DNA of 53,016 nt, taken from a virus. The notes beneath the pieces were generated by a model. That model was not told the DNA's origin. It saw nothing but the letters and a program-made list of their open reading frames with translations, and searched no databases. Where the stretch lies: positions 1-53,016 of IMG/VR virus record IMGVR_UViG_3300025894_000011. The stretch is one strand, 5' to 3'. This document shows positions 1-53,016 of the stretch, piece by piece; the first letter of the stretch is position 1; each line of letters opens with the position of its first letter. The position numbers and the translations under genes were made by a program.

Positions 1-1735
1 TGCTTTTCAGCCCCATCATGGATCTCTTCAGCAAAATCTGAAAAGTCTAATGTAAAAAAGAATTCAGAACTATTAATACATGTCATTATTAAATCATCAT
101 GACCTAATTGCCCAGCATACGAACCATTTGGTAGTTTACCGAAGGTTGCAGCTTCATGGACAGTATGCTTATCTTTTATTAATATTTTATTCTGAGTAAT
201 GTATTTTTTAAAATTTTGACAAAATATAGGTTTATTATCTTTTTTGACTTTTAATCCAAACTGTTTAGTTCTGGCATCTATTCGATGTTTAAACTTTACA
301 ACAGATTCTTCATCAAAATCATTTCTTTGTGGAAATACAGTTTCCATTCTTTTTATTAATTCACCCCCAAATAAATTCCACTCAATAATTAGTTTTACGT
401 TTTCAGAGTAAAAAACATCATAAGCTAAAATATAAAGAGCTTTTGCAAATTCTTCAATAGTGTGATCATTGCTTCTAAATCTTCCTACTTGTCTAATTCT
501 ATAAAAATCGATAAAGCTACCTGGGGATGTAACCTTTTTCCAATCTGCTTCATCCATAAGTTCTATCTTAAAGATATTTATGATAGAATAATCTCCACCA
601 GTACCTTCAGCTATATCCACAGAAAAACACCAGTAATTTTCATCCTCTTCTGTATCATCCAAATTAAATTCAGGGTCCCACAGTAAACCAGAATATTCTA
701 CTTGCTCGTCTTCAAACTCAACCATTTCACGATGAACAAATTCTGTTTCATTTGATTTTAATTTCTTAAGACTATCAGGGCCTAGTAGTAATGATGATCC
801 TGCTATAAATTGATTTCCATATTGTCTATTAAAAGCTTCATCACTTCCTAAGTTTGCAACTTCCTGTTTCATCCATGCATCATCTCTTCCTGGTACGTCC
901 CACCAATCAACTCTAAAGGGTGTATATTCACTTAATCCTTTATCGGCAGCAGTATATATGTCATAGAATTTATTAAAGCCATTTGGGGTGCTGGTTATTA
1001 TTACCTTTGAGTTAGTTGATGCAGATACTGTAGGATATACGTTTTCATAAAAAGTATCAACAAAGTTTGCAGGTATATGCGCAAACTCATCCATAAATAA
1101 TAAATGAATAGTAAAACCAATTGCTGCTTTCTTGGTAGTAGTTTGACCAATTATTCTACAACCGTTATCAAACTTAGAATTAAATACATCCCATTTAAGA
1201 GTGCCGGGTTTTAAAAAGAAAGGTAGATGCTCTAATATAGTTTTACCTTTATCAATGATTTCTCTTGTGGTTGCCCCTTTATTTGAAAGTATTAAAGAAT
1301 TCTTATCAAAATTAAATAATGAATACCAAGCAATAAAAATAGATGAACAAATAGTTTTACCTACTTGCCTACTTGCTAAACATACATTAAACCTTTCAGC
1401 TTGGAATTGCCTTAACATCTCTTCTTGGTAAGGTCTTAAATTAATTGTCTGTAAACCATGATCGGTCATTACAGTGCAATATGTATTTGCAAAGTATACA
1501 ATGTCTTTTGCACACTTTTTAATTTCTTTTATTTCATTTGAAGTATAATTAAAAACAATATTACCTTTTCGTAAATTAGGATTACCTTCATAGAATGGCG
1601 TAGACGCAGGTTTATAACCTTCTTCTATTGCAAACATTAACTGTTCTACACTTTCACTTGACCAAGAAAATGCTTGCTTGGCTTTGCCAACATTAAAATC
1701 AAATCCTGCGCTAGGTGCTTGTGGTTTCTGTGCCA
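1..1735 (-). CDS. terL: Terminase large subunit (T4 gp17-like), cut by left edge
   Basis: This is the packaging motor ATPase and headful nuclease that pumps DNA through the portal. I translated it from the ATG at 1735; 578 residues are visible and the C-terminus lies beyond base 1. Walker A is SRQVGKT near residues 122-128, Walker B is LLFMDE near 212-217, and a coupling motif ITSTPNG lies near 247-253. The RNase H-fold nuclease domain shows SVDIAEGTGGDYS (Asp374), an acidic residue at about Glu452, and GHDDL near 546-550. These match the gp17 layout of ATPase followed by nuclease. The start overlaps the end of the co-chaperonin gene by 25 bases, which suggests translational coupling. It follows the small terminase gene in transcription order, as 16-17 do in T4. 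Confidence 0.96.
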
Positions 1736-1980
1736 TTTTCTTCTATAACAGCAAGAATATGATTTATGTGAAGGATTTCAAACTTATTACCTTCAAAAGT
1801 ATATTCAGTACCCTTGCCTATTGTTTTTATAATTTTATCACCTTTCTTTATTTCAAGGTCATTTGCTACTTCAACTACTAAAGCTTGCCTATTATACTTT
1901 TCACCAGGAATAATTAAACCACCTTCAGTTTTTCTTTCTGTTTGTTTTATTTCCTGTGTAAGAATGTAATCATTCTTCAT
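1711..1980 (-). CDS. 31: GroES/gp31-like co-chaperonin
   Basis: A small beta-barrel co-chaperonin that would cap the host GroEL to fold the capsid protein, the role of T4 gp31. From the ATG at 1980 it has 89 residues, close to GroES size. The order of elements fits GroES: a first strand (DYILTQEI), a probable mobile loop (TERKTEGGLIIPGEKYN), VVEVAND, KKGDKII, and the C-terminal strand HINHILAVIEE. Two upstream in-frame ATGs (1986 and 1998) are possible, but starting at 1980 aligns the N-terminus with GroES and leaves an 11-base overlap with the small terminase gene. It sits between the two terminase genes, unlike T4 gene 31. The family call rests on pattern, not on a search. Confidence 0.8.
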   Translation of the reverse strand: MKNDYILTQEIKQTERKTEGGLIIPGEKYNRQALVVEVANDLEIKKGDKIIKTIGKGTEYTFEGNKFEILHINHILAVIEENGTETTST

Positions 1981-2578
1981 TTTCATCGCTATCGACATCT
2001 TGTATATCTTCTTCGTTAATTGTTTCTTGTAATGCTCTCATTAAATCTTTAGTACCTCTTGACTTAACACCGCTCTGTTTTTTGTTACCGCTGCTCTCTG
2101 AATTGCCATGATAAACATCAATATCCCTAGAAGTCTTTTTTGCATTTTCTTCAATAGCAACCATATACATTGTTTGGCTTTTAATAATATCTAATAGAGT
2201 TCTTTGTAAATCGCTAAGTACTTCAAACATTCTTGGGGATACATCACCTTCATTTATAATATCCATTAATTGTGAAATAGCAACCTCACTGTTTTCCATT
2301 TGGCGAATGAGCATACCTAATGCATATTCATCTAAATTAGATTTTGCTTGAATATATTCATGCTCTGCGATGATTTCTTCACTTAAGTAAAACTTAAGCA
2401 AACTAGACATTACTTTTTTAGCTTTACCTTTTGCCTTCGTTAGAGCAACTGCTTGTGTACTTTCTAATCTTACTTTAGGTAATTCTGGAGTATTATCTAA
2501 TCCAGGAACCTCATCAGGTAATTCACTAAGTAAGTCTCCGATACTATCTCTAAATTTATCTTTTGAGTTATCTTCCAT
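1970..2578 (-). CDS. terS: Terminase small subunit (T4 gp16-like)
   Basis: A 202-residue acidic protein directly upstream of the co-chaperonin and large terminase genes. It has a disordered acidic N-terminus, a helical core from about residue 45 to 150 suited to coiled-coil oligomerisation, and the segment SPRMFEVLSDLQRTLLDI. That segment resembles the T4 gp16 region with SPRHMEVFATLMGQM. Gp16 forms rings that recognise DNA and stimulate the ATPase of the large subunit. The C-terminal tail is charged (DVDSDENEE). A GAATATATATT-type motif lies just upstream of the ATG, fitting late expression. Family identity rests on position plus this motif. Confidence 0.82.
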   Translation of the reverse strand: MEDNSKDKFRDSIGDLLSELPDEVPGLDNTPELPKVRLESTQAVALTKAKGKAKKVMSSLLKFYLSEEIIAEHEYIQAKSNLDEYALGMLIRQMENSEVAISQLMDIINEGDVSPRMFEVLSDLQRTLLDIIKSQTMYMVAIEENAKKTSRDIDVYHGNSESSGNKKQSGVKSRGTKDLMRALQETINEEDIQDVDSDENEE

Positions 2579-2593
2579 TAATAAGTTATTTGT

Positions 2594-2605
2594 AATATAT
2601 ATTCC
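2594..2605 (-). promoter_or_regulatory. Candidate late-type promoter element upstream of terS
   Basis: Read on the minus strand this is GGAATATATATT, about 16 bases before the terS ATG. It is a variant of the GAATATATAAA motif found before several other structural genes in the window and resembles the T4 late box TATAAATA. Its use by the gp55-like sigma is inferred. Confidence 0.4.
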
Positions 2606-2608
2606 AGG

Positions 2609-4570
2609 TTATCTGGCATCCGTTACATCTTGCAACATTAACTGTGGTGATGCGTTATCCAATAATAATGTTAAATGAGTATCTTTTACAACATATTGAC
2701 TAAGAATCAATGATTGTAACTCTTCCTCTATAGGCTTCTTCCAAATTCTTATATTAGTTAAATCTGTATTACATCCTAACAATTTCCAATCTTTGCCTTC
2801 TATTACATCTACAGGATCATATGCTTTAGTTTCATTAAATAGCAAATTAAGATCTGATGTTATTGCTGGATTAATTGCGGTTGAGTTTTCTATTGTATCA
2901 TATAAAAATAATCCTAGTTGGCGAGCAGTTGAATTTAAATTAATAACAAATGCATACCATTTATTTTTTACAAAAGGTTTATTTATCTTCCACTTAAAGT
3001 AGGTGTTATTTATTTTCATAATAAACCAATTAATAGTATAAGTCAATGATACATATTGCGTAGGAGGTAATAAATCATTTTCATAAATCATAAAATTATT
3101 ACTTTCTTCTTTATTAAATGTAGGAGATCCTGTAGCAAGTACATCATCTATATATGATTCATCAATAACAATAGAATCGCCAACTATCTCAATAATTTTT
3201 GCAATACCATTGTATGATTGGGTACCTTTTATATTAACCCAGTCTCCAACATTTAAAGAATTACCAAAATCAGGTAGTTTTCCAGTATTTAATTGCACCT
3301 TACCATTCTTATCTACAATAGATAATATGAGTACATTATTTCCTATAGGTTTTAAAAACTGAGGCCTTGCCCAAAATGTAAATGCACGATCTTCTTCACT
3401 ACCCCAGCCACCTTCATATTGATATTTTATTGATTCATTACCATTTTTAATAGTACCTAATTTATAATGATATTTAGAAATAATAGTCCATTGATTATAA
3501 ACATTTTCTTCACTGATAATTAATCTCTTATCTAAGGATCTTCTAACATAATCATTACATTGAGTACCTATTGTGTTATATTGATTATCTTTTCTAACAT
3601 CTCTGAATTCATTTTCTCTCTCTACTCTGAATTTATCTTCTACATTTGATACTAAAGCCTTTGTATCCGTTTCAGCTTTTATACCTGCTGTTGTGTTTTC
3701 ATATCCTACAGCAGTTCTTTGTTGATAAGGAACAAGACTAACCCTCCAGTAAGAACCAGTATAAAGAAAATCATCCGCCTCTGCAATTGCATCCACTTCA
3801 TACATACGATTCATATAATCTTTAAAGTACAGGTAATCTCTCATTTCAGGTTTTGCACCTATTCCGAATACTGCCTCAAATGCAGATTTTACAATATGAA
3901 TTTCAAACTGTACTGGAAAATCCATCATCATTGGATTAAATTGAATTTCCCTAGTAGGAAGTTCATTATCTGGAATTAATATTTTTACCTCAGCTTCTTG
4001 CATTACATCAAATAAAGAATATTCTTTAAGGATTACATCCCTGCTTCGCTGATCTGCTTTTGTTTTAAAATAATCTACACAGAACCCAAACATATTTGAT
4101 GTTATTGCCGATAATTGATTATACATAGATGATGCTCTAGATAAATCATAAGGATTCCACGTATCTCCACAACAGTCTACAACTAAATTAGGAAACCCAA
4201 CACAGCCTTCAGCTCCACATTCTATCTGTGGAATTCTACAAATTACACCACCGTCAGTCACTAATTCTAACGCAATTGATTCAAACTCCAATGTACCATC
4301 TCCTACTTGCTCATAACGATACTGTATCCAAAAAGGTTTATCTGGATTTAATAATAAAGCTTCTAAATTTGCATTGGTAAGATTAATATAATCAGAATAT
4401 GTTACACCGTCAGTTCCCCATCTAAATTGTTTATTATAATAAAGACCTGTTGACTCACCTTTGGTTACATCAGTGTATCCTAGTACTTCAACTACGTTTA
4501 AATATGGTTCTTGAAGGCTAATTAATATAGCATCACCATTAGCATCTGTTGTTCTTCCATTAACTGCCAT
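2609..4570 (-). CDS. Virion structural protein with LamG-like C-terminal domain
   Basis: A 653-residue protein just upstream of the terminase genes. The N-terminal third is beta-rich with several cysteines (GVICRIPQIECG, VVDCCGDTW). The C-terminal part (about 470-640) has the strand pattern and the NIRIWKKPIEEE segment typical of concanavalin/LamG-like sandwich domains. Such domains in tail, baseplate or decoration proteins often bind glycans. There is no signal peptide or membrane segment. The position in the head/tail/packaging block supports a structural role, but the specific T4 counterpart is not recognised. The LamG assignment is by pattern only. Confidence 0.6.
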   Translation of the reverse strand: MAVNGRTTDANGDAILISLQEPYLNVVEVLGYTDVTKGESTGLYYNKQFRWGTDGVTYSDYINLTNANLEALLLNPDKPFWIQYRYEQVGDGTLEFESIALELVTDGGVICRIPQIECGAEGCVGFPNLVVDCCGDTWNPYDLSRASSMYNQLSAITSNMFGFCVDYFKTKADQRSRDVILKEYSLFDVMQEAEVKILIPDNELPTREIQFNPMMMDFPVQFEIHIVKSAFEAVFGIGAKPEMRDYLYFKDYMNRMYEVDAIAEADDFLYTGSYWRVSLVPYQQRTAVGYENTTAGIKAETDTKALVSNVEDKFRVERENEFRDVRKDNQYNTIGTQCNDYVRRSLDKRLIISEENVYNQWTIISKYHYKLGTIKNGNESIKYQYEGGWGSEEDRAFTFWARPQFLKPIGNNVLILSIVDKNGKVQLNTGKLPDFGNSLNVGDWVNIKGTQSYNGIAKIIEIVGDSIVIDESYIDDVLATGSPTFNKEESNNFMIYENDLLPPTQYVSLTYTINWFIMKINNTYFKWKINKPFVKNKWYAFVINLNSTARQLGLFLYDTIENSTAINPAITSDLNLLFNETKAYDPVDVIEGKDWKLLGCNTDLTNIRIWKKPIEEELQSLILSQYVVKDTHLTLLLDNASPQLMLQDVTDAR

Positions 4571-4573
4571 TGA

Positions 4574-5005
4574 TTAAGAATTTATTTGTTCGTATGAATC
4601 TTTTGAATCACCCTCCTTTTTAAAAGTTTCTCCAATTATATAAGAGCCTACAAATGGTGTTAATGCAGCAAAGTAAGCAGCTGCACCCATAAGATCAGCA
4701 TTTTTAACAATTACCCAAACTCCTATAATAGTCCAAAGTGCAATTGTAATATACATAAGATTTTCTCTCTTGCTGTTTTTACCTTTCATAAAAATAGAAC
4801 TATTATTGCTAGGTCTCATGCTTTCACCGAACACATATGATGCAACAAAACCTGTTAACGAGATAAAATAACCAGCCAATTGAGTAAAGTTAGTATCAAA
4901 ATATGTAGCAGTAATACCAACAGCTACCCATAAAAAGACTACTAAGTAAGTAATACACTCACGCTTCGATTCACAACAGCGCTTAAGTAAGGATTTCATA
5001 TACAA
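4574..5005 (-). CDS. Small membrane protein with internal duplication
   Basis: A 143-residue protein with about four hydrophobic segments arranged as two similar halves. Half one (about 17-65) and half two (about 82-128) both run from an aromatic-rich helix (VVFLWVAVGI, ITIALWTIIGVW) through AGYF/AAYFA into a helix ending SYVFGESMR or SYIIGETFK. A charged linker separates them. The function is unknown; a holin-like or superinfection-related membrane role is conceivable but unsupported. Met3 (base 4999) is an alternative start. A late-type motif lies immediately upstream, suggesting co-expression with virion genes. Confidence 0.7.
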   Translation of the reverse strand: MYMKSLLKRCCESKRECITYLVVFLWVAVGITATYFDTNFTQLAGYFISLTGFVASYVFGESMRPSNNSSIFMKGKNSKRENLMYITIALWTIIGVWVIVKNADLMGAAAYFAALTPFVGSYIIGETFKKEGDSKDSYEQINS

Positions 5006-5015
5006 ACATTATTTG

Positions 5016-5027
5016 TTTATATATTCC
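5016..5027 (-). promoter_or_regulatory. Candidate late-type promoter element
   Basis: The minus strand reads GGAATATATAAA about 10 bases before the ATG of the membrane protein gene. It matches the motif before the portal, protease and 18412..20376 genes. Confidence 0.45.
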
Positions 5028-5034
5028 TAAGCGA

Positions 5035-5550
5035 TTAAAGATGGTGCCAGTTTATTAATTGGCCATTTTCTGTTAAAAGATTTTTAAGTCTTTCTTTTGG
5101 AAATGTTTTATTTTTATTATTTCCACCAGAAGGATCCCACCAAATTATATCAAACTTTTTATCAGCAAAAAGATTATCATAATTGCAAATAAATGCATCA
5201 TCAATGATAATATCTAAATCTTTAATGTCACGAGTTTCTAATTTTATAATATCAGGATTAATCTCTATGACGGTTAAAGAACCATCGCACAGTTTAATTA
5301 AATTGTTAATAAGACCGATTCCATAACCTATAGATAATACAGCAGGGTTTTTATATTTTGCTAATGCATCAGTTAAAGGCTTGTGACCTTTCTTTTCATA
5401 TTCAGTATCTGACATTAACAATTCATTATTTGAACTGTTCCAAAGTATTTCATAATATTGACCTTCTTCTGACATCAAGAAATATATTTCCCAACTTTTA
5501 CAAGGCAATAGATCATTACCTTTGAATTGATACATTTCTCTTCTTATCAT
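5035..5550 (-). CDS. Class I SAM-dependent methyltransferase-like (spermidine synthase-like fold)
   Basis: A 171-residue protein with a Rossmann methyltransferase pattern. It has a glycine-rich loop LSIGYGIGLI near residue 72, an acidic strand end VIEINPDII that would bind the SAM ribose, DDAF near 117 and FDIIWWDPSGG near 133. The order resembles the spermidine-synthase-like family. It is shorter than full spermidine synthases and lacks a clear N-terminal tetramerisation region. The substrate is unknown. It overlaps nothing and follows the 5552..6220 gene at once in transcription order, so the two are probably cotranscribed. Confidence 0.6.
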   Translation of the reverse strand: MIRREMYQFKGNDLLPCKSWEIYFLMSEEGQYYEILWNSSNNELLMSDTEYEKKGHKPLTDALAKYKNPAVLSIGYGIGLINNLIKLCDGSLTVIEINPDIIKLETRDIKDLDIIIDDAFICNYDNLFADKKFDIIWWDPSGGNNKNKTFPKERLKNLLTENGQLINWHHL

Positions 5551-5551
5551 A

Positions 5552-6220
5552 TTAAAAAGGGGTATAATCAGTCTTTACAATTAGTATAGGATCATCTTCT
5601 TCTAACTTATCATCTATGTGATCCAAGATATTAAATGTACTTAATTTACCTTCAGCTTCCATGACAGTTAAAATATCTATAATAGCAGTAGCTTTCATAT
5701 AAAAGTATGGTTTCCTACTTAAATACTTATTTTCTAATATTTTAAATTCTATAAGAGTTTTATTAAAAATATCTAATTCTTTTCTATCCATTACCTTAGT
5801 TAAATCAAATATACCTTCAATGATATTAAAATGAAAACTTATTATATCATGACCTGCTGTATTTTTAATTAAACGAGTATATTTCTTATCATTATTAATC
5901 TTAAATGTTAATGTGTTAAGATTAGGTAATCTGCTAAAAATAGAAGTTAAAAAGTAAACAGAGTTAGGTTTTATTGAAGGGATTGGTATGTATCCAAAAT
6001 CTTCTGCCTTTTCAATCTCAGCTTTAATTCTTTTACTAGTTTTTATAGCATTTAAGAAAGATGACTTAGTAACAGTAAATTCGCCGTTAACTTTAGATAT
6101 GTTTTTGCACTCTTTTTTTACTCTAGTAATTATGATACTATCAAAGTAATCATATTTAAATAAAGTAAACTGTATATGTGTAGGTATTCCTAATTCAAAG
6201 GTATTATCAATTAACATCAT
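5552..6220 (-). CDS. Conserved-looking protein of unknown function
   Basis: A 222-residue mixed alpha/beta protein without motifs I recognise. It is lysine- and isoleucine-rich with no membrane segment or signal peptide. Its start overlaps the end of the gp62-like gene by 14 bases, and it lies in the gp44/gp62/RNase H replication cluster. A replication or repair accessory role is therefore possible by context only. Confidence 0.6.
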   Translation of the reverse strand: MMLIDNTFELGIPTHIQFTLFKYDYFDSIIITRVKKECKNISKVNGEFTVTKSSFLNAIKTSKRIKAEIEKAEDFGYIPIPSIKPNSVYFLTSIFSRLPNLNTLTFKINNDKKYTRLIKNTAGHDIISFHFNIIEGIFDLTKVMDRKELDIFNKTLIEFKILENKYLSRKPYFYMKATAIIDILTVMEAEGKLSTFNILDHIDDKLEEDDPILIVKTDYTPF

Positions 6221-6623
6221 TTCCCATCTGTTTTTCTAATATATCTATCGAGGACTGTACTTGTGATGGGTTAATTTTTAATGCTTCTTTATATTCTCTT
6301 TCTCCTATTTCGTTAAATTTCATATACAATTCTAAAGCCTTAGGGTTAGGCGACCATTCTTTTGCTTTTTGCTTTGCTGATTTTTTTACCTTTGTGTAAA
6401 TAAAACCAGGTACTCTATTAAATTTAGACGAAACTAATCTCCATGCCTCTGCTTGACCAATTGGATCAATTTTAAGAGTATTAAAGAGATTTGCCTGTAT
6501 TGGAAATTTAATACTCATGAATCGATTAGTCATAAAAGAATTTTTAGACTTATCATAACCACTTACATTTTCCCAGTGTGCATCCTTACCAAAAAGAACT
6601 TTTATATAATCAAATAATTTCAT
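6207..6623 (-). CDS. 62: Probable clamp-loader small subunit (gp62-like)
   Basis: A 138-residue basic protein. The pattern is an N-terminal aromatic segment (FDYIKVLFG), an Asn-x-Phe-Met-x-Asn-Arg stretch (NSFMTNRFMSIKFP), a Lys-rich segment FIYTKVKKSAK near 73-85 and a C-terminal EREYKEALKI. This resembles the short gp62 proteins of marine T4-like phages, as I remember that family. Gp62 is the single small subunit that with four gp44 subunits loads the gp45 clamp. It lies two genes downstream of the gp44 gene, which supports the call. Divergence is high, so an unrelated function cannot be excluded. Confidence 0.5.
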   Translation of the reverse strand: MKLFDYIKVLFGKDAHWENVSGYDKSKNSFMTNRFMSIKFPIQANLFNTLKIDPIGQAEAWRLVSSKFNRVPGFIYTKVKKSAKQKAKEWSPNPKALELYMKFNEIGEREYKEALKINPSQVQSSIDILEKQMGNDVN

Positions 6624-6631
6624 TGAGATAT

Positions 6632-6645
6632 TTTATATTTATATG
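6632..6645 (-). promoter_or_regulatory. Weak A/T-rich promoter-like element
   Basis: The minus strand reads CATATAAATATAAA about nine bases before the ATG of the gp62-like gene. It is an imperfect member of the early/middle-type motif family seen elsewhere in the window. Confidence 0.25.
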
Positions 6646-6662
6646 AAGAAAAAGAAAAAAGT

Positions 6663-7886
6663 TTAAAAAATCTTATCCTGTGATTTGCTACCTTTTATAA
6701 AAGACATGTCACTTGAATCAGTATCATCATCTTTAAAGAAAGAAGATTTAAATGAACTATCAGTTTCTTTTGCATATTCAGTATTTTCCAAAATAGATTT
6801 CATTGTAGAAATTGTCTTTAATTGTAAACCTTTTACATTCATTTTAGATTCGACAGATTTAAACATTTCGTCTAGGATACCTTCTGGTATAGATTCAGCA
6901 GCAAGTACCATAAGATTAACATTGGATTTTAGATTAGAAATAATCTGTTCTCTGCTCATATGTTTTGCATTCATAACTCTTACGGTCATATTTGCAAGAT
7001 CAGTAATATACTCATCGTTGTAAAGATACATATGAGATAAGTGGCCATGCTTTTCTTTGAACTCTGCAATAATAGCAGTTGCCTTTTTCTCGCTGATGCC
7101 ATATCGTCTGTTGCCTTTTTGATAGTAATATGCAGGTGGTACATTGTCTCCTGAATCTCCAGTAAGTACTTTACGAAAACGGAAGTCTTCAGGGTCAACT
7201 TCTATAATAGAAACCTTTTTCTTTGCAACCAAAGCTTTAAGTAATTTTTTAGCCTGATTCTCTGGTGATACAGAAGTTTTTAGTACATCAAATATATCAT
7301 CAGATTGTTCTTCTTCTGTTTGTGAATCCATCCATTCAGAAAAACCTTGATAAGTATATAATTTTTTATGAGCAGGTGAGAATAGAATAGTATGTGTATT
7401 GTTATTTGTACTCTTATCTACTAATTGAACTAAGTCCCTGTCACCAGTAAACATAATAACTGATTTGTCATTTGCAAGACATTCAGTATTCCATGCATAC
7501 ATTAAATCATCACCTTCAGCACCGTCTATTTTAGAAATAATAACACCTTGCTTAGATAAGATAGAAATAAAGTCAGCTGTTGCCTTTGAAAAGTTTTCCC
7601 AGTTGAGGGCATCATTCTGTTTACGATTACCTTTATATTCTGCATCTGGGTAAAAGTCTTTTCTCCATGATCTTGAATCTACCGTCCAAACAACCTTGTC
7701 GATAAGACCTTCGAATAATCTGATTTGATATGCAAAGTCAGTTGCCAATTTTTTGACAAAAGCTTGTACGTCTTCTTCTGTTCCTAATAGACCTGCCTTT
7801 TTTGATCTGCTAGGAATTACATATAATGTTCTAAACAGAAAATAATTACCATCTATAACAAATGTATGTCTGCCTGTTTTTTTCAT
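6663..7886 (-). CDS. rnh: 5'-3' exonuclease / RNase H of the FEN family (T4 rnh-like)
   Basis: A structure-specific 5' nuclease that would remove RNA primers from lagging-strand fragments. The 407-residue protein shows the FEN acidic clusters. These are FVIDGNYFLFR near residues 9-19, the YKGNR arch-entry segment near 83, DGAEGDDLMY near 118, TGDRDLVQLV near 144 and LTGDSGDNVPP near 240, followed by a helix-hairpin-helix-like region (YGISEKKATAII). T4 RNase H is about 305 residues; the extra length is a charged C-terminal extension of roughly 100 residues ending SKSQDKIF. Its location in the gp44/gp62 cluster fits replication. Confidence 0.92.
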   Translation of the reverse strand: MKKTGRHTFVIDGNYFLFRTLYVIPSRSKKAGLLGTEEDVQAFVKKLATDFAYQIRLFEGLIDKVVWTVDSRSWRKDFYPDAEYKGNRKQNDALNWENFSKATADFISILSKQGVIISKIDGAEGDDLMYAWNTECLANDKSVIMFTGDRDLVQLVDKSTNNNTHTILFSPAHKKLYTYQGFSEWMDSQTEEEQSDDIFDVLKTSVSPENQAKKLLKALVAKKKVSIIEVDPEDFRFRKVLTGDSGDNVPPAYYYQKGNRRYGISEKKATAIIAEFKEKHGHLSHMYLYNDEYITDLANMTVRVMNAKHMSREQIISNLKSNVNLMVLAAESIPEGILDEMFKSVESKMNVKGLQLKTISTMKSILENTEYAKETDSSFKSSFFKDDDTDSSDMSFIKGSKSQDKIF

Positions 7887-7902
7887 ATTGTGTATTATTT
7901 AT

Positions 7903-7917
7903 TTTAAATATAACAAG
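7903..7917 (-). promoter_or_regulatory. A/T-rich promoter-like element upstream of rnh
   Basis: The minus strand reads GTTATATTTAAAATA about 17 bases before the rnh ATG. A near-copy (GTTATATTTAAATAAA) precedes the 50866..51204 gene, so this may be a variant of the early/middle motif. Confidence 0.3.
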
Positions 7918-7919
7918 TA

Positions 7920-8075
7920 TCAATTAAATCTGAAAGAAGAATTCAATACAATTTCTTCGCACTCTTCCTTGCTTAACTTTGATTGTCTTAAGTCGTAATA
8001 TCTTGCTACTGCTCCACCTAACTCCATGTGATTAGGAAACTTCTTTATTAATTTTTCTAAGAATTGTGATCTCAT
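7920..8075 (-). CDS. Small protein translationally coupled to gp44
   Basis: A 51-residue ORF read by hand from the ATG at 8075 to TGA at 7920. Its start overlaps the gp44 stop codon in an ATGA arrangement, which is strong evidence that it is translated. The sequence is amphipathic and charged (MRSQFLEKLIKKFPNHMEL near the start, SKLSKEECEEIVLN near the end). No family is recognised. Position between the clamp loader and RNase H genes suggests a replication accessory protein. Confidence 0.6.
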   Translation of the reverse strand: MRSQFLEKLIKKFPNHMELGGAVARYYDLRQSKLSKEECEEIVLNSSFRFN

Positions 8076-9034
8076 GCCCCATTAACTATTGTTTGCAGTT
8101 CATAAATACAAGCAAGCATTGATACTGCAGGATCTATTACTTGTTGTCTTTGTGCTTGATATTTTGCAACTGTTACAATTATCTGTGGAATAAATTGAGT
8201 GTATGATTGCCTATCTTGTTTTATAAAATCTATAAACTCCGCACCTAATGAAGATAAAACATCATCAGTTCTATTTGCATAATTAGATAACATGTATTGA
8301 TAATTTTTTACAGGATCTTCTCCATCGATTACGAGGTCGTAAATATCTCTATACACAGAACTAAATTGTTTAATGTTTTCAACAGTTATAGTTTCTACGC
8401 CTTGTGATTTAAATCCTTGTAATTGATTTAACATGTTTCTTAAATCAGGAAATTTTCTTTTTACTAATTCAACAGCTGCATGTTTATCGATACCAATACC
8501 TTCTTCTTTACAGATTTGAAAAATCCTCATAATGTAACTTTTCATTATTTCAGTTTCTTCTTCTTTAGAAAAATCAAAATCAATCATTTCAAACCTAGAT
8601 TGAATTGGATCTGGTACTTTATTGATATAATTACATGTTGCAACGAATCTTGCATTAACAGCAAACTGATCCATTGTAGCCCTTAACGCTTTAAAGAATT
8701 GATCAGATACACCATCAATCTCATCAAGTATAATTACCTTCATTTTTCCTGGTTCATCCATTATAGAACGATTAGCACAAAAGTCAGTAATTCTATTTCT
8801 TACAACATCTACTGATGTATCGGTTGATGCATTAATGTATAAATAAGGATGCTTAAAATGTTTCACTAAAGCCTTAGCAGCAGAAGTTTTACCGGTACCT
8901 GGACTGCCATGTAATAGTAAATGTTGATAAACTCCTTTACTTAATTTCTCACCAACTCTCTGTGGTGTAATCAAATCATCTAAGGATTGTGGCCTGTACT
9001 TCTCTGTTAATAGTATGTTTTGGATATTCTTCAT
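8072..9034 (-). CDS. 44: Clamp-loader large subunit (T4 gp44-like AAA+ ATPase)
   Basis: The ATPase that opens the gp45 sliding clamp and places it on primer ends. At 320 residues it is essentially the size of T4 gp44 (319). Visible elements are the RFC-type N-terminus LTEKYRPQSLDDLI, Walker A HGSPGTGKTSAAKA near residues 42-55, Walker B VIILDEIDG near 105, sensor 1 ATCNYINKVP near 132 and the SRF arginine-finger motif near 147. The C-terminal collar helices follow. A 51-residue gene, rnh and a gp62-like gene follow in the same direction. Confidence 0.95.
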   Translation of the reverse strand: MKNIQNILLTEKYRPQSLDDLITPQRVGEKLSKGVYQHLLLHGSPGTGKTSAAKALVKHFKHPYLYINASTDTSVDVVRNRITDFCANRSIMDEPGKMKVIILDEIDGVSDQFFKALRATMDQFAVNARFVATCNYINKVPDPIQSRFEMIDFDFSKEEETEIMKSYIMRIFQICKEEGIGIDKHAAVELVKRKFPDLRNMLNQLQGFKSQGVETITVENIKQFSSVYRDIYDLVIDGEDPVKNYQYMLSNYANRTDDVLSSLGAEFIDFIKQDRQSYTQFIPQIIVTVAKYQAQRQQVIDPAVSMLACIYELQTIVNGA

Positions 9035-9047
9035 ATAATGAGTTAGA

Positions 9048-9062
9048 TTTATTTTTATATGG
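9048..9062 (-). promoter_or_regulatory. Candidate early/middle-type promoter upstream of gp44
   Basis: The minus strand reads CCATATAAAAATAAA, about 14 bases before the gp44 ATG, in the 75-base divergent gap shared with the rightward gene at 9110. It matches the TATATAAAAATAAA motif before helicase and dUTPase genes. Confidence 0.45.
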
Positions 9063-9109
9063 ATAAAAAGACATTTGTTTTAATGTAAATAAATAAAAAA
9101 AATCTACCA

Positions 9110-9898
9110 ATGAGAAAGGGCCGACGAATTAGAAAGGTGGTAAATATATCCGTACCAGCTGAATCTTCTAAGAACATTAAGACTAATGTAAAGAGAGGTA
9201 AAATTATAAACACTAATTCTCACCATAAAGTACCTACTAAAGTAAATCCTAATCCAGTTAGACTAAAGACACCACTAAAGAAAGATTTAAAATATCATAC
9301 TATTACACCGTTGTGGGCTGGGGAAACTGTTTACATTATTGGTGGAGGCCCTTCACTAAAAGGATTTAAGTGGAATTTATTATCTAATAAAAAAACTATA
9401 GCTATTAATAAAGCTATAAAATATTATAATAACCCAACAGCTTTATATTGGACAGATTCTAGAGTATTCAGATGGCTTAGAAAAGAAATAATGTCTTATA
9501 GTGGTTTGAAGTATACTATTACACCTAATAAAGATCATAACGAAAGTATTAAACTTTTAAAAAGAGGAAGTAAGAATGGATTGTCAAAACAAAAAGATGA
9601 AATAGCACACGGTGGAAATAGTGGTTATGCTGCAATTAATTTAGCAATTCATTTAGGTGCTAAAAGAATTATCTTATTAGGATATGATATGGGTAATGTA
9701 GGAAAGGAAAGTCACTTCCACGATGGCTATCCAGTAAATACTACAGGTGTTAATATTTATAAAGATCAATTTATACCTGCGTTTGATTTGCTTAAACGTG
9801 ATCTTAATGGAAGTGGAATAGAAATTTTAAATGCATGCCCATCTAGTAATTTAAATGCATTTAAAAAAATAACTATAGAAGAAGCTTTACGCTTTTGA
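9110..9898 (+). CDS. DUF115 / MptE-like protein, the only rightward gene
   Basis: A 262-residue protein. After a basic N-terminal extension of about 60 residues it has a Rossmann-like nucleotide-binding pattern: VYIIGGGPSLKGF near 75-87, TIAINKAIKYY near 95 and TALYWTDSRVF near 110. A second signature AHGGNSGYAAINLAIHLGAKRIILLGYDMG spans roughly 167-197 (two adjoining parts: HGGNSGYAAINLA and HLGAKRIILLGYD). This resembles DUF115/MptE-like domains, which are related to 6-hydroxymethylpterin pyrophosphokinase and occur with sugar-transfer genes. The substrate is unknown. It is divergent from gp44 and its 3' end overlaps the converging zinc-ribbon gene by 12 bases. Confidence 0.7.
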   Translation: MRKGRRIRKVVNISVPAESSKNIKTNVKRGKIINTNSHHKVPTKVNPNPVRLKTPLKKDLKYHTITPLWAGETVYIIGGGPSLKGFKWNLLSNKKTIAINKAIKYYNNPTALYWTDSRVFRWLRKEIMSYSGLKYTITPNKDHNESIKLLKRGSKNGLSKQKDEIAHGGNSGYAAINLAIHLGAKRIILLGYDMGNVGKESHFHDGYPVNTTGVNIYKDQFIPAFDLLKRDLNGSGIEILNACPSSNLNAFKKITIEEALRF

Positions 9899-10378
9899 TG
9901 ATCTTCTTATGTAAGTCATAAACTCCCTCTGTTCACCTTTTAGTAAGGATTTACAGTGCTTCATAAATTTAACAGAGGAATCTATTATTCTTTGGTCAAC
10001 TCTGCTGTTCCGTGAGTTATGAGACTCCACGCATTTACTACAAACAAAATTTTCAACCTTCCTAGAATCCATTCTTGATTTAATTCCAGCTTTACATATT
10101 CCACAATTCCAGTCAACGAGATCCGAGTCTTTTTCTAATTCTTTAATGTTTGTAAACGTTTCTCTAAAAGGATTCCAAAGTATACGATTAGGATTCTTTT
10201 CATGCTCATTCATATCCTCAACTTTAAATATAATCTCAAAGGCTTGTATATCAGAATCTAACCATTTCATATGATTATGTTCCAATAAAAGTTTTTGCTT
10301 TAAAGGAGGCAGATTTTCTAATAGAATACCATGCCTCCTTTTATACCAACCAAAGTTTATTTTACGAACTTTATACAT
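9887..10378 (-). CDS. Zinc-ribbon-like small protein
   Basis: A 163-residue basic protein with two CxxC pairs, CGIC near residue 92 and CSKC near 113, that could form one zinc ribbon. Flanking regions are rich in basic and aromatic residues (INFGWYKRRHG at the N-terminus, MTYIRRSSKA at the C-terminus). It may bind nucleic acid, but no family is recognised. It converges on the rightward gene with overlapping 3' ends and follows the Cys-rich mini-gene in transcription order. Confidence 0.55.
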   Translation of the reverse strand: MYKVRKINFGWYKRRHGILLENLPPLKQKLLLEHNHMKWLDSDIQAFEIIFKVEDMNEHEKNPNRILWNPFRETFTNIKELEKDSDLVDWNCGICKAGIKSRMDSRKVENFVCSKCVESHNSRNSRVDQRIIDSSVKFMKHCKSLLKGEQREFMTYIRRSSKA

Positions 10379-10389
10379 AATGATTTATT

Positions 10390-10455
10390 TTAGCAGTTAC
10401 AACAGGTACAATCACATGATTTACCGCAACCACAGGTTTTACAATTACATTTCAT
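10390..10455 (-). CDS. 21-residue metallothionein-like Cys-rich peptide
   Basis: A very short ORF read by hand, with ATG at 10455 and TAA at 10390. Of 21 residues nine are cysteine, at positions 3, 5, 8, 10, 14, 16, 18, 19 and 21. They are arranged in CxC and CxxC spacings with Lys, Gly, Asp, Ser, Thr and Asn between them and no aromatic residue. This is the composition of metallothioneins and could bind several metal ions. It lies between the internal-protein-like gene and the zinc-ribbon gene in the same orientation. It has no recognised homologue family and expression is unproven, but a chance ORF with this spacing is unlikely. Confidence 0.5.
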   Translation of the reverse strand: MKCNCKTCGCGKSCDCTCCNC

Positions 10456-10468
10456 AGTTAATAGTTTT

Positions 10469-11443
10469 TTACAGTTTTCCTGATAATCTTCTAAACTTAT
10501 CAGCAACAGATTCTTCTAAAGGAGTATGAGATTCTCCATATTGTTTATCTGCTATTGGTTTTAATTGTTTTTTAAGTTTATCTTCTTCAGCTTTAGCAGC
10601 CTTCTTATCTTCAGTTTCTTGTTGTATTTTAGCTGAGATAGCATCCACTTCAGCTTGTGATGATTTACCTGTATTTTTATTATCTTGTGCTATTTTTAAT
10701 TCACCCTTTAATTTTTCTATATTCTTAGTTGCATCAGCTTGTATTTTATCTTGTGACTTAATACTATTTTCTAGTTGAGCAATCTTAGCTTCGGCTTTAT
10801 CATCTACTTTTGGTTCATCTTTTGTATCTGCTTTTTTGTTTGCTTTAGCTGCTTCCTTTTCCCTTTCAGCCTTTTCTTTATCTAATTTAGCTTTCTCTGC
10901 AGTGGCAGCCTTTTGATTATCTTCAGCAGACGGTGTTTCATTATCTGCAGTATCCTTTTTTGAATCAGATTCATAATCTTTAAGTGCTTTTTGTGCATCG
11001 GCCGCTTGTCCTGCTAATCTTTTAATTCTAATCTTAAGTGCTTTTGATTCTTCAGCATCAGCAGCTTTAAGTGCCGTTTCTGCTGCTGCTAAATTAGCTT
11101 TACTTGTTGCAAGAGTAACTACCTTCTTAAGAGGATCTGTTGTAGCAAGATCGTTCATTCTTGCCGCTATTGCAGTTGACTGATTTTTAAGTGCAGCATT
11201 TTTTGTAGCGTTAGCAACTTTAAGAACGTTTGAATTACCGTCACCTTTACTAGCAGCTTTCTTCTTTTCGTAATCTAAGTTATTTAATGCTTGTTGTACT
11301 TTAGTCTTTTGATAAACTTTAGCATTATTCTTAATCTTTTTATATTTAATAGGATTACTCATAATCCCTTTGATATCTGTAATACCTTCCTTAATATTTT
11401 TAGATTCATTAACGAATTCATTATATGATAATACTCTTTTCAT
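10469..11443 (-). CDS. Ala/Lys-rich coiled-coil protein, probable internal head or scaffold protein
   Basis: From the ATG at 11443 the protein has 324 residues. I chose this start over 11485 because the upstream 14 codons cover a promoter-like motif and because the chosen N-terminus, MKRVLSYNEFVNES, resembles the T4 internal-protein capsid-targeting sequence (MKTYQEFI...). The body is almost wholly Ala, Lys, Glu, Asp and Gln, with long predicted coiled coils (about 80-160 and 180-310). The C-terminus ends ADKFRRLSGKL. It lies directly downstream of the major capsid gene. A prohead core or DNA-associated internal protein is the best guess; no enzyme motif is seen. Confidence 0.6.
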   Translation of the reverse strand: MKRVLSYNEFVNESKNIKEGITDIKGIMSNPIKYKKIKNNAKVYQKTKVQQALNNLDYEKKKAASKGDGNSNVLKVANATKNAALKNQSTAIAARMNDLATTDPLKKVVTLATSKANLAAAETALKAADAEESKALKIRIKRLAGQAADAQKALKDYESDSKKDTADNETPSAEDNQKAATAEKAKLDKEKAEREKEAAKANKKADTKDEPKVDDKAEAKIAQLENSIKSQDKIQADATKNIEKLKGELKIAQDNKNTGKSSQAEVDAISAKIQQETEDKKAAKAEEDKLKKQLKPIADKQYGESHTPLEESVADKFRRLSGKL

Positions 11444-11459
11444 AATTAGTTTTATTTTT

Positions 11460-11470
11460 TTATATATTAG
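11460..11470 (-). promoter_or_regulatory. Candidate late-type promoter element
   Basis: The minus strand reads CTAATATATAA with further A residues, about 17 bases before the ATG at 11443. It is close to the AATATATAAA late-type motif and lies just after the capsid-gene terminator. Confidence 0.4.
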
Positions 11471-11483
11471 ACTTATACAAAAC

Positions 11484-11512
11484 AAAAAAGGTCCGCCTTT
11501 CGACGAACCTTT
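11484..11512 (-). terminator. Rho-independent terminator after the major capsid gene
   Basis: On the minus strand AAAGGTTCG and CGGACCTTT form a nine-pair stem (one G-U pair) around an eight-base loop, followed by a run of six T. It begins about 25 bases past the major capsid stop codon. Confidence 0.8.
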
Positions 11513-11537
11513 CTTAAAGTCATATACCTAAATAGGA

Positions 11538-13274
11538 TTAGATAATTGATACACCAGTACCAAAGTTAAATCCTAATGTGTAGTACATAGTTTCTGGGTG
11601 GAATCCAGCATCTACTAAAGCGAATCTAGATTTAACCGCGATTTTAGGAGCCATAGTTCCTTCTGCGATTGTTTCAACAGATTCAGCCATTAAGTAAGGC
11701 ATGAATACTAAACCAGGAGAATTACCATCACCTTTTCTACCTACAGCAACTCTATAGTCAGTCCAAGCCATGTTTGGATCAACATAAATAGTTACACCAG
11801 CCAAAGAACCGATTGGATATAAAGATCCACCAGCTTGGTTGATTGTATTTGATAGTGGGTAAGGTACGAAACCTGCGATATCCTGTAGTGCCGTAGCAAT
11901 TTCCCCAGAACATACTGCAAACGTTGCAGGTCCTCTTCTTCCTCTCGTTGCGATCAAGTTAGAAGCAGCAAGAACTTTAGTATACAACCTACGTTGTAAT
12001 GATCCTTGTGTTTCACCACCTGAACCAACTACAGTATCAGCAGTGTTTAACGAGATGTTTGCGTTACTAGAATTACCAGCACCTAAAGAGATTGCAGTAA
12101 CACCAGGAGCAGCAGTAACAAACGAAGCAGATAAGTTTAATGCGTCCACACTAAATACATTATTTGCGTTAGTAGCTCCATTTCTGAAGATTCTATCCAA
12201 GATGTATTTGTTGATAGATTGAGTTAACTCATTTACCAATACAGCTTCTACTTGAGCAACTGCGTCGATTCCGAATTGTTTTAAATCCTGAACTTGTTCT
12301 CTTGTTACAGCGGCAGCAACTTGATAAGTTTTAGCAGCAACTGATTTATTGAACAATGAAAGACCTAAAAGGTTATCTGGAGTTGATTCTCCAACACCTC
12401 TTTGGTATGGATCTACACCATTGATATCTTCTGAACCAAATGCAGGTGCACCGGTAGCAGGGTTGTTAGCCTCAAATGCGTTACCTGAGAAACCAGTAAT
12501 ATGGTCTTCTAAAGCTTTTACATATTCAGGGCTTCCACCAAAAGTACCAATAGATGCAGCTAATGTATCATTAGAATATAAATCTGTTGGAGCACCACCA
12601 CCTACGATAGCAGTATAAATTGGTTCGTAACCTTCTTCACCTTGTCTGTAAGGATCAGTACCTTCTACTGCGTCAGTAGATTTACCTCTTACACGGAAGA
12701 TTGGATATCCGTCAATTCTTGATGCACCTACGAAAGTAAGTTCATAAGAACCATTAGTACCAGTACCAACATAGTTTACATCGTTTACTGCTAAAGCAGC
12801 AATACCAGAACCTAATGTTACAGGTACTTTAATTAATAATGGAGCAGAATTTCCATCTACACCACCTGCTTGGTTAGTTAAACCACCACCATAGACAAAG
12901 TCTAGGTAAGTAAGAATTCCCATTGGGCCTTGCATTGGTACTACAGGTACTAAGTCTAAACCTACAGTCTGAGCAGCAACTTGCATTGCAAGTGGAAGCA
13001 AAGAAAAAGGTCTGTCACCAGATCCAGCAGTTTGTCCAGAGAATGCATTCATTGTAGTAGGGTTGCCTGGTAAAGTTACCGCATCCATACCTGGTACATT
13101 CATATTTGGATTTAAGTGTACAGTATTATATACACTTTCATTAAGGTTGTGATAATGGCAGTACTTAGACATCCAAGATAACTTAGACTTTTCAGTGATA
13201 CCAGTAGCTTCCTCAATGATAGGTCCCCAGGTCTTTTGAACCTCGGACTCGTTGATTAATTGATTTGCGTACAT
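11538..13274 (-). CDS. 23: Major capsid protein (T4 gp23-like)
   Basis: The shell protein of the head. The 578-residue product has the gp23 hallmark segment GILTYLDFVYGGG near residues 120-132, preceded by VGLDLVPVVPMQGPMG. The HK97-fold P-domain and A-domain order follows (AVTREQVQDLKQFGIDAVAQ near 325, TRGRRGPATFAVCS near 445). The N-terminus (YANQLINESEVQKTWGPIIEE) is the probable delta region removed by the prohead protease. Base composition is somewhat richer in G/C than its neighbours, as expected for a highly expressed gene. It lies between protease-scaffold and the internal-protein-like gene and has its own terminator. Confidence 0.97.
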   Translation of the reverse strand: MYANQLINESEVQKTWGPIIEEATGITEKSKLSWMSKYCHYHNLNESVYNTVHLNPNMNVPGMDAVTLPGNPTTMNAFSGQTAGSGDRPFSLLPLAMQVAAQTVGLDLVPVVPMQGPMGILTYLDFVYGGGLTNQAGGVDGNSAPLLIKVPVTLGSGIAALAVNDVNYVGTGTNGSYELTFVGASRIDGYPIFRVRGKSTDAVEGTDPYRQGEEGYEPIYTAIVGGGAPTDLYSNDTLAASIGTFGGSPEYVKALEDHITGFSGNAFEANNPATGAPAFGSEDINGVDPYQRGVGESTPDNLLGLSLFNKSVAAKTYQVAAAVTREQVQDLKQFGIDAVAQVEAVLVNELTQSINKYILDRIFRNGATNANNVFSVDALNLSASFVTAAPGVTAISLGAGNSSNANISLNTADTVVGSGGETQGSLQRRLYTKVLAASNLIATRGRRGPATFAVCSGEIATALQDIAGFVPYPLSNTINQAGGSLYPIGSLAGVTIYVDPNMAWTDYRVAVGRKGDGNSPGLVFMPYLMAESVETIAEGTMAPKIAVKSRFALVDAGFHPETMYYTLGFNFGTGVSII

Positions 13275-13302
13275 TTTTTAAAAATTATTTTTCGCATTTT
13301 TT

Positions 13303-13318
13303 GGAATTATAAAATTCC
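13303..13318 (-). promoter_or_regulatory. Hairpin in the major capsid leader
   Basis: GGAATT and AATTCC form a perfect six-pair stem with a four-base loop about 30 bases upstream of the capsid ATG. The 107-base gap between capsid and protease genes is the longest leader in the head module, and this hairpin may stabilise the mRNA or set processing. No clear late-type motif precedes it. Function is inferred. Confidence 0.35.
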
Positions 13319-13381
13319 GGTTTTTAATCGCCTCGGTCCTTTTCTTCTTGACCATTCGATTAATATTATTTGTTTCTTTAT

Positions 13382-15184
13382 TTATTTACCTAAATTAAAC
13401 TTAACTTTACTAATAAGGTCAGCAGCAAAAGATTCATTAACTAATGGTTCTTTTTTATTAGCAGCCTCAGCAGCAGTTTTACTTTCATTAATAGATTCAG
13501 TAGCAATTTGAGTATCTCTTAGATCTCTTGTTGCCCAGAAATTATTAATTCCGTATTGATTACCAACTGGGTGGAATCTTGATTCAGATATAATTTGTTG
13601 TTGTCTTGATTCAGAAAGGTTATTCCATTTTCCACGGAATCTTTCTGGCATATCATCAATTACATTTATTTCTCTTTTCTTTTCAATGAAATTAGATTCC
13701 CAAATATTTTCAGCTTGTATAGTTGACATAATAGGTTGTGAATTCATTGATTCTACAATCATAGCTTGCTTACTTTCAGGTAAAGCATTAAACTGATTCT
13801 TTTTTGATTCTCCTAAGAAATTCATAAAATGCATTTCAGATACATTTTTAGTTTCAGCAGCAGAAATAAGTTTATTTAATTTCTCCTCAATAGATTCTTT
13901 GTAATCTTCAGCCTCATGAGTCTTTCCACACGATTCACACATTTCTTTTAATTTCGCTTTGTCTGCATCAGGATACTTTTCACAAACTTGCTCATAAGTC
14001 ATTCCTTCATCCATACATTTTGAAACTTCTTCTATTGTTGGCATAGAACTTTCTTTCATACCGTATTCATTAACAGTATCTTCATTAATACTTTCACCGT
14101 TAGTAGAATTTACATTTTCTGCAACGTATTCAGTATATTTAATACTCTTATCTACATTTTCACCAAGATATTCAGAATAAGCAATATTCTGATCAACCTT
14201 CTCGGCTACATATTCAGAATAATCAATACTCTTCTCTAAGTTTTCAGCAACATAATTAGAATATGCAATTCCTTTGTCAGCCATCTCAGCAACATGCTCA
14301 GCATATTGAATACTACCATCAAGCTCTTCAGCTAAATAACTAGCATAATCTTTAATTGAATTTACATTCTCTGCTAAATAGTCAGAGTATGAAATATTTT
14401 TATCAAGATTCTCTGATAAGTATTCAGCATAATCAGTAACCTGATTTACTTTCTCTGCAATATGCTCAGTGTATTTAATAAGTTTTTCCATTACCTCATC
14501 ATTATTAGAATTAGTAGATTCTTTAACATTACTTAAAACACCAGATACATATTCAGTATACTTTTGAAAATCTTCAACAGTTACAAAATTATTATTTTCC
14601 ATCGTTAGATCTTTTTTATTATCGTTATTTTCAGTTTCTTCCATTTCATAGATTAATATACCATCATCATTACTTAAACCAAAAGATTCGTTTACTCTTG
14701 ATAACTCGGCATTTTCAAAGCCAGGATCTGCAACCAAGTCATAAGTAAAAAACTTTTTAATTTTAACTTTACCATTTTCATCTACTGTACCAGCAGCTCT
14801 ACTTGAAATATGTAAAGGAATACCATCTTTAATAAGAGCTTGTGCTTCTTTACCTTTAGAGGTATTTAGTAATCTGATTTTTCCAATAACTTGTTTTTTA
14901 GTCTTATCATAATCTAATGATTCAACAACATGAGAGACATTAGCCAAACTAACATCAAAATCTTTAGGGTGATCTAATTCACCTAGAAGTTTATTGGTTT
15001 TAACCTTTTCTTGTAATTCATTGATATGAGGCATTACTTCTTTTTCCTCGTAAATCCTGTTGTTCTTGTTCTTAACATCAAACTCGGTAAATACACCTTC
15101 TAATACAACTGAACCGTCTTCACCGGTGGTTATATCTAAATTTGATTTCTGTCTTTCAAGAATCAATAATTTTTTTCCTGACAT
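13382..15184 (-). CDS. 21: Prohead protease fused to a scaffold-like domain (gp21-gp22 fusion)
   Basis: Residues 1 to about 170 form a T4 gp21-type serine protease: VLEGVFTEFDVKNKNNRIY, GELDHP with His72, HISSRAAG with Ser127/128, and YDLVADP with Asp153 completing the likely catalytic set. Family members are about 210 residues, but this ORF has 600. The remainder is acidic and helical, with eight or more tandem 14-residue repeats (238-359; pattern Y-x-E-Y-x-A-E-N-x-D-K-x-I-x). Two similar helices near 465 and 520 (ALPESKQAMIVES, NLSESRQQQIISES) follow, and the end is SKVKFNLGK. The position between portal and capsid is where T4 keeps separate genes 21 and 22. An in-frame ATG at 14602 could allow separate scaffold synthesis. 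Confidence 0.88.
   Translation of the reverse strand: MSGKKLLILERQKSNLDITTGEDGSVVLEGVFTEFDVKNKNNRIYEEKEVMPHINELQEKVKTNKLLGELDHPKDFDVSLANVSHVVESLDYDKTKKQVIGKIRLLNTSKGKEAQALIKDGIPLHISSRAAGTVDENGKVKIKKFFTYDLVADPGFENAELSRVNESFGLSNDDGILIYEMEETENNDNKKDLTMENNNFVTVEDFQKYTEYVSGVLSNVKESTNSNNDEVMEKLIKYTEHIAEKVNQVTDYAEYLSENLDKNISYSDYLAENVNSIKDYASYLAEELDGSIQYAEHVAEMADKGIAYSNYVAENLEKSIDYSEYVAEKVDQNIAYSEYLGENVDKSIKYTEYVAENVNSTNGESINEDTVNEYGMKESSMPTIEEVSKCMDEGMTYEQVCEKYPDADKAKLKEMCESCGKTHEAEDYKESIEEKLNKLISAAETKNVSEMHFMNFLGESKKNQFNALPESKQAMIVESMNSQPIMSTIQAENIWESNFIEKKREINVIDDMPERFRGKWNNLSESRQQQIISESRFHPVGNQYGINNFWATRDLRDTQIATESINESKTAAEAANKKEPLVNESFAADLISKVKFNLGK
14108..14473 (-). repeat. Coding array of 14-residue repeats in the protease-scaffold
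   Basis: About eight and a half consecutive 42-base units encode a 14-residue repeat with Tyr at positions 1 and 4, Ala-Glu at 6-7 and an acidic residue at about 10. Fourteen residues equal two heptads, so the array is probably a long regular helix or coiled coil. The DNA copies have diverged, indicating an old and selected repeat. Confidence 0.85.
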
Positions 15185-15202
15185 TTTCTATTAGTTATTT
15201 GA

Positions 15203-15213
15203 TTTATATATTA
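15203..15213 (-). promoter_or_regulatory. Candidate late-type promoter upstream of protease-scaffold
   Basis: The minus strand reads TAATATATAAA, about 18 bases before the ATG at 15184, matching the late-type motif before the portal gene. Confidence 0.45.
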
Positions 15214-15230
15214 CAATGTTTGCAAACTTT

Positions 15231-16880
15231 TTATCCTAGGTCTGCTAATGGATCATCATCAATTCCATTACTATTCTTTTCCGGTTCAAAATCTGCCTTA
15301 TCAGCACCTAAAAGGATCTTTTCAATATCTTCTTCCTTATACCCCTCCTTTTCTAAATCGGTTCTTTCCTTAGCCCTCTGATTAGCTTTTAAATCTTCTC
15401 GTGTAAAGCCACCGTACCTCTTAACAAGGAATCCTAAATCGAAGTATGGAATTTCCTCCATTTCTGCAGTCATTGTACTTAACTGTGTTTTAAGATTTCC
15501 AATGAAGTCTACTCTTTTTGTTTGTAACTCCATTTCTTTCATTTCCTCAAACACATTATCTTTAACAAATTTAAGTCCTAAACCAGATTTAAATGAAACA
15601 TCATTTTTTAATTCAGGGTGATTAAGACACATTTGAAGATACATCGGTTTTACAAGTACTTCTTGGAATATAGATCTAAGACGGTCAATAAATTTAGAAA
15701 ATTTAATTTCATCTCTTAACATTCCACTAGCATCCATATCATAAGTATTACCGCCTTCTTTATCAAATCGCGAAAAAGGAATCTTAGAAGCCATTTTTAG
15801 TCTATCAGCAAAATACTTAAGAGATTCTGTATCACCAAGATCTGGTCCATCTCCACCGATTGTACTAATCTCTGGGGATTCACCGTCTTTTGATGGTAAC
15901 CAATATTCCTTATTGAAAGGCATCATTGATTTTCCGTTGGTTACAATTTCACCGCTCTCTTGATTAAAATCAACAACTTCTCTATATGAATTCATTAATT
16001 GCGCCAGAGACTGCTTTGCTCTGGTTTTAGATTTACCACCTACAGGTATAATAAATTGAGTTTTAAATGAAGCATTAGAAACAGCCCAGATGATTCTGGT
16101 TGTTTCCATAATTCTTAAAAGATTAAACGATCTTATTAATCGCTCCACATAAGATATTCTCATAGGAGAATTAATTGAAGAATATGATAAGTAAATAATT
16201 TGAGAATCCCATAGCTTTCTCTCTTTTGCACCTTGGCCTTGATATTGCACCCATTGTTTTTTACCTGTATCTGTATCAAGACCAGGCATTAATGAAATAG
16301 GATCCAATTCTTTAAATCCAATAATTTCAGTTTGCTTATCATTATAAACTATTTCAAATGCCAAAAACCCATCTACTAACCATTTTCTAAAATAATTCCA
16401 CGGAGAAATAGAATCATTAAATCCAAAATAATTATATAAGTTATTATACACATCTCCAATTTCATCTTCTATTGATGATGCTATATGACCATTAAAATCT
16501 GCATAAGCCATATAATTAGATTCATCAAATACAATCGCTTCATCAGTAATTACATCTAAGATATCTTCTATTTCATCTTGTACTGCATATTCTCTAAGCT
16601 GATCTCTTTTTCTTTCATAATCCCTATCAAAGATAGAGATATTCTTTTTCATGGTAGTATCAGTTAATGATAATGCAGCAAAGGCGCTATACATATCATC
16701 GGAATCAGATCCCATTGGATTAAACGTATAACCCATTTGGTTTTCTGTAAAACCTACAGCACGAGAATTACGAATGATCATATCATCGTAAGCCATGCCT
16801 AAATTAGAAAGATCCTTTAAAATCTTCCTTACTGGATTACCTGTACTTAAGGGTCCTCTTCTATCAGTAAAACCTGCCAT
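15231..16880 (-). CDS. 20: Portal vertex protein (T4 gp20-like)
   Basis: The dodecameric portal through which DNA enters and to which the neck attaches. The 549-residue length fits gp20 (524). Recognisable portal segments are YAVQDEIEDILDVITDEAIV near 98-117, WNYFRKWLVDGFLAFEIVY near 160, YVERLIRSFNLLRIMETTRI near 240 and WAVSNASFKTQFIIPVG near 262. The C-terminus is acidic. It immediately precedes the protease-scaffold gene as 20 precedes 21 in T4. Confidence 0.95.
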   Translation of the reverse strand: MAGFTDRRGPLSTGNPVRKILKDLSNLGMAYDDMIIRNSRAVGFTENQMGYTFNPMGSDSDDMYSAFAALSLTDTTMKKNISIFDRDYERKRDQLREYAVQDEIEDILDVITDEAIVFDESNYMAYADFNGHIASSIEDEIGDVYNNLYNYFGFNDSISPWNYFRKWLVDGFLAFEIVYNDKQTEIIGFKELDPISLMPGLDTDTGKKQWVQYQGQGAKERKLWDSQIIYLSYSSINSPMRISYVERLIRSFNLLRIMETTRIIWAVSNASFKTQFIIPVGGKSKTRAKQSLAQLMNSYREVVDFNQESGEIVTNGKSMMPFNKEYWLPSKDGESPEISTIGGDGPDLGDTESLKYFADRLKMASKIPFSRFDKEGGNTYDMDASGMLRDEIKFSKFIDRLRSIFQEVLVKPMYLQMCLNHPELKNDVSFKSGLGLKFVKDNVFEEMKEMELQTKRVDFIGNLKTQLSTMTAEMEEIPYFDLGFLVKRYGGFTREDLKANQRAKERTDLEKEGYKEEDIEKILLGADKADFEPEKNSNGIDDDPLADLG

Positions 16881-16899
16881 ATTGTTTTATCTTTTATTG

Positions 16900-16910
16900 T
16901 TTATATATTC
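16900..16910 (-). promoter_or_regulatory. Candidate late-type promoter upstream of portal gene
   Basis: The minus strand reads GAATATATAAA exactly, about 20 bases before the portal ATG and overlapping the last codons of the gene upstream. It is the cleanest example of the late-type motif. Confidence 0.5.
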
Positions 16911-17476
16911 TTATAATATAATGCTTGTGCATCATTAATATTTCCACCAAAGAAATGATTTTCGTTATTTACAGCACCTATGTACCAATCAGCATAACTC
17001 ATCACTCTGGGTTTTCTTATTCTATCTATTCTATATTGCCTAATGGCATATGTTATATTGTATTTTCTACCTAATGATTGTTTTAAATTATCATATGTAA
17101 ATTCATTTAACCTAGATTGTCTATTAGGATTTCCAGGTGCGGTGTTTGTCTCTCTTAGTATAGTATCTTTAAATGATCTATATACATCAGATAAAAAAGG
17201 TATTCTTGCTTCATATGGAATATAGTGAAGATTTAATCCTAGCTGATGATTATCTATACTTTTACCTAAACCTAATACTATAGGATAGGTATCATAAAAA
17301 GTTTCTTCAGGTGTAAAATATTCAAAAGAATACATCTTACCATTTTCAAGATCACCTCTAGCTTTATCACCAATCGTAGATAATGAAGAATCCGATTGCT
17401 TAGATGCCCCTGATCTACCTTTATTTTCTTTAAGATAAATATCTAAATCTATTTGAAATGATCCTACTATAGCCAT
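16901..17476 (-). CDS. Conserved head/neck-cluster protein of unknown role
   Basis: A 191-residue protein between gp4 and the portal gene. It contains YFTPEETFYDTYPIVLGLG near 53-71 and LGLNLHYIPYEARIPFL near 79-95. That "FPLV...GLNLHYLP...R" pattern I associate with a conserved T4-like phage protein whose function I cannot name with certainty. No membrane segment or enzyme motif is seen. Its ATG abuts the gp4 stop codon, so the two are cotranslated. A packaging, neck or portal-associated role is inferred from position. Confidence 0.65.
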   Translation of the reverse strand: MAIVGSFQIDLDIYLKENKGRSGASKQSDSSLSTIGDKARGDLENGKMYSFEYFTPEETFYDTYPIVLGLGKSIDNHQLGLNLHYIPYEARIPFLSDVYRSFKDTILRETNTAPGNPNRQSRLNEFTYDNLKQSLGRKYNITYAIRQYRIDRIRKPRVMSYADWYIGAVNNENHFFGGNINDAQALYYKNI

Positions 17477-17955
17477 TAAAACAATTTTGAGTCTTCGGTT
17501 AATAGCATAACTTTAAAATTTCTTAATTTAGCCATTTTATTTAATGCTTCAGTTTTACAAAGGTTCCTAACATAAGTTTCATATCCATGTTTAAAATTCT
17601 TTAGTGCCTTTGGTGTTTTTCTTTTTGGGGCCTTTGGTTTTTGTAATTGTGCCTTAGGTTTTATCTCTACTACAAATTCTTCAATTATACCTTCGCCTTT
17701 ATTCATCTTCATATAAAAGTCTGGGTAATAATTATGAAACTTTTTATCTAACATATTAAAGTATTTTACTGAGAATGGTTCAGATGCCCATTTTAATACT
17801 TCATCATTATGATCACACCAATGGCAAAACTTTCTTTCCCAGCTACTTCTGTATATGATAGGATGTTCTCCTATATACTTTTGTGGATTAACAGGATTAT
17901 AATAACCTTGTTTAAATCCTGACTTAGAAGTAGGTTTTACCTTTTTAATGCTCAT
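17476..17955 (-). CDS. 4: Head completion protein (T4 gp4-like nuclease fold)
   Basis: A 159-residue protein strongly resembling T4 gp4. It has PQKYIGEHPIIYRSSWERKFCHWCD near 24-48 (a Tyr-Arg-Ser-Ser-Trp-Glu signature) and VLKWASEPFSVKY near 53. It continues with KKFHNYYPDFYMKM near 70-83 and FVVEIKPKAQ near 93-102, the Asp...Glu-x-Lys arrangement of a restriction-nuclease-like core. Gp4 acts late in head maturation, before tail joining. T4 gp4 is about 150 residues. It lies between the gp55 sigma gene and the portal cluster. Confidence 0.92.
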   Translation of the reverse strand: MSIKKVKPTSKSGFKQGYYNPVNPQKYIGEHPIIYRSSWERKFCHWCDHNDEVLKWASEPFSVKYFNMLDKKFHNYYPDFYMKMNKGEGIIEEFVVEIKPKAQLQKPKAPKRKTPKALKNFKHGYETYVRNLCKTEALNKMAKLRNFKVMLLTEDSKLF

Positions 17956-17962
17956 TTAAAAT

Positions 17963-18328
17963 TTATATTGTATAAATACCGTCGCTATCAGCGCTACCAT
18001 TAATTGATACAGTACCAGCGTATTTCCTAGGATGTAATTTATTCCAACCTTTTGCAAATCCTCTTTTACATATTTCAGTAAAATAAGCGAAGGCATTAGT
18101 TGATTTTTCTGGATTAAAGTTTCTCCAATATTTAAATAAGTCCATATAAGCAGATGCTATACAGTCTTGTCTATCGTCTGGATTTGCGTATGATAATTTC
18201 CTAGAACATTTGTCTGCTAATAACATTAAAAATTCTAATGCCTTTGGGGTGAGCTCATCTTGTTCTTTGGATAATATTATTTGTTCTAAAAGATCTCTAT
18301 TATTTAGATAATTTCTTTTTCTTGCCAT
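17963..18328 (-). CDS. 55: Late-transcription sigma factor (T4 gp55-like)
   Basis: A reduced sigma factor that would direct host RNA polymerase to late promoters together with the sliding clamp. The 121-residue protein contains a sigma region 2-like stretch, DCIASAYMDLFKYWRNFNP near residues 59-77 and NAFAYFTEICKRGFAKGWNKL near 82-102 (quoted as NAFAYFTEIC plus KRGFAKGWNKL). This mirrors T4 gp55. It is shorter than T4 gp55 (185), with no region 4. A strong terminator separates it from the gene upstream and an early/middle-type motif precedes it, as expected for a regulator made before late genes. Confidence 0.9.
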   Translation of the reverse strand: MARKRNYLNNRDLLEQIILSKEQDELTPKALEFLMLLADKCSRKLSYANPDDRQDCIASAYMDLFKYWRNFNPEKSTNAFAYFTEICKRGFAKGWNKLHPRKYAGTVSINGSADSDGIYTI

Positions 18329-18342
18329 TTATAAATGTTTTA

Positions 18343-18357
18343 TTTATTATTATATAC
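18343..18357 (-). promoter_or_regulatory. Candidate early/middle-type promoter upstream of gp55
   Basis: The minus strand reads GTATATAATAATAAA, 15 bases before the gp55 ATG and directly after a terminator. It matches the TATATAATAATAAA motif of the clamp, uvsX and HAD genes. Confidence 0.5.
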
Positions 18358-18394
18358 AAAAAAAGCCGATAGTTTATTATTACTACCGGCTTTT
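18358..18394 (-). terminator. Rho-independent terminator after the 18412..20376 gene
   Basis: On the minus strand AAAAGCCGGTAG and CTATCGGCTTTT form a 12-pair stem (one G-U) around a ten-base loop, followed by further T. It isolates the gp55 transcript from the upstream structural gene. Confidence 0.85.
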
Positions 18395-18411
18395 CTATAT
18401 AGTGGGTGTTA

Positions 18412-20376
18412 TTAAATCTTAACGTTGAGTTGGCTTTTTGGACAGATAGTAGTTTTTCCAGTTTTAGGATCAATACATTCTAATTGATCTTTATCGCCTA
18501 ATGAAGTATAATCTTCAGCACTTACCATAACTTCCATACCTTTTTTAAGACCATTACCGTTCTTGTTAATTTCAGCTTCTACAAAACCGTCGTTTAAATA
18601 ATCGTTACGACTTTTTTTTTCTGTTACTGATTCATCCTTTTCATCATCATCTTCAAAATCTTCACCGTCATGAGTTTTAGATTTATCACCTTTATTTCCA
18701 CCTAATACAACTCTGTCATAAGTTTCTTGTAATGATTTTTCAAATTTAGAAATTTCTTCTTCTAGTAAATTCATTGCTTCTGTGAGTTCTTCAGTTTCAC
18801 CAAGCTTATCAATAGCATCTTTTACTTTTGCTTTCTTTTCTTCTAAGAATGATATTTTATCTGAAATGTCAGATCGTGATTTTTCAATTTTAGCAGCTTC
18901 ATCATTTTCAGCAATTAATCTTTCTGAAAGAATTGGAGTAGCATCATAATTAATAAATTCTTTTACTAATTTTACAGCCTCAGTTGCAGAAGGTACAAAT
19001 ACCATTTCATTAACATGCATTCCTGAATTAACTTTATTTACATAGATACCTTCCTGAACCCCTATCATAGTTAAAAATAGATTAGTAAACTCAGTTGAGG
19101 TAATGTTTGTAAAATTATCCATTTCGGCAAGAAGATCAATAGATTCAAAAAACTTACATACATTATCAATTTTCCATTGATTTCTGTAACCAAAGAAATT
19201 AAGAGCCATTAAAGATTCTTTTAATTCAATGATGCTTACATTTGATAAATCAGTATTTCCTAATTTTAATGTACCTTCAGATAAATTGTATTCTAAAGTT
19301 TTATTATTACCTTCTCCGAAAGTAACCAAAGTACCGTTCATGTTTTTAAACATTCCTAGACCTTCCAATACATCAAAGAATCTTGAATCTTTAACTTCAG
19401 TTTCAGTAATTGTCTTTCCATTAAAGTTATAGTTTTTTCCATGTAAGTGGAATGTTAATCCATTTTCAGATTCTAAAACCGGTGAAAGGATAGTAGAAAT
19501 TGTTCCACCTCCATTTGCAGTAGCTTTGTTATCATCTGCCTTCATTTCATTTAGAATAGCTTTACAATCCATTGACCATGGGTTCTTTGCAGCAATTGCA
19601 GAAAACTTAGATTTAATAGTATCAGATGATTCTGTTAGTAAACCTTCTAAGTCAGTTACTAAACTTTCATACATTTTACCTTTTTGTGATTGTGTTCTAG
19701 AAACAGCTTCAGATATTCTGAAAGACCATTTAGCATCGTTATAAGCTCCTGTGATATAAGATCTTAATTCGTTAATTGGATTTAACCAATCAGAAGAAGC
19801 TAAGTTTCTATGAAGATTTTTAGCAATGTTAAACTTAAGCATAGGATTAACACTGTTTTCTATTTCTTCGCTAATTACTTTGGTTTCTTCGTTCTTAAAT
19901 CTCATCGGGAATGCCTTTAGAGATTCTTCTAAAATGTCAAGGGCATTCTTAGCAGTATAAGAAGTTCTGGAATTATCCGAATTCATTTCTTTTAGTGCAT
20001 CAATGCTCTTCATAACATTTTCGTGCAGTTCAGCAATTGTAAATTTCATTTCGTTATGATTTTTTTGTTTATTATTTTCTGTTATGTTGTTTCCTTTAAA
20101 GGCATTTATAGCACTCATACCTAATTGTTGGGGAATTCCCATTCCGACTAAAATAGAAAGTACCTGTGAGTCTGTCATAGGTCCTTCATTAACCACCTTT
20201 CCGTTTTTACCGTCTAATTTTGTTTTACCGCTCTGTGCAAATAATACACCAACTATATCTAATAATTGTTGATTAGGGGCGTTAAGGTAAGGTGCGTCAG
20301 TATTAACTCCATATTGGCGGTCAATTCCACCATCCATGTAAACCTGAGTTTGGCCTTCTTTAATAACTTTTTCCAT
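18412..20376 (-). CDS. Large acidic virion- or prohead-associated protein, unknown
   Basis: A 654-residue protein between gp15 and gp55. It has no enzyme signature. The N-terminal third includes helical segments (FTIAELHENVMKSIDALKEM near 112). A beta-rich middle (LTFHLHGKNYNFNGKTITE near 300) follows, then a strong coiled coil (about 510-590, EEKKAKVKDAIDKLGETEEL). The C-terminal domain ends with a Cys pair (LECIDPKTGKTTICPKSQL). The strong terminator and late-type promoter fit an abundant structural product. An alternative start at the internal Met near residue 110 is possible. Confidence 0.6.
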   Translation of the reverse strand: MEKVIKEGQTQVYMDGGIDRQYGVNTDAPYLNAPNQQLLDIVGVLFAQSGKTKLDGKNGKVVNEGPMTDSQVLSILVGMGIPQQLGMSAINAFKGNNITENNKQKNHNEMKFTIAELHENVMKSIDALKEMNSDNSRTSYTAKNALDILEESLKAFPMRFKNEETKVISEEIENSVNPMLKFNIAKNLHRNLASSDWLNPINELRSYITGAYNDAKWSFRISEAVSRTQSQKGKMYESLVTDLEGLLTESSDTIKSKFSAIAAKNPWSMDCKAILNEMKADDNKATANGGGTISTILSPVLESENGLTFHLHGKNYNFNGKTITETEVKDSRFFDVLEGLGMFKNMNGTLVTFGEGNNKTLEYNLSEGTLKLGNTDLSNVSIIELKESLMALNFFGYRNQWKIDNVCKFFESIDLLAEMDNFTNITSTEFTNLFLTMIGVQEGIYVNKVNSGMHVNEMVFVPSATEAVKLVKEFINYDATPILSERLIAENDEAAKIEKSRSDISDKISFLEEKKAKVKDAIDKLGETEELTEAMNLLEEEISKFEKSLQETYDRVVLGGNKGDKSKTHDGEDFEDDDEKDESVTEKKSRNDYLNDGFVEAEINKNGNGLKKGMEVMVSAEDYTSLGDKDQLECIDPKTGKTTICPKSQLNVKI

Positions 20377-20395
20377 ATTATAGAATTTGATTTGT

Positions 20396-20406
20396 TTTAT
20401 ATATTC
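20396..20406 (-). promoter_or_regulatory. Candidate late-type promoter
   Basis: The minus strand reads GAATATATAAA about 20 bases before the ATG at 20376, identical to the portal element. Confidence 0.5.
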
Positions 20407-20423
20407 TAGGATCTTAGAGTTAA

Positions 20424-21380
20424 TTATCCTTCATCATCATCTGCATTTCGATATTGCCTACTCTCTGATGATTCGGTTGGTTTTTTAGATGAATCTATTT
20501 CTCTTCTATCATAAGGCCCACCTACTTGTTTGCTTGTGGTATTATTATAACCCTGATTACTTAATAGGTTTTCAAAAGGTGCTACTAAAATATTATCATC
20601 GCTAAATTCAAACTTTTGAAACACACCACCGAAATAAATACCAGCATTACCATTACTATCGCATCTTAACTGACCAACTCCAATAGCATCAGGATTTGTA
20701 ATTAAGGCTTGTCTAGTAATAAAGTCTATTTCTGATAATAGTATTCCACTTTCAAATACTGGCATAAATGATTTTAACTCCATATCAAAAGTAACTTGGA
20801 ATTCCTTTTTATCATTTAATCCCCATTCAAATGATCTCTCCTGTGAATAGTCATCAGGGACTCCCATACTTGCATTAACTCTAAACATTCCTAAATCTAC
20901 CTGAAATGTAGTGGCCCTATATAATTTGTTCATAATAGACTCTGTAACCTTTAACATTTCCAAATTATTAGAACATATTAAAGTTACACTGAAGCCCATA
21001 GTAACAGGTAAGAAATTAGTCATTAGAGAAAATGTCTTTAATACACCATTCCATTCTCTTACAAATTCCGCTCTTGTAAATTTATTGGTTTGTGCACTAG
21101 AGTCAATAGCCATAGAATTCATTTGAAGTATACCTCTAGGAACTACTTCATAATCTCCAATTGCTTTACCTGCCTTTTCGGCATCAAACATAAAGTTATC
21201 TAAAAGAAATCTTTCATTACCAGATATAGAATAAAAGAAAGGTACCTCAATCTTTTTTAAAGTATCTTCATCTACTTGATTATAATAATATACTTTTTTG
21301 CTTAATTCGGCTAACATACCTACTACTAAGTACCTAAGTATAGTATTATCTTTATTAAATTCCTGATTATATGCTGACAT
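20424..21380 (-). CDS. 15: Tail sheath stabiliser / tail terminator (T4 gp15-like)
   Basis: A 318-residue protein with the gp15 layout: an N-terminal helix (TILRYLVVGMLAELSKKVYY), KIEVPFFYSISGNERFLLDN near residue 45 and VPRGILQMNSMAID near 80. It continues with PVTMGFSVTLICSNNLEMLKVTESI near 124 (quoted in part: PVTMGFSVTLIC), a central strand set, and FQVTFDMELKSFMPVFES near 198. T4 gp15 caps the sheath and binds the neck. The C-terminal 50 residues are hydrophilic and probably disordered. T4 gp15 is about 270 residues. Assigned by pattern and by its place in the structural block. Confidence 0.75.
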   Translation of the reverse strand: MSAYNQEFNKDNTILRYLVVGMLAELSKKVYYYNQVDEDTLKKIEVPFFYSISGNERFLLDNFMFDAEKAGKAIGDYEVVPRGILQMNSMAIDSSAQTNKFTRAEFVREWNGVLKTFSLMTNFLPVTMGFSVTLICSNNLEMLKVTESIMNKLYRATTFQVDLGMFRVNASMGVPDDYSQERSFEWGLNDKKEFQVTFDMELKSFMPVFESGILLSEIDFITRQALITNPDAIGVGQLRCDSNGNAGIYFGGVFQKFEFSDDNILVAPFENLLSNQGYNNTTSKQVGGPYDRREIDSSKKPTESSESRQYRNADDDEG

Positions 21381-21393
21381 CTATTAGACTTTG

Positions 21394-21402
21394 TTTATAT
21401 TC
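21394..21402 (-). promoter_or_regulatory. Candidate late-type promoter upstream of gp15
   Basis: The minus strand reads GAATATAAA about 14 bases before the ATG, a shortened form of GAATATATAAA. Confidence 0.4.
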
Positions 21403-21405
21403 TAT

Positions 21406-23076
21406 TTATCCAATAGATTCAATGTTAAATTCACTAAAGCCACCATCTTTAGTTATTTCAATCTTTTTATCGAAATATTCGCTTGGTAAAACTGTATGGT
21501 TGATAACAAAGGTATTGAGGCCTATATCTTGTATTGTATTATGAAGTATGTTAATTATATGGTGTACGCCATCAGAGTCAATAGAAGAGAAGATTTCATC
21601 CAGAAAAAGAATGTTTAATGAAGGAAACCTAACCTTAATCATTTTTATTAATGCCATAATAATTACAAAATCAACCTTTTTCTTTTCACCTGTGCTTAGC
21701 GTCTTAGGGCTAATCTCTGTTCCTAGATGATGAAGAGAACAGTAAAACTTTTCGTTAAATCTAATACCAAACGGTATTCCCATTTCTCTCCCCATTAATT
21801 GAATGTGGTTATTAAATGAAGGAAGTATAGATCTTACTGCTAAGTTCTTAATTCCATTTTCACCCATAATATTTTCTAAGATAGTTAAATAATAATCTTC
21901 CCCTTCACTTTTTAACTTACCTGTAGATTTATCATCTTTTCGATTTTTAAAATCTTTTACTAGTTGTTTGAGATGTGATCCTGATTCAGACTCATCCTTA
22001 TCAGCCATTTCGATTAACTTATCTTTAATGGCTTCCATTTGAGTTTCTAATTGACCAACCTTAACATGTATTTTTCTACCTTTTTGTCTAAGATCAATTA
22101 ATTCAGTTTCTGCTCTTTCAGCGTCTTCCTTTATTTGATTCCATTCAGTAAATAATAAATCTAAAGAATCTTCTTTTTCTTTTTTAATATCTAAATGAAA
22201 ATCAGAATTAAGAGGGGCTGTGCAGGTAGGGCATGAATTATTTTCATATAGCTTAAGTTCTTTCTTAACAGTATTAATCTTAGAATTTAATGTTGATTTT
22301 TTATTGTTCTGCTTTCTTGAATTTTCATCTAATTTTTCTAAGTTAACTTTTGTAGCAGATGTAAGTTCTTTTAACTTTTTCCTGTTTTCATTTAACTGTA
22401 ATAATTTTTCTTTAAGAATTTTAATCTTTTCAGCATCTTTGTTTTTACTAACCTTTTCAAAATGCTTTATCTTATCGATTACAGATTCTATTGATTCATT
22501 AAGGGTTCTTATTTCATCATCATATGTTCGGATCTCCTCAATAATAGTTCTCCTCTTTTCTTTAACGGCTTCAGCCATTTCATTGATAATAGAAAATCCA
22601 AATATTTTATCAATGATTCTTTTCTTATCATAAGGAGACATTGTAATAAAAGACTTAAAATCATTTACAGACAAAATAATTACATTCTTAAATACATGGT
22701 AAGGTATTTCATAAATTTCAGTTTCTAAAAAATCTTGTAAATTTACTTTACCTGCAACATCATATTCAGATCCATTTATTTTTACATTAAAAATACCAGG
22801 ATTAATTCCTCGTTCTATTTCAACGGTGTTGTTTTTAGATTCTAAATGTATCTTACCCCAAAGAGCACCATTTACTCTATTAGGTAAATCTTTTAAGGTT
22901 GACCCTTCGACTTTACCGTAACATAAATAGGTTATAACTTTTGCAAGAGTACTTTTACCTGCACCATTTCCACCAAGAACTAAATAAAGATCACTTTTAT
23001 CTTTATCAAATTCTATTACCTGCATTCGGTTTCCGTAACTTGCAAAGTTTTTAAATTCTACTTTTTTAATCTTCAT
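21406..23076 (-). CDS. 46: Recombination nuclease ATPase subunit (T4 gp46, Rad50/SbcC-like)
   Basis: The ABC-type ATPase of the Mre11-Rad50-like complex that resects ends for recombination-dependent replication. The 556-residue protein has Walker A GGNGAGKSTL near 34-43 and a long coiled coil (about 170-390). A CPTC zinc hook lies at the coil apex (near 285), the ABC signature is LSTGEKKKVDF near 460, and Walker B is LNILFLDEIFSS near 485. T4 gp46 is 560 residues. Its ATG overlaps the gp47 stop by 11 bases, consistent with stoichiometric synthesis. Confidence 0.96.
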   Translation of the reverse strand: MKIKKVEFKNFASYGNRMQVIEFDKDKSDLYLVLGGNGAGKSTLAKVITYLCYGKVEGSTLKDLPNRVNGALWGKIHLESKNNTVEIERGINPGIFNVKINGSEYDVAGKVNLQDFLETEIYEIPYHVFKNVIILSVNDFKSFITMSPYDKKRIIDKIFGFSIINEMAEAVKEKRRTIIEEIRTYDDEIRTLNESIESVIDKIKHFEKVSKNKDAEKIKILKEKLLQLNENRKKLKELTSATKVNLEKLDENSRKQNNKKSTLNSKINTVKKELKLYENNSCPTCTAPLNSDFHLDIKKEKEDSLDLLFTEWNQIKEDAERAETELIDLRQKGRKIHVKVGQLETQMEAIKDKLIEMADKDESESGSHLKQLVKDFKNRKDDKSTGKLKSEGEDYYLTILENIMGENGIKNLAVRSILPSFNNHIQLMGREMGIPFGIRFNEKFYCSLHHLGTEISPKTLSTGEKKKVDFVIIMALIKMIKVRFPSLNILFLDEIFSSIDSDGVHHIINILHNTIQDIGLNTFVINHTVLPSEYFDKKIEITKDGGFSEFNIESIG

Positions 23077-24151
23077 GATTCGGTGATAATGTTCTTTTAT
23101 ATAAATCTTGTACTGATACCTTTAATCTTTCTTTTAGATCTTCTTCATATTCTAATGAATTAATGTATTCAGCTGCAATGTTCATTAAATTAAGTTCTCC
23201 ATTAAAATCAGACATTTCTCCATCTTCTCTATCATAAGGATTTTCTTCATCATAGATTCTTGGTTCTAATTTTCTAGCAACTCCATCCAAATAATCCATA
23301 AACATATTAATGTTATATTTACCTAGAACATTTGATGGTATAAAAACATCTACAAAATTATCCTTTATTTCCTTCTTTATGTCATCCATACGCATCTCTA
23401 AGATATCATTAATATAATACCTTATAAATTCAGGACTTCTTTTATTCATAAAGAATTCATGCTTTCCTGTATCTAAATCTAATACATAAATACCTTTTTG
23501 ATTTCCTCTATCAGATCTTGTCATTTGATAAGGATTACCTACAAGAACAAAATTTTGCTTATCTTGTCTATAATGAATATGACCAGAATAAACTCTTTTA
23601 AATCTTTTAAATATTCCTACATCATTACCCCCTTCATGTAAATGTTTTGTACTAGGAGAAGTTTGTACACCACGAGTTTCAGTATGACAAAACATATAAT
23701 CAATATTTTCCTTTATAGAATCTAAAGTTTCCTTTTCATGTTCATGGTCTCTTCTCCAAGGCATAAGTAAACATTTAGTATTATTATACTTTAAAATTCT
23801 TGGTTCCTTATGAACAGTAACATTAGGTAAATACTTTAAACAATCAACAGATGCAATATCATTAGAATTCTTTCTCATAATATCATGATTACCAACTATA
23901 ATATGAATATCAGGAAATATCTTACCTAATTCTTCAAACACTCTAATTGCTAAATCTTGCGCAGCTAAATTAACACTTTGGCGATTATCGAATACATCAC
24001 CTAAATGATAAAGAACATCACCTTCTTTATATTCTTTTTTAACTAAAGGTATAAAAAACCCAAAAAAGTAATCTTCAATAATATTAAGCCATAATACAGA
24101 ATTTGATCTACAGCCTAAATGTGAATCGCTAACCATCCAAACTCTTGCCAT
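23066..24151 (-). CDS. 47: Recombination nuclease subunit (T4 gp47, Mre11/SbcD-like)
   Basis: A metallophosphoesterase that forms the nuclease with gp46. The 361-residue protein shows the phosphoesterase motifs in order: DSHLG near residue 8, HLGDVFDNR near 49, VGNHDIM near 86, a CHTET segment near 153 and YSGHIHYR near 188. T4 gp47 is about 340 residues. It sits directly upstream of gp46 and one base after the unknown 24153..24650 gene, forming one operon with the helicase gene. Confidence 0.96.
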   Translation of the reverse strand: MARVWMVSDSHLGCRSNSVLWLNIIEDYFFGFFIPLVKKEYKEGDVLYHLGDVFDNRQSVNLAAQDLAIRVFEELGKIFPDIHIIVGNHDIMRKNSNDIASVDCLKYLPNVTVHKEPRILKYNNTKCLLMPWRRDHEHEKETLDSIKENIDYMFCHTETRGVQTSPSTKHLHEGGNDVGIFKRFKRVYSGHIHYRQDKQNFVLVGNPYQMTRSDRGNQKGIYVLDLDTGKHEFFMNKRSPEFIRYYINDILEMRMDDIKKEIKDNFVDVFIPSNVLGKYNINMFMDYLDGVARKLEPRIYDEENPYDREDGEMSDFNGELNLMNIAAEYINSLEYEEDLKERLKVSVQDLYKRTLSPNHED

Positions 24152-24152
24152 A

Positions 24153-24650
24153 TTAAAATAATTTTCTGATTTTTCTTTTTTCTAAGATATTATACTTATC
24201 GTCCAATTCTTTAATAAGTTCATCTTTAAATTTATTAGAAAGAGAATTATAAAATTTATTAGGGAATACATCAAAGTAATCTGATATAACACTAAACAAA
24301 TCAACTCTTGTATACCCATCCCCAATCTTTTCTATGATATGAGAATATACTCTATTGATTTGTACTTTATTTAATTTCTTAATTACTCCTTCTGGCGTAG
24401 CTTCATTTAAATGCTCATATTCACTACCCTTTATAATTTTATCAATCTTCTTAATTAGTAATTCATAGTGCATCCTATCATCAGGATCCATACTATCACC
24501 ATAAGTTGCAGCAACAGTAAAGTTAACTCGGTTTTCAGTAATATCCTGATCACCGTATGAATTATTAAAAATTTTATCTTTGTCTGCTAATTTAGGTGGA
24601 ATAGGTTTTCCGTTTTCATCTAATTTAGGTTTTTTCTTTTTTCCCCACAT
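24153..24650 (-). CDS. Unknown protein between helicase and gp47 genes
   Basis: A 165-residue charged, helical protein. The N-terminus is Lys/Pro-rich (MWGKKKKPKLDENGKPIPP) and the rest is helical (YELLIKKIDKIIKG near 82). No motif, membrane segment or zinc site is visible. Tight packing between gp41 and gp47 genes suggests a replication or recombination partner, perhaps filling a loader role. That is context only; it does not look like T4 gp59. Confidence 0.55.
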   Translation of the reverse strand: MWGKKKKPKLDENGKPIPPKLADKDKIFNNSYGDQDITENRVNFTVAATYGDSMDPDDRMHYELLIKKIDKIIKGSEYEHLNEATPEGVIKKLNKVQINRVYSHIIEKIGDGYTRVDLFSVISDYFDVFPNKFYNSLSNKFKDELIKELDDKYNILEKRKIRKLF

Positions 24651-24661
24651 ATCTTTTAAGT

Positions 24662-25945
24662 TTAATTTATATCGTCAGTTTCGGTTAATCTCATGTGATC
24701 ATAATCAATATTAAATCTACATCGAGTACCTTTACCTTGACCATCTCTAATTTTTAATACCTTTAACCAGTATTCTCGTTCTGCATGCATCATTGAATCT
24801 TGTATTAAAGCATACATAACATCTGCAGTATGCGCAAGACCAGCAGATTCAGCAATGTTTTCCATTCTTACCTCAGTAGCATCCCATGCACCACGGTTAA
24901 TTTGTGTGGCTGAAATTACTAACATATCTCTTTTAACTGCCAATGCTCGAAGATCTTCGGCAATTTGTTTAATCTTCATATAAGTATTTTCAGTATTAGG
25001 ATTTCTATAATTTGCAAGAATATTAATATAATCTACAACTAATACATTTACTTTATGATCTTGTGCTTCTTCTAAATCTTTTAAGTATGCTTCTATATCT
25101 AAAACAGTACCTTGTGATGTTGGCATTTCTTTTACAAAAAGTTTACCTGGTGGTAATAAACCTCGAGATATTTTTTCTAAACGTCTTTTCATATAATCTC
25201 TATTACCAGTTTTTTCATCGTACTGTGGCATTGGAATTTGTAACAGATTAGAACCTATTCTTTTTAAAACCTTTTGAGCTGACATTTCAGCAGTAATAAA
25301 AACTACGTTATGACCCATTCTAACAAAGTTAGCAGCATCATTAGCCAACCATATAGATTTACCAATATTTTGTTCTCCTGCATAAACTATTAAAGATTTT
25401 GTATCATACCCACCACCTGATACATTATCTACGAAAGTCCAACCTGTTTCAATTTTCTTTGATGTTCTTTGTACATGATCTTCTGGTTTAAAAAAGTCTA
25501 ATCCAATATCAGTATCAAAGTTTAATGATCCTTCTGTTGAGATCATGCCAATAGCACGAGTTACAACATCCTCAACATTTTCTGGTGATACATCTTGAGT
25601 TTTTACATATTCAATTGTTCTTACTAATTGTTTATCAAAATGTTTCCATTTAACCCATGCCTCACCAGTTCTTTTTAACCAATCCTGATCATATTCATTA
25701 ATATTAATATCATAAATAGAAGAAACTATATCAGAAGGTATTTCATTTGGATCATCTTTAATAAGAGCCTTCATCTGTTCTCTTGAAGGGCTTTCACCAA
25801 AATCAGTATAAAACTTTTTAGATAGTTTAGCTATTTGATCTAAATCATTATTAGAAAAGAAGCCTGGGCCAGTACTTTTTAGATAATGTGGCTTTTTAAG
25901 AAAGTAATTAAAAAATATTTTTTCGTGGTCTGTACTGGAGTTCAT
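24662..25945 (-). CDS. 41: Replicative DNA helicase (T4 gp41-like, DnaB family)
   Basis: The hexameric 5'-3' helicase of the replication fork. The 427-residue protein has an N-terminal helical domain and a RecA-like core. That core has Walker A GEQNIGKSIWLAND near 175-188, VVFITAEMSAQKVLKRI near 200, Walker B VNVLVVDYINIL near 288 and a DnaB-type VISATQINRGAWD near 333. It ends HMRLTETDDIN. T4 gp41 is 475 residues. It has its own early/middle-type promoter and leads an operon containing the unknown gene, gp47 and gp46. Confidence 0.94.
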   Translation of the reverse strand: MNSSTDHEKIFFNYFLKKPHYLKSTGPGFFSNNDLDQIAKLSKKFYTDFGESPSREQMKALIKDDPNEIPSDIVSSIYDININEYDQDWLKRTGEAWVKWKHFDKQLVRTIEYVKTQDVSPENVEDVVTRAIGMISTEGSLNFDTDIGLDFFKPEDHVQRTSKKIETGWTFVDNVSGGGYDTKSLIVYAGEQNIGKSIWLANDAANFVRMGHNVVFITAEMSAQKVLKRIGSNLLQIPMPQYDEKTGNRDYMKRRLEKISRGLLPPGKLFVKEMPTSQGTVLDIEAYLKDLEEAQDHKVNVLVVDYINILANYRNPNTENTYMKIKQIAEDLRALAVKRDMLVISATQINRGAWDATEVRMENIAESAGLAHTADVMYALIQDSMMHAEREYWLKVLKIRDGQGKGTRCRFNIDYDHMRLTETDDIN

Positions 25946-25950
25946 TTTTG

Positions 25951-25965
25951 TTTATTTTTATATAG
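25951..25965 (-). promoter_or_regulatory. Candidate early/middle-type promoter upstream of gp41
   Basis: The minus strand reads CTATATAAAAATAAA six bases before the ATG. The very short leader leaves no room for a Shine-Dalgarno site. Confidence 0.5.
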
Positions 25966-25971
25966 TAAAAT

Positions 25972-26739
25972 CTATATTTTGTTTAAATCTATAAGCCTTT
26001 GAACAAATTTACCATGTTTAGTATCATCATGGTAAGCTAAATAATCATAATGCTGATATGTATTATATGAGTTAGGTATTAAATACATCTTATAACCTAA
26101 TGATAAGAGAATTGTCTTTATGGATTCATTATCAGTATTTTTGGGGTGAAGTTCAATTAAAACAATTGGCTTATGATTATTTAAAGTTTTCATAGAACCT
26201 TGTAAAACCTTAAGCTCAAATCCTTCAACATCTATTTTAATTAAAGTTGGTGCGAATGAAAAACTATCCAATGTATTAGCAGTCATATTACTATTATCAG
26301 TATTTCCTAATGCAATACCGCCACAATTATTAAATACCAATTCCTTTGTATTATGTGACCATAATGGATTTTCATAAAAATCTTCTTGATTAATAATACC
26401 TAGTAACTCTGGTTTATTACTTAATGCTTCTTCATATAAAGTAATCTTATCACTTAAATTGTTAACAACAACATTACCACAGAGATTATAGAAATTAGAT
26501 TTTACTGGTTCAAATGCATGCACTTCTTTACCTAGCAATCCAAACTGAACTGTATGCCAACCAATATTAGCACCTACATCAATAATAGTAAAGTCATTAA
26601 GTATTATTTTTTTATAGACATCTTCTAAATGAAGCTCCCATCCTTGATCACCTAATATCTGTTGGCCCATCATATCATGAACATCACATATGAATTTAAC
26701 ACCGCGAGTTTCTTTAAATCTTAAGTCATGCTTATTCAT
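25972..26739 (-). CDS. FkbM-family methyltransferase
   Basis: A 255-residue SAM-dependent O-methyltransferase of the FkbM type, which usually methylates sugars. It has motif I IDVGANIGWHTVQFG near 53-67, AFEPVKSNFYNL near 74 and the FkbM signature IKIDVEGFELKVLQGS near 167-182. No membrane segment is seen. It sits between the helicase and UvsX genes yet belongs functionally with the glycan genes further right. It overlaps the 26732..27031 gene by eight bases. Confidence 0.9.
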   Translation of the reverse strand: MNKHDLRFKETRGVKFICDVHDMMGQQILGDQGWELHLEDVYKKIILNDFTIIDVGANIGWHTVQFGLLGKEVHAFEPVKSNFYNLCGNVVVNNLSDKITLYEEALSNKPELLGIINQEDFYENPLWSHNTKELVFNNCGGIALGNTDNSNMTANTLDSFSFAPTLIKIDVEGFELKVLQGSMKTLNNHKPIVLIELHPKNTDNESIKTILLSLGYKMYLIPNSYNTYQHYDYLAYHDDTKHGKFVQRLIDLNKI

Positions 26740-27031
26740 ATGGATTTGTAATAATTTCGTATGTAGTATATGCAGAATTAGATAATGATACTTTAATAAT
26801 CTTTTTCTTTTTAAGAGTCATTAAAATTTCATTAACCTTTTCATCAGTAAGGCTGTACTTTTTCTGTAAAGATACATTAGTAAATTTAATTTCCTTTGCT
26901 ACTTTACCACAATAATCTCGTATCAGTTCATACGTAATATCTTCAGCGTCTGGGTAAGTTGGTAATGTTGTATGATTTCCTAATACATGCTTTACTTTAA
27001 GTTTTGCAGTATTAAGATTTTTCGGTAACAT
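26732..27031 (-). CDS. Small winged-helix-like protein
   Basis: A 99-residue basic protein. Residues about 55-95 (SLQKKYSLTDEKVNEILMTLKKKK, quoted in two parts as SLQKKYSLTDEKV and NEILMTLKKKK) followed by IIKVSLSNSAYTTYEII look like a winged helix-turn-helix: a recognition helix and then a beta wing. This is a pattern judgement. It overlaps both neighbours (20 bases with uvsX, 8 with the FkbM gene), so it is co-translated with recombination genes. Confidence 0.55.
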   Translation of the reverse strand: MLPKNLNTAKLKVKHVLGNHTTLPTYPDAEDITYELIRDYCGKVAKEIKFTNVSLQKKYSLTDEKVNEILMTLKKKKIIKVSLSNSAYTTYEIITNPYE

Positions 27032-28208
27032 CGGCTTCTAGCATTTCGGTTAAATTTTCAACATCAAGTTCTTCACCATACTTAAACTTAGCAGCAACGA
27101 TTGGCTCCAATGCCTTCAGTACACCCTCGGTCATTACTTCTGGTGTAAATAATTGATTAAGATCTACAGTATCATTAAGATGCTTTACGCATATCTTTCT
27201 TGCAGTTGCGGCTGGTTGAAAATAAATAGTAACCTTTTTACCATCCTTATCAAAAGAATGTTCTCTACATTCAGCTTTACCTATATCAGTTAATTTCTTA
27301 AATGCATTCTCATTTATAAATCTTCCTCGTTCAACTCCACATGTATCCCAACTTATATACTCCTCTAATCCAATATAAGGATTCATACCTTTATTAAAAG
27401 AAATATGGAATTTAATATTAGTAGGTTTTGCAAATCTATTTTTATTTGGTTTGGCAGTAACAATAATACCGGTTTGTTCTATACCTTCTTTAAGTTTTGC
27501 TTTACCTAAAAATAAAATAATAGAGGCAGCATATTCAGGACCAGTTCCACCGCCACCTACTTGCCTAGAGAAAAGATCTTGTGTTTGGTAAGTATGATTA
27601 GTAAATAAGAAAGGTATTTTACATATACCGAATTGCGTCATAATGATTCGGAATGTAGATTTTAATAATTTAGCTCTTGTCATATCAGCTTTACTACTTC
27701 CAGTTTTAGCATCATCAATTTCTTTTTGGGTTGCTAAGTTACCTGCAGAATCCAGCACGACCATAATTTTAGGTAGAGCGATACCTTTTGCTTTTTGTTC
27801 GATTAATACATCGGTAATTGCCGTTACCGAAGTTCTAAATTCTTGAACCGTATTACATGGCTCATAACGAAATTTTGTTGGATCAATACCAAACTTTTCT
27901 ACTAAAGTTTTATCTACAGCATTTTCAGAATCATAAAATACAATACTATAACCTTGTGCCTGTGCTTGTTTAATTGCATTTAAGATAAGATAAGTTTTAC
28001 CAGTACCGGAGGGTCCTGCTAATGCAACTGCCCTGTTATTAGGATAACCACCAAACAGCGAGCCTGTTAAGCAAGCATTAAGATGCCAATTTCCAGTTGG
28101 TATATAATGATCTATTTCTGAAATAGTTGATTTGTCTAAAGTCTCTCCGTATGTGGAGTGTTTTGACATTTCTTTGTTTAAATCTGCGAATGAAAATTCT
28201 TTTGCCAT
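27012..28208 (-). CDS. uvsX: UvsX recombinase (RecA-like)
   Basis: The strand-exchange protein for recombination-dependent replication and repair. The 398-residue protein is close to T4 UvsX (391). Walker A is GPSGTGKTYLI near 65-75, YSIVFYDSENAVDK near 90 corresponds to the RecA catalytic Glu region, and Walker B is PKIMVVLDSAGNL near 148. FLFTNHTYQTQDLFSRQVGGGGTGP near 200-224 (the L2-like loop, quoted as TNHTYQTQDLF and QVGGGGTGP) follows. It has its own early/middle-type promoter and overlaps the winged-helix gene downstream. Confidence 0.95.
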   Translation of the reverse strand: MAKEFSFADLNKEMSKHSTYGETLDKSTISEIDHYIPTGNWHLNACLTGSLFGGYPNNRAVALAGPSGTGKTYLILNAIKQAQAQGYSIVFYDSENAVDKTLVEKFGIDPTKFRYEPCNTVQEFRTSVTAITDVLIEQKAKGIALPKIMVVLDSAGNLATQKEIDDAKTGSSKADMTRAKLLKSTFRIIMTQFGICKIPFLFTNHTYQTQDLFSRQVGGGGTGPEYAASIILFLGKAKLKEGIEQTGIIVTAKPNKNRFAKPTNIKFHISFNKGMNPYIGLEEYISWDTCGVERGRFINENAFKKLTDIGKAECREHSFDKDGKKVTIYFQPAATARKICVKHLNDTVDLNQLFTPEVMTEGVLKALEPIVAAKFKYGEELDVENLTEMLEADVTEKS

Positions 28209-28220
28209 ATTTGTTTTATT

Positions 28221-28234
28221 TTATTATTATATAG
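28221..28234 (-). promoter_or_regulatory. Candidate early/middle-type promoter upstream of uvsX
   Basis: The minus strand reads CTATATAATAATAA and continues AATAAAACAAAT to the ATG at 28208. It matches the motif before clamp, gp55 and HAD genes. Confidence 0.5.
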
Positions 28235-28251
28235 AAAATATAAGAGTTGTT

Positions 28252-29871
28252 TTATTGTACAAGTTTATACTTTACTGCTTCTTGTGACATAAATGCATGT
28301 AATGCCGGATTATGATTTTTAGGGTTAGATATAAAATCTTTAAGTATTTCTAATTTATCTTTCATTAAACCATAAGATGATCCAAATAATTTAGTTTGCT
28401 TTAATAGAGGTGATTTACTAATTATAGCACCAGTAGATTTTATCATAGGCTTGCATTCTTTACCTAAAGTATAACCTAGGTTACTATAAAAATAAGCATT
28501 ATGATAATTACCTCTCCATGAATAATATGAAGACATTGCACCATAACCTTCAGGTCGAGTAGGATCTAATGAAATTAATTGCAACCACATTTTTTGTTCA
28601 CATTCATCACGACCACCTTTATTTGCAAGACATCTACACACCATGAAAAATGACTCGTATTGAAGATCTAAATCATCAGTATATTCCGCTGCTCTTAAAA
28701 AGAAACCTAAAGCAGATCCCCAATGACCTTCTTTAAAATACCCCTCCCCAAGTTTAAACGCAGCCTTAGCATTAAATGGATTATGAATGAAATTATGAAG
28801 TGTTTTATGTTTAGTGGTTTTCTTTACGCTTTCTTTGGTTTTTATAGGCTCCATATTAGTAACTTCCCTAAATACAGATTCAGGTAAACTTAACATAAAT
28901 GAAGTATGATCTTGAAATCCAAATGGTATTAAAAAGTTATTAGTCTTTTCGTCAAATGCAATACCACAAGTGAATTCAACTCGCCCAGTCATAAAATCAA
29001 ATTCATCACTAATATATTTAATTTTCCAATCTTTATCCCAAACAACAAATCTGTGATAATAAATTGAGTCTTTTTGAGATTCCGAATTAAACCAAAGATC
29101 TACTTCATGAATTATTCCTACCCAGTAATCTTTATATTTAATTATATTAGAAGAACCTCTCATATCTCTTTTTGTTTTAATATGAGATTGGTCTACAATT
29201 TTTACTAATTCTGAAGTACCTTTATTAGGATCTACCTTTACTAATTCTGTTGGGCTTGACCATTTAATATAATGGTATGGCATATCATTTATAGCCATCC
29301 AATTTTTTTCACAATAAGAAGTAGGATCATTAGGAGGCTCTATTCTTACTCTATCAATCTCCATACAAGACTCGTCATTCTTAATTGTAGATAATTCCAT
29401 TCTACCTTGCCCATTGACTGTAGTGTCACGTCGCACGCCCGTTTGATATAATTTGTTATCCCAAAATTGTAAACGGGCATCCTCTAATCCAATAAATTCC
29501 CATAATGGTGGTCTATCTAATAATGTAGTATCTGTTTTTCTCCATTTATCAACCTCAAGAGTATCACTATTTAAATCACAGATATAATTTGTAGTTCTTA
29601 ATACTACATCATTTTCTGGATTTAAATAAACTAAAGGACCCCAAGGGCATGGGAATTTTTGTTTATTTTCAGATTGATAAAATAGATATCCAACTCTCCT
29701 TAAATTAAGAAGCCATTTATCTTTATGAAAAAGAATCGAACCATTAGTCAATCCTTCACCTAATGATTCTGACGAAGGAATTTTTAATGGAACTAAATCA
29801 CCACCTTTATCTAGCGCTAATTTACATAAATTGCTTATATCTTTTCTGTTTAATTTATCTGGGTTTTTCAT
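28252..29871 (-). CDS. GH130-like beta-propeller protein with C-terminal TPR-like region
   Basis: A 539-residue protein. The N-terminal part (to about 345) has the repeated blades of a five-bladed propeller with WEFIGLEDARLQFWDNKLY near 122-140, which resembles the G-x-E-D-x-R motif of GH130 phosphorylases. KNWMAIND near 190 and a late FIPFGFQDHTSFM complete the comparison. The C-terminal part (about 365-480) is helical with TPR-like spacing (AAFKLGEGYFKEGHWGSALGFFLRA in two helices). Such proteins act on oligomannosides or other glycans. Here the enzyme activity is uncertain because the catalytic residues cannot be confirmed by eye. It lies between UvsX and the polymerase C-half. Confidence 0.6.
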   Translation of the reverse strand: MKNPDKLNRKDISNLCKLALDKGGDLVPLKIPSSESLGEGLTNGSILFHKDKWLLNLRRVGYLFYQSENKQKFPCPWGPLVYLNPENDVVLRTTNYICDLNSDTLEVDKWRKTDTTLLDRPPLWEFIGLEDARLQFWDNKLYQTGVRRDTTVNGQGRMELSTIKNDESCMEIDRVRIEPPNDPTSYCEKNWMAINDMPYHYIKWSSPTELVKVDPNKGTSELVKIVDQSHIKTKRDMRGSSNIIKYKDYWVGIIHEVDLWFNSESQKDSIYYHRFVVWDKDWKIKYISDEFDFMTGRVEFTCGIAFDEKTNNFLIPFGFQDHTSFMLSLPESVFREVTNMEPIKTKESVKKTTKHKTLHNFIHNPFNAKAAFKLGEGYFKEGHWGSALGFFLRAAEYTDDLDLQYESFFMVCRCLANKGGRDECEQKMWLQLISLDPTRPEGYGAMSSYYSWRGNYHNAYFYSNLGYTLGKECKPMIKSTGAIISKSPLLKQTKLFGSSYGLMKDKLEILKDFISNPKNHNPALHAFMSQEAVKYKLVQ

Positions 29872-29884
29872 AACATAATTTTTT

Positions 29885-31003
29885 TTAAAATAAACTTGTA
29901 GTATAAATCAAGTTTCTATTGAATCCCTTAAATCCCATAGCAGTAACAACTCTGTTTATAGGATCTAATATTGTTTTTTCGAATTGTCGATCGTAATCAA
30001 TCTTAGGCGCGAATTCATAAGGATAATCTCCAGGTGCATATGCAAATACATCACAGGAATTATCTTCAGAAAAATACATTTTACATTTTTCCCCGTTTCC
30101 TAATGGTTGGTATTTACCTTTTTTGCCTGAATTGTTTAATAAGTAATTATGATAACCTGCAGATCTTACGCCGATTGGGCATTTTGATGCGATCTCAAAT
30201 TGTTCATAATCATTTACAATATACTTTTGATAATTATTAACCTTTCTTGAAAAACTGATTTGATCAACATTTGCTAATCTAAATTGTCTTTTAACATCCT
30301 TAAGCAAAGATGCAAATGCTCCCATATCTAATTCACTTACAGAAAATATGTAAGTTAATAGTTCTTTTAATTTTTCTCTTGCAAAAATAGGAGTAGATGA
30401 CTGAATGATTTCAAATCCTTTTGAACTAATTTTAGAAAGATCATCATAGTGAATATCCGGATCCTTCCAAACTATATTCTGCATATACTTTTTCTTTGCC
30501 AACCATATTGCATTTTTAGCAATACTTTCTAATTCAAAAGATAAAAAGTTTTCTGCATTATTATCGTCTGCATATTTTTGTAGAATCTTTTCTATATAAC
30601 CATTTAACCTAACCTTATAAAGCTTAAGTATAAATTCTTTTTCATCACCGTTCCAGCCTTCCGACTTTTGAATTACTTCATCAAATTTAACATACACTGA
30701 ATCTGTATCAATATAAATACCTACTGGTTTTTCAATTTTACCTGTTACAGTAATACCCATAGCAGCGTGAGCTGGTAGATCTTTATGCCAAAACTCTTTA
30801 AAATACTTATTAACTAATTGTTCGGTATATAAAATTGCATCTTTACCTTGGAGTGTAATAGTTTCAGCAATATCAACATTAAAGAAATAAAAATAAGGAT
30901 TACCAAATGCGCCGTAAATAGAGTTAAGCATTAACTTAACTGCCTGTTCATAATTATAAAACTTAGATGCCTCTTCGTTAATTTTTTGTAATTCCTCTGT
31001 CAT
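29885..31003 (-). CDS. 43: DNA polymerase, C-terminal half (split T4 gp43)
   Basis: A 372-residue fragment of a family B polymerase. It begins in the second fingers helix and carries motif B KLMLNSIYGAFGN (23-35), motif C YIDTDSVYV (97-105) with both catalytic Asp residues, the AKKKY motif near 169-173, the thumb, and a hydrophobic C-terminus (IYTTSLF) suited to clamp binding. The exonuclease domain and motif A are absent. They are found in the separate gene at 46245..47651, about 15 kb upstream on the same strand. It has its own ATG and promoter-like element, so it is a real gene and not debris. The two products must associate to make an active enzyme. Confidence 0.95.
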   Translation of the reverse strand: MTEELQKINEEASKFYNYEQAVKLMLNSIYGAFGNPYFYFFNVDIAETITLQGKDAILYTEQLVNKYFKEFWHKDLPAHAAMGITVTGKIEKPVGIYIDTDSVYVKFDEVIQKSEGWNGDEKEFILKLYKVRLNGYIEKILQKYADDNNAENFLSFELESIAKNAIWLAKKKYMQNIVWKDPDIHYDDLSKISSKGFEIIQSSTPIFAREKLKELLTYIFSVSELDMGAFASLLKDVKRQFRLANVDQISFSRKVNNYQKYIVNDYEQFEIASKCPIGVRSAGYHNYLLNNSGKKGKYQPLGNGEKCKMYFSEDNSCDVFAYAPGDYPYEFAPKIDYDRQFEKTILDPINRVVTAMGFKGFNRNLIYTTSLF

Positions 31004-31004
31004 T

Positions 31005-31019
31005 TTTATTTTTATACGG
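31005..31019 (-). promoter_or_regulatory. Candidate promoter upstream of polymerase C-half
   Basis: The minus strand reads CCGTATAAAAATAAA, one base before the ATG at 31003. It is an early/middle-type motif with a nearly leaderless arrangement. Confidence 0.4.
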
Positions 31020-31035
31020 TAAGATTAAAGAAAGT

Positions 31036-31065
31036 TTAAAGGGCACCGATTATGATGCCCTTTAA
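31036..31065 (-). terminator. Terminator-like hairpin after the sliding clamp gene
   Basis: TTAAAGGGCA and TGCCCTTTAA form a perfect ten-pair stem around a ten-base loop, 16 bases past the clamp stop codon. The T-run on the minus strand is interrupted, so it may attenuate rather than fully stop transcription into the polymerase C-half. Confidence 0.6.
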
Positions 31066-31081
31066 ATAATTAGATGCAGTA

Positions 31082-31831
31082 TTAATCCTCGTCAGTAATA
31101 GCAACAGCAACAGTAAGATGTGTATTAGTATCTAAAGATTTAAATACAACCTTATTTTCACAAACGCTTACTTTGTAATTTTCCTTATCTAAAAGATTAA
31201 TATACTTTTTATAAATTACAACTTTTGCACCTTTTTCTACATCTGAATCATAAGAGTGGCATAAAGTAGCATCATAAGAAGTACCTTTAATATTAATACC
31301 TTTTTCTCCTATATAAAGAGTAAAGATATCTTCATCTTTATCTAAGTTAAATAATGATTTCATTTTATCTACATGAGTAGTAAGTAAATCAAAACTAAAC
31401 ATTTTAGAATCTGTACCGAATGCTCTATCAGTTTCTTCCTTGCTCATTTCCATAAAAGATAATGAAGGATCTGTACATGCCAAATTAATTTGAAGATCTT
31501 CATTTTCTAAAATAAAATCACTTGCCATTAATTCTCCATCATATTCAGTATACTTAATACGACCTTGGACATCACCATTAAAATGACTTAATGCATCAAT
31601 AACTTTAGTACCATTATAAAAGCTTACCTTTACAGGTTCAGAGATATCAGCATCAAAGATATCAGCAGTTGGAGTGTTAACCAATTTTACGGCATCTCTC
31701 TCAGGAAAATATACAGAAGATACAGTACCTTCTTTTGCGATTTTCATAAAGATGAATTTGTCAATTGGAAGTAGTTTGCGAACGAATGAACTTAATTCAT
31801 AACCGTCAATTTTGTTAATTTTTGTTTCCAT
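31082..31831 (-). CDS. 45: Sliding clamp (T4 gp45-like)
   Basis: A ring-forming processivity factor that also serves as the late-transcription activator with gp55 in T4. The 249-residue protein (T4: 228) is all beta/alpha without enzyme motifs. ACTDPSLSFMEMSKEE near 118 matches the T4 segment with AADPS before the interdomain connector. The acidic overall charge and C-terminal strand THLTVAVAITDED fit. Position directly before the polymerase C-half resembles T4 replication-gene neighbourhoods. It has its own early/middle-type promoter and a downstream hairpin. Confidence 0.82.
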   Translation of the reverse strand: METKINKIDGYELSSFVRKLLPIDKFIFMKIAKEGTVSSVYFPERDAVKLVNTPTADIFDADISEPVKVSFYNGTKVIDALSHFNGDVQGRIKYTEYDGELMASDFILENEDLQINLACTDPSLSFMEMSKEETDRAFGTDSKMFSFDLLTTHVDKMKSLFNLDKDEDIFTLYIGEKGINIKGTSYDATLCHSYDSDVEKGAKVVIYKKYINLLDKENYKVSVCENKVVFKSLDTNTHLTVAVAITDED

Positions 31832-31847
31832 TTAAAATATTATTTGT

Positions 31848-31861
31848 TTATTATTATATTG
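31848..31861 (-). promoter_or_regulatory. Candidate early/middle-type promoter upstream of sliding clamp
   Basis: The minus strand reads CAATATAATAATAA followed by ACAAATAATATTTTAA to the ATG at 31831. Confidence 0.45.
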
Positions 31862-31882
31862 ATTATTGTTACTTAGTTTAAG

Positions 31883-32887
31883 TTAAAATACAGACTTAAT
31901 TTTTAATGCTGTTTGTTTTTTCTGTACACTTTTAAAGGATGGTGGTCGCCAATCTTTATTATATAGAATATCCTTTAATTCATATTTGGCCTTATAGTCA
32001 AAACCATATCTCCATTTAAGACCTGGTAAAAAATCATTTAACCATAAAGGTTTTTTTGTGCCTATTGCATAATGGATTAAGGATGGTACGACTTCTTTTA
32101 AATATTTTTCAGGTGGCTCACCAGCCTTCATATCTTTATCAAGATTTTGCATTAGTCTTAAGTCTTTACTTTCTAAAAATTTAACTTCCTTTCCTTCTGC
32201 TAAATATCTATGAATATTAAAATGATGAAACCTCTGTTCTACTGTCCAGCTCGTATAACCTGTAAAATCAAAAAACATATGATGAATAAATGGGTGCTTC
32301 ATAAACCGCTCAAAGTAATATTCTAACTTAGGGTCTTCGTCATAAATAATATTACCTGCATTTATTGCTAGACCATTCATTTGATCCAAAGTAAAATCAG
32401 ATTCAAATATTTCATTGAAGGCATTCATTACATCATACTTATTTTTATTTCTAATGTAAAATAAGTTTTCCTTCTTAATACCGAACTCTTTATATTTAGT
32501 CCACATATAACTGAGATCATTTAGGATAAATACATCATCATCGGAAACATATGTTCTTTTAACACCAAACATTTCTCTTAGATAAATAGGCATTAGAATT
32601 TTAAATAAACAACCATGATTTAATAGAAACTTTTTTGCATTACCTTTATATTGATGCTTTTCTATATAATGATCATATACATCCTTTAAGATAATAATTT
32701 TAGCATTAATAAAAATATCTAAATCATGCTCTTTAAAAATGCACTGAAGTTTATCTATGTCTATTTTATTATTATCAACAAATAAGTAAATATCAAAATT
32801 TTCTTTGATCCCTTTAGGATAATAACTACATAAGATATTGGTAAACTCTAAACTAGATATTCCTATTGCTAATGCGTTATCTTTCAT
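31883..32887 (-). CDS. GT-A-type glycosyltransferase-like protein
   Basis: A 334-residue protein. An N-terminal nucleotide-binding half includes FDIYLFVDNNKID near 30 and KRTYVSDDDVFILND near 113-127, a DxD-type metal/nucleotide-sugar site. Aromatic-rich acceptor segments follow (HHMFFDFTGYTSWT near 203). This fits a GT-A enzyme of the GT8-like or related type; donor and acceptor are unknown. Its ATG lies two bases from the stop of the cytosine methyltransferase gene, so they are cotranscribed with the sugar genes upstream. Confidence 0.65.
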   Translation of the reverse strand: MKDNALAIGISSLEFTNILCSYYPKGIKENFDIYLFVDNNKIDIDKLQCIFKEHDLDIFINAKIIILKDVYDHYIEKHQYKGNAKKFLLNHGCLFKILMPIYLREMFGVKRTYVSDDDVFILNDLSYMWTKYKEFGIKKENLFYIRNKNKYDVMNAFNEIFESDFTLDQMNGLAINAGNIIYDEDPKLEYYFERFMKHPFIHHMFFDFTGYTSWTVEQRFHHFNIHRYLAEGKEVKFLESKDLRLMQNLDKDMKAGEPPEKYLKEVVPSLIHYAIGTKKPLWLNDFLPGLKWRYGFDYKAKYELKDILYNKDWRPPSFKSVQKKQTALKIKSVF

Positions 32888-32889
32888 AA

Positions 32890-34152
32890 TTAAATTATAC
32901 TTTTTACTTTATATTTCTTTTTAGGTTCTGATCCAATTTCAACAGAATCAATAATTTTATGACTTGTGTTATCTTGTTTCAGAAATGTAAAATTAGTCAT
33001 CTTAGCCTCGCCTTTACAAAATTTCTTTACCTCATCAGCCATATCCATAGCAGTTGTAACAGGTACATTTTGAGCAATATGATTTACTTGTCTTGAGCTT
33101 TCAATACCGAAGTCTAAAGGAAGTCCCATTAAGTGAAGCATTTCTCTAACATTAAGATATCTGTTTTCTACTGGGTGTACACCATTAAACATATTTCTAC
33201 CAATAAGAGCAGAAAAAGAATCGTGAAAGAAATGCGGGGATGCATCCCAATAACCTAATCCTTGACTTGTTTTATATTGTTGGTGCTCTAACATATCAAT
33301 AAAAGTCTTTGTAGATTTTTTATTTGAAAACCCTCTTTTAGGATAATGTTTTTCTAACCATTTAATACAGTCATCAATAAGTTCATTTTTTTCTAAGTAC
33401 TGTGCAATAGTTCCTTTTTTAAATTTTGCAGCAAATTCAGCATGAGTTAAACCTTCCTTTTCTAAAACATATTCATAAGGTGTAAAATGATCTGTGACTT
33501 TACCTTCAACCATAAACATATCTTGGTGTGTAGCATCCTTAGGAATTTCATTAAGATAATCAATTAGTAATTTCTTTTCTCTGAATTTCCAACTTAACAT
33601 AGGTACAGTTGGTGTATTCCAAAAGAAATAAAAAGTTCTCATTCTTCTTTGTGGAATTCCATGAAGCTCGGTGTTTGTTTTAATTAAAGAAAAACTATAG
33701 CCATATTTTTCGCCTATTTCTCTTAACCTGTCAACAACACCTTCTCCCATCTTAGTAAAAAGACCAGGTGCATTCTCACCCCAAAGTACTTTAGGTTTTA
33801 CGTTTTCTAAAATATATTCTGATGAATTATACATCCATTGATTTTGAGTAGCACCAGATCCACGAGAAGCAGACGTTCCTCTTGCAGAATTTAATTGTGA
33901 TAACCCTGCACAAGGACAAACTGAATTTACATAATCTACTTCGTTAAAGGTTTGTTTAGGAATTTCTAAATCTTCATGATCTAACCTATACATAGGTACA
34001 TCAGGCCAATATTTTTCAATATGACTTTCATTAGCAGCAAACGCATCATAACTTAAATGAAATGCAGGTTCGTTACCTGCAGATTTTTTACATCCTATAG
34101 CACTACCACCAATCAGTGGAATTATAGTACCCCATTTTAATTCTTTTTCCAT
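32890..34152 (-). CDS. Cytosine-C5 DNA methyltransferase
   Basis: A 420-residue enzyme that would make 5-methylcytosine (or a base-flipping derivative). Motif I is GTIIPLIGGSAIGCKKSAG near 8-26 in place of the usual DLFAGxGG, and motif IV is SVCPCAGLSQ with catalytic Cys81. Motif VI is WGENAPGLF near 123 and motif VIII is GIPQRRMRTFYF near 164. Motif IX-X is LNVREMLHLMGLP near 338 and ends NVPVTTA. The target-recognition region (about 190-330) gives no clue to specificity. No restriction partner is seen. It is embedded between glycosyltransferase and epimerase genes. Confidence 0.9.
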   Translation of the reverse strand: MEKELKWGTIIPLIGGSAIGCKKSAGNEPAFHLSYDAFAANESHIEKYWPDVPMYRLDHEDLEIPKQTFNEVDYVNSVCPCAGLSQLNSARGTSASRGSGATQNQWMYNSSEYILENVKPKVLWGENAPGLFTKMGEGVVDRLREIGEKYGYSFSLIKTNTELHGIPQRRMRTFYFFWNTPTVPMLSWKFREKKLLIDYLNEIPKDATHQDMFMVEGKVTDHFTPYEYVLEKEGLTHAEFAAKFKKGTIAQYLEKNELIDDCIKWLEKHYPKRGFSNKKSTKTFIDMLEHQQYKTSQGLGYWDASPHFFHDSFSALIGRNMFNGVHPVENRYLNVREMLHLMGLPLDFGIESSRQVNHIAQNVPVTTAMDMADEVKKFCKGEAKMTNFTFLKQDNTSHKIIDSVEIGSEPKKKYKVKSII

Positions 34153-34153
34153 A

Positions 34154-35176
34154 TTATATTTTTACTTTTTCAATTTCTAAATCTTCCATAAAAGTTAAAG
34201 GGTCAATTGTACCTTGATTAATTTCTTCTTCAAGATAAACAATAGTTTCTTTTATAGTATCTCTTATATCTTTTTTAGGTTCCCATCCCATCGATTTAGC
34301 TTTGGAGATATCCCCTCTGATATTTAAAGCCTCACCTGCAATCGGATCGTAATGATCAAACACAGGTTCACCAACTCCCATAATATCACCAATCATATTT
34401 TTAAGATCCATTAGATTTGTCATTTTACCGGTTCCTAAATTAAAGGTTTGGTTTGCGGTATCTTCATTTTCCATACAAAGAATGTGGAATGCATTAACAT
34501 CAGATACATCAATATAATCTCTTGCCTTCATATAATCACCAAACACTATAGGATTATGATTACCTTTAATTCTTAAAATAAATCCAGCGAATACAGGAGG
34601 TATGGTTCTATTATAGTCTTGAAGTGGCCCAGCAACATTAAAGTATCTCAATGCAGTATAATTTAAACCTTTAGTTCTCTGGTATGATTCTGCTAATAAG
34701 GCAAGGCATGCTTTAGTTGTAGAATAAATTGTAGTAGGATCAGATTGATTCTCGTTAAACCCTTCTTTAGGCATTTCACAATTTTCATATACAGCAGAAG
34801 TTTCACTAAAGATAATTCTTTTTACATCTGCCTTTACACAACCATTCATTACATTAATACTTCCTAAGATATTATTATCTACAGCTTCGTATGGATCTTC
34901 ATGACAGTCATAAATAGAAACCAAGCCAGCGAAGTGATAAACATAATCAGGTGCAAAATCCTGAATAATGTTTTCTACATATTGATTTCTAATATCTACT
35001 TTATGAAAATTTTCAATTTGATCATGGACTTTAGGTATATAAGTACCGTGTTCCATATTATCGATCACTGCAATACATTTAGGATTATGTCCTCTATTTA
35101 ATAAATCATTGATAAAATTTGTACCAACGAACCCAGCACCACCGGTGACTAGGATTTTTGTTTCAGAATTATACAT
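34154..35176 (-). CDS. NAD-dependent sugar-nucleotide epimerase (GalE-like)
   Basis: A 340-residue extended SDR enzyme. The NAD-binding motif is TGGAGFVGTNF near 11-21, followed by VYHFAGLVSIYD near 83, FSETSAVYE near 124 and the catalytic Tyr-x-x-x-Lys YSTTKA near 151. RYFNVAGPLQDYNRT near 178 is typical of UDP-hexose 4-epimerases and dehydratases. Most likely it interconverts UDP-sugars for the neighbouring transferases. It overlaps the GT-B gene by eight bases. Confidence 0.88.
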   Translation of the reverse strand: MYNSETKILVTGGAGFVGTNFINDLLNRGHNPKCIAVIDNMEHGTYIPKVHDQIENFHKVDIRNQYVENIIQDFAPDYVYHFAGLVSIYDCHEDPYEAVDNNILGSINVMNGCVKADVKRIIFSETSAVYENCEMPKEGFNENQSDPTTIYSTTKACLALLAESYQRTKGLNYTALRYFNVAGPLQDYNRTIPPVFAGFILRIKGNHNPIVFGDYMKARDYIDVSDVNAFHILCMENEDTANQTFNLGTGKMTNLMDLKNMIGDIMGVGEPVFDHYDPIAGEALNIRGDISKAKSMGWEPKKDIRDTIKETIVYLEEEINQGTIDPLTFMEDLEIEKVKI

Positions 35177-36434
35177 TTACGGTTTCAGTTTTAGTTACTC
35201 TTTCATAAGATTCCCAGATCTTGTTATCTACATGCTCTCCAGTATAATAAGAATCCTTAAGATACTTTTCTTGTAGGTTATAAAATAATTTCTTATAATG
35301 CTCCGGGTTTGCATTTAAGAATTCAATTTTCTTTTTTAAATCTTCTGCTGATTTACATCTAATAAAATGACCTTCAGGGAATACATTAAAGTCAGTATCG
35401 TAAGATGGGTGTAAGAAAGGTATAATACCATAGTGTAGCATTTCAGCATACTTAGAGGTTACCATACCTTCTTTAATAGGTACACAGAATGTATATTTAG
35501 TACCGAGTAATTCATCGGTCATTGTTTCGATTCTAGTTTCTCCTTTAAACCATTTAGGATACTTTTCTTTAATCTCATCATCCCATTTACCATAGATATC
35601 AGTTTCTATTTCTTGATCAACAATGTATTCTTTTACTGGATCCCAACGATCCATTCCACCTGAACCTTTACCTTGATTCTGTAGCATCATAAATGAATTG
35701 GTCTTTTTCATTTTAAATAATTCATCAGTATCATATCTTTTCTTATCTAAAAGAAATACTGTTTCAATACCTGAATATTCATATGTAGATGTAATTGTTT
35801 TAACATCTCTCAGTGGTGGATTACAGAAATATTGTTCTTCTTTAGTAAATGTATTTTGTGCTAAGTAATAGGTTGGTCTATTATTTATACTCCAATCCTT
35901 ACACGCAAGAACATATCGGTTATCAACAAGTAAACCTACAATAGGAACTTTCTTTTCCAATTCATTCATCGCTTTAATAATTGGAGCTGCATAATACTTA
36001 AAGAAATCCAACGATTTAACTTGACCAGTACCATCCTTCTTGTTGATATACTCTGGAATATTAACAGTACTTGTTGGACCAGTATAAAAGAAAATAAAAT
36101 CTAAATCTAAACCTTGAATAATTTCAACAGTTTCATCAGTAGACTTTCTCTCTTTCATAGTAGAATGAAATTCTTTAATATTATTAGGAACTATAGGTTC
36201 ATCTGTTTGCGGTGGGCCGAATAAAGAATTTACTTTAGGTTTTTGTTTTGCTCTAAACTTACCTAAATCATTTGGGCTTAATAGCCAATATTCGATATTA
36301 GGATTTCTGTTTGCAATTGAACAAATTAATTGCTTAGGTTCACAATCACCACCGATTGCGCTCCAACTGTTTTCATTAAACTTTATGGCTTTACCTAATT
36401 TAAAAAAACCAATCTTTTTTACATTCTCTTTCAT
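35169..36434 (-). CDS. GT-B-type glycosyltransferase-like protein
   Basis: A 421-residue protein with a GT-B-like C-terminal half. DELLGTKYTFCVPIKEGMVTSKYAEMLHYGIIPFL near 308-342 (seen as FCVPIKEGMVTSKYAEML and YGIIPFL) is followed by GHFIRCKSAEDLKKKIEFL near 355. This is the pattern of conserved donor-binding Glu followed by an end helix common to GT-B enzymes, including phage DNA glucosyltransferases. The N-terminus (KKIGFFKLGKAIKF) starts a Rossmann-like domain. Donor and acceptor are unknown. Adjacency to a DNA methyltransferase makes DNA one candidate acceptor, by inference only. Confidence 0.6.
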   Translation of the reverse strand: MKENVKKIGFFKLGKAIKFNENSWSAIGGDCEPKQLICSIANRNPNIEYWLLSPNDLGKFRAKQKPKVNSLFGPPQTDEPIVPNNIKEFHSTMKERKSTDETVEIIQGLDLDFIFFYTGPTSTVNIPEYINKKDGTGQVKSLDFFKYYAAPIIKAMNELEKKVPIVGLLVDNRYVLACKDWSINNRPTYYLAQNTFTKEEQYFCNPPLRDVKTITSTYEYSGIETVFLLDKKRYDTDELFKMKKTNSFMMLQNQGKGSGGMDRWDPVKEYIVDQEIETDIYGKWDDEIKEKYPKWFKGETRIETMTDELLGTKYTFCVPIKEGMVTSKYAEMLHYGIIPFLHPSYDTDFNVFPEGHFIRCKSAEDLKKKIEFLNANPEHYKKLFYNLQEKYLKDSYYTGEHVDNKIWESYERVTKTETVNV

Positions 36435-36435
36435 A

Positions 36436-37143
36436 TTAACAATTTTGAATAATATCTTCTATTACTTGTTTATCTTGTTCGTATGTTAAATCATACCAAC
36501 ATATATTTAATTCTTCAAATTTTAAATTATCCATCGAGTTTATAAGATGAGTAATTTCATATTCATTTCTGTTTGATAATTTAATACTACTTAAGTTATC
36601 AAATGCCTCTTTACCAAATATCATATATCCGCAAAAATATCTACCGCTTACTACACCATGCGGTTTTTCAATAACCACATCTTCTAGGATAGTAGCAAGT
36701 TGTAAATTTCTTGCTCTAGTTTCATAATCCTTATAAGTAACAACAGTGTTATTAGGATCATGGTATTCTAAACCAATATTACCTTGATAATAATTGTCAC
36801 CAAAGAGACATAAGAAAGGTTCATAAAATTTACCTTCCCATGCCTTAATTGCAGCGCCTGGTCCATATTCATCATCCTTCTGAAATTCATAACAAATGTT
36901 TATCTTTTCTTTATACTTTGATAAACTTTCAATAATAGGATGAGATAATTTTGTATTTCTATTTTTAAAAAAGAAGTCAGATTTACTTATAGTAACATAT
37001 GCATCCTCTATTCCATTCTCAATACAAAATTCAATACAGTACTGAATTGTTGATTTTCCTAAAATTGGATCTATAAGTTTATTTGATCCATACCTAGTAG
37101 ACCTCCCGGCTGCTAAGATAATTGCTTTTCTTACTCTACTCAT
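36436..37143 (-). CDS. Sugar-phosphate nucleotidylyltransferase
   Basis: A 235-residue enzyme of the RmlA/GlmU-like NTP-transferase fold. The signature is AIILAAGRSTRYGSNKLIDP near 8-27, with the pyrophosphorylase Gly-rich loop and following Lys. CLFGDNYYQ near 112 carries the metal-binding Asp and IEKPHGVVSGRYFCGYMIFG near 153 is the product-binding region. It would activate a sugar phosphate (or choline-type alcohol) with CTP, UTP or GTP. Its end overlaps the gene downstream minimally, and its ATG overlaps the kinase gene by four bases. Confidence 0.85.
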   Translation of the reverse strand: MSRVRKAIILAAGRSTRYGSNKLIDPILGKSTIQYCIEFCIENGIEDAYVTISKSDFFFKNRNTKLSHPIIESLSKYKEKINICYEFQKDDEYGPGAAIKAWEGKFYEPFLCLFGDNYYQGNIGLEYHDPNNTVVTYKDYETRARNLQLATILEDVVIEKPHGVVSGRYFCGYMIFGKEAFDNLSSIKLSNRNEYEITHLINSMDNLKFEELNICWYDLTYEQDKQVIEDIIQNC

Positions 37144-37886
37144 TTGCTATATTTAATTTCTAATTCATCGAATAATTCATGCCCTTTCTTAAGGAACATA
37201 CCTGCCAATTCATATCTTTCATTTAATTCAAAAAATGGAACAGCTCCTAATAAGTGAACTGCTAAAAAGAATTTTAATTGGTATTCGTCATACCATTCAT
37301 ACATTATGTTTTCTGCTTCCCTACAGAACTTAAGATATTTAGAATTCCTTTCATTGTATATATGGGCCTCATATTTCATTACAAAAGATTGCATCAGTTT
37401 TCCATAGTCATAATAATTCTGCTCTTCAGTACCTCGTGGATCAATAAAAATAAAATCCTTATCATATAAGATATTACTTACTGTTAAATCACCATGAACA
37501 AACCCCCAGCCTGACGATGCATCTAATTCACCTTCATAAGTATAACCTGTTCTACCTTCTAATTTATCTAAATAAGATCTTGTATCTACATCAGTACCGT
37601 AACCATCAAAATCATTTACAATATGAATAAGATCATCTAATTGGTCAATTGATTTAATTAAAGGCTGTTCACAGATTTTATCATACCATGTTGGGTATTT
37701 TTTCATTTCAAATGAAGTATCTGATATAGGATTAATCTTTATAAAATTCGGATGGGTACAATTTTTTAACCAATCCATTTGCTGCTTAAACTTTATAGGA
37801 TAAACCCCAGCTTCTTTAATAACTTTGTTATCTTGAAGATATACCCTATCTCCACTATTTCCTACTAAAACTTTACCAGTATGCAT
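37140..37886 (-). CDS. APH/choline-kinase-like small-molecule kinase
   Basis: A 248-residue protein with the aminoglycoside-phosphotransferase kinase core. The catalytic loop is GFVHGDLTVSNILY near 127-140 (HGDxxxxN) and the metal site is FIFIDPRGTEEQNYYDYGK near 145-163 (IDP in place of DFG). The N-terminal lobe is reduced. Such enzymes phosphorylate sugars, choline or ethanolamine. Being sandwiched between a HAD phosphatase and a nucleotidylyltransferase suggests three successive steps on one substrate. Confidence 0.75.
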   Translation of the reverse strand: MHTGKVLVGNSGDRVYLQDNKVIKEAGVYPIKFKQQMDWLKNCTHPNFIKINPISDTSFEMKKYPTWYDKICEQPLIKSIDQLDDLIHIVNDFDGYGTDVDTRSYLDKLEGRTGYTYEGELDASSGWGFVHGDLTVSNILYDKDFIFIDPRGTEEQNYYDYGKLMQSFVMKYEAHIYNERNSKYLKFCREAENIMYEWYDEYQLKFFLAVHLLGAVPFFELNERYELAGMFLKKGHELFDELEIKYSK

Positions 37887-38416
37887 TTCATTTTGTTTTT
37901 AAGTGCGAATGTTGAATCTACTTCTGAATCACCAACCATTAAAAAATCAGCTGGATTATATTTAGGAAATGTTTTAAAAATTAAATCTGCCATATCTGAG
38001 TGTGGCTTTTTATTTAAAACATCATCCCTCGTTACAATCATATCAAATAATTCATTACTTATATTATGATAAGCCATAATTCTATCTACATTTTCTCTAG
38101 ATGAATTTGATGCTATAATAACTTTTTCAAATTGAGAATTTTTAATTATCCACAAAAGTAATTGATTTATTTTAGTCTTATGAAGATTCTTTGAAAATAT
38201 TTCTCTTTTGTAATCTTGTGCTAATTGGGACTCAGCTTCAGTTAATTGATATTTCTTTAAAAGAACATCCATTCCGTAATTAATATCAGACATTATTGTT
38301 TCAATAGGTATATCCCTATTCAATACTCTTTCTATAGCAAGTTTCCATGAATTTGCATGAGTATCTATAGTTGAAACTAAAGTATCATCAAAATCTAATA
38401 TTAAGCAACGTTCCAT
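37865..38416 (-). CDS. HAD-superfamily phosphatase
   Basis: A 183-residue hydrolase with all HAD motifs. Motif I is LILDFDDTLVST near 5-16 with nucleophile Asp, motif II is IIASNSSRENV near 100, the conserved Lys is at KKPHSD near 135 and motif IV is LMVGDSEVDSTFA near 158-170. A helical cap follows motif I, as in phosphoglycolate phosphatase or beta-phosphoglucomutase. The substrate is unknown but probably a sugar phosphate made by the adjoining kinase pathway. It is the first gene after an early/middle-type promoter. Confidence 0.85.
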   Translation of the reverse strand: MERCLILDFDDTLVSTIDTHANSWKLAIERVLNRDIPIETIMSDINYGMDVLLKKYQLTEAESQLAQDYKREIFSKNLHKTKINQLLLWIIKNSQFEKVIIASNSSRENVDRIMAYHNISNELFDMIVTRDDVLNKKPHSDMADLIFKTFPKYNPADFLMVGDSEVDSTFALKNKMKCILVKF

Positions 38417-38429
38417 ATAATTTAACTGA

Positions 38430-38444
38430 TTTATTATTATATAG
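38430..38444 (-). promoter_or_regulatory. Candidate early/middle-type promoter of the sugar/methyltransferase operon
   Basis: The minus strand reads CTATATAATAATAAA, 13 bases before the HAD gene ATG. Six further genes down to 31883 follow without a recognisable terminator. Confidence 0.5.
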
Positions 38445-38488
38445 AAGTTTTTAAAAAAGTTTCAAGTATAACCGGGCATTATACAAAC

Positions 38489-38522
38489 AAAAAAGACCAT
38501 CTAATTAAAGATAGTCTTTTTT
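38489..38522 (-). terminator. Bidirectional terminator after the Hc1-like gene
   Basis: AAAAAAGAC-C-ATCT pairs with AGAT-A-GTCTTTTTT in a 14-position stem with one mismatch and a six-base loop, with T-runs in both directions. It lies 18 bases past the Hc1-like stop codon. Confidence 0.75.
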
Positions 38523-38540
38523 AAAAAAGATTATGTATGA

Positions 38541-38717
38541 TTACATATTGTTCTTAGTCTCTTGGACGTGTAATCTTAGTTCTTGTGCTAGATTTTTAAC
38601 TTCTTGCATTGATTTTCTAATTCTTACGGCGGCTGCCTTATTTCCCTTTACATAGAATTTATCTACATCTTCACTTACTGACTCGATAAGAGCCTTGATT
38701 TCTTCAAATTTTTCCAT
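38541..38717 (-). CDS. Histone H1-like DNA-binding protein (Hc1 family)
   Basis: A 58-residue protein read by hand from ATG at 38717 to TAA at 38541. It contains FEEIKALIESVSEDVDKFY, then KGNKAAAVRIRKSMQEVKNLA. The Lys-Gly-Asn-Lys-Ala-Ala core and following Arg-x-Arg-Lys-x-Met-Gln-Glu are characteristic of the short Hc1/histone H1-like proteins found in most Bacteroidetes. These bind DNA non-specifically and compact nucleoids. It has its own late-type promoter motif and terminator, so it is a single-gene transcript. It may coat phage DNA or compete with host chromatin proteins. Confidence 0.85.
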   Translation of the reverse strand: MEKFEEIKALIESVSEDVDKFYVKGNKAAAVRIRKSMQEVKNLAQELRLHVQETKNNM

Positions 38718-38736
38718 AATAGTTATTTTTTATTGT

Positions 38737-38750
38737 TTTTATATATATTC
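38737..38750 (-). promoter_or_regulatory. Candidate late-type promoter upstream of the Hc1-like gene
   Basis: The minus strand reads GAATATATATAAAA, about 20 bases before the ATG at 38717. It belongs with the structural-gene motif, not the early/middle type. Confidence 0.45.
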
Positions 38751-38751
38751 A

Positions 38752-39648
38752 TTAGAATTTACCTTTTCTGTTTCTATAGAAACTTGTTAGTTTTGGTACG
38801 TACATATACTTATGACCTTTATCTTTTATAACCTTCATCATTCTGTTAAACATGTCAACATCAGCTGGGTTAGTTTTTTCTTTAGATATTTTAGGTTCGG
38901 TATTACATTGCGCGTCGGCATCACGATATCTTAAATCACCACACATAGAAGGTCTCCATGAAACTGCAGAGTGACTAACATCACCATGAGTATAACCAAG
39001 ATTATTTGGTTCTATTAGATTAGTATGCCTTTCGTCCCTAGGTTGGTACATATATTTCTTAGAGCTATTTGTTGCGTCTATCTTTTTACGGCTTCTTGTG
39101 AATACATATGCCAATTCAGGATATTGTGTGTATGCTTTTGCTAAAAGCTCTAAGTGATTAGGAGTCCACTTATCATCATGGTCAATTCTAACAATATAAT
39201 CACACCCATCTGACTTAGCCATTTGCAAACCTTTATTCATTGCACCGCAACCTGCAGTATATCTAAATTGTTGCTTTGTAAAACCTTTATCTCTTTCACC
39301 AGGTGATGACAGGTTATGATATTTTAATTTACCCTTTGGGATAATACTATTCATTACTTCCTTTATCTCTTCATCACCATCATATTTATCACCTACTAAG
39401 TAAACCGTATAATTATCATACTTTTGATTTTTTATTGATGTTAAAGAATCTTTTAATATACTAGGTGTAGTCATGTGATTTTGTCTAGTTGTCTGAGCAC
39501 CACCATCAGATATTTTATGAGTAGGCATTACTATACCGAATTTTATTTTGTTATCAATTTTATTAGAAAGATTTTTCTCCAACAAAATTTCAAAATTTTT
39601 AGAACCTATATAAGATTCTAATAATCTATACTCTTCAAAATTTATCAT
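38752..39648 (-). CDS. Family 2 glycosyltransferase
   Basis: A 298-residue GT-A enzyme. After about 35 residues comes FGIVMPTHKISDGG, then LTSIKNQKYDNYTVYLVGDKYD near 70-91 (quoted as SIKNQKYDNYTVYLVGD) and DYIVRIDHDDKWTPNHLELL near 150-169. The last holds the DxD-type HDD site of GT2. AYVFTRSRKK and a C-terminal MYVPKLTSFYRNRK complete it. It probably transfers a sugar onto a glycan or protein. It overlaps the aminotransferase gene by four bases. Confidence 0.87.
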   Translation of the reverse strand: MINFEEYRLLESYIGSKNFEILLEKNLSNKIDNKIKFGIVMPTHKISDGGAQTTRQNHMTTPSILKDSLTSIKNQKYDNYTVYLVGDKYDGDEEIKEVMNSIIPKGKLKYHNLSSPGERDKGFTKQQFRYTAGCGAMNKGLQMAKSDGCDYIVRIDHDDKWTPNHLELLAKAYTQYPELAYVFTRSRKKIDATNSSKKYMYQPRDERHTNLIEPNNLGYTHGDVSHSAVSWRPSMCGDLRYRDADAQCNTEPKISKEKTNPADVDMFNRMMKVIKDKGHKYMYVPKLTSFYRNRKGKF

Positions 39649-40760
39649 TTATTAAAAAATGTTTTTACTGACTTTATTACTCTTTTTAAATCCGAGTCAG
39701 TCATACTAGAACCGGATGGTAAACATATACCTTGTAAAAATAATAAAGAGCTATTTCCATTTATATATTTTCTATATCCTTTTAGAACTGGCTGTTCATG
39801 CATTGGCTTCCATAATCTTCTTGCTTCAATATTATCTTTTTCTAAATGTGATATAAGATCTTCTGGTCTGTCTTCTCCTTTTAATAAAGCACAAGTTAAC
39901 CACATGTTTGATCTATCTGTGTTTCTTTCGTTCTGAAATGAATAAAAATACTTACTTAATTCTTTTCTATAAACTTTATTAATTTCTCTAGTTCTATTAA
40001 TTCTTTCTTCGATAACTTCCATTTGACCAATCCCAATAGCGGCTAAAATGTTACTCATTCTATAATTATAACCTATTTCTGTGTGGTGATAAAACGGCAT
40101 AGTATCTTTTGCTTGAGTAGATAAGAACTTCATTCTTTCAGCCTTCTTCTTATCATCTGTTATGATTACTCCACCACCAGAGGTAGATAAGAGTTTATTT
40201 CCGTTAAAAGAATAAATGCCAATAGAGCCAAAGGTTCCAGTATGTTTATTATTAAATTTAGAACCAATACTTTCTGCTGCGTCTTCAATAATAGGTATGT
40301 CATATTCATCTGATAATTTTTTAATTGCATCCATATCACAAGGTACCCCAAAAATATGAACTGGTATTATAGCCTTAGGTTTTTTACCTAAAGCCGTTGA
40401 ATTAAGTATTGCAGTTTCTAATAAAACTGGATCTAAATTCCAAGTAGTTTCTTCTGAATCTACAAAAATAGGCTCTGCTCCACAATAAATAATAGGGTTA
40501 ACTGTTCCTATAAAAGTAAGAGAAGAACAGATAACATAATCACCCTCACTTACATTTAATGCCTTTAATGCTAAATGAATACCAGCAGTACCTGATGAAA
40601 CTGCTACTGCATGTTTTGCTCCAGTGTATTCTTTAACCTTTTCTTCAAACATATTAAGCTGAGGTCCAATCGGAGCAATCCAATTATCATCAAAAGCTTT
40701 TTTAATGTAATCTAATTCTTTGCCTGACATATGAGGCGGTGATAAGTAAATTTTTTTCAT
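39645..40760 (-). CDS. DegT/DnrJ/EryC1 sugar aminotransferase (PglE-like)
   Basis: A 371-residue PLP enzyme that converts a keto sugar nucleotide to an amino sugar. SSGTAGIHLALKAL near 55-68 binds the cofactor phosphate, and IIEDAAESIGSKFN near 157-170 carries Asp160. SFNGNKLLSTSGGGVI near 184-199 has the Schiff-base Lys189, and RMSNILAAIGIGQME near 237 follows. Next to the dehydratase and acetyltransferase genes, it corresponds to PglE in diacetylbacillosamine synthesis or a related UDP-amino-sugar route. It overlaps both neighbours by four bases. Confidence 0.92.
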   Translation of the reverse strand: MKKIYLSPPHMSGKELDYIKKAFDDNWIAPIGPQLNMFEEKVKEYTGAKHAVAVSSGTAGIHLALKALNVSEGDYVICSSLTFIGTVNPIIYCGAEPIFVDSEETTWNLDPVLLETAILNSTALGKKPKAIIPVHIFGVPCDMDAIKKLSDEYDIPIIEDAAESIGSKFNNKHTGTFGSIGIYSFNGNKLLSTSGGGVIITDDKKKAERMKFLSTQAKDTMPFYHHTEIGYNYRMSNILAAIGIGQMEVIEERINRTREINKVYRKELSKYFYSFQNERNTDRSNMWLTCALLKGEDRPEDLISHLEKDNIEARRLWKPMHEQPVLKGYRKYINGNSSLLFLQGICLPSGSSMTDSDLKRVIKSVKTFFNK

Positions 40761-41299
40761 ATTATTTTTCTTCTAGCAGGATTTCCGTATGCAGTTGAAT
40801 TATCAGGAATGTTTTTAGTCACTACTGACCCTGCACCTATCATACAATTTTTTCCAATTTTTATATAAGGTAAGATTACCGACCCTGCTCCAATATAACT
40901 ACCTTCGCCAATTTCTACACCACCACATAATGTTGCATTAGGGCCAATAAAAGTAAAATCTTCTAATATACAATCATGGTCAATAGATGCTGCTGTATTA
41001 ACTATACAATGCCTACCTATTTTAGCGTTTATTTGTATTACTGCTCCTTGTAATATTTGGCTACCTTCACCAATATCATAATTGCATATAATTGCAGAAT
41101 CAGATATAACTGTTACATATTCTATTTCACCTAGCACTTCTTCAGCTATTCTTTTTCTGGATTTATTATTACCTATTGCTATGACCCACGGGCCTTGTTG
41201 TAAATCAAAATCCTCATCATTATAAAAATTTACTTGACTACTACCTAAAACAGAATTAACTACTTTTGCGTGACCACCTTTTCCGTAAATATTAATCAT
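40757..41299 (-). CDS. Sugar O/N-acetyltransferase with hexapeptide repeats (PglD/NeuD-like)
   Basis: From the ATG at 41299 it has 180 residues. The first in-frame ATG (41326) would lie deep in the upstream gene, and PglD-type proteins begin with the short Rossmann strand seen here (MINIYGKGGHAKVV). The N-terminal domain binds the UDP-sugar and the C-terminal left-handed beta-helix binds acetyl-CoA. The catalytic-type His is in ASIDHDCILEDF, and VEIGEGSYIGAGSVILPYI and GAGSVVTKNIPDNSTAYGNPA follow. It would acetylate the new amino group after the aminotransferase. Confidence 0.9.
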   Translation of the reverse strand: MINIYGKGGHAKVVNSVLGSSQVNFYNDEDFDLQQGPWVIAIGNNKSRKRIAEEVLGEIEYVTVISDSAIICNYDIGEGSQILQGAVIQINAKIGRHCIVNTAASIDHDCILEDFTFIGPNATLCGGVEIGEGSYIGAGSVILPYIKIGKNCMIGAGSVVTKNIPDNSTAYGNPARRKII

Positions 41300-42353
41300 T
41301 ACTTTCTCTTTTAAATTCTGGAACAATACTTTTCATTAATAAAAGTATCTTGTAAAAATCATTTGATCTTATTTTAGATAACTTTTCTATTTTAGGTATT
41401 AACGTTTTAAAATCATATTCTTCGTGGTTTAATTTCATAATGTTATGATCCTCAGTAGGAATCATATTCTCACCATTACATAATAATTCTTCATATAATT
41501 TTTCACCTGGTCTTAAGCCTATATACTCTATTTCAGCATTACTATTAAAATGCTTAATTAAATTTTTTGCTAAATCAGTAATGCTTACAGGTTCACCCAT
41601 ATCAAATAAAAACACTTCACCACCATCTCCTAGTACACTTGCTTGTAATACTAATTGGCATGCCTCAGGTATAGTCATAAAGTATCTTATAACTTCCGTG
41701 TGTGTAACACTTACCGGACCGCCTCTTTTAATTTGCTTTACAAATGTTGGAATTACTGAACCTTCAGATCCTAGTACATTACCAAATCTTGTAACAATAA
41801 AGTTAGTTGCTGATTTTGTTTCTAAGAATTGAGTATATAATTCTGCTATTCTTTTAGTTGCACCCATAACATTTGTTGGGTTAACTGCCTTGTCAGTAGA
41901 TACCATTATAAATTTATCTACTTCATTCATATATGAAATATTTGAGACGTTCATTGTACCTAATACATTTGTTTTGATTGCCTCAACAGGATTTGCCTCC
42001 ATCATAGGTACATGTTTATATGCAGCTGCATGAAAAACTATATTAGGTTTAAATGAATCAAAAACTTCTTCTAACCTATACTTATCTCTAACATCACCTA
42101 TTACATATTTAATATGAGAATTTGGATTTGATCTACTTATCTCTTGTTCTAAATGAAACATAGATGCTTCTGCATTATCAAATACAGTTACAGTAGATGC
42201 ATTAAACTTAACAAGCTGTCTTACTATTTCACTACCTATTGAACCTGCACCACCTGTAACAAGTATTCTTTTGCCTTTAATAAAATCTTTAATTAATTTA
42301 AGATCGGTTATTATAGGTTTACGATTAAGTAATTTATTGTAGTCTAGACTCAT
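41292..42353 (-). CDS. UDP-sugar 4,6-dehydratase (PglF/CapD-like)
   Basis: A 353-residue SDR enzyme equivalent to the soluble domain of PglF/FlaA1-type dehydratases. The NAD motif is LVTGGAGSIGSEIVRQL near 31-47, followed by YVIGDVRDK near 90 and AAAYKHVPMMEANP near 108. STDKAVNPTNVMGATKR near 150-166 has Met in place of the SDR Tyr, as in the PglF/CapD group. PVSVTHTEVIRYFMTIPEAC near 230 is also typical. The transmembrane domain of PglF is absent. It would make the 4-keto-6-deoxy intermediate used by the next two genes. Confidence 0.92.
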   Translation of the reverse strand: MSLDYNKLLNRKPIITDLKLIKDFIKGKRILVTGGAGSIGSEIVRQLVKFNASTVTVFDNAEASMFHLEQEISRSNPNSHIKYVIGDVRDKYRLEEVFDSFKPNIVFHAAAYKHVPMMEANPVEAIKTNVLGTMNVSNISYMNEVDKFIMVSTDKAVNPTNVMGATKRIAELYTQFLETKSATNFIVTRFGNVLGSEGSVIPTFVKQIKRGGPVSVTHTEVIRYFMTIPEACQLVLQASVLGDGGEVFLFDMGEPVSITDLAKNLIKHFNSNAEIEYIGLRPGEKLYEELLCNGENMIPTEDHNIMKLNHEEYDFKTLIPKIEKLSKIRSNDFYKILLLMKSIVPEFKRESND

Positions 42354-43096
42354 ATATTATTTATTTGAGTAACTAACCAGTCTAATTCTACTTGACTTTC
42401 GGAATCTGAAATAGCATTATCTGGATCTGGGTGAGTTTCAATAAATGAACCATCATATTCAAAAATCTTAGCTGCTTTAGCATATTGTTTTGCTAATTTA
42501 CGACTACCGCCAGTTATACCTTCACCTGCCATTTGTGTTGAGTGGGTACAATCTAAAATAACTTTATCTGCAAATTCTTTCATTACATCAACTCCTCTAA
42601 AATCTACAATAAGTCTATCATATCCAAAATTAGATCCTCGCTCGGTTACCCATACTTCACACTTTGGATCTACTTCTTTTATTTTGGTAACTGCATGTTT
42701 CATTGCATCAGCAGATAACCATTGACCTTTCTTAATGTTAATGACATTAAAGTTTTTTGCACATTCAACTAAAAGATCAGTTTGCCGACATAAGAATGCC
42801 GGTATTTGAATAACATCAACTACTTCAGATAAAGGTAATGCTTGGTCAGGTTCATGAATGTCAGTTATGATTTTAATATCAGGATAATAGTGTTTAACCG
42901 TTCTCATAATATCCATTCCTTCCTCTAACCCAGGGCCTCTATCAGAATGTATGGAAGTTCTATTTGCTTTATCAAAAGATCCTTTTAAGTACCAGTTCTT
43001 ATCTCCCATACAAGCATATAATGTTTTAGCTACTTCTAAAAAGTTATCCTCATTTTCAATACTACAAGGGCCAAGTATATAAGTATAATTTTTCAT
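42350..43096 (-). CDS. kdsA: 3-deoxy-D-manno-octulosonate-8-phosphate synthase (KdsA)
   Basis: It condenses phosphoenolpyruvate with arabinose 5-phosphate to give Kdo-8-phosphate. The 248-residue enzyme has GPCSIEN near 9-15, where the Cys marks the metal-dependent class II form. It continues with KGSFDKANRTSIHSDRGPGLE near 39-58 (quoted as KGSFDKANRTSIHS and RGPGLE), DIHEPDQA near 80, VIQIPAFLCRQTDLL near 94, ERGSNFGYDRLIVDF near 151 and a C-terminal ETHPDPDNA. KdsB, KdsC and KdsD equivalents are not recognised here, so the product may feed host Kdo synthesis or an unusual ulosonate. It overlaps the dehydratase gene by four bases. Confidence 0.93.
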   Translation of the reverse strand: MKNYTYILGPCSIENEDNFLEVAKTLYACMGDKNWYLKGSFDKANRTSIHSDRGPGLEEGMDIMRTVKHYYPDIKIITDIHEPDQALPLSEVVDVIQIPAFLCRQTDLLVECAKNFNVINIKKGQWLSADAMKHAVTKIKEVDPKCEVWVTERGSNFGYDRLIVDFRGVDVMKEFADKVILDCTHSTQMAGEGITGGSRKLAKQYAKAAKIFEYDGSFIETHPDPDNAISDSESQVELDWLVTQINNI

Positions 43097-43105
43097 AATT
43101 TATTT

Positions 43106-44881
43106 TTAACCGTCACAACTAACACAGTCTTCCATTGCCTTTTGTGCAATATCACCTCTTAATACAGATTCAGTTCTCATATAGTATAAAGTTTTAATTC
43201 CTTGCTTCCATGCTTCTAAGTGAACCTGGTTAATCCATTTTGGAGTAGCTTCTTTAGGAAAAGCAAGATTTAAAGATACTGCCTGGTCTACATATTGTTG
43301 TCTAACACCTGCTTGTTTTACTAATTCTAATTGATTGATTTCTTTAAATGTTTTAAACACATCCTTGAACGGAACGCCTTCTTGGTATTGAGGAACATCT
43401 TTACATTTCATTAATATTCCTTTTAAGAAACACCAATCATCTAAGAATTTTAAACCTTGCACAGATCCACCGTCAGCCATAATTTTGTCCCATACCTTTT
43501 TATTATCATGTCCAATTTTATCAAGATACCCTTCTAATTGTTTATTCTTTCTAATAAAGGTTCCCTTTGCTGATTGATCGGTCCATATATTTGCTGGCAC
43601 TGGTTCAATACCTGCAGATATTCCACCGGCTAATTTTGAATTAGAAACTGTTGGTGCAACTGCTCTTAAATGAGTATTTCTAAAACCGGTATCTCTACAC
43701 CATAAAGGTTCTCCGTATTCCTCAGCAAGATCTCGGCTTGCCTTTTCACTTTCTATTTTAATTTGAGAAAATATATTACGAGTTTCATATTGAGCCTCTA
43801 GCCCTTCAAATGCAATACCTCTTTGCTGTAAATAAGTATGCCATCCTAATACACCTAAACCTAATGCCCTACCCTTTTCAGCAGATCTTACAGAATTTTC
43901 AAACCCTTTTCTATATTTTGCTTTTTGTAAAAATTCTTCAAGTACACCATCTAAGAACCATGTTGAATCATAAATCAGATTAGTATTTTTCCATTCATCA
44001 TACTTAGAAAGATTAAGAGAACTTAAACAACAAACAAAAGAATGATTTTCATCTGTATGTAAAACAATTTCAGAACAAATGTTAGTCATAAAAACCTTTA
44101 GGCCGTTTTTCTTATATGCTTCAGGGTTTTGTTTATTAACATTTCCTCTATACATAATATATGGTTGACCGGTTTGTCTACGCTTTCTCTGTACTGCTCC
44201 ATATCTTTTTCTAGATTCAGCATCGCCTTCTAAAACATTTCTCATAAACTTATCAGAAATAATAACACACTGGTTTGTATTTAAACATTGTCTATTAATA
44301 TCACCTTTAGGTTCTCTAATTTCTAACCATTCCCAAAAATCACTATGATCAATACTTAGGTTAGTACTCGCAGCACCTCTTCTTACAGCACCTTGATTAG
44401 TTGCAAGAATAGTAGAATCATTAATTTTAATAAAAGGTACTACACCATCACTTGTTCCATTGTCGGTTATCTCTGCACCAGCAGGTCTAATTTGATTATG
44501 GCATATTCCTACACCACCACCATGTTTAGCTAATAACATTAATTCAAGGTTCTTTTGTCCTATATCATTTATTGAATCTGCTACATCTATACCAAAACAA
44601 CTTATAGGTAAACCTCTTTCTGTTCCAGTATTGCTTAATACAGGTGATGCTAGATTTAACCACCCTTTCCAAATGTACTTCATAAACTTATCAGCCATTT
44701 CAGGTTTCTTGAGTCTATTAGCTACAGTTGTTGCTACTCTCCAATATGCGTCCTTTGGAGTTTCTCCAGGTAAACAATATCCTCTTGATATTGTATTTAG
44801 GTAAACATCAGTATGACCCCACTCTGGGTAATCAACACCGCGTTCCCAACCTAATTCTTTTTCTATTTGATCTGCTGTCAT
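43106..44881 (-). CDS. nrdA: Class I ribonucleotide reductase large subunit (NrdA)
   Basis: It reduces ribonucleotides to deoxyribonucleotides for phage DNA synthesis. The 591-residue protein lacks the N-terminal ATP-cone of typical NrdA (about 750), so it is probably not inhibited by dATP. Visible are NTGTERGLPISCFGIDV near 83-99, with the first redox Cys, and LLAKHGGGVGI near 115. NICSEIVLHTDENHSFVCCLSSLNLS near 268 (quoted as NICSEIVLH and FVCCLSSLNLS) gives the radical and second redox Cys. AVAPTVSNSKLAG and the C-terminal EDCVSCDG CxxC complete the set. The small CxxC membrane gene and nrdB lie immediately upstream. Confidence 0.95.
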   Translation of the reverse strand: MTADQIEKELGWERGVDYPEWGHTDVYLNTISRGYCLPGETPKDAYWRVATTVANRLKKPEMADKFMKYIWKGWLNLASPVLSNTGTERGLPISCFGIDVADSINDIGQKNLELMLLAKHGGGVGICHNQIRPAGAEITDNGTSDGVVPFIKINDSTILATNQGAVRRGAASTNLSIDHSDFWEWLEIREPKGDINRQCLNTNQCVIISDKFMRNVLEGDAESRKRYGAVQRKRRQTGQPYIMYRGNVNKQNPEAYKKNGLKVFMTNICSEIVLHTDENHSFVCCLSSLNLSKYDEWKNTNLIYDSTWFLDGVLEEFLQKAKYRKGFENSVRSAEKGRALGLGVLGWHTYLQQRGIAFEGLEAQYETRNIFSQIKIESEKASRDLAEEYGEPLWCRDTGFRNTHLRAVAPTVSNSKLAGGISAGIEPVPANIWTDQSAKGTFIRKNKQLEGYLDKIGHDNKKVWDKIMADGGSVQGLKFLDDWCFLKGILMKCKDVPQYQEGVPFKDVFKTFKEINQLELVKQAGVRQQYVDQAVSLNLAFPKEATPKWINQVHLEAWKQGIKTLYYMRTESVLRGDIAQKAMEDCVSCDG

Positions 44882-44900
44882 TCTTTCTTTTTTATTAAGA

Positions 44901-45152
44901 TTAATCGTTTACCTTAATGGTTTCATCACCAACATGCTGATGTGCATGTTTTATTGTTGGAGATAATAGTGGATGGTCACCGATTGAACTATGCGCAGCA
45001 TGTATACAATATGGGCAGTTCTCCTCATAAACTTTTTCAATCTTATCTTTGATTATTGCAGTATCTATTGATATGCTATAAACAGTTCCTACTAGCCATG
45101 ATGCTACCCCGAAAAGCAGTGCACCTGCTAAATAAATTATTTTTTCTTTCAT
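44901..45152 (-). CDS. Membrane-anchored CxxC/His-rich small protein between nrdA and nrdB
   Basis: An 83-residue protein with one N-terminal hydrophobic segment (about 5-27, IIYLAGALLFGVASWLVGTV). It is a signal anchor rather than a lipoprotein signal because no lipobox Cys follows. The soluble part has ENCPYCIHAAHS near 44-55 and several further His residues (KHAHQHV). CPYC resembles a glutaredoxin active site, but there is no thioredoxin fold at this length, so metal binding is equally likely. Its position inside the nrd operon hints at a link to reductase metal or redox supply. Function unknown. Confidence 0.6.
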   Translation of the reverse strand: MKEKIIYLAGALLFGVASWLVGTVYSISIDTAIIKDKIEKVYEENCPYCIHAAHSSIGDHPLLSPTIKHAHQHVGDETIKVND

Positions 45153-45180
45153 TTTGTTTTATTTTTTTTGTTTTTAATTA

Positions 45181-46176
45181 TTACCAAATATCATCCCAAT
45201 CATCACCTTCGCCTGCTTTAGCATAATCAGTTGGCCTGATTGCAAAAAAGTCAGTATGAGTATGCCCACCTGTTAAATGATAAAACCAATCTAACGCATC
45301 AGCAGATTTTTCATCATATTCAAATATTGGATCTAATCCTAGTTCTTGTAATTTTTCGTTTGTTCTTCTGTAAATAAAATTCTTTAAATCATATGCTTTA
45401 AGATTTTCAATATCACCTTGCTCAAATATCTTATCAATATAATTATGTTCCATACCTACAATTAATTTTGCAGCTTCATATACAGATTCTTTAACATCTT
45501 CTCTTAAAGTTTCATCCTCAGAACACATATGGTTAAATAGCCTACACCCCATTTTAGAATGTAATGATTCATCTCTTACAGACCATTTCATTTGTTGGCC
45601 TATCCCTTTTAATAGATTTCTCATTTGAAAAGAATAAAGAACAGCAAAAGAACTATAAAGAGATACACCTTCAGCAAATGCGGAGAATATTGCAAGACTC
45701 CTAGCAACTTCCTTTCTAGCATCTTTACTTTCTAATAAATCTTTATCAGTATACTCAGCTTTAGTTGACATTAAGAAGTCAAATTTATCAGCCATTGAAG
45801 GTTCATGTAAAAATGCAGTGTAATCCTCAAGACCTAAAGTTTCATTTAAATATGAATAAGCAACTGCATGGATCGTTTCTTGTGAACCAAACATCATTGC
45901 CATTTGTCTTATCTCATGTTTAGGAAACCATTTAGTAACCATTCCTGTCCAATAATCAGATACCGCACATTCAGTTTGCGCAAATCCTAAAAGAATATTT
46001 CCAACTAAATTCTTTTCATGAGGTTTAATATTTTCATTCCAATCTTTTAAGTCACCTTGCATTGATATTTCAGTATGTAACCAAAATGCTTGGGCTTGTG
46101 GTAACCAACCATCCAGATAATATTCTGGAAATTCAAAAGGTTTGTATTCGATACGCTCAGTAAAAAGTTTGCTCAT
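45181..46176 (-). CDS. nrdB: Class I ribonucleotide reductase small subunit (NrdB)
   Basis: The di-metal radical-generating subunit. The 331-residue protein has the ferritin-like helices with ligands. These include an acidic residue in GFAQTECAVSDYW near 71, SQETIHAVAYSYLN near 98 (Glu-x-x-His and the radical Tyr four residues later) and FSAFAEGVSLYSSFAVLY near 169. VRDESLHSKMG near 200 gives Glu-x-x-His. The first ligand appears to be Glu rather than the Asp of E. coli NrdB. The C-terminal acidic tail (GEGDDWDDIW) would dock into NrdA. Confidence 0.94.
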   Translation of the reverse strand: MSKLFTERIEYKPFEFPEYYLDGWLPQAQAFWLHTEISMQGDLKDWNENIKPHEKNLVGNILLGFAQTECAVSDYWTGMVTKWFPKHEIRQMAMMFGSQETIHAVAYSYLNETLGLEDYTAFLHEPSMADKFDFLMSTKAEYTDKDLLESKDARKEVARSLAIFSAFAEGVSLYSSFAVLYSFQMRNLLKGIGQQMKWSVRDESLHSKMGCRLFNHMCSEDETLREDVKESVYEAAKLIVGMEHNYIDKIFEQGDIENLKAYDLKNFIYRRTNEKLQELGLDPIFEYDEKSADALDWFYHLTGGHTHTDFFAIRPTDYAKAGEGDDWDDIW

Positions 46177-46200
46177 TGTTAATTTTTCTTTTTGACTAAA

Positions 46201-46220
46201 TATGCAACAGAAGTTGCATA
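46201..46220 (-). terminator. Perfect inverted repeat after polymerase N-half
   Basis: TATGCAAC and GTTGCATA form an eight-pair stem with a four-base loop, 25 bases past the polymerase N-half stop. The following T-run is poor (TTTAG), so this could be a weak terminator, an mRNA end stabiliser or a protein-binding palindrome in the nrdB leader. Confidence 0.35.
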
Positions 46221-46244
46221 AGTAGTTTAGTGTGGTTTATTTAT

Positions 46245-47651
46245 TTAAGACTTTTTTAGTTCTTGTTCCAAATCGTATGCTTTTTGTTGCAGTCTAAAAG
46301 ATTCTTTCTTATATTCTTTTCGCTGATCATATAACCTTGTAAGAACATCCTTTAGTATAGATCTTTCAGTATCATACACAGCACCAGTAACCGACACAAT
46401 ATTATTCTCACCTCTTTCAGCGCTTCTTTTTTCAGGTGATACTTTTTTCTTAAAGCTTTCTGGCGAAACATTTAACTGTCTCATTATAGAAGGATATAGA
46501 GAAGCAAAATCAAATGCAGCTACTGCGTTATGCATACCAGTTATTGGCTCTTTTACGAAGGCTCCTTCGAACTGCTCTCTTTTAGATGGTGGTGCTTTAG
46601 GATCTTTTGCCATTACTAAATTTCTGGTTAGAAATTCTCTTGCCAATAGTGCTTCAGTAATTGCGACTGGTGATGCTGCTTTAAAAATACTAATTTGAGT
46701 CATATGAGCAATAGTTAATGCAATATCCATTGTCTTAATCTTTTGATGAATAAGATAAACTAATGCTGTATCAATTACATTATAGAAAACATATTTAGGA
46801 TAATCCTTTTCATACATATCTTGGATAGTACCTTCATATTTAACTTTCTTAATTCCTACTACGGCTTCTCCTACAGTATCTAATTTAAAGTCTTCTTTAA
46901 TATCAACGGTTCTATCCCACTTTGCATAAATATCTAAATAATCCATTACACCTACGTGGCAAGGAAATTCATCTCTTCCAAAATTTCTACCTATAGGTGA
47001 AGCCGAACCAATATCAACACCAAGCTTTTTACACCTATTAATAATATACTGCCAATCAAATTTTATATAATTCCAACCTGTCATCATTGGGAATTTCTGA
47101 ACAAATGACATCATAAAAGTTGACATCATATCATATTCAGATTTAAAACATTTAAAAGTAAATGAAAAATCATCATCGATATCTTTAAAGTGTTCGTCGA
47201 TTTGTTTTTGTATTTTAGTTTGAGTTTGATTATCTAAATCTTTAGTTGCTAAAACAATACATTGTTTTTCTGGAGTAACAATACAAATTGTAGTAACTGG
47301 GTTTGGTGCTTTACTTGGTTCAGGGAAAGAATCAGTTACCTCAACTTCAATATCTACAAAATAAGTTCTTGGAAAATGATAACCAAAAATTAATTCCCTA
47401 TCAGAAAAAGATAGTTGATCCATGTATTCAATAATCCTATACTTATTTAACCACCTAGATCTTGCCTTTTTGACTGGGCGACCATCCCAGTTTTTTATTT
47501 TAGAGTCAGCATTAGGATCCGATTCATCACATACTTCCCAATTAAACATATCTTCTGGTTTAAGATCATAAGTCTTAAATCTTGTTTTACCGTCAAGATT
47601 AAAATATGATACCCATAGTTGGCGATCTTCTTGTGTAATGTCTAAAAGCAT
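46245..47651 (-). CDS. 43: DNA polymerase, N-terminal half (split T4 gp43)
   Basis: A 468-residue fragment of a family B polymerase. Exo I is FVDIEVEV (Asp100, Glu102), Exo II is NYIKFDWQYI (Asp199) and Exo III is YNVIDTAL (Asp294). Together they form an intact proofreading site. Palm motif A is DFASLYPSIM (381-390) with the first catalytic Asp. The ORF ends in the first fingers helix (LYDQRKEYKKESFRLQQKAY) and stops cleanly at TAA. Motifs B and C are encoded 15 kb away at 29885..31003. The two halves sum to 840 residues against 898 for T4 gp43. No intein motifs are present at the break. Confidence 0.95.
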   Translation of the reverse strand: MLLDITQEDRQLWVSYFNLDGKTRFKTYDLKPEDMFNWEVCDESDPNADSKIKNWDGRPVKKARSRWLNKYRIIEYMDQLSFSDRELIFGYHFPRTYFVDIEVEVTDSFPEPSKAPNPVTTICIVTPEKQCIVLATKDLDNQTQTKIQKQIDEHFKDIDDDFSFTFKCFKSEYDMMSTFMMSFVQKFPMMTGWNYIKFDWQYIINRCKKLGVDIGSASPIGRNFGRDEFPCHVGVMDYLDIYAKWDRTVDIKEDFKLDTVGEAVVGIKKVKYEGTIQDMYEKDYPKYVFYNVIDTALVYLIHQKIKTMDIALTIAHMTQISIFKAASPVAITEALLAREFLTRNLVMAKDPKAPPSKREQFEGAFVKEPITGMHNAVAAFDFASLYPSIMRQLNVSPESFKKKVSPEKRSAERGENNIVSVTGAVYDTERSILKDVLTRLYDQRKEYKKESFRLQQKAYDLEQELKKS

Positions 47652-47652
47652 A

Positions 47653-47667
47653 TTTATTTTTTATATG
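47653..47667 (-). promoter_or_regulatory. Candidate early/middle-type promoter upstream of polymerase N-half
   Basis: The minus strand reads ACATATAAAAAATAA and then AT before the ATG at 47651. It is near-leaderless and related to TATATAAAAATAAA. Confidence 0.35.
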
Positions 47668-47673
47668 TAATAA

Positions 47674-48168
47674 TTAATAGTTGTTTTCTTGTCTATTCCA
47701 ATTTTCTTCATTTTTGGAAAGATAATAATTATAGAACTCTTTTGGAGAAACTCCAATAGCCAACCCTGCATTAAATACAAAATGCATTACGTCTACCCAT
47801 TCCATTTTTAATTCTTTAAGATCACCTGGAGATAAATCAGATAACTTTTGATTTCTAATTTCAAGGTTTGCAGATTTCCAAGGTTTCCATGCAGCATTAC
47901 CTTTGCCGTCTTCAATACCACCAACCGCATCCATCATTTCATGTAATTCATCAATGATTGCATGGTTAGTTACCATAAGAAAGTCAACAACGTCTCCTAT
48001 ATTAAATTCAGAAAAAGGTTTTCTACCTTGTTTCTCAAAATACATAGATTGTGTTTTTGCTTGAAGTGAATAAAGATCTTCTAATGAGTTTTTAGAATGA
48101 TCATAACCGTTCTCTGAAAAGTAATCTCTTACCTCGAGATCTTTACATTTATTATCTATATTAGCCAT
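47674..48168 (-). CDS. All-alpha dUTPase/dCTPase (T4 gp56-like, dimeric dUTPase family)
   Basis: It hydrolyses dUTP (and perhaps dCTP) to the monophosphate, keeping uracil out of DNA and feeding thymidylate synthesis. The 164-residue helical protein has the ExxE and ExxD metal sites of the family: IIDELHEMMDAVGG near 72-85 and LKMEWVDVMHFVFNAGL near 120-136. WKPWKS near 95 is an aromatic substrate-side segment. Preceded by an early/middle-type motif, it sits beside polymerase and nrd genes. Confidence 0.85.
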   Translation of the reverse strand: MANIDNKCKDLEVRDYFSENGYDHSKNSLEDLYSLQAKTQSMYFEKQGRKPFSEFNIGDVVDFLMVTNHAIIDELHEMMDAVGGIEDGKGNAAWKPWKSANLEIRNQKLSDLSPGDLKELKMEWVDVMHFVFNAGLAIGVSPKEFYNYYLSKNEENWNRQENNY

Positions 48169-48178
48169 AAGTATTTGA

Positions 48179-48193
48179 TTTATTTTTATATAG
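48179..48193 (-). promoter_or_regulatory. Candidate early/middle-type promoter upstream of dUTPase
   Basis: The minus strand reads CTATATAAAAATAAA about ten bases before the ATG at 48168, identical to the helicase element. Confidence 0.5.
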
Positions 48194-48210
48194 CTAATAT
48201 GTAAATTTGT

Positions 48211-49047
48211 TTACATATAAGCAGAAGGATTTGGGAGGCCACTATAATGATCCCATAATGCTTCATCATTCCATTTTGAATCATACCAGAACATTCTCCC
48301 ATTTTTGTCTTTTCTCTTTGCCATTTGAGGATTTCCATAACACCTCATAAATTGCCTAAGCGGCTCAGGATCTGTACTAAATGGACTTTCCCAATCTTTG
48401 AGTTGACCGCCACCTAATGAATATGCCTGTAATGGAATATCTCTACATAATACAAAAATATCAGGTTCTCTTTTTAAAATTTCTCTTGCTGATTCAAATG
48501 GATTAATCCAAGATAAGCGATAGAGTATTTCTGCCCTGAGATAATTTCCTATACCATTAAAATAAGACTGGTTCATCAGTACTGTGTGTATAGGATGATT
48601 GAATGCAGCTTTATCTAAGTTATGAATAATATTATCAGTAAAAGCATCATATTCTTTAGTAGGATCTGGTCCTCTATTAGGTGACCAATCATCTACCCAT
48701 TTCCACTTACCGAATCTACGGACATCAACAAATGATAATGTAGTTCCATCTTTTTCAAGAAACATAAGATGAGAATGCTTCTTCTCTTTACCGGTATTAG
48801 TATGGGTAAAATGACCGCTCATTCCCATTGTCATTAGGAGATGTCGTTTTTCACTAGAATCATTATCAGAAATTGTAAGCATGAGTTCCTTTCCTCTACT
48901 CTCTGCAGATATTCTAAAGAACTTAAAAGGTACTTCAATATCCTTTCCTTTATGAACAGGGTTCTTTTTAATGTTTACAAATTTTAATCCGCTTGCCGCT
49001 TTATTGACATAATCGGCGGTTAATCTAAGTTCTGCTAATTCTGGCAT
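48211..49047 (-). CDS. Fpg/Nei-family DNA glycosylase lacking zinc-finger cysteines
   Basis: A 278-residue base-excision glycosylase/AP lyase. It begins MPELAELRLTADYV, giving the catalytic Pro2 and Glu3. SRGKELMLTI near 49 has the conserved Lys, and FNGIGNYLRAEILYRL near 176 carries the helix-two-turn-helix Asn. The usual C-terminal four-Cys zinc finger is replaced by YGNPQMAKRKDKNGRMFWY near 238-256, which keeps the finger Arg but not the zinc ligands, a zincless-finger form as in NEIL1. It would remove oxidised bases. It is spaced tightly with the HNH-like and sigma genes upstream. Confidence 0.88.
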   Translation of the reverse strand: MPELAELRLTADYVNKAASGLKFVNIKKNPVHKGKDIEVPFKFFRISAESRGKELMLTISDNDSSEKRHLLMTMGMSGHFTHTNTGKEKKHSHLMFLEKDGTTLSFVDVRRFGKWKWVDDWSPNRGPDPTKEYDAFTDNIIHNLDKAAFNHPIHTVLMNQSYFNGIGNYLRAEILYRLSWINPFESAREILKREPDIFVLCRDIPLQAYSLGGGQLKDWESPFSTDPEPLRQFMRCYGNPQMAKRKDKNGRMFWYDSKWNDEALWDHYSGLPNPSAYM

Positions 49048-49050
49048 ATC

Positions 49051-49560
49051 TTAATAGTTAAATCCTTTAATGTGAATGTCTAAGGAGGTTAATAATTCTG
49101 GAGTTCTTACACCGCTTCTACATACGGCATCTAATGTTTTTTGTTCAGTTTTTAGTATCCAAGCAATTTTAAGATTATTAACTAAGATATCATGAATGTT
49201 CTTAACTGTAATTTTTTCTAAAGCATAAAGCTTTTTTGCTATTTGGGATACTGGAATAATATGTTCTTGGTGAAAGGTACCGTTTTGTCTGCCTATATCT
49301 CGTAGCCCACTTTTATGATTTTGTTCTTTCCATCTCACCCATTGTAATCTTTCTTCAGCATCAGGTATTTTCATTTTCTTAGCTTCTGTTAAAGCACCTA
49401 AAGAATACATATATGGAATTCCATGTTGCTTAGGATTATCTGATGAAAATCTTACTAACCTTGATATAGCATATTTAGTATCTTTATCTTCCGGGTTTTC
49501 GGAATACCATTTCAGTAAAGGTTCTAATGCCTGTGAGTATAGTTTTATTCTTGGTATCAT
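49051..49560 (-). CDS. Putative HNH-like nuclease
   Basis: A 169-residue protein with a C-terminal region resembling an HNH core: FHQEHIIPVSQIAKKL near 96-111, VKNIHDILVNNLKIAWIL near 118 and KTEQKTLD near 136. The His-Ile-Ile-Pro and trailing Glu-x-x-x-Leu are typical, but no zinc CxxC pairs are seen. The helical N-terminus (LEPLLKWYSENPEDKDTKY) is unrecognised. It could be a homing-type or repair nuclease. Tight linkage to the sigma and Fpg genes (one or three bases) argues against a free-standing homing gene. Confidence 0.55.
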   Translation of the reverse strand: MIPRIKLYSQALEPLLKWYSENPEDKDTKYAISRLVRFSSDNPKQHGIPYMYSLGALTEAKKMKIPDAEERLQWVRWKEQNHKSGLRDIGRQNGTFHQEHIIPVSQIAKKLYALEKITVKNIHDILVNNLKIAWILKTEQKTLDAVCRSGVRTPELLTSLDIHIKGFNY

Positions 49561-49561
49561 A

Positions 49562-50134
49562 TTAACCTTTCATAGTTTTAATTGCGTTACGGATATTTCC
49601 ATTTACTGCTTGGACAGTTAATCCCAACTCTTTAGCAATTTCAGAAGTTTTCATTTCATGGCAACCAATACCAAATTTCATTTTGATGATTTCCTGTTGC
49701 TTAGGTTTTAGTTTGGTAAGTAAACCTGCAATAGTATGATTCAGATGTGATTCATTATGAGCAGATTCAATATGAGGTTGATATGAACCTTGGTAAGTAG
49801 CATCCAATACAGATACTTTAGGAGCCTCCTCGGTAAGGTGGGCTTTATGAGCAGGTACGCGGATGGTACGGCTTTTGTTGTTTAGTGCTTGGCGGATTGT
49901 TGCCTTGATCCACCATGATGCGTGTGTGGAGAATTTTGCACCGTTTGATTTTGCAGGGTTCCATTTGTCTCTTGCTTGGCATAATCCAATTGTACCTTCG
50001 TGGATTAGATCCTCTAATGATAGTCCCATACCCTGGTATTTTTTGGCAAGGTGGACGACCAATCTTAGGTTACCTAATACTGGGTCTTTTGATGTTTTGT
50101 AGTCTCCGATTTGTTTGTAGAATGTGTTATCCAT
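49562..50134 (-). CDS. Sigma-70-like RNA polymerase sigma factor
   Basis: A 190-residue sigma with regions 2 to 4. Region 2 has NLRLVVHLAKKYQGMGLSLE near 22-41, DLIHEGTIGLCQARDKWNP near 42-60 and KFSTHASWWIKATIRQALN near 67-85, then SRTIRVPAHK (start of region 3). Region 4 has LKPKQQEIIKMKFGIG near 142 and a helix-turn-helix KTSEIAKELGLTVQAVNGNI near 161-180. The usual Arg-x-Arg-Gln-Ile recognition helix is altered. Region 1.1 is absent. Codons for the first two thirds are much richer in G/C than the surroundings, pointing to recent acquisition, perhaps from a host group 2/3 sigma. It is separate from the gp55-like factor. Confidence 0.93.
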   Translation of the reverse strand: MDNTFYKQIGDYKTSKDPVLGNLRLVVHLAKKYQGMGLSLEDLIHEGTIGLCQARDKWNPAKSNGAKFSTHASWWIKATIRQALNNKSRTIRVPAHKAHLTEEAPKVSVLDATYQGSYQPHIESAHNESHLNHTIAGLLTKLKPKQQEIIKMKFGIGCHEMKTSEIAKELGLTVQAVNGNIRNAIKTMKG

Positions 50135-50246
50135 GTTTTTCCGTTTTTATAAATTTGTTATATATAAATATAATAAAAAAAATTGGGAAAAAAAAATATT
50201 TCGTAGACTTTTTTCTCTAAATATGAAAAAAGTTATTAACAATCTA

Positions 50247-50492
50247 TTAAAGATTACCAGGTGCTAATTTATCTGCTTCGATGTCTTTAATTAGTATATC
50301 AATACCTTTGATTACCAAGGAAACTGAATCATCATCAGGTAGTCCACTTTTACTACCTATAAATAATAACATATCCTTTATTGTATTAACTCTTTCAGTA
50401 ACTAATCTTTTACTTAAAATAGGATTGTTAGGAGGTGTAAAATGTGTATCATTATATTTCCAACTCAGTTTCATATCATCTCTTAAACTCAT
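50247..50492 (-). CDS. Small protein of unknown function
   Basis: An 81-residue soluble, helical-looking protein (VNTIKDMLLFIGSKSGLPDD near 35, IKGIDILIKDIEADKL near 62). No motif is recognised. It has a TATATT/ATAATAATAAA-type motif upstream and is followed by about 110 bases of A/T-rich sequence in which I see no gene, so it is probably its own transcript. The helical middle resembles small phage proteins of unknown role in other genomes only in composition. Confidence 0.55.
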   Translation of the reverse strand: MSLRDDMKLSWKYNDTHFTPPNNPILSKRLVTERVNTIKDMLLFIGSKSGLPDDDSVSLVIKGIDILIKDIEADKLAPGNL

Positions 50493-50498
50493 AACTTA

Positions 50499-50513
50499 TT
50501 TATTATTATATTG
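50499..50513 (-). promoter_or_regulatory. Candidate early/middle-type promoter
   Basis: The minus strand reads CAATATAATAATAAA, seven bases before the ATG at 50492, the same core as at the sliding clamp gene. Confidence 0.45.
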
Positions 50514-50582
50514 ATTATATGAAGGTTGGTTTAAAGTAATTATAAAATAATAGGTAAAACCAATAGAGTGTGACTACCTCAC

Positions 50583-50873
50583 CTATTCTTGTTCTAACTC
50601 AAGTTTTTTAATCCAGGTAGCTGCTCTCATGCATAGTTCAAATTCTTCAGCATCTTCAACTCTAGGTAAATTTAATTTTAATGCATCTAGGTAATTTGAT
50701 CTTTTGATATTAATATCTAAATCCAAGTTTTTCATAAATCCTAATGCAATTACATCAGCACCTTCATCAAGACCTTTACAGATTCCAGTTACTATTGCAA
50801 TAGAAATTTCCGTTGCCTTAAGACGAGCTTCTTCTTCCAGATCGTCCATATTAGTTGATTCAAATTCAATCAT
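50583..50873 (-). CDS. Small acidic protein of unknown function
   Basis: From the ATG at 50873 it has 96 residues. That start overlaps the upstream stop codon (ATGATTGA), a coupling arrangement, and avoids an 18-residue extension inside the neighbour. It is helical and acidic (MDDLEEEARLKATEISIAIV) with no motif recognised. It is cotranscribed with 50866..51204. Confidence 0.55.
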   Translation of the reverse strand: MIEFESTNMDDLEEEARLKATEISIAIVTGICKGLDEGADVIALGFMKNLDLDINIKRSNYLDALKLNLPRVEDAEEFELCMRAATWIKKLELEQE

Positions 50874-51204
50874 TAATACCTTTTTTAATTTGTAAACAAA
50901 TATGACATTTTTCATATTCTTCATCATCCTGAAATACTTGAATCATATTATCCAATAATGTATTTGATTCAGTAATAGTTACACTTTTAGTTTTTATGAG
51001 AGACTTAACAGCAAACACTGCTTCTTCTATACTAAGATTTTCAAAGTCGCTATAAAACTTCTCAGCTTGTTTTCGTGCCCATGTTTTTTGTTCTTCTTCC
51101 ATATCTGCCATTGCATACATTTTGGCGATTTCATCCATTTCTATATCATGATCTTGTGGGTTAAAGCCATCATCAGGATCTGAATCATTCCAATCGTTTA
51201 TCAT
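50866..51204 (-). CDS. Acidic small protein of unknown function
   Basis: A 112-residue protein with a very acidic N-terminal third (NDSDPDDGFNPQDHDIEMDE) and a helical remainder (TWARKQAEKFYSDFENLSIE). One CHIC pair lies near residue 100, too little for a zinc ribbon alone. It heads a two-gene unit between a terminator and 50583..50873. No family is recognised; the acidic tail recalls DNA-mimic or polymerase-binding phage proteins only in composition. Confidence 0.55.
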   Translation of the reverse strand: MINDWNDSDPDDGFNPQDHDIEMDEIAKMYAMADMEEEQKTWARKQAEKFYSDFENLSIEEAVFAVKSLIKTKSVTITESNTLLDNMIQVFQDDEEYEKCHICLQIKKGIND

Positions 51205-51220
51205 ATTTGTTATTTTATTA

Positions 51221-51236
51221 TTTATTTAAATATAAC
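51221..51236 (-). promoter_or_regulatory. A/T-rich promoter-like element
   Basis: The minus strand reads GTTATATTTAAATAAA about 17 bases before the ATG at 51204. It is a near-copy of the element before rnh. Confidence 0.35.
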
Positions 51237-51242
51237 AAAACT

Positions 51243-51276
51243 AAAAAAGATTTGAAAGTTAATTCAAATCTTTTTT
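51243..51276 (-). terminator. Strong bidirectional terminator
   Basis: AAAAAAGATTTGAA and TTCAAATCTTTTTT form a perfect 14-pair stem with a six-base loop and T-runs in both directions. It lies 18 bases past the stop of the 51295..51624 gene. Confidence 0.85.
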
Positions 51277-51294
51277 AAAAATATCTAAATTTAC

Positions 51295-51624
51295 TTATTT
51301 CCAGAATTTCATTAAAGCTAAAGCCATACCAAATAAGGTCTGTACTACGATCCATACTGTTATTGCCTGAGTCTTAAATGTTTTTAATTCTGTAACATCT
51401 TTAACCGTTGCATCTAATTGTGATGGTGATGCAACTTCATCTATTTCTTTTTTCCATCGCCATAGTTCTTTTGCAAAATCTTCCTTTACTTTCATTTCTG
51501 TAATTTCTCTCTTTAGATCTTGTATCTCACTATTTAAGGAATTTATGCCTTCATTGAGTCTTTCTAATTCAGCTATAACTAATTTAGAATATTCATTCCA
51601 TCCATTTTGACCATTACTTGCCAT
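51295..51624 (-). CDS. Coiled-coil protein with C-terminal membrane anchor (XhlA-like architecture)
   Basis: A 109-residue protein. Residues about 12-50 form a heptad-rich coiled coil (LERLNEGINSLNSEIQDLKR) and about 85-105 a single membrane segment (AITVWIVVQTLFGMALALM), with a short basic tail. This architecture matches XhlA-type lysis accessories and some phage membrane-bound spacers. No endolysin is seen beside it, so a lysis role is a guess. Its ATG overlaps the end of the small gene 51614..51790. Confidence 0.6.
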   Translation of the reverse strand: MASNGQNGWNEYSKLVIAELERLNEGINSLNSEIQDLKREITEMKVKEDFAKELWRWKKEIDEVASPSQLDATVKDVTELKTFKTQAITVWIVVQTLFGMALALMKFWK

Positions 51625-51790
51625 TACAAAGTTCTTTTATTTTTTTGATTTTTTGTGTAGCGGTCATCTTTTTACAATCAACAATAGTCTTAACTTGCTT
51701 AAAGCTTGCTTTGAGAGAAATATCCCTGTCAGCTAACTTTGAAGTTAAATCTTTTAATTCTTGTATACATGATGGCTTTTCCATTAACAT
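51614..51790 (-). CDS. Small basic protein
   Basis: A 58-residue ORF read by hand from ATG at 51790 (an alternative ATG is two codons later at 51784) to TAA at 51614. Its 3' end overlaps the ATG of the coiled-coil membrane gene. It is Lys-rich with two Cys (ELKDLTSKLADRDISLKASF then KIKKIKELCNGK). No family is recognised. Translational overlap on its 3' side supports it being real. Confidence 0.5.
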   Translation of the reverse strand: MLMEKPSCIQELKDLTSKLADRDISLKASFKQVKTIVDCKKMTATQKIKKIKELCNGK

Positions 51791-51796
51791 GATTAA

Positions 51797-51928
51797 TTAT
51801 GGTTTATTTATTTCCTTAACACTTGTTGGTTTTTGTTCTATTTCACTTTTTTGCCACATTTTCCTTAAAACTTTTTTTGCTTTGGAAACTGGCTTATCTC
51901 TTTTAATCTTTTTATTACACCCACACAT
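51797..51928 (-). CDS. Very small basic protein with N-terminal CGC
   Basis: A 43-residue ORF from ATG at 51928 to TAA at 51797, beginning MCGCNKKIKRDKPV and continuing Lys-rich. The two Cys at residues 2 and 4 could bind a metal. It sits in line between two other small genes with gaps of two to six bases, which is the main support. Function unknown. Confidence 0.45.
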   Translation of the reverse strand: MCGCNKKIKRDKPVSKAKKVLRKMWQKSEIEQKPTSVKEINKP

Positions 51929-51930
51929 AG

Positions 51931-52134
51931 TTACCATTTATTTTTAGGGCAACTTTCTGTTGACCATTTTGCTTTCTTTTTTAAATAACATCCACATATA
52001 CAACATTTACTACCGCATTTATCGGAGCACTGATTACATATTGATATTCTACTATTATATTTATCAGACGTAACCTGATCTCCCCAAACAATGTATTTAA
52101 AAAGGGCTATTATAAATCTAACAATTCTTTTCAT
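51931..52134 (-). CDS. Cys-rich zinc-binding-like small protein
   Basis: From the ATG at 52134 it has 67 residues. This start follows the fibre stop codon by two bases, whereas the first ATG (52155) would overlap it. An N-terminal hydrophobic stretch (IVRFIIALFKYIVWG) is followed by ICNQCSDKCGSKCCICGCYLKKKAKW (seen as ICNQCSDKCG and CCICGCYLKKKAKW) and a closing ESCPKNKW. This Cys pattern ending in a CP..KW motif recurs in many phage small proteins of unknown role and probably binds zinc. Confidence 0.7.
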   Translation of the reverse strand: MKRIVRFIIALFKYIVWGDQVTSDKYNSRISICNQCSDKCGSKCCICGCYLKKKAKWSTESCPKNKW

Positions 52135-52136
52135 AT

Positions 52137-53016
52137 TTAAATTATTATTGAACATGCCCAGTTAAAAGCAACCGCAGTTGTCGCGGTAACAGTATTAAAT
52201 TCAATGGCTACACCAATATAATCACCGGGACCAACGTTAAGATTAGCTATATTAACATTACCACAGAAATGACTTACTCTACTACTTTCAGAAAGTGTAA
52301 ACGTAGACGAATTAGATTGTGCAATGCTAGCCAGATTCCTTCCGTCAGTAGTAGAACATTCAGTAGTAAATACATAAACTCTACCTGTTAAATTGTACCC
52401 ACGGCCGAGCCAGGTATTGTGAGCTGCAACTGAAAAATCAACTGAACAAACATCTGTAGCAGAAGCAGTTGTTTGGATATTGGATTTGGCAGCAAGAGTA
52501 CTCCATTCTATATAAGAAAAAGTAGCAGGCAATGATCCACTATTTGCACCGGCAGCCCACTCATAAGTATTCCACGACCCCTGACCATTACCAGTTGGTT
52601 GGCTTTTAGCATACCAGAAATTAGCTTGCGGACCGTCAATCAGTACAGAATTTTCACTTATTTTATTAACAGATCCACCGGCACCACCACCCGAAGGTCC
52701 TTGTGTTCCTTGCGTTCCTTGAACACCAGTTCCAGTAGTACCTTGAGTACCTTGAGCACCAGTTCCAGTAGTACCTTGTGTTCCATTAGTACCTTGTGTT
52801 CCTGTGGTACCTTGTGTACCAGTAGTTCCTTGAGTTCCTGTGGTTCCTTGAGTTCCAGTAGTACCTTGTGTTCCAGTAGTACCCTGAGTTCCTGTGGTTC
52901 CTTGAGTTCCTGTAGTTCCTTGAGATCCAGTAATACCTTGAGTACCTTGTGTTCCAGTAGTACCTTGTGTACCAGTAGTACCCTGAGTTCCTGTGGTTCC
53001 TTGTGTACCGGTGGTA
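52137..53016 (-). CDS. Collagen-like tail fibre or surface protein, C-terminal part (cut by right edge)
   Basis: The frame is open from the TAA at 52137 to the window edge (293 codons), so the start lies beyond. The visible N-terminal part is a Gly-x-y collagen-like array dominated by Gly-Thr-Thr-Gly-Thr-Gln. This is followed by a Gly-rich hinge (PSGGGAGGS) and a globular beta-rich C-terminal domain of about 180 residues ([20 protein letters not shown] through FNWACSIII). Such collagen-like stalks with a C-terminal trimerising or receptor-binding domain are common in tail fibres and virion decorations. A TTG at 52532 is not the start because the reading frame continues upstream. Confidence 0.88.
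52696..53016 (-). repeat. Collagen-like coding repeat array
   Basis: About 320 bases of 9- and 18-base units (of the type GGTACTACTGGAACACAA) encode Gly-Thr-Thr-Gly-Thr-Gln repeats and continue past the window edge. Units differ mostly at third codon positions, so the array is maintained at the protein level but is prone to slippage-driven length change. Confidence 0.9.

Follow-up and report, generated by a model that had tools for sequence, protein, structure and literature searches.

A short Hc1-family gene with its own promoter and terminator in a clade of T4-like phages

Hc1 proteins in bacteria and phages

Chlamydial Hc1 binds DNA through its lysine-rich C-terminal region, and its N-terminal region dimerises (PMC2848022). 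Bacteroidota encode a short form of the family (PF07432), most members of which end at the N-terminal region, one (L154) having a Lys/Ala-rich extension; we found no literature on the function or DNA binding of these short bacterial proteins. Among phages, Hc1 (PF07432) was reported in 2025 from jumbo "moraphages", aquatic phages with predicted Bacteroidota hosts, and a packaging role was suggested (PMC12619734).

The window analyzed here, the whole 53,016-base virus record (31% G+C), comes from a T4-like phage. Its T4-like genes encode a major head protein, head maturation protease, portal, DnaB helicase, SbcC/D, clamp loader and UvsX, as well as a tail sheath stabiliser, a DNA end protector and a late sigma factor. 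Among named records, the closest matches to the portal are from uncultured jumbo phages (36-63% identity), Prevotella Lak phages (35%) and Sphingomonas phage PAU (32%). The gene of interest lies between two sugar-related neighbors:

38541..38717, minus strand: Hc1-family coding sequence (P0001), ATG to TAA, 58 aa, pN/pS 0.18
38752..39648, minus strand: family 2 glycosyltransferase (PF00535), upstream neighbor and last gene of a sugar cassette
37865..38416, minus strand: HAD hydrolase (PF13419), downstream neighbor and first gene of a second sugar/nucleotidyl cassette

The translated product (MEKFEEIKALIESVSEDVDKFYVKGNKAAAVRIRKSMQEVKNLAQELRLHVQETKNNM) matches the whole Pfam PF07432 profile (positions 1-57 of 57, E 2.6e-23, 82.1 bits against a curated cut-off of 23.5 bits) and carries the conserved core of that family, KF-(8)-[AG]-x-R-x-RK. 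Across 45 non-redundant members, F21, R32, R34, R48 and K55 are invariant. The initial annotation had identified the protein as a short Hc1 of the Bacteroidetes type and had pointed to a profile search as the way to unseat that assignment; the search returned Hc1, with no unrelated family above cut-off, and the assignment stands. EzrA and DegQ appeared as weak Pfam matches below cut-off and were set aside, and PHROGs contains no Hc1-type family. The gene is under purifying selection (pS 0.61, pN 0.11, mean ratio 0.18 over 26 distinct genes), with pN/pS falling to 0.02-0.08 among the closest Hc1 genes. This selection, together with the profile match and the synteny described below, rules out a chance open reading frame.

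The phage protein resembles its Bacteroidota counterparts in length (58-63 aa across the 80 loci examined), in its full-profile match and in its invariant residues, with identities of up to 66%, but differs from them at residues 30 and 31 (A-V in the phage clade, G-T in bacteria) and in having a phage promoter and terminator. Like the moraphage gene, it is a phage-encoded PF07432 member with a Bacteroidota-type host, though the moraphages, compared here by description rather than by sequence, are a different phage lineage (PMC12619734). Phage-encoded PF07432 and the speculation about packaging were thus already known (PMC12619734); what we add is a second, T4-like clade with Hc1 as a core gene, support from promoter class for late transcription, the short protein's lack of a tail and its conserved stripe, and the synteny, terminator and selection of the gene.

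With chlamydial HctA/Hc1, homology extends over the N-terminal third, and late expression, assigned in the phage from its promoter class, is common to both. The NCBIfam HctA model gives 21 bits at positions 7-39 of 121, below the at least 100 bits and about 121 residues that define an HctA equivalog. The phage protein ends at residue 58, lacks the lysine-rich C-terminal DNA-binding domain and is nearly neutral (net charge about +0.6, pI 8.0); it is the counterpart of the chlamydial dimerisation domain. To eukaryotic linker histone H1 it is related in name only, via chlamydial Hc1: Hc1 alone exceeded the Pfam cut-off, leaving the linker-histone domain unmatched, and the Lys-rich tail is missing. 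The "histone H1-like" name derives from a chlamydial part that short proteins do not have, so DNA condensation should not be assumed for the many Bacteroidota and phage proteins that bear it.

A one-gene transcription unit of the late class

We examined the sequences on either side of Hc1 for transcription signals and found the following features:

38742..38750, minus strand: late-class promoter motif GAATATATA, 33 bp 5′ of the Hc1 ATG
38488..38523, minus strand: intrinsic terminator, 15-pair stem plus T-run
38430..38441, minus strand: middle/replication-class motif TATAATAATAAA of the HAD hydrolase gene
17963..18328, minus strand: gp55-like late sigma factor (phrog_234 late sigma factor, E 8.7e-16), with a middle-class motif in front at 18354

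All five copies of GAATATATA in the window lie 21-33 bp before minus-strand starts, those of Hc1, the portal, a 654-aa protein and the genes at 4574 and 1970. As this count alone is not significant (5 versus 2.45), the weight of the motif comes from its position before starts and from its pattern across genomes. In distinct upstream regions of relatives, the late motif AATATATA precedes the portal in 19/19 and Hc1 in 20/21 cases, but UvsX in 0/43; a different motif class stands before UvsX in 33 of those 43 regions. Within the window, TATAWWAATAAA occurs nine times against 0.9 expected, always 13-27 bp before a start, and the genes behind it include those for the clamp loader, DnaB and UvsX. 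The Hc1 motif is therefore one common to structural and not to replication genes, in a phage that encodes a late sigma factor, which places Hc1 in a late (gp55-class) unit. The gp55-like factor probably recognizes the GAATATATA class. The window also encodes, at 49562-50134 (minus), another phage sigma factor that has regions 2 and 4. A scan for sigma-70 consensus sites gave 25 hits versus 34.5 in shuffled sequence and was set aside.

Downstream, the terminator hairpin folds at -17.5 kcal/mol, compared with -7.8 kcal/mol for shuffles (z -4.15). A hairpin and T-run follow Hc1 in 24 of 25 distinct related loci, a count that takes the best hairpin per locus without a shuffle comparison, and the stem sequences differ. 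With GAATATATA on its 5′ side and the terminator on its 3′ side, Hc1 forms a one-gene transcription unit, separate from the HAD hydrolase gene, which has its own TATAATAATAAA. These results bear out the earlier annotation of a dedicated promoter of the structural-gene type and a dedicated terminator. In divergent relatives, the Hc1 upstream motif is not of the late class but is TAAATTTG or a TATAAAATAAAA-like sequence; late timing is thus not universal and may differ in those phages.

Distribution, synteny and origin

Hc1 relatives were found in 40 IMG/VR viral loci at 46-100% identity. By contrast, a tblastn search of 50,697 phage records matched only three uncultured jumbo phages, indicating that T4, as originally claimed, and the isolate records are without Hc1. 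Wherever viral loci cover the syntenic site the gene is present (23/23; two other loci are truncated), and it accompanies UvsX in 33 of 41 UvsX-bearing records. Of the eight exceptions, four stop within about 8 kb upstream of UvsX, and the other four are distant (UvsX 57-58%). By these counts, Hc1 belongs to the core genes of a clade of T4-like Bacteroidota phages, in which it has long been resident. A nucleoid-type protein of Bacteroidota is here no occasional stray but a fixed gene, in a fixed place and with a late promoter, across a widespread group of phages.

In divergent relatives, the gene order is nrdA-Hc1-31082-polymerase-uvsX, with no sugar genes. Since Hc1 occupies this DNA-metabolism block from nrdA to uvsX even there, it is linked to the DNA genes; membership of a sugar cassette was rejected because relatives without the cassette keep Hc1. 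The simplest reading of the gene orders is that the flanking sugar cassettes would have arrived later. Between nrdA and gene 31082, where the divergent phages have Hc1 alone, the window holds a large sugar/nucleotidyl cassette (34154-43096, minus) encoding a DegT aminotransferase, epimerases, a DAHP synthase family protein, an NTP transferase, a glycosyltransferase and the HAD protein. A sialyltransferase-like gene (9110-9898, plus) is among the very few plus-strand genes. DNA polymerase matches are split between 46245-47651 and 29885-31003 (both minus), about 15 kb apart, one protein corresponding to the N-terminal and the other to the C-terminal half of phrog_262.

The family is present in 68 of the 118 Bacteroidota genomes sampled; of 14 control genomes, only the Bacteroides one has it. 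The comparison with Bacteroidetes Hc1 proteins suggested at the outset yielded a tree in which 23 phage proteins group together (95/89), although this tree rests on 58 columns and is weak. Residues 30/31 read AV in 23/23 phage proteins of the window's clade versus GT in 86/86 distinct bacterial proteins aligned. The separate clade and this signature indicate an old phage lineage of its own rather than a recent capture of a host gene by the window's clade. For the same reason, the use of Hc1 as a pointer to the host phylum is indirect, the phage protein being no fresh host copy; a Bacteroidota-type host remains a fair call.

Loci L037-L040, which belong to an unrelated group of phages, carry distant Hc1 relatives whose leaders are Shine-Dalgarno-like and whose C-termini are extended by a short basic stretch; in the tree, they fall among cellular proteins on a long branch.

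Predicted structure and possible roles

AlphaFold2 predicts a two-helix hairpin (helices 2-22 and 27-57, pLDDT 95.9). Along helix 2, whose mean charge is about +5 over the 45 non-redundant members, runs a stripe with a seven-residue period, R34-Q38-K41-Q45-R48-Q52-K55, each position being 93-100% conserved; R32 and K35 are additional. This stripe is the part of the surface likeliest to make contact, whether with nucleic acid or with another subunit, and it offers a direct, cheap handle on the real activity of the family. Searches by sequence gave no relatives of solved structure, and the hairpin model had no specific fold match (none with E below 0.001).

We tentatively favor a reading in which the product is an architectural protein of the late stage that oligomerises, associates with DNA and possibly mixes with host Hc1. 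Expressed late from a single-gene unit under the phage's late-sigma promoter, the hairpin would most likely oligomerise via its helices, while the basic/Gln stripe of helix 2 probably contacts nucleic acid, though it could equally be a protein-protein interface. The protein would then act on replicated DNA, presumably that of the phage rather than the host, at the packaging stage, and may form mixed oligomers with host Hc1. Consistent with this are the family match, selection, the late promoter shared with the portal, the late sigma factor, core-gene status, the position in the DNA-metabolism block, the hairpin model, the stripe and the dimerising chlamydial counterpart domain. Counting against it are the overall charge near zero, the absence of a lysine-rich tail and the non-late motif in divergent relatives. 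The original suggestion that the protein coats or condenses DNA thus survives in part: the late-type promoter fits it, but a near-neutral protein without a Lys-rich DNA-binding tail gives no ground for assuming coating or condensation. A bolder version, in which we place little confidence, is that Hc1 without its tail forms a self-sufficient module of two helices that binds nucleic acid by its Arg/Lys-Gln ladder, the late version in the T4-like clade organising the genome before packaging, alone or with the host protein.

A rather unlikely alternative is that the target is host Hc1 itself, mixed dimers displacing or disabling the host nucleoid protein or freeing host DNA, so that the gene would serve take-over instead of packaging. 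The same short protein occurs in the host phylum (68/118 genomes), the two have the dimerisation region in common, and the most conserved positions are identical in phage and host proteins. A late promoter, as found in the window's clade, would however be late for take-over, and a mere poison need not keep the full basic stripe that the phage lineage has retained. Packaging inside the virion, as an internal protein accompanying the DNA, would suit a small protein with a basic-faced helix and a promoter class common to head genes; it is doubtful, since in the simplest arrangements the gene sits in the DNA-metabolism block and not among head genes. Least probable is that Hc1 is no DNA protein and serves instead as a helical adaptor or in assembly, for instance small-terminase-like, with the stripe as an inter-subunit hydrogen-bond network: its near-neutral charge and top solved-structure look-alikes (designed homo-oligomers with hydrogen-bond networks and the T4-like small terminase gp16, E 0.4-1.6, not significant) would fit, but these matches do not exceed what generic helical hairpins give, and the family is mainly cellular and spread through Bacteroidota.

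Among viral structures, the best match to the Hc1 model was BFVD A0A1V0SJN2, a Klosneuvirus protein of 131 aa (33% identity, E 0.006), a hint that a giant virus infecting eukaryotes may possess a domain resembling Hc1.
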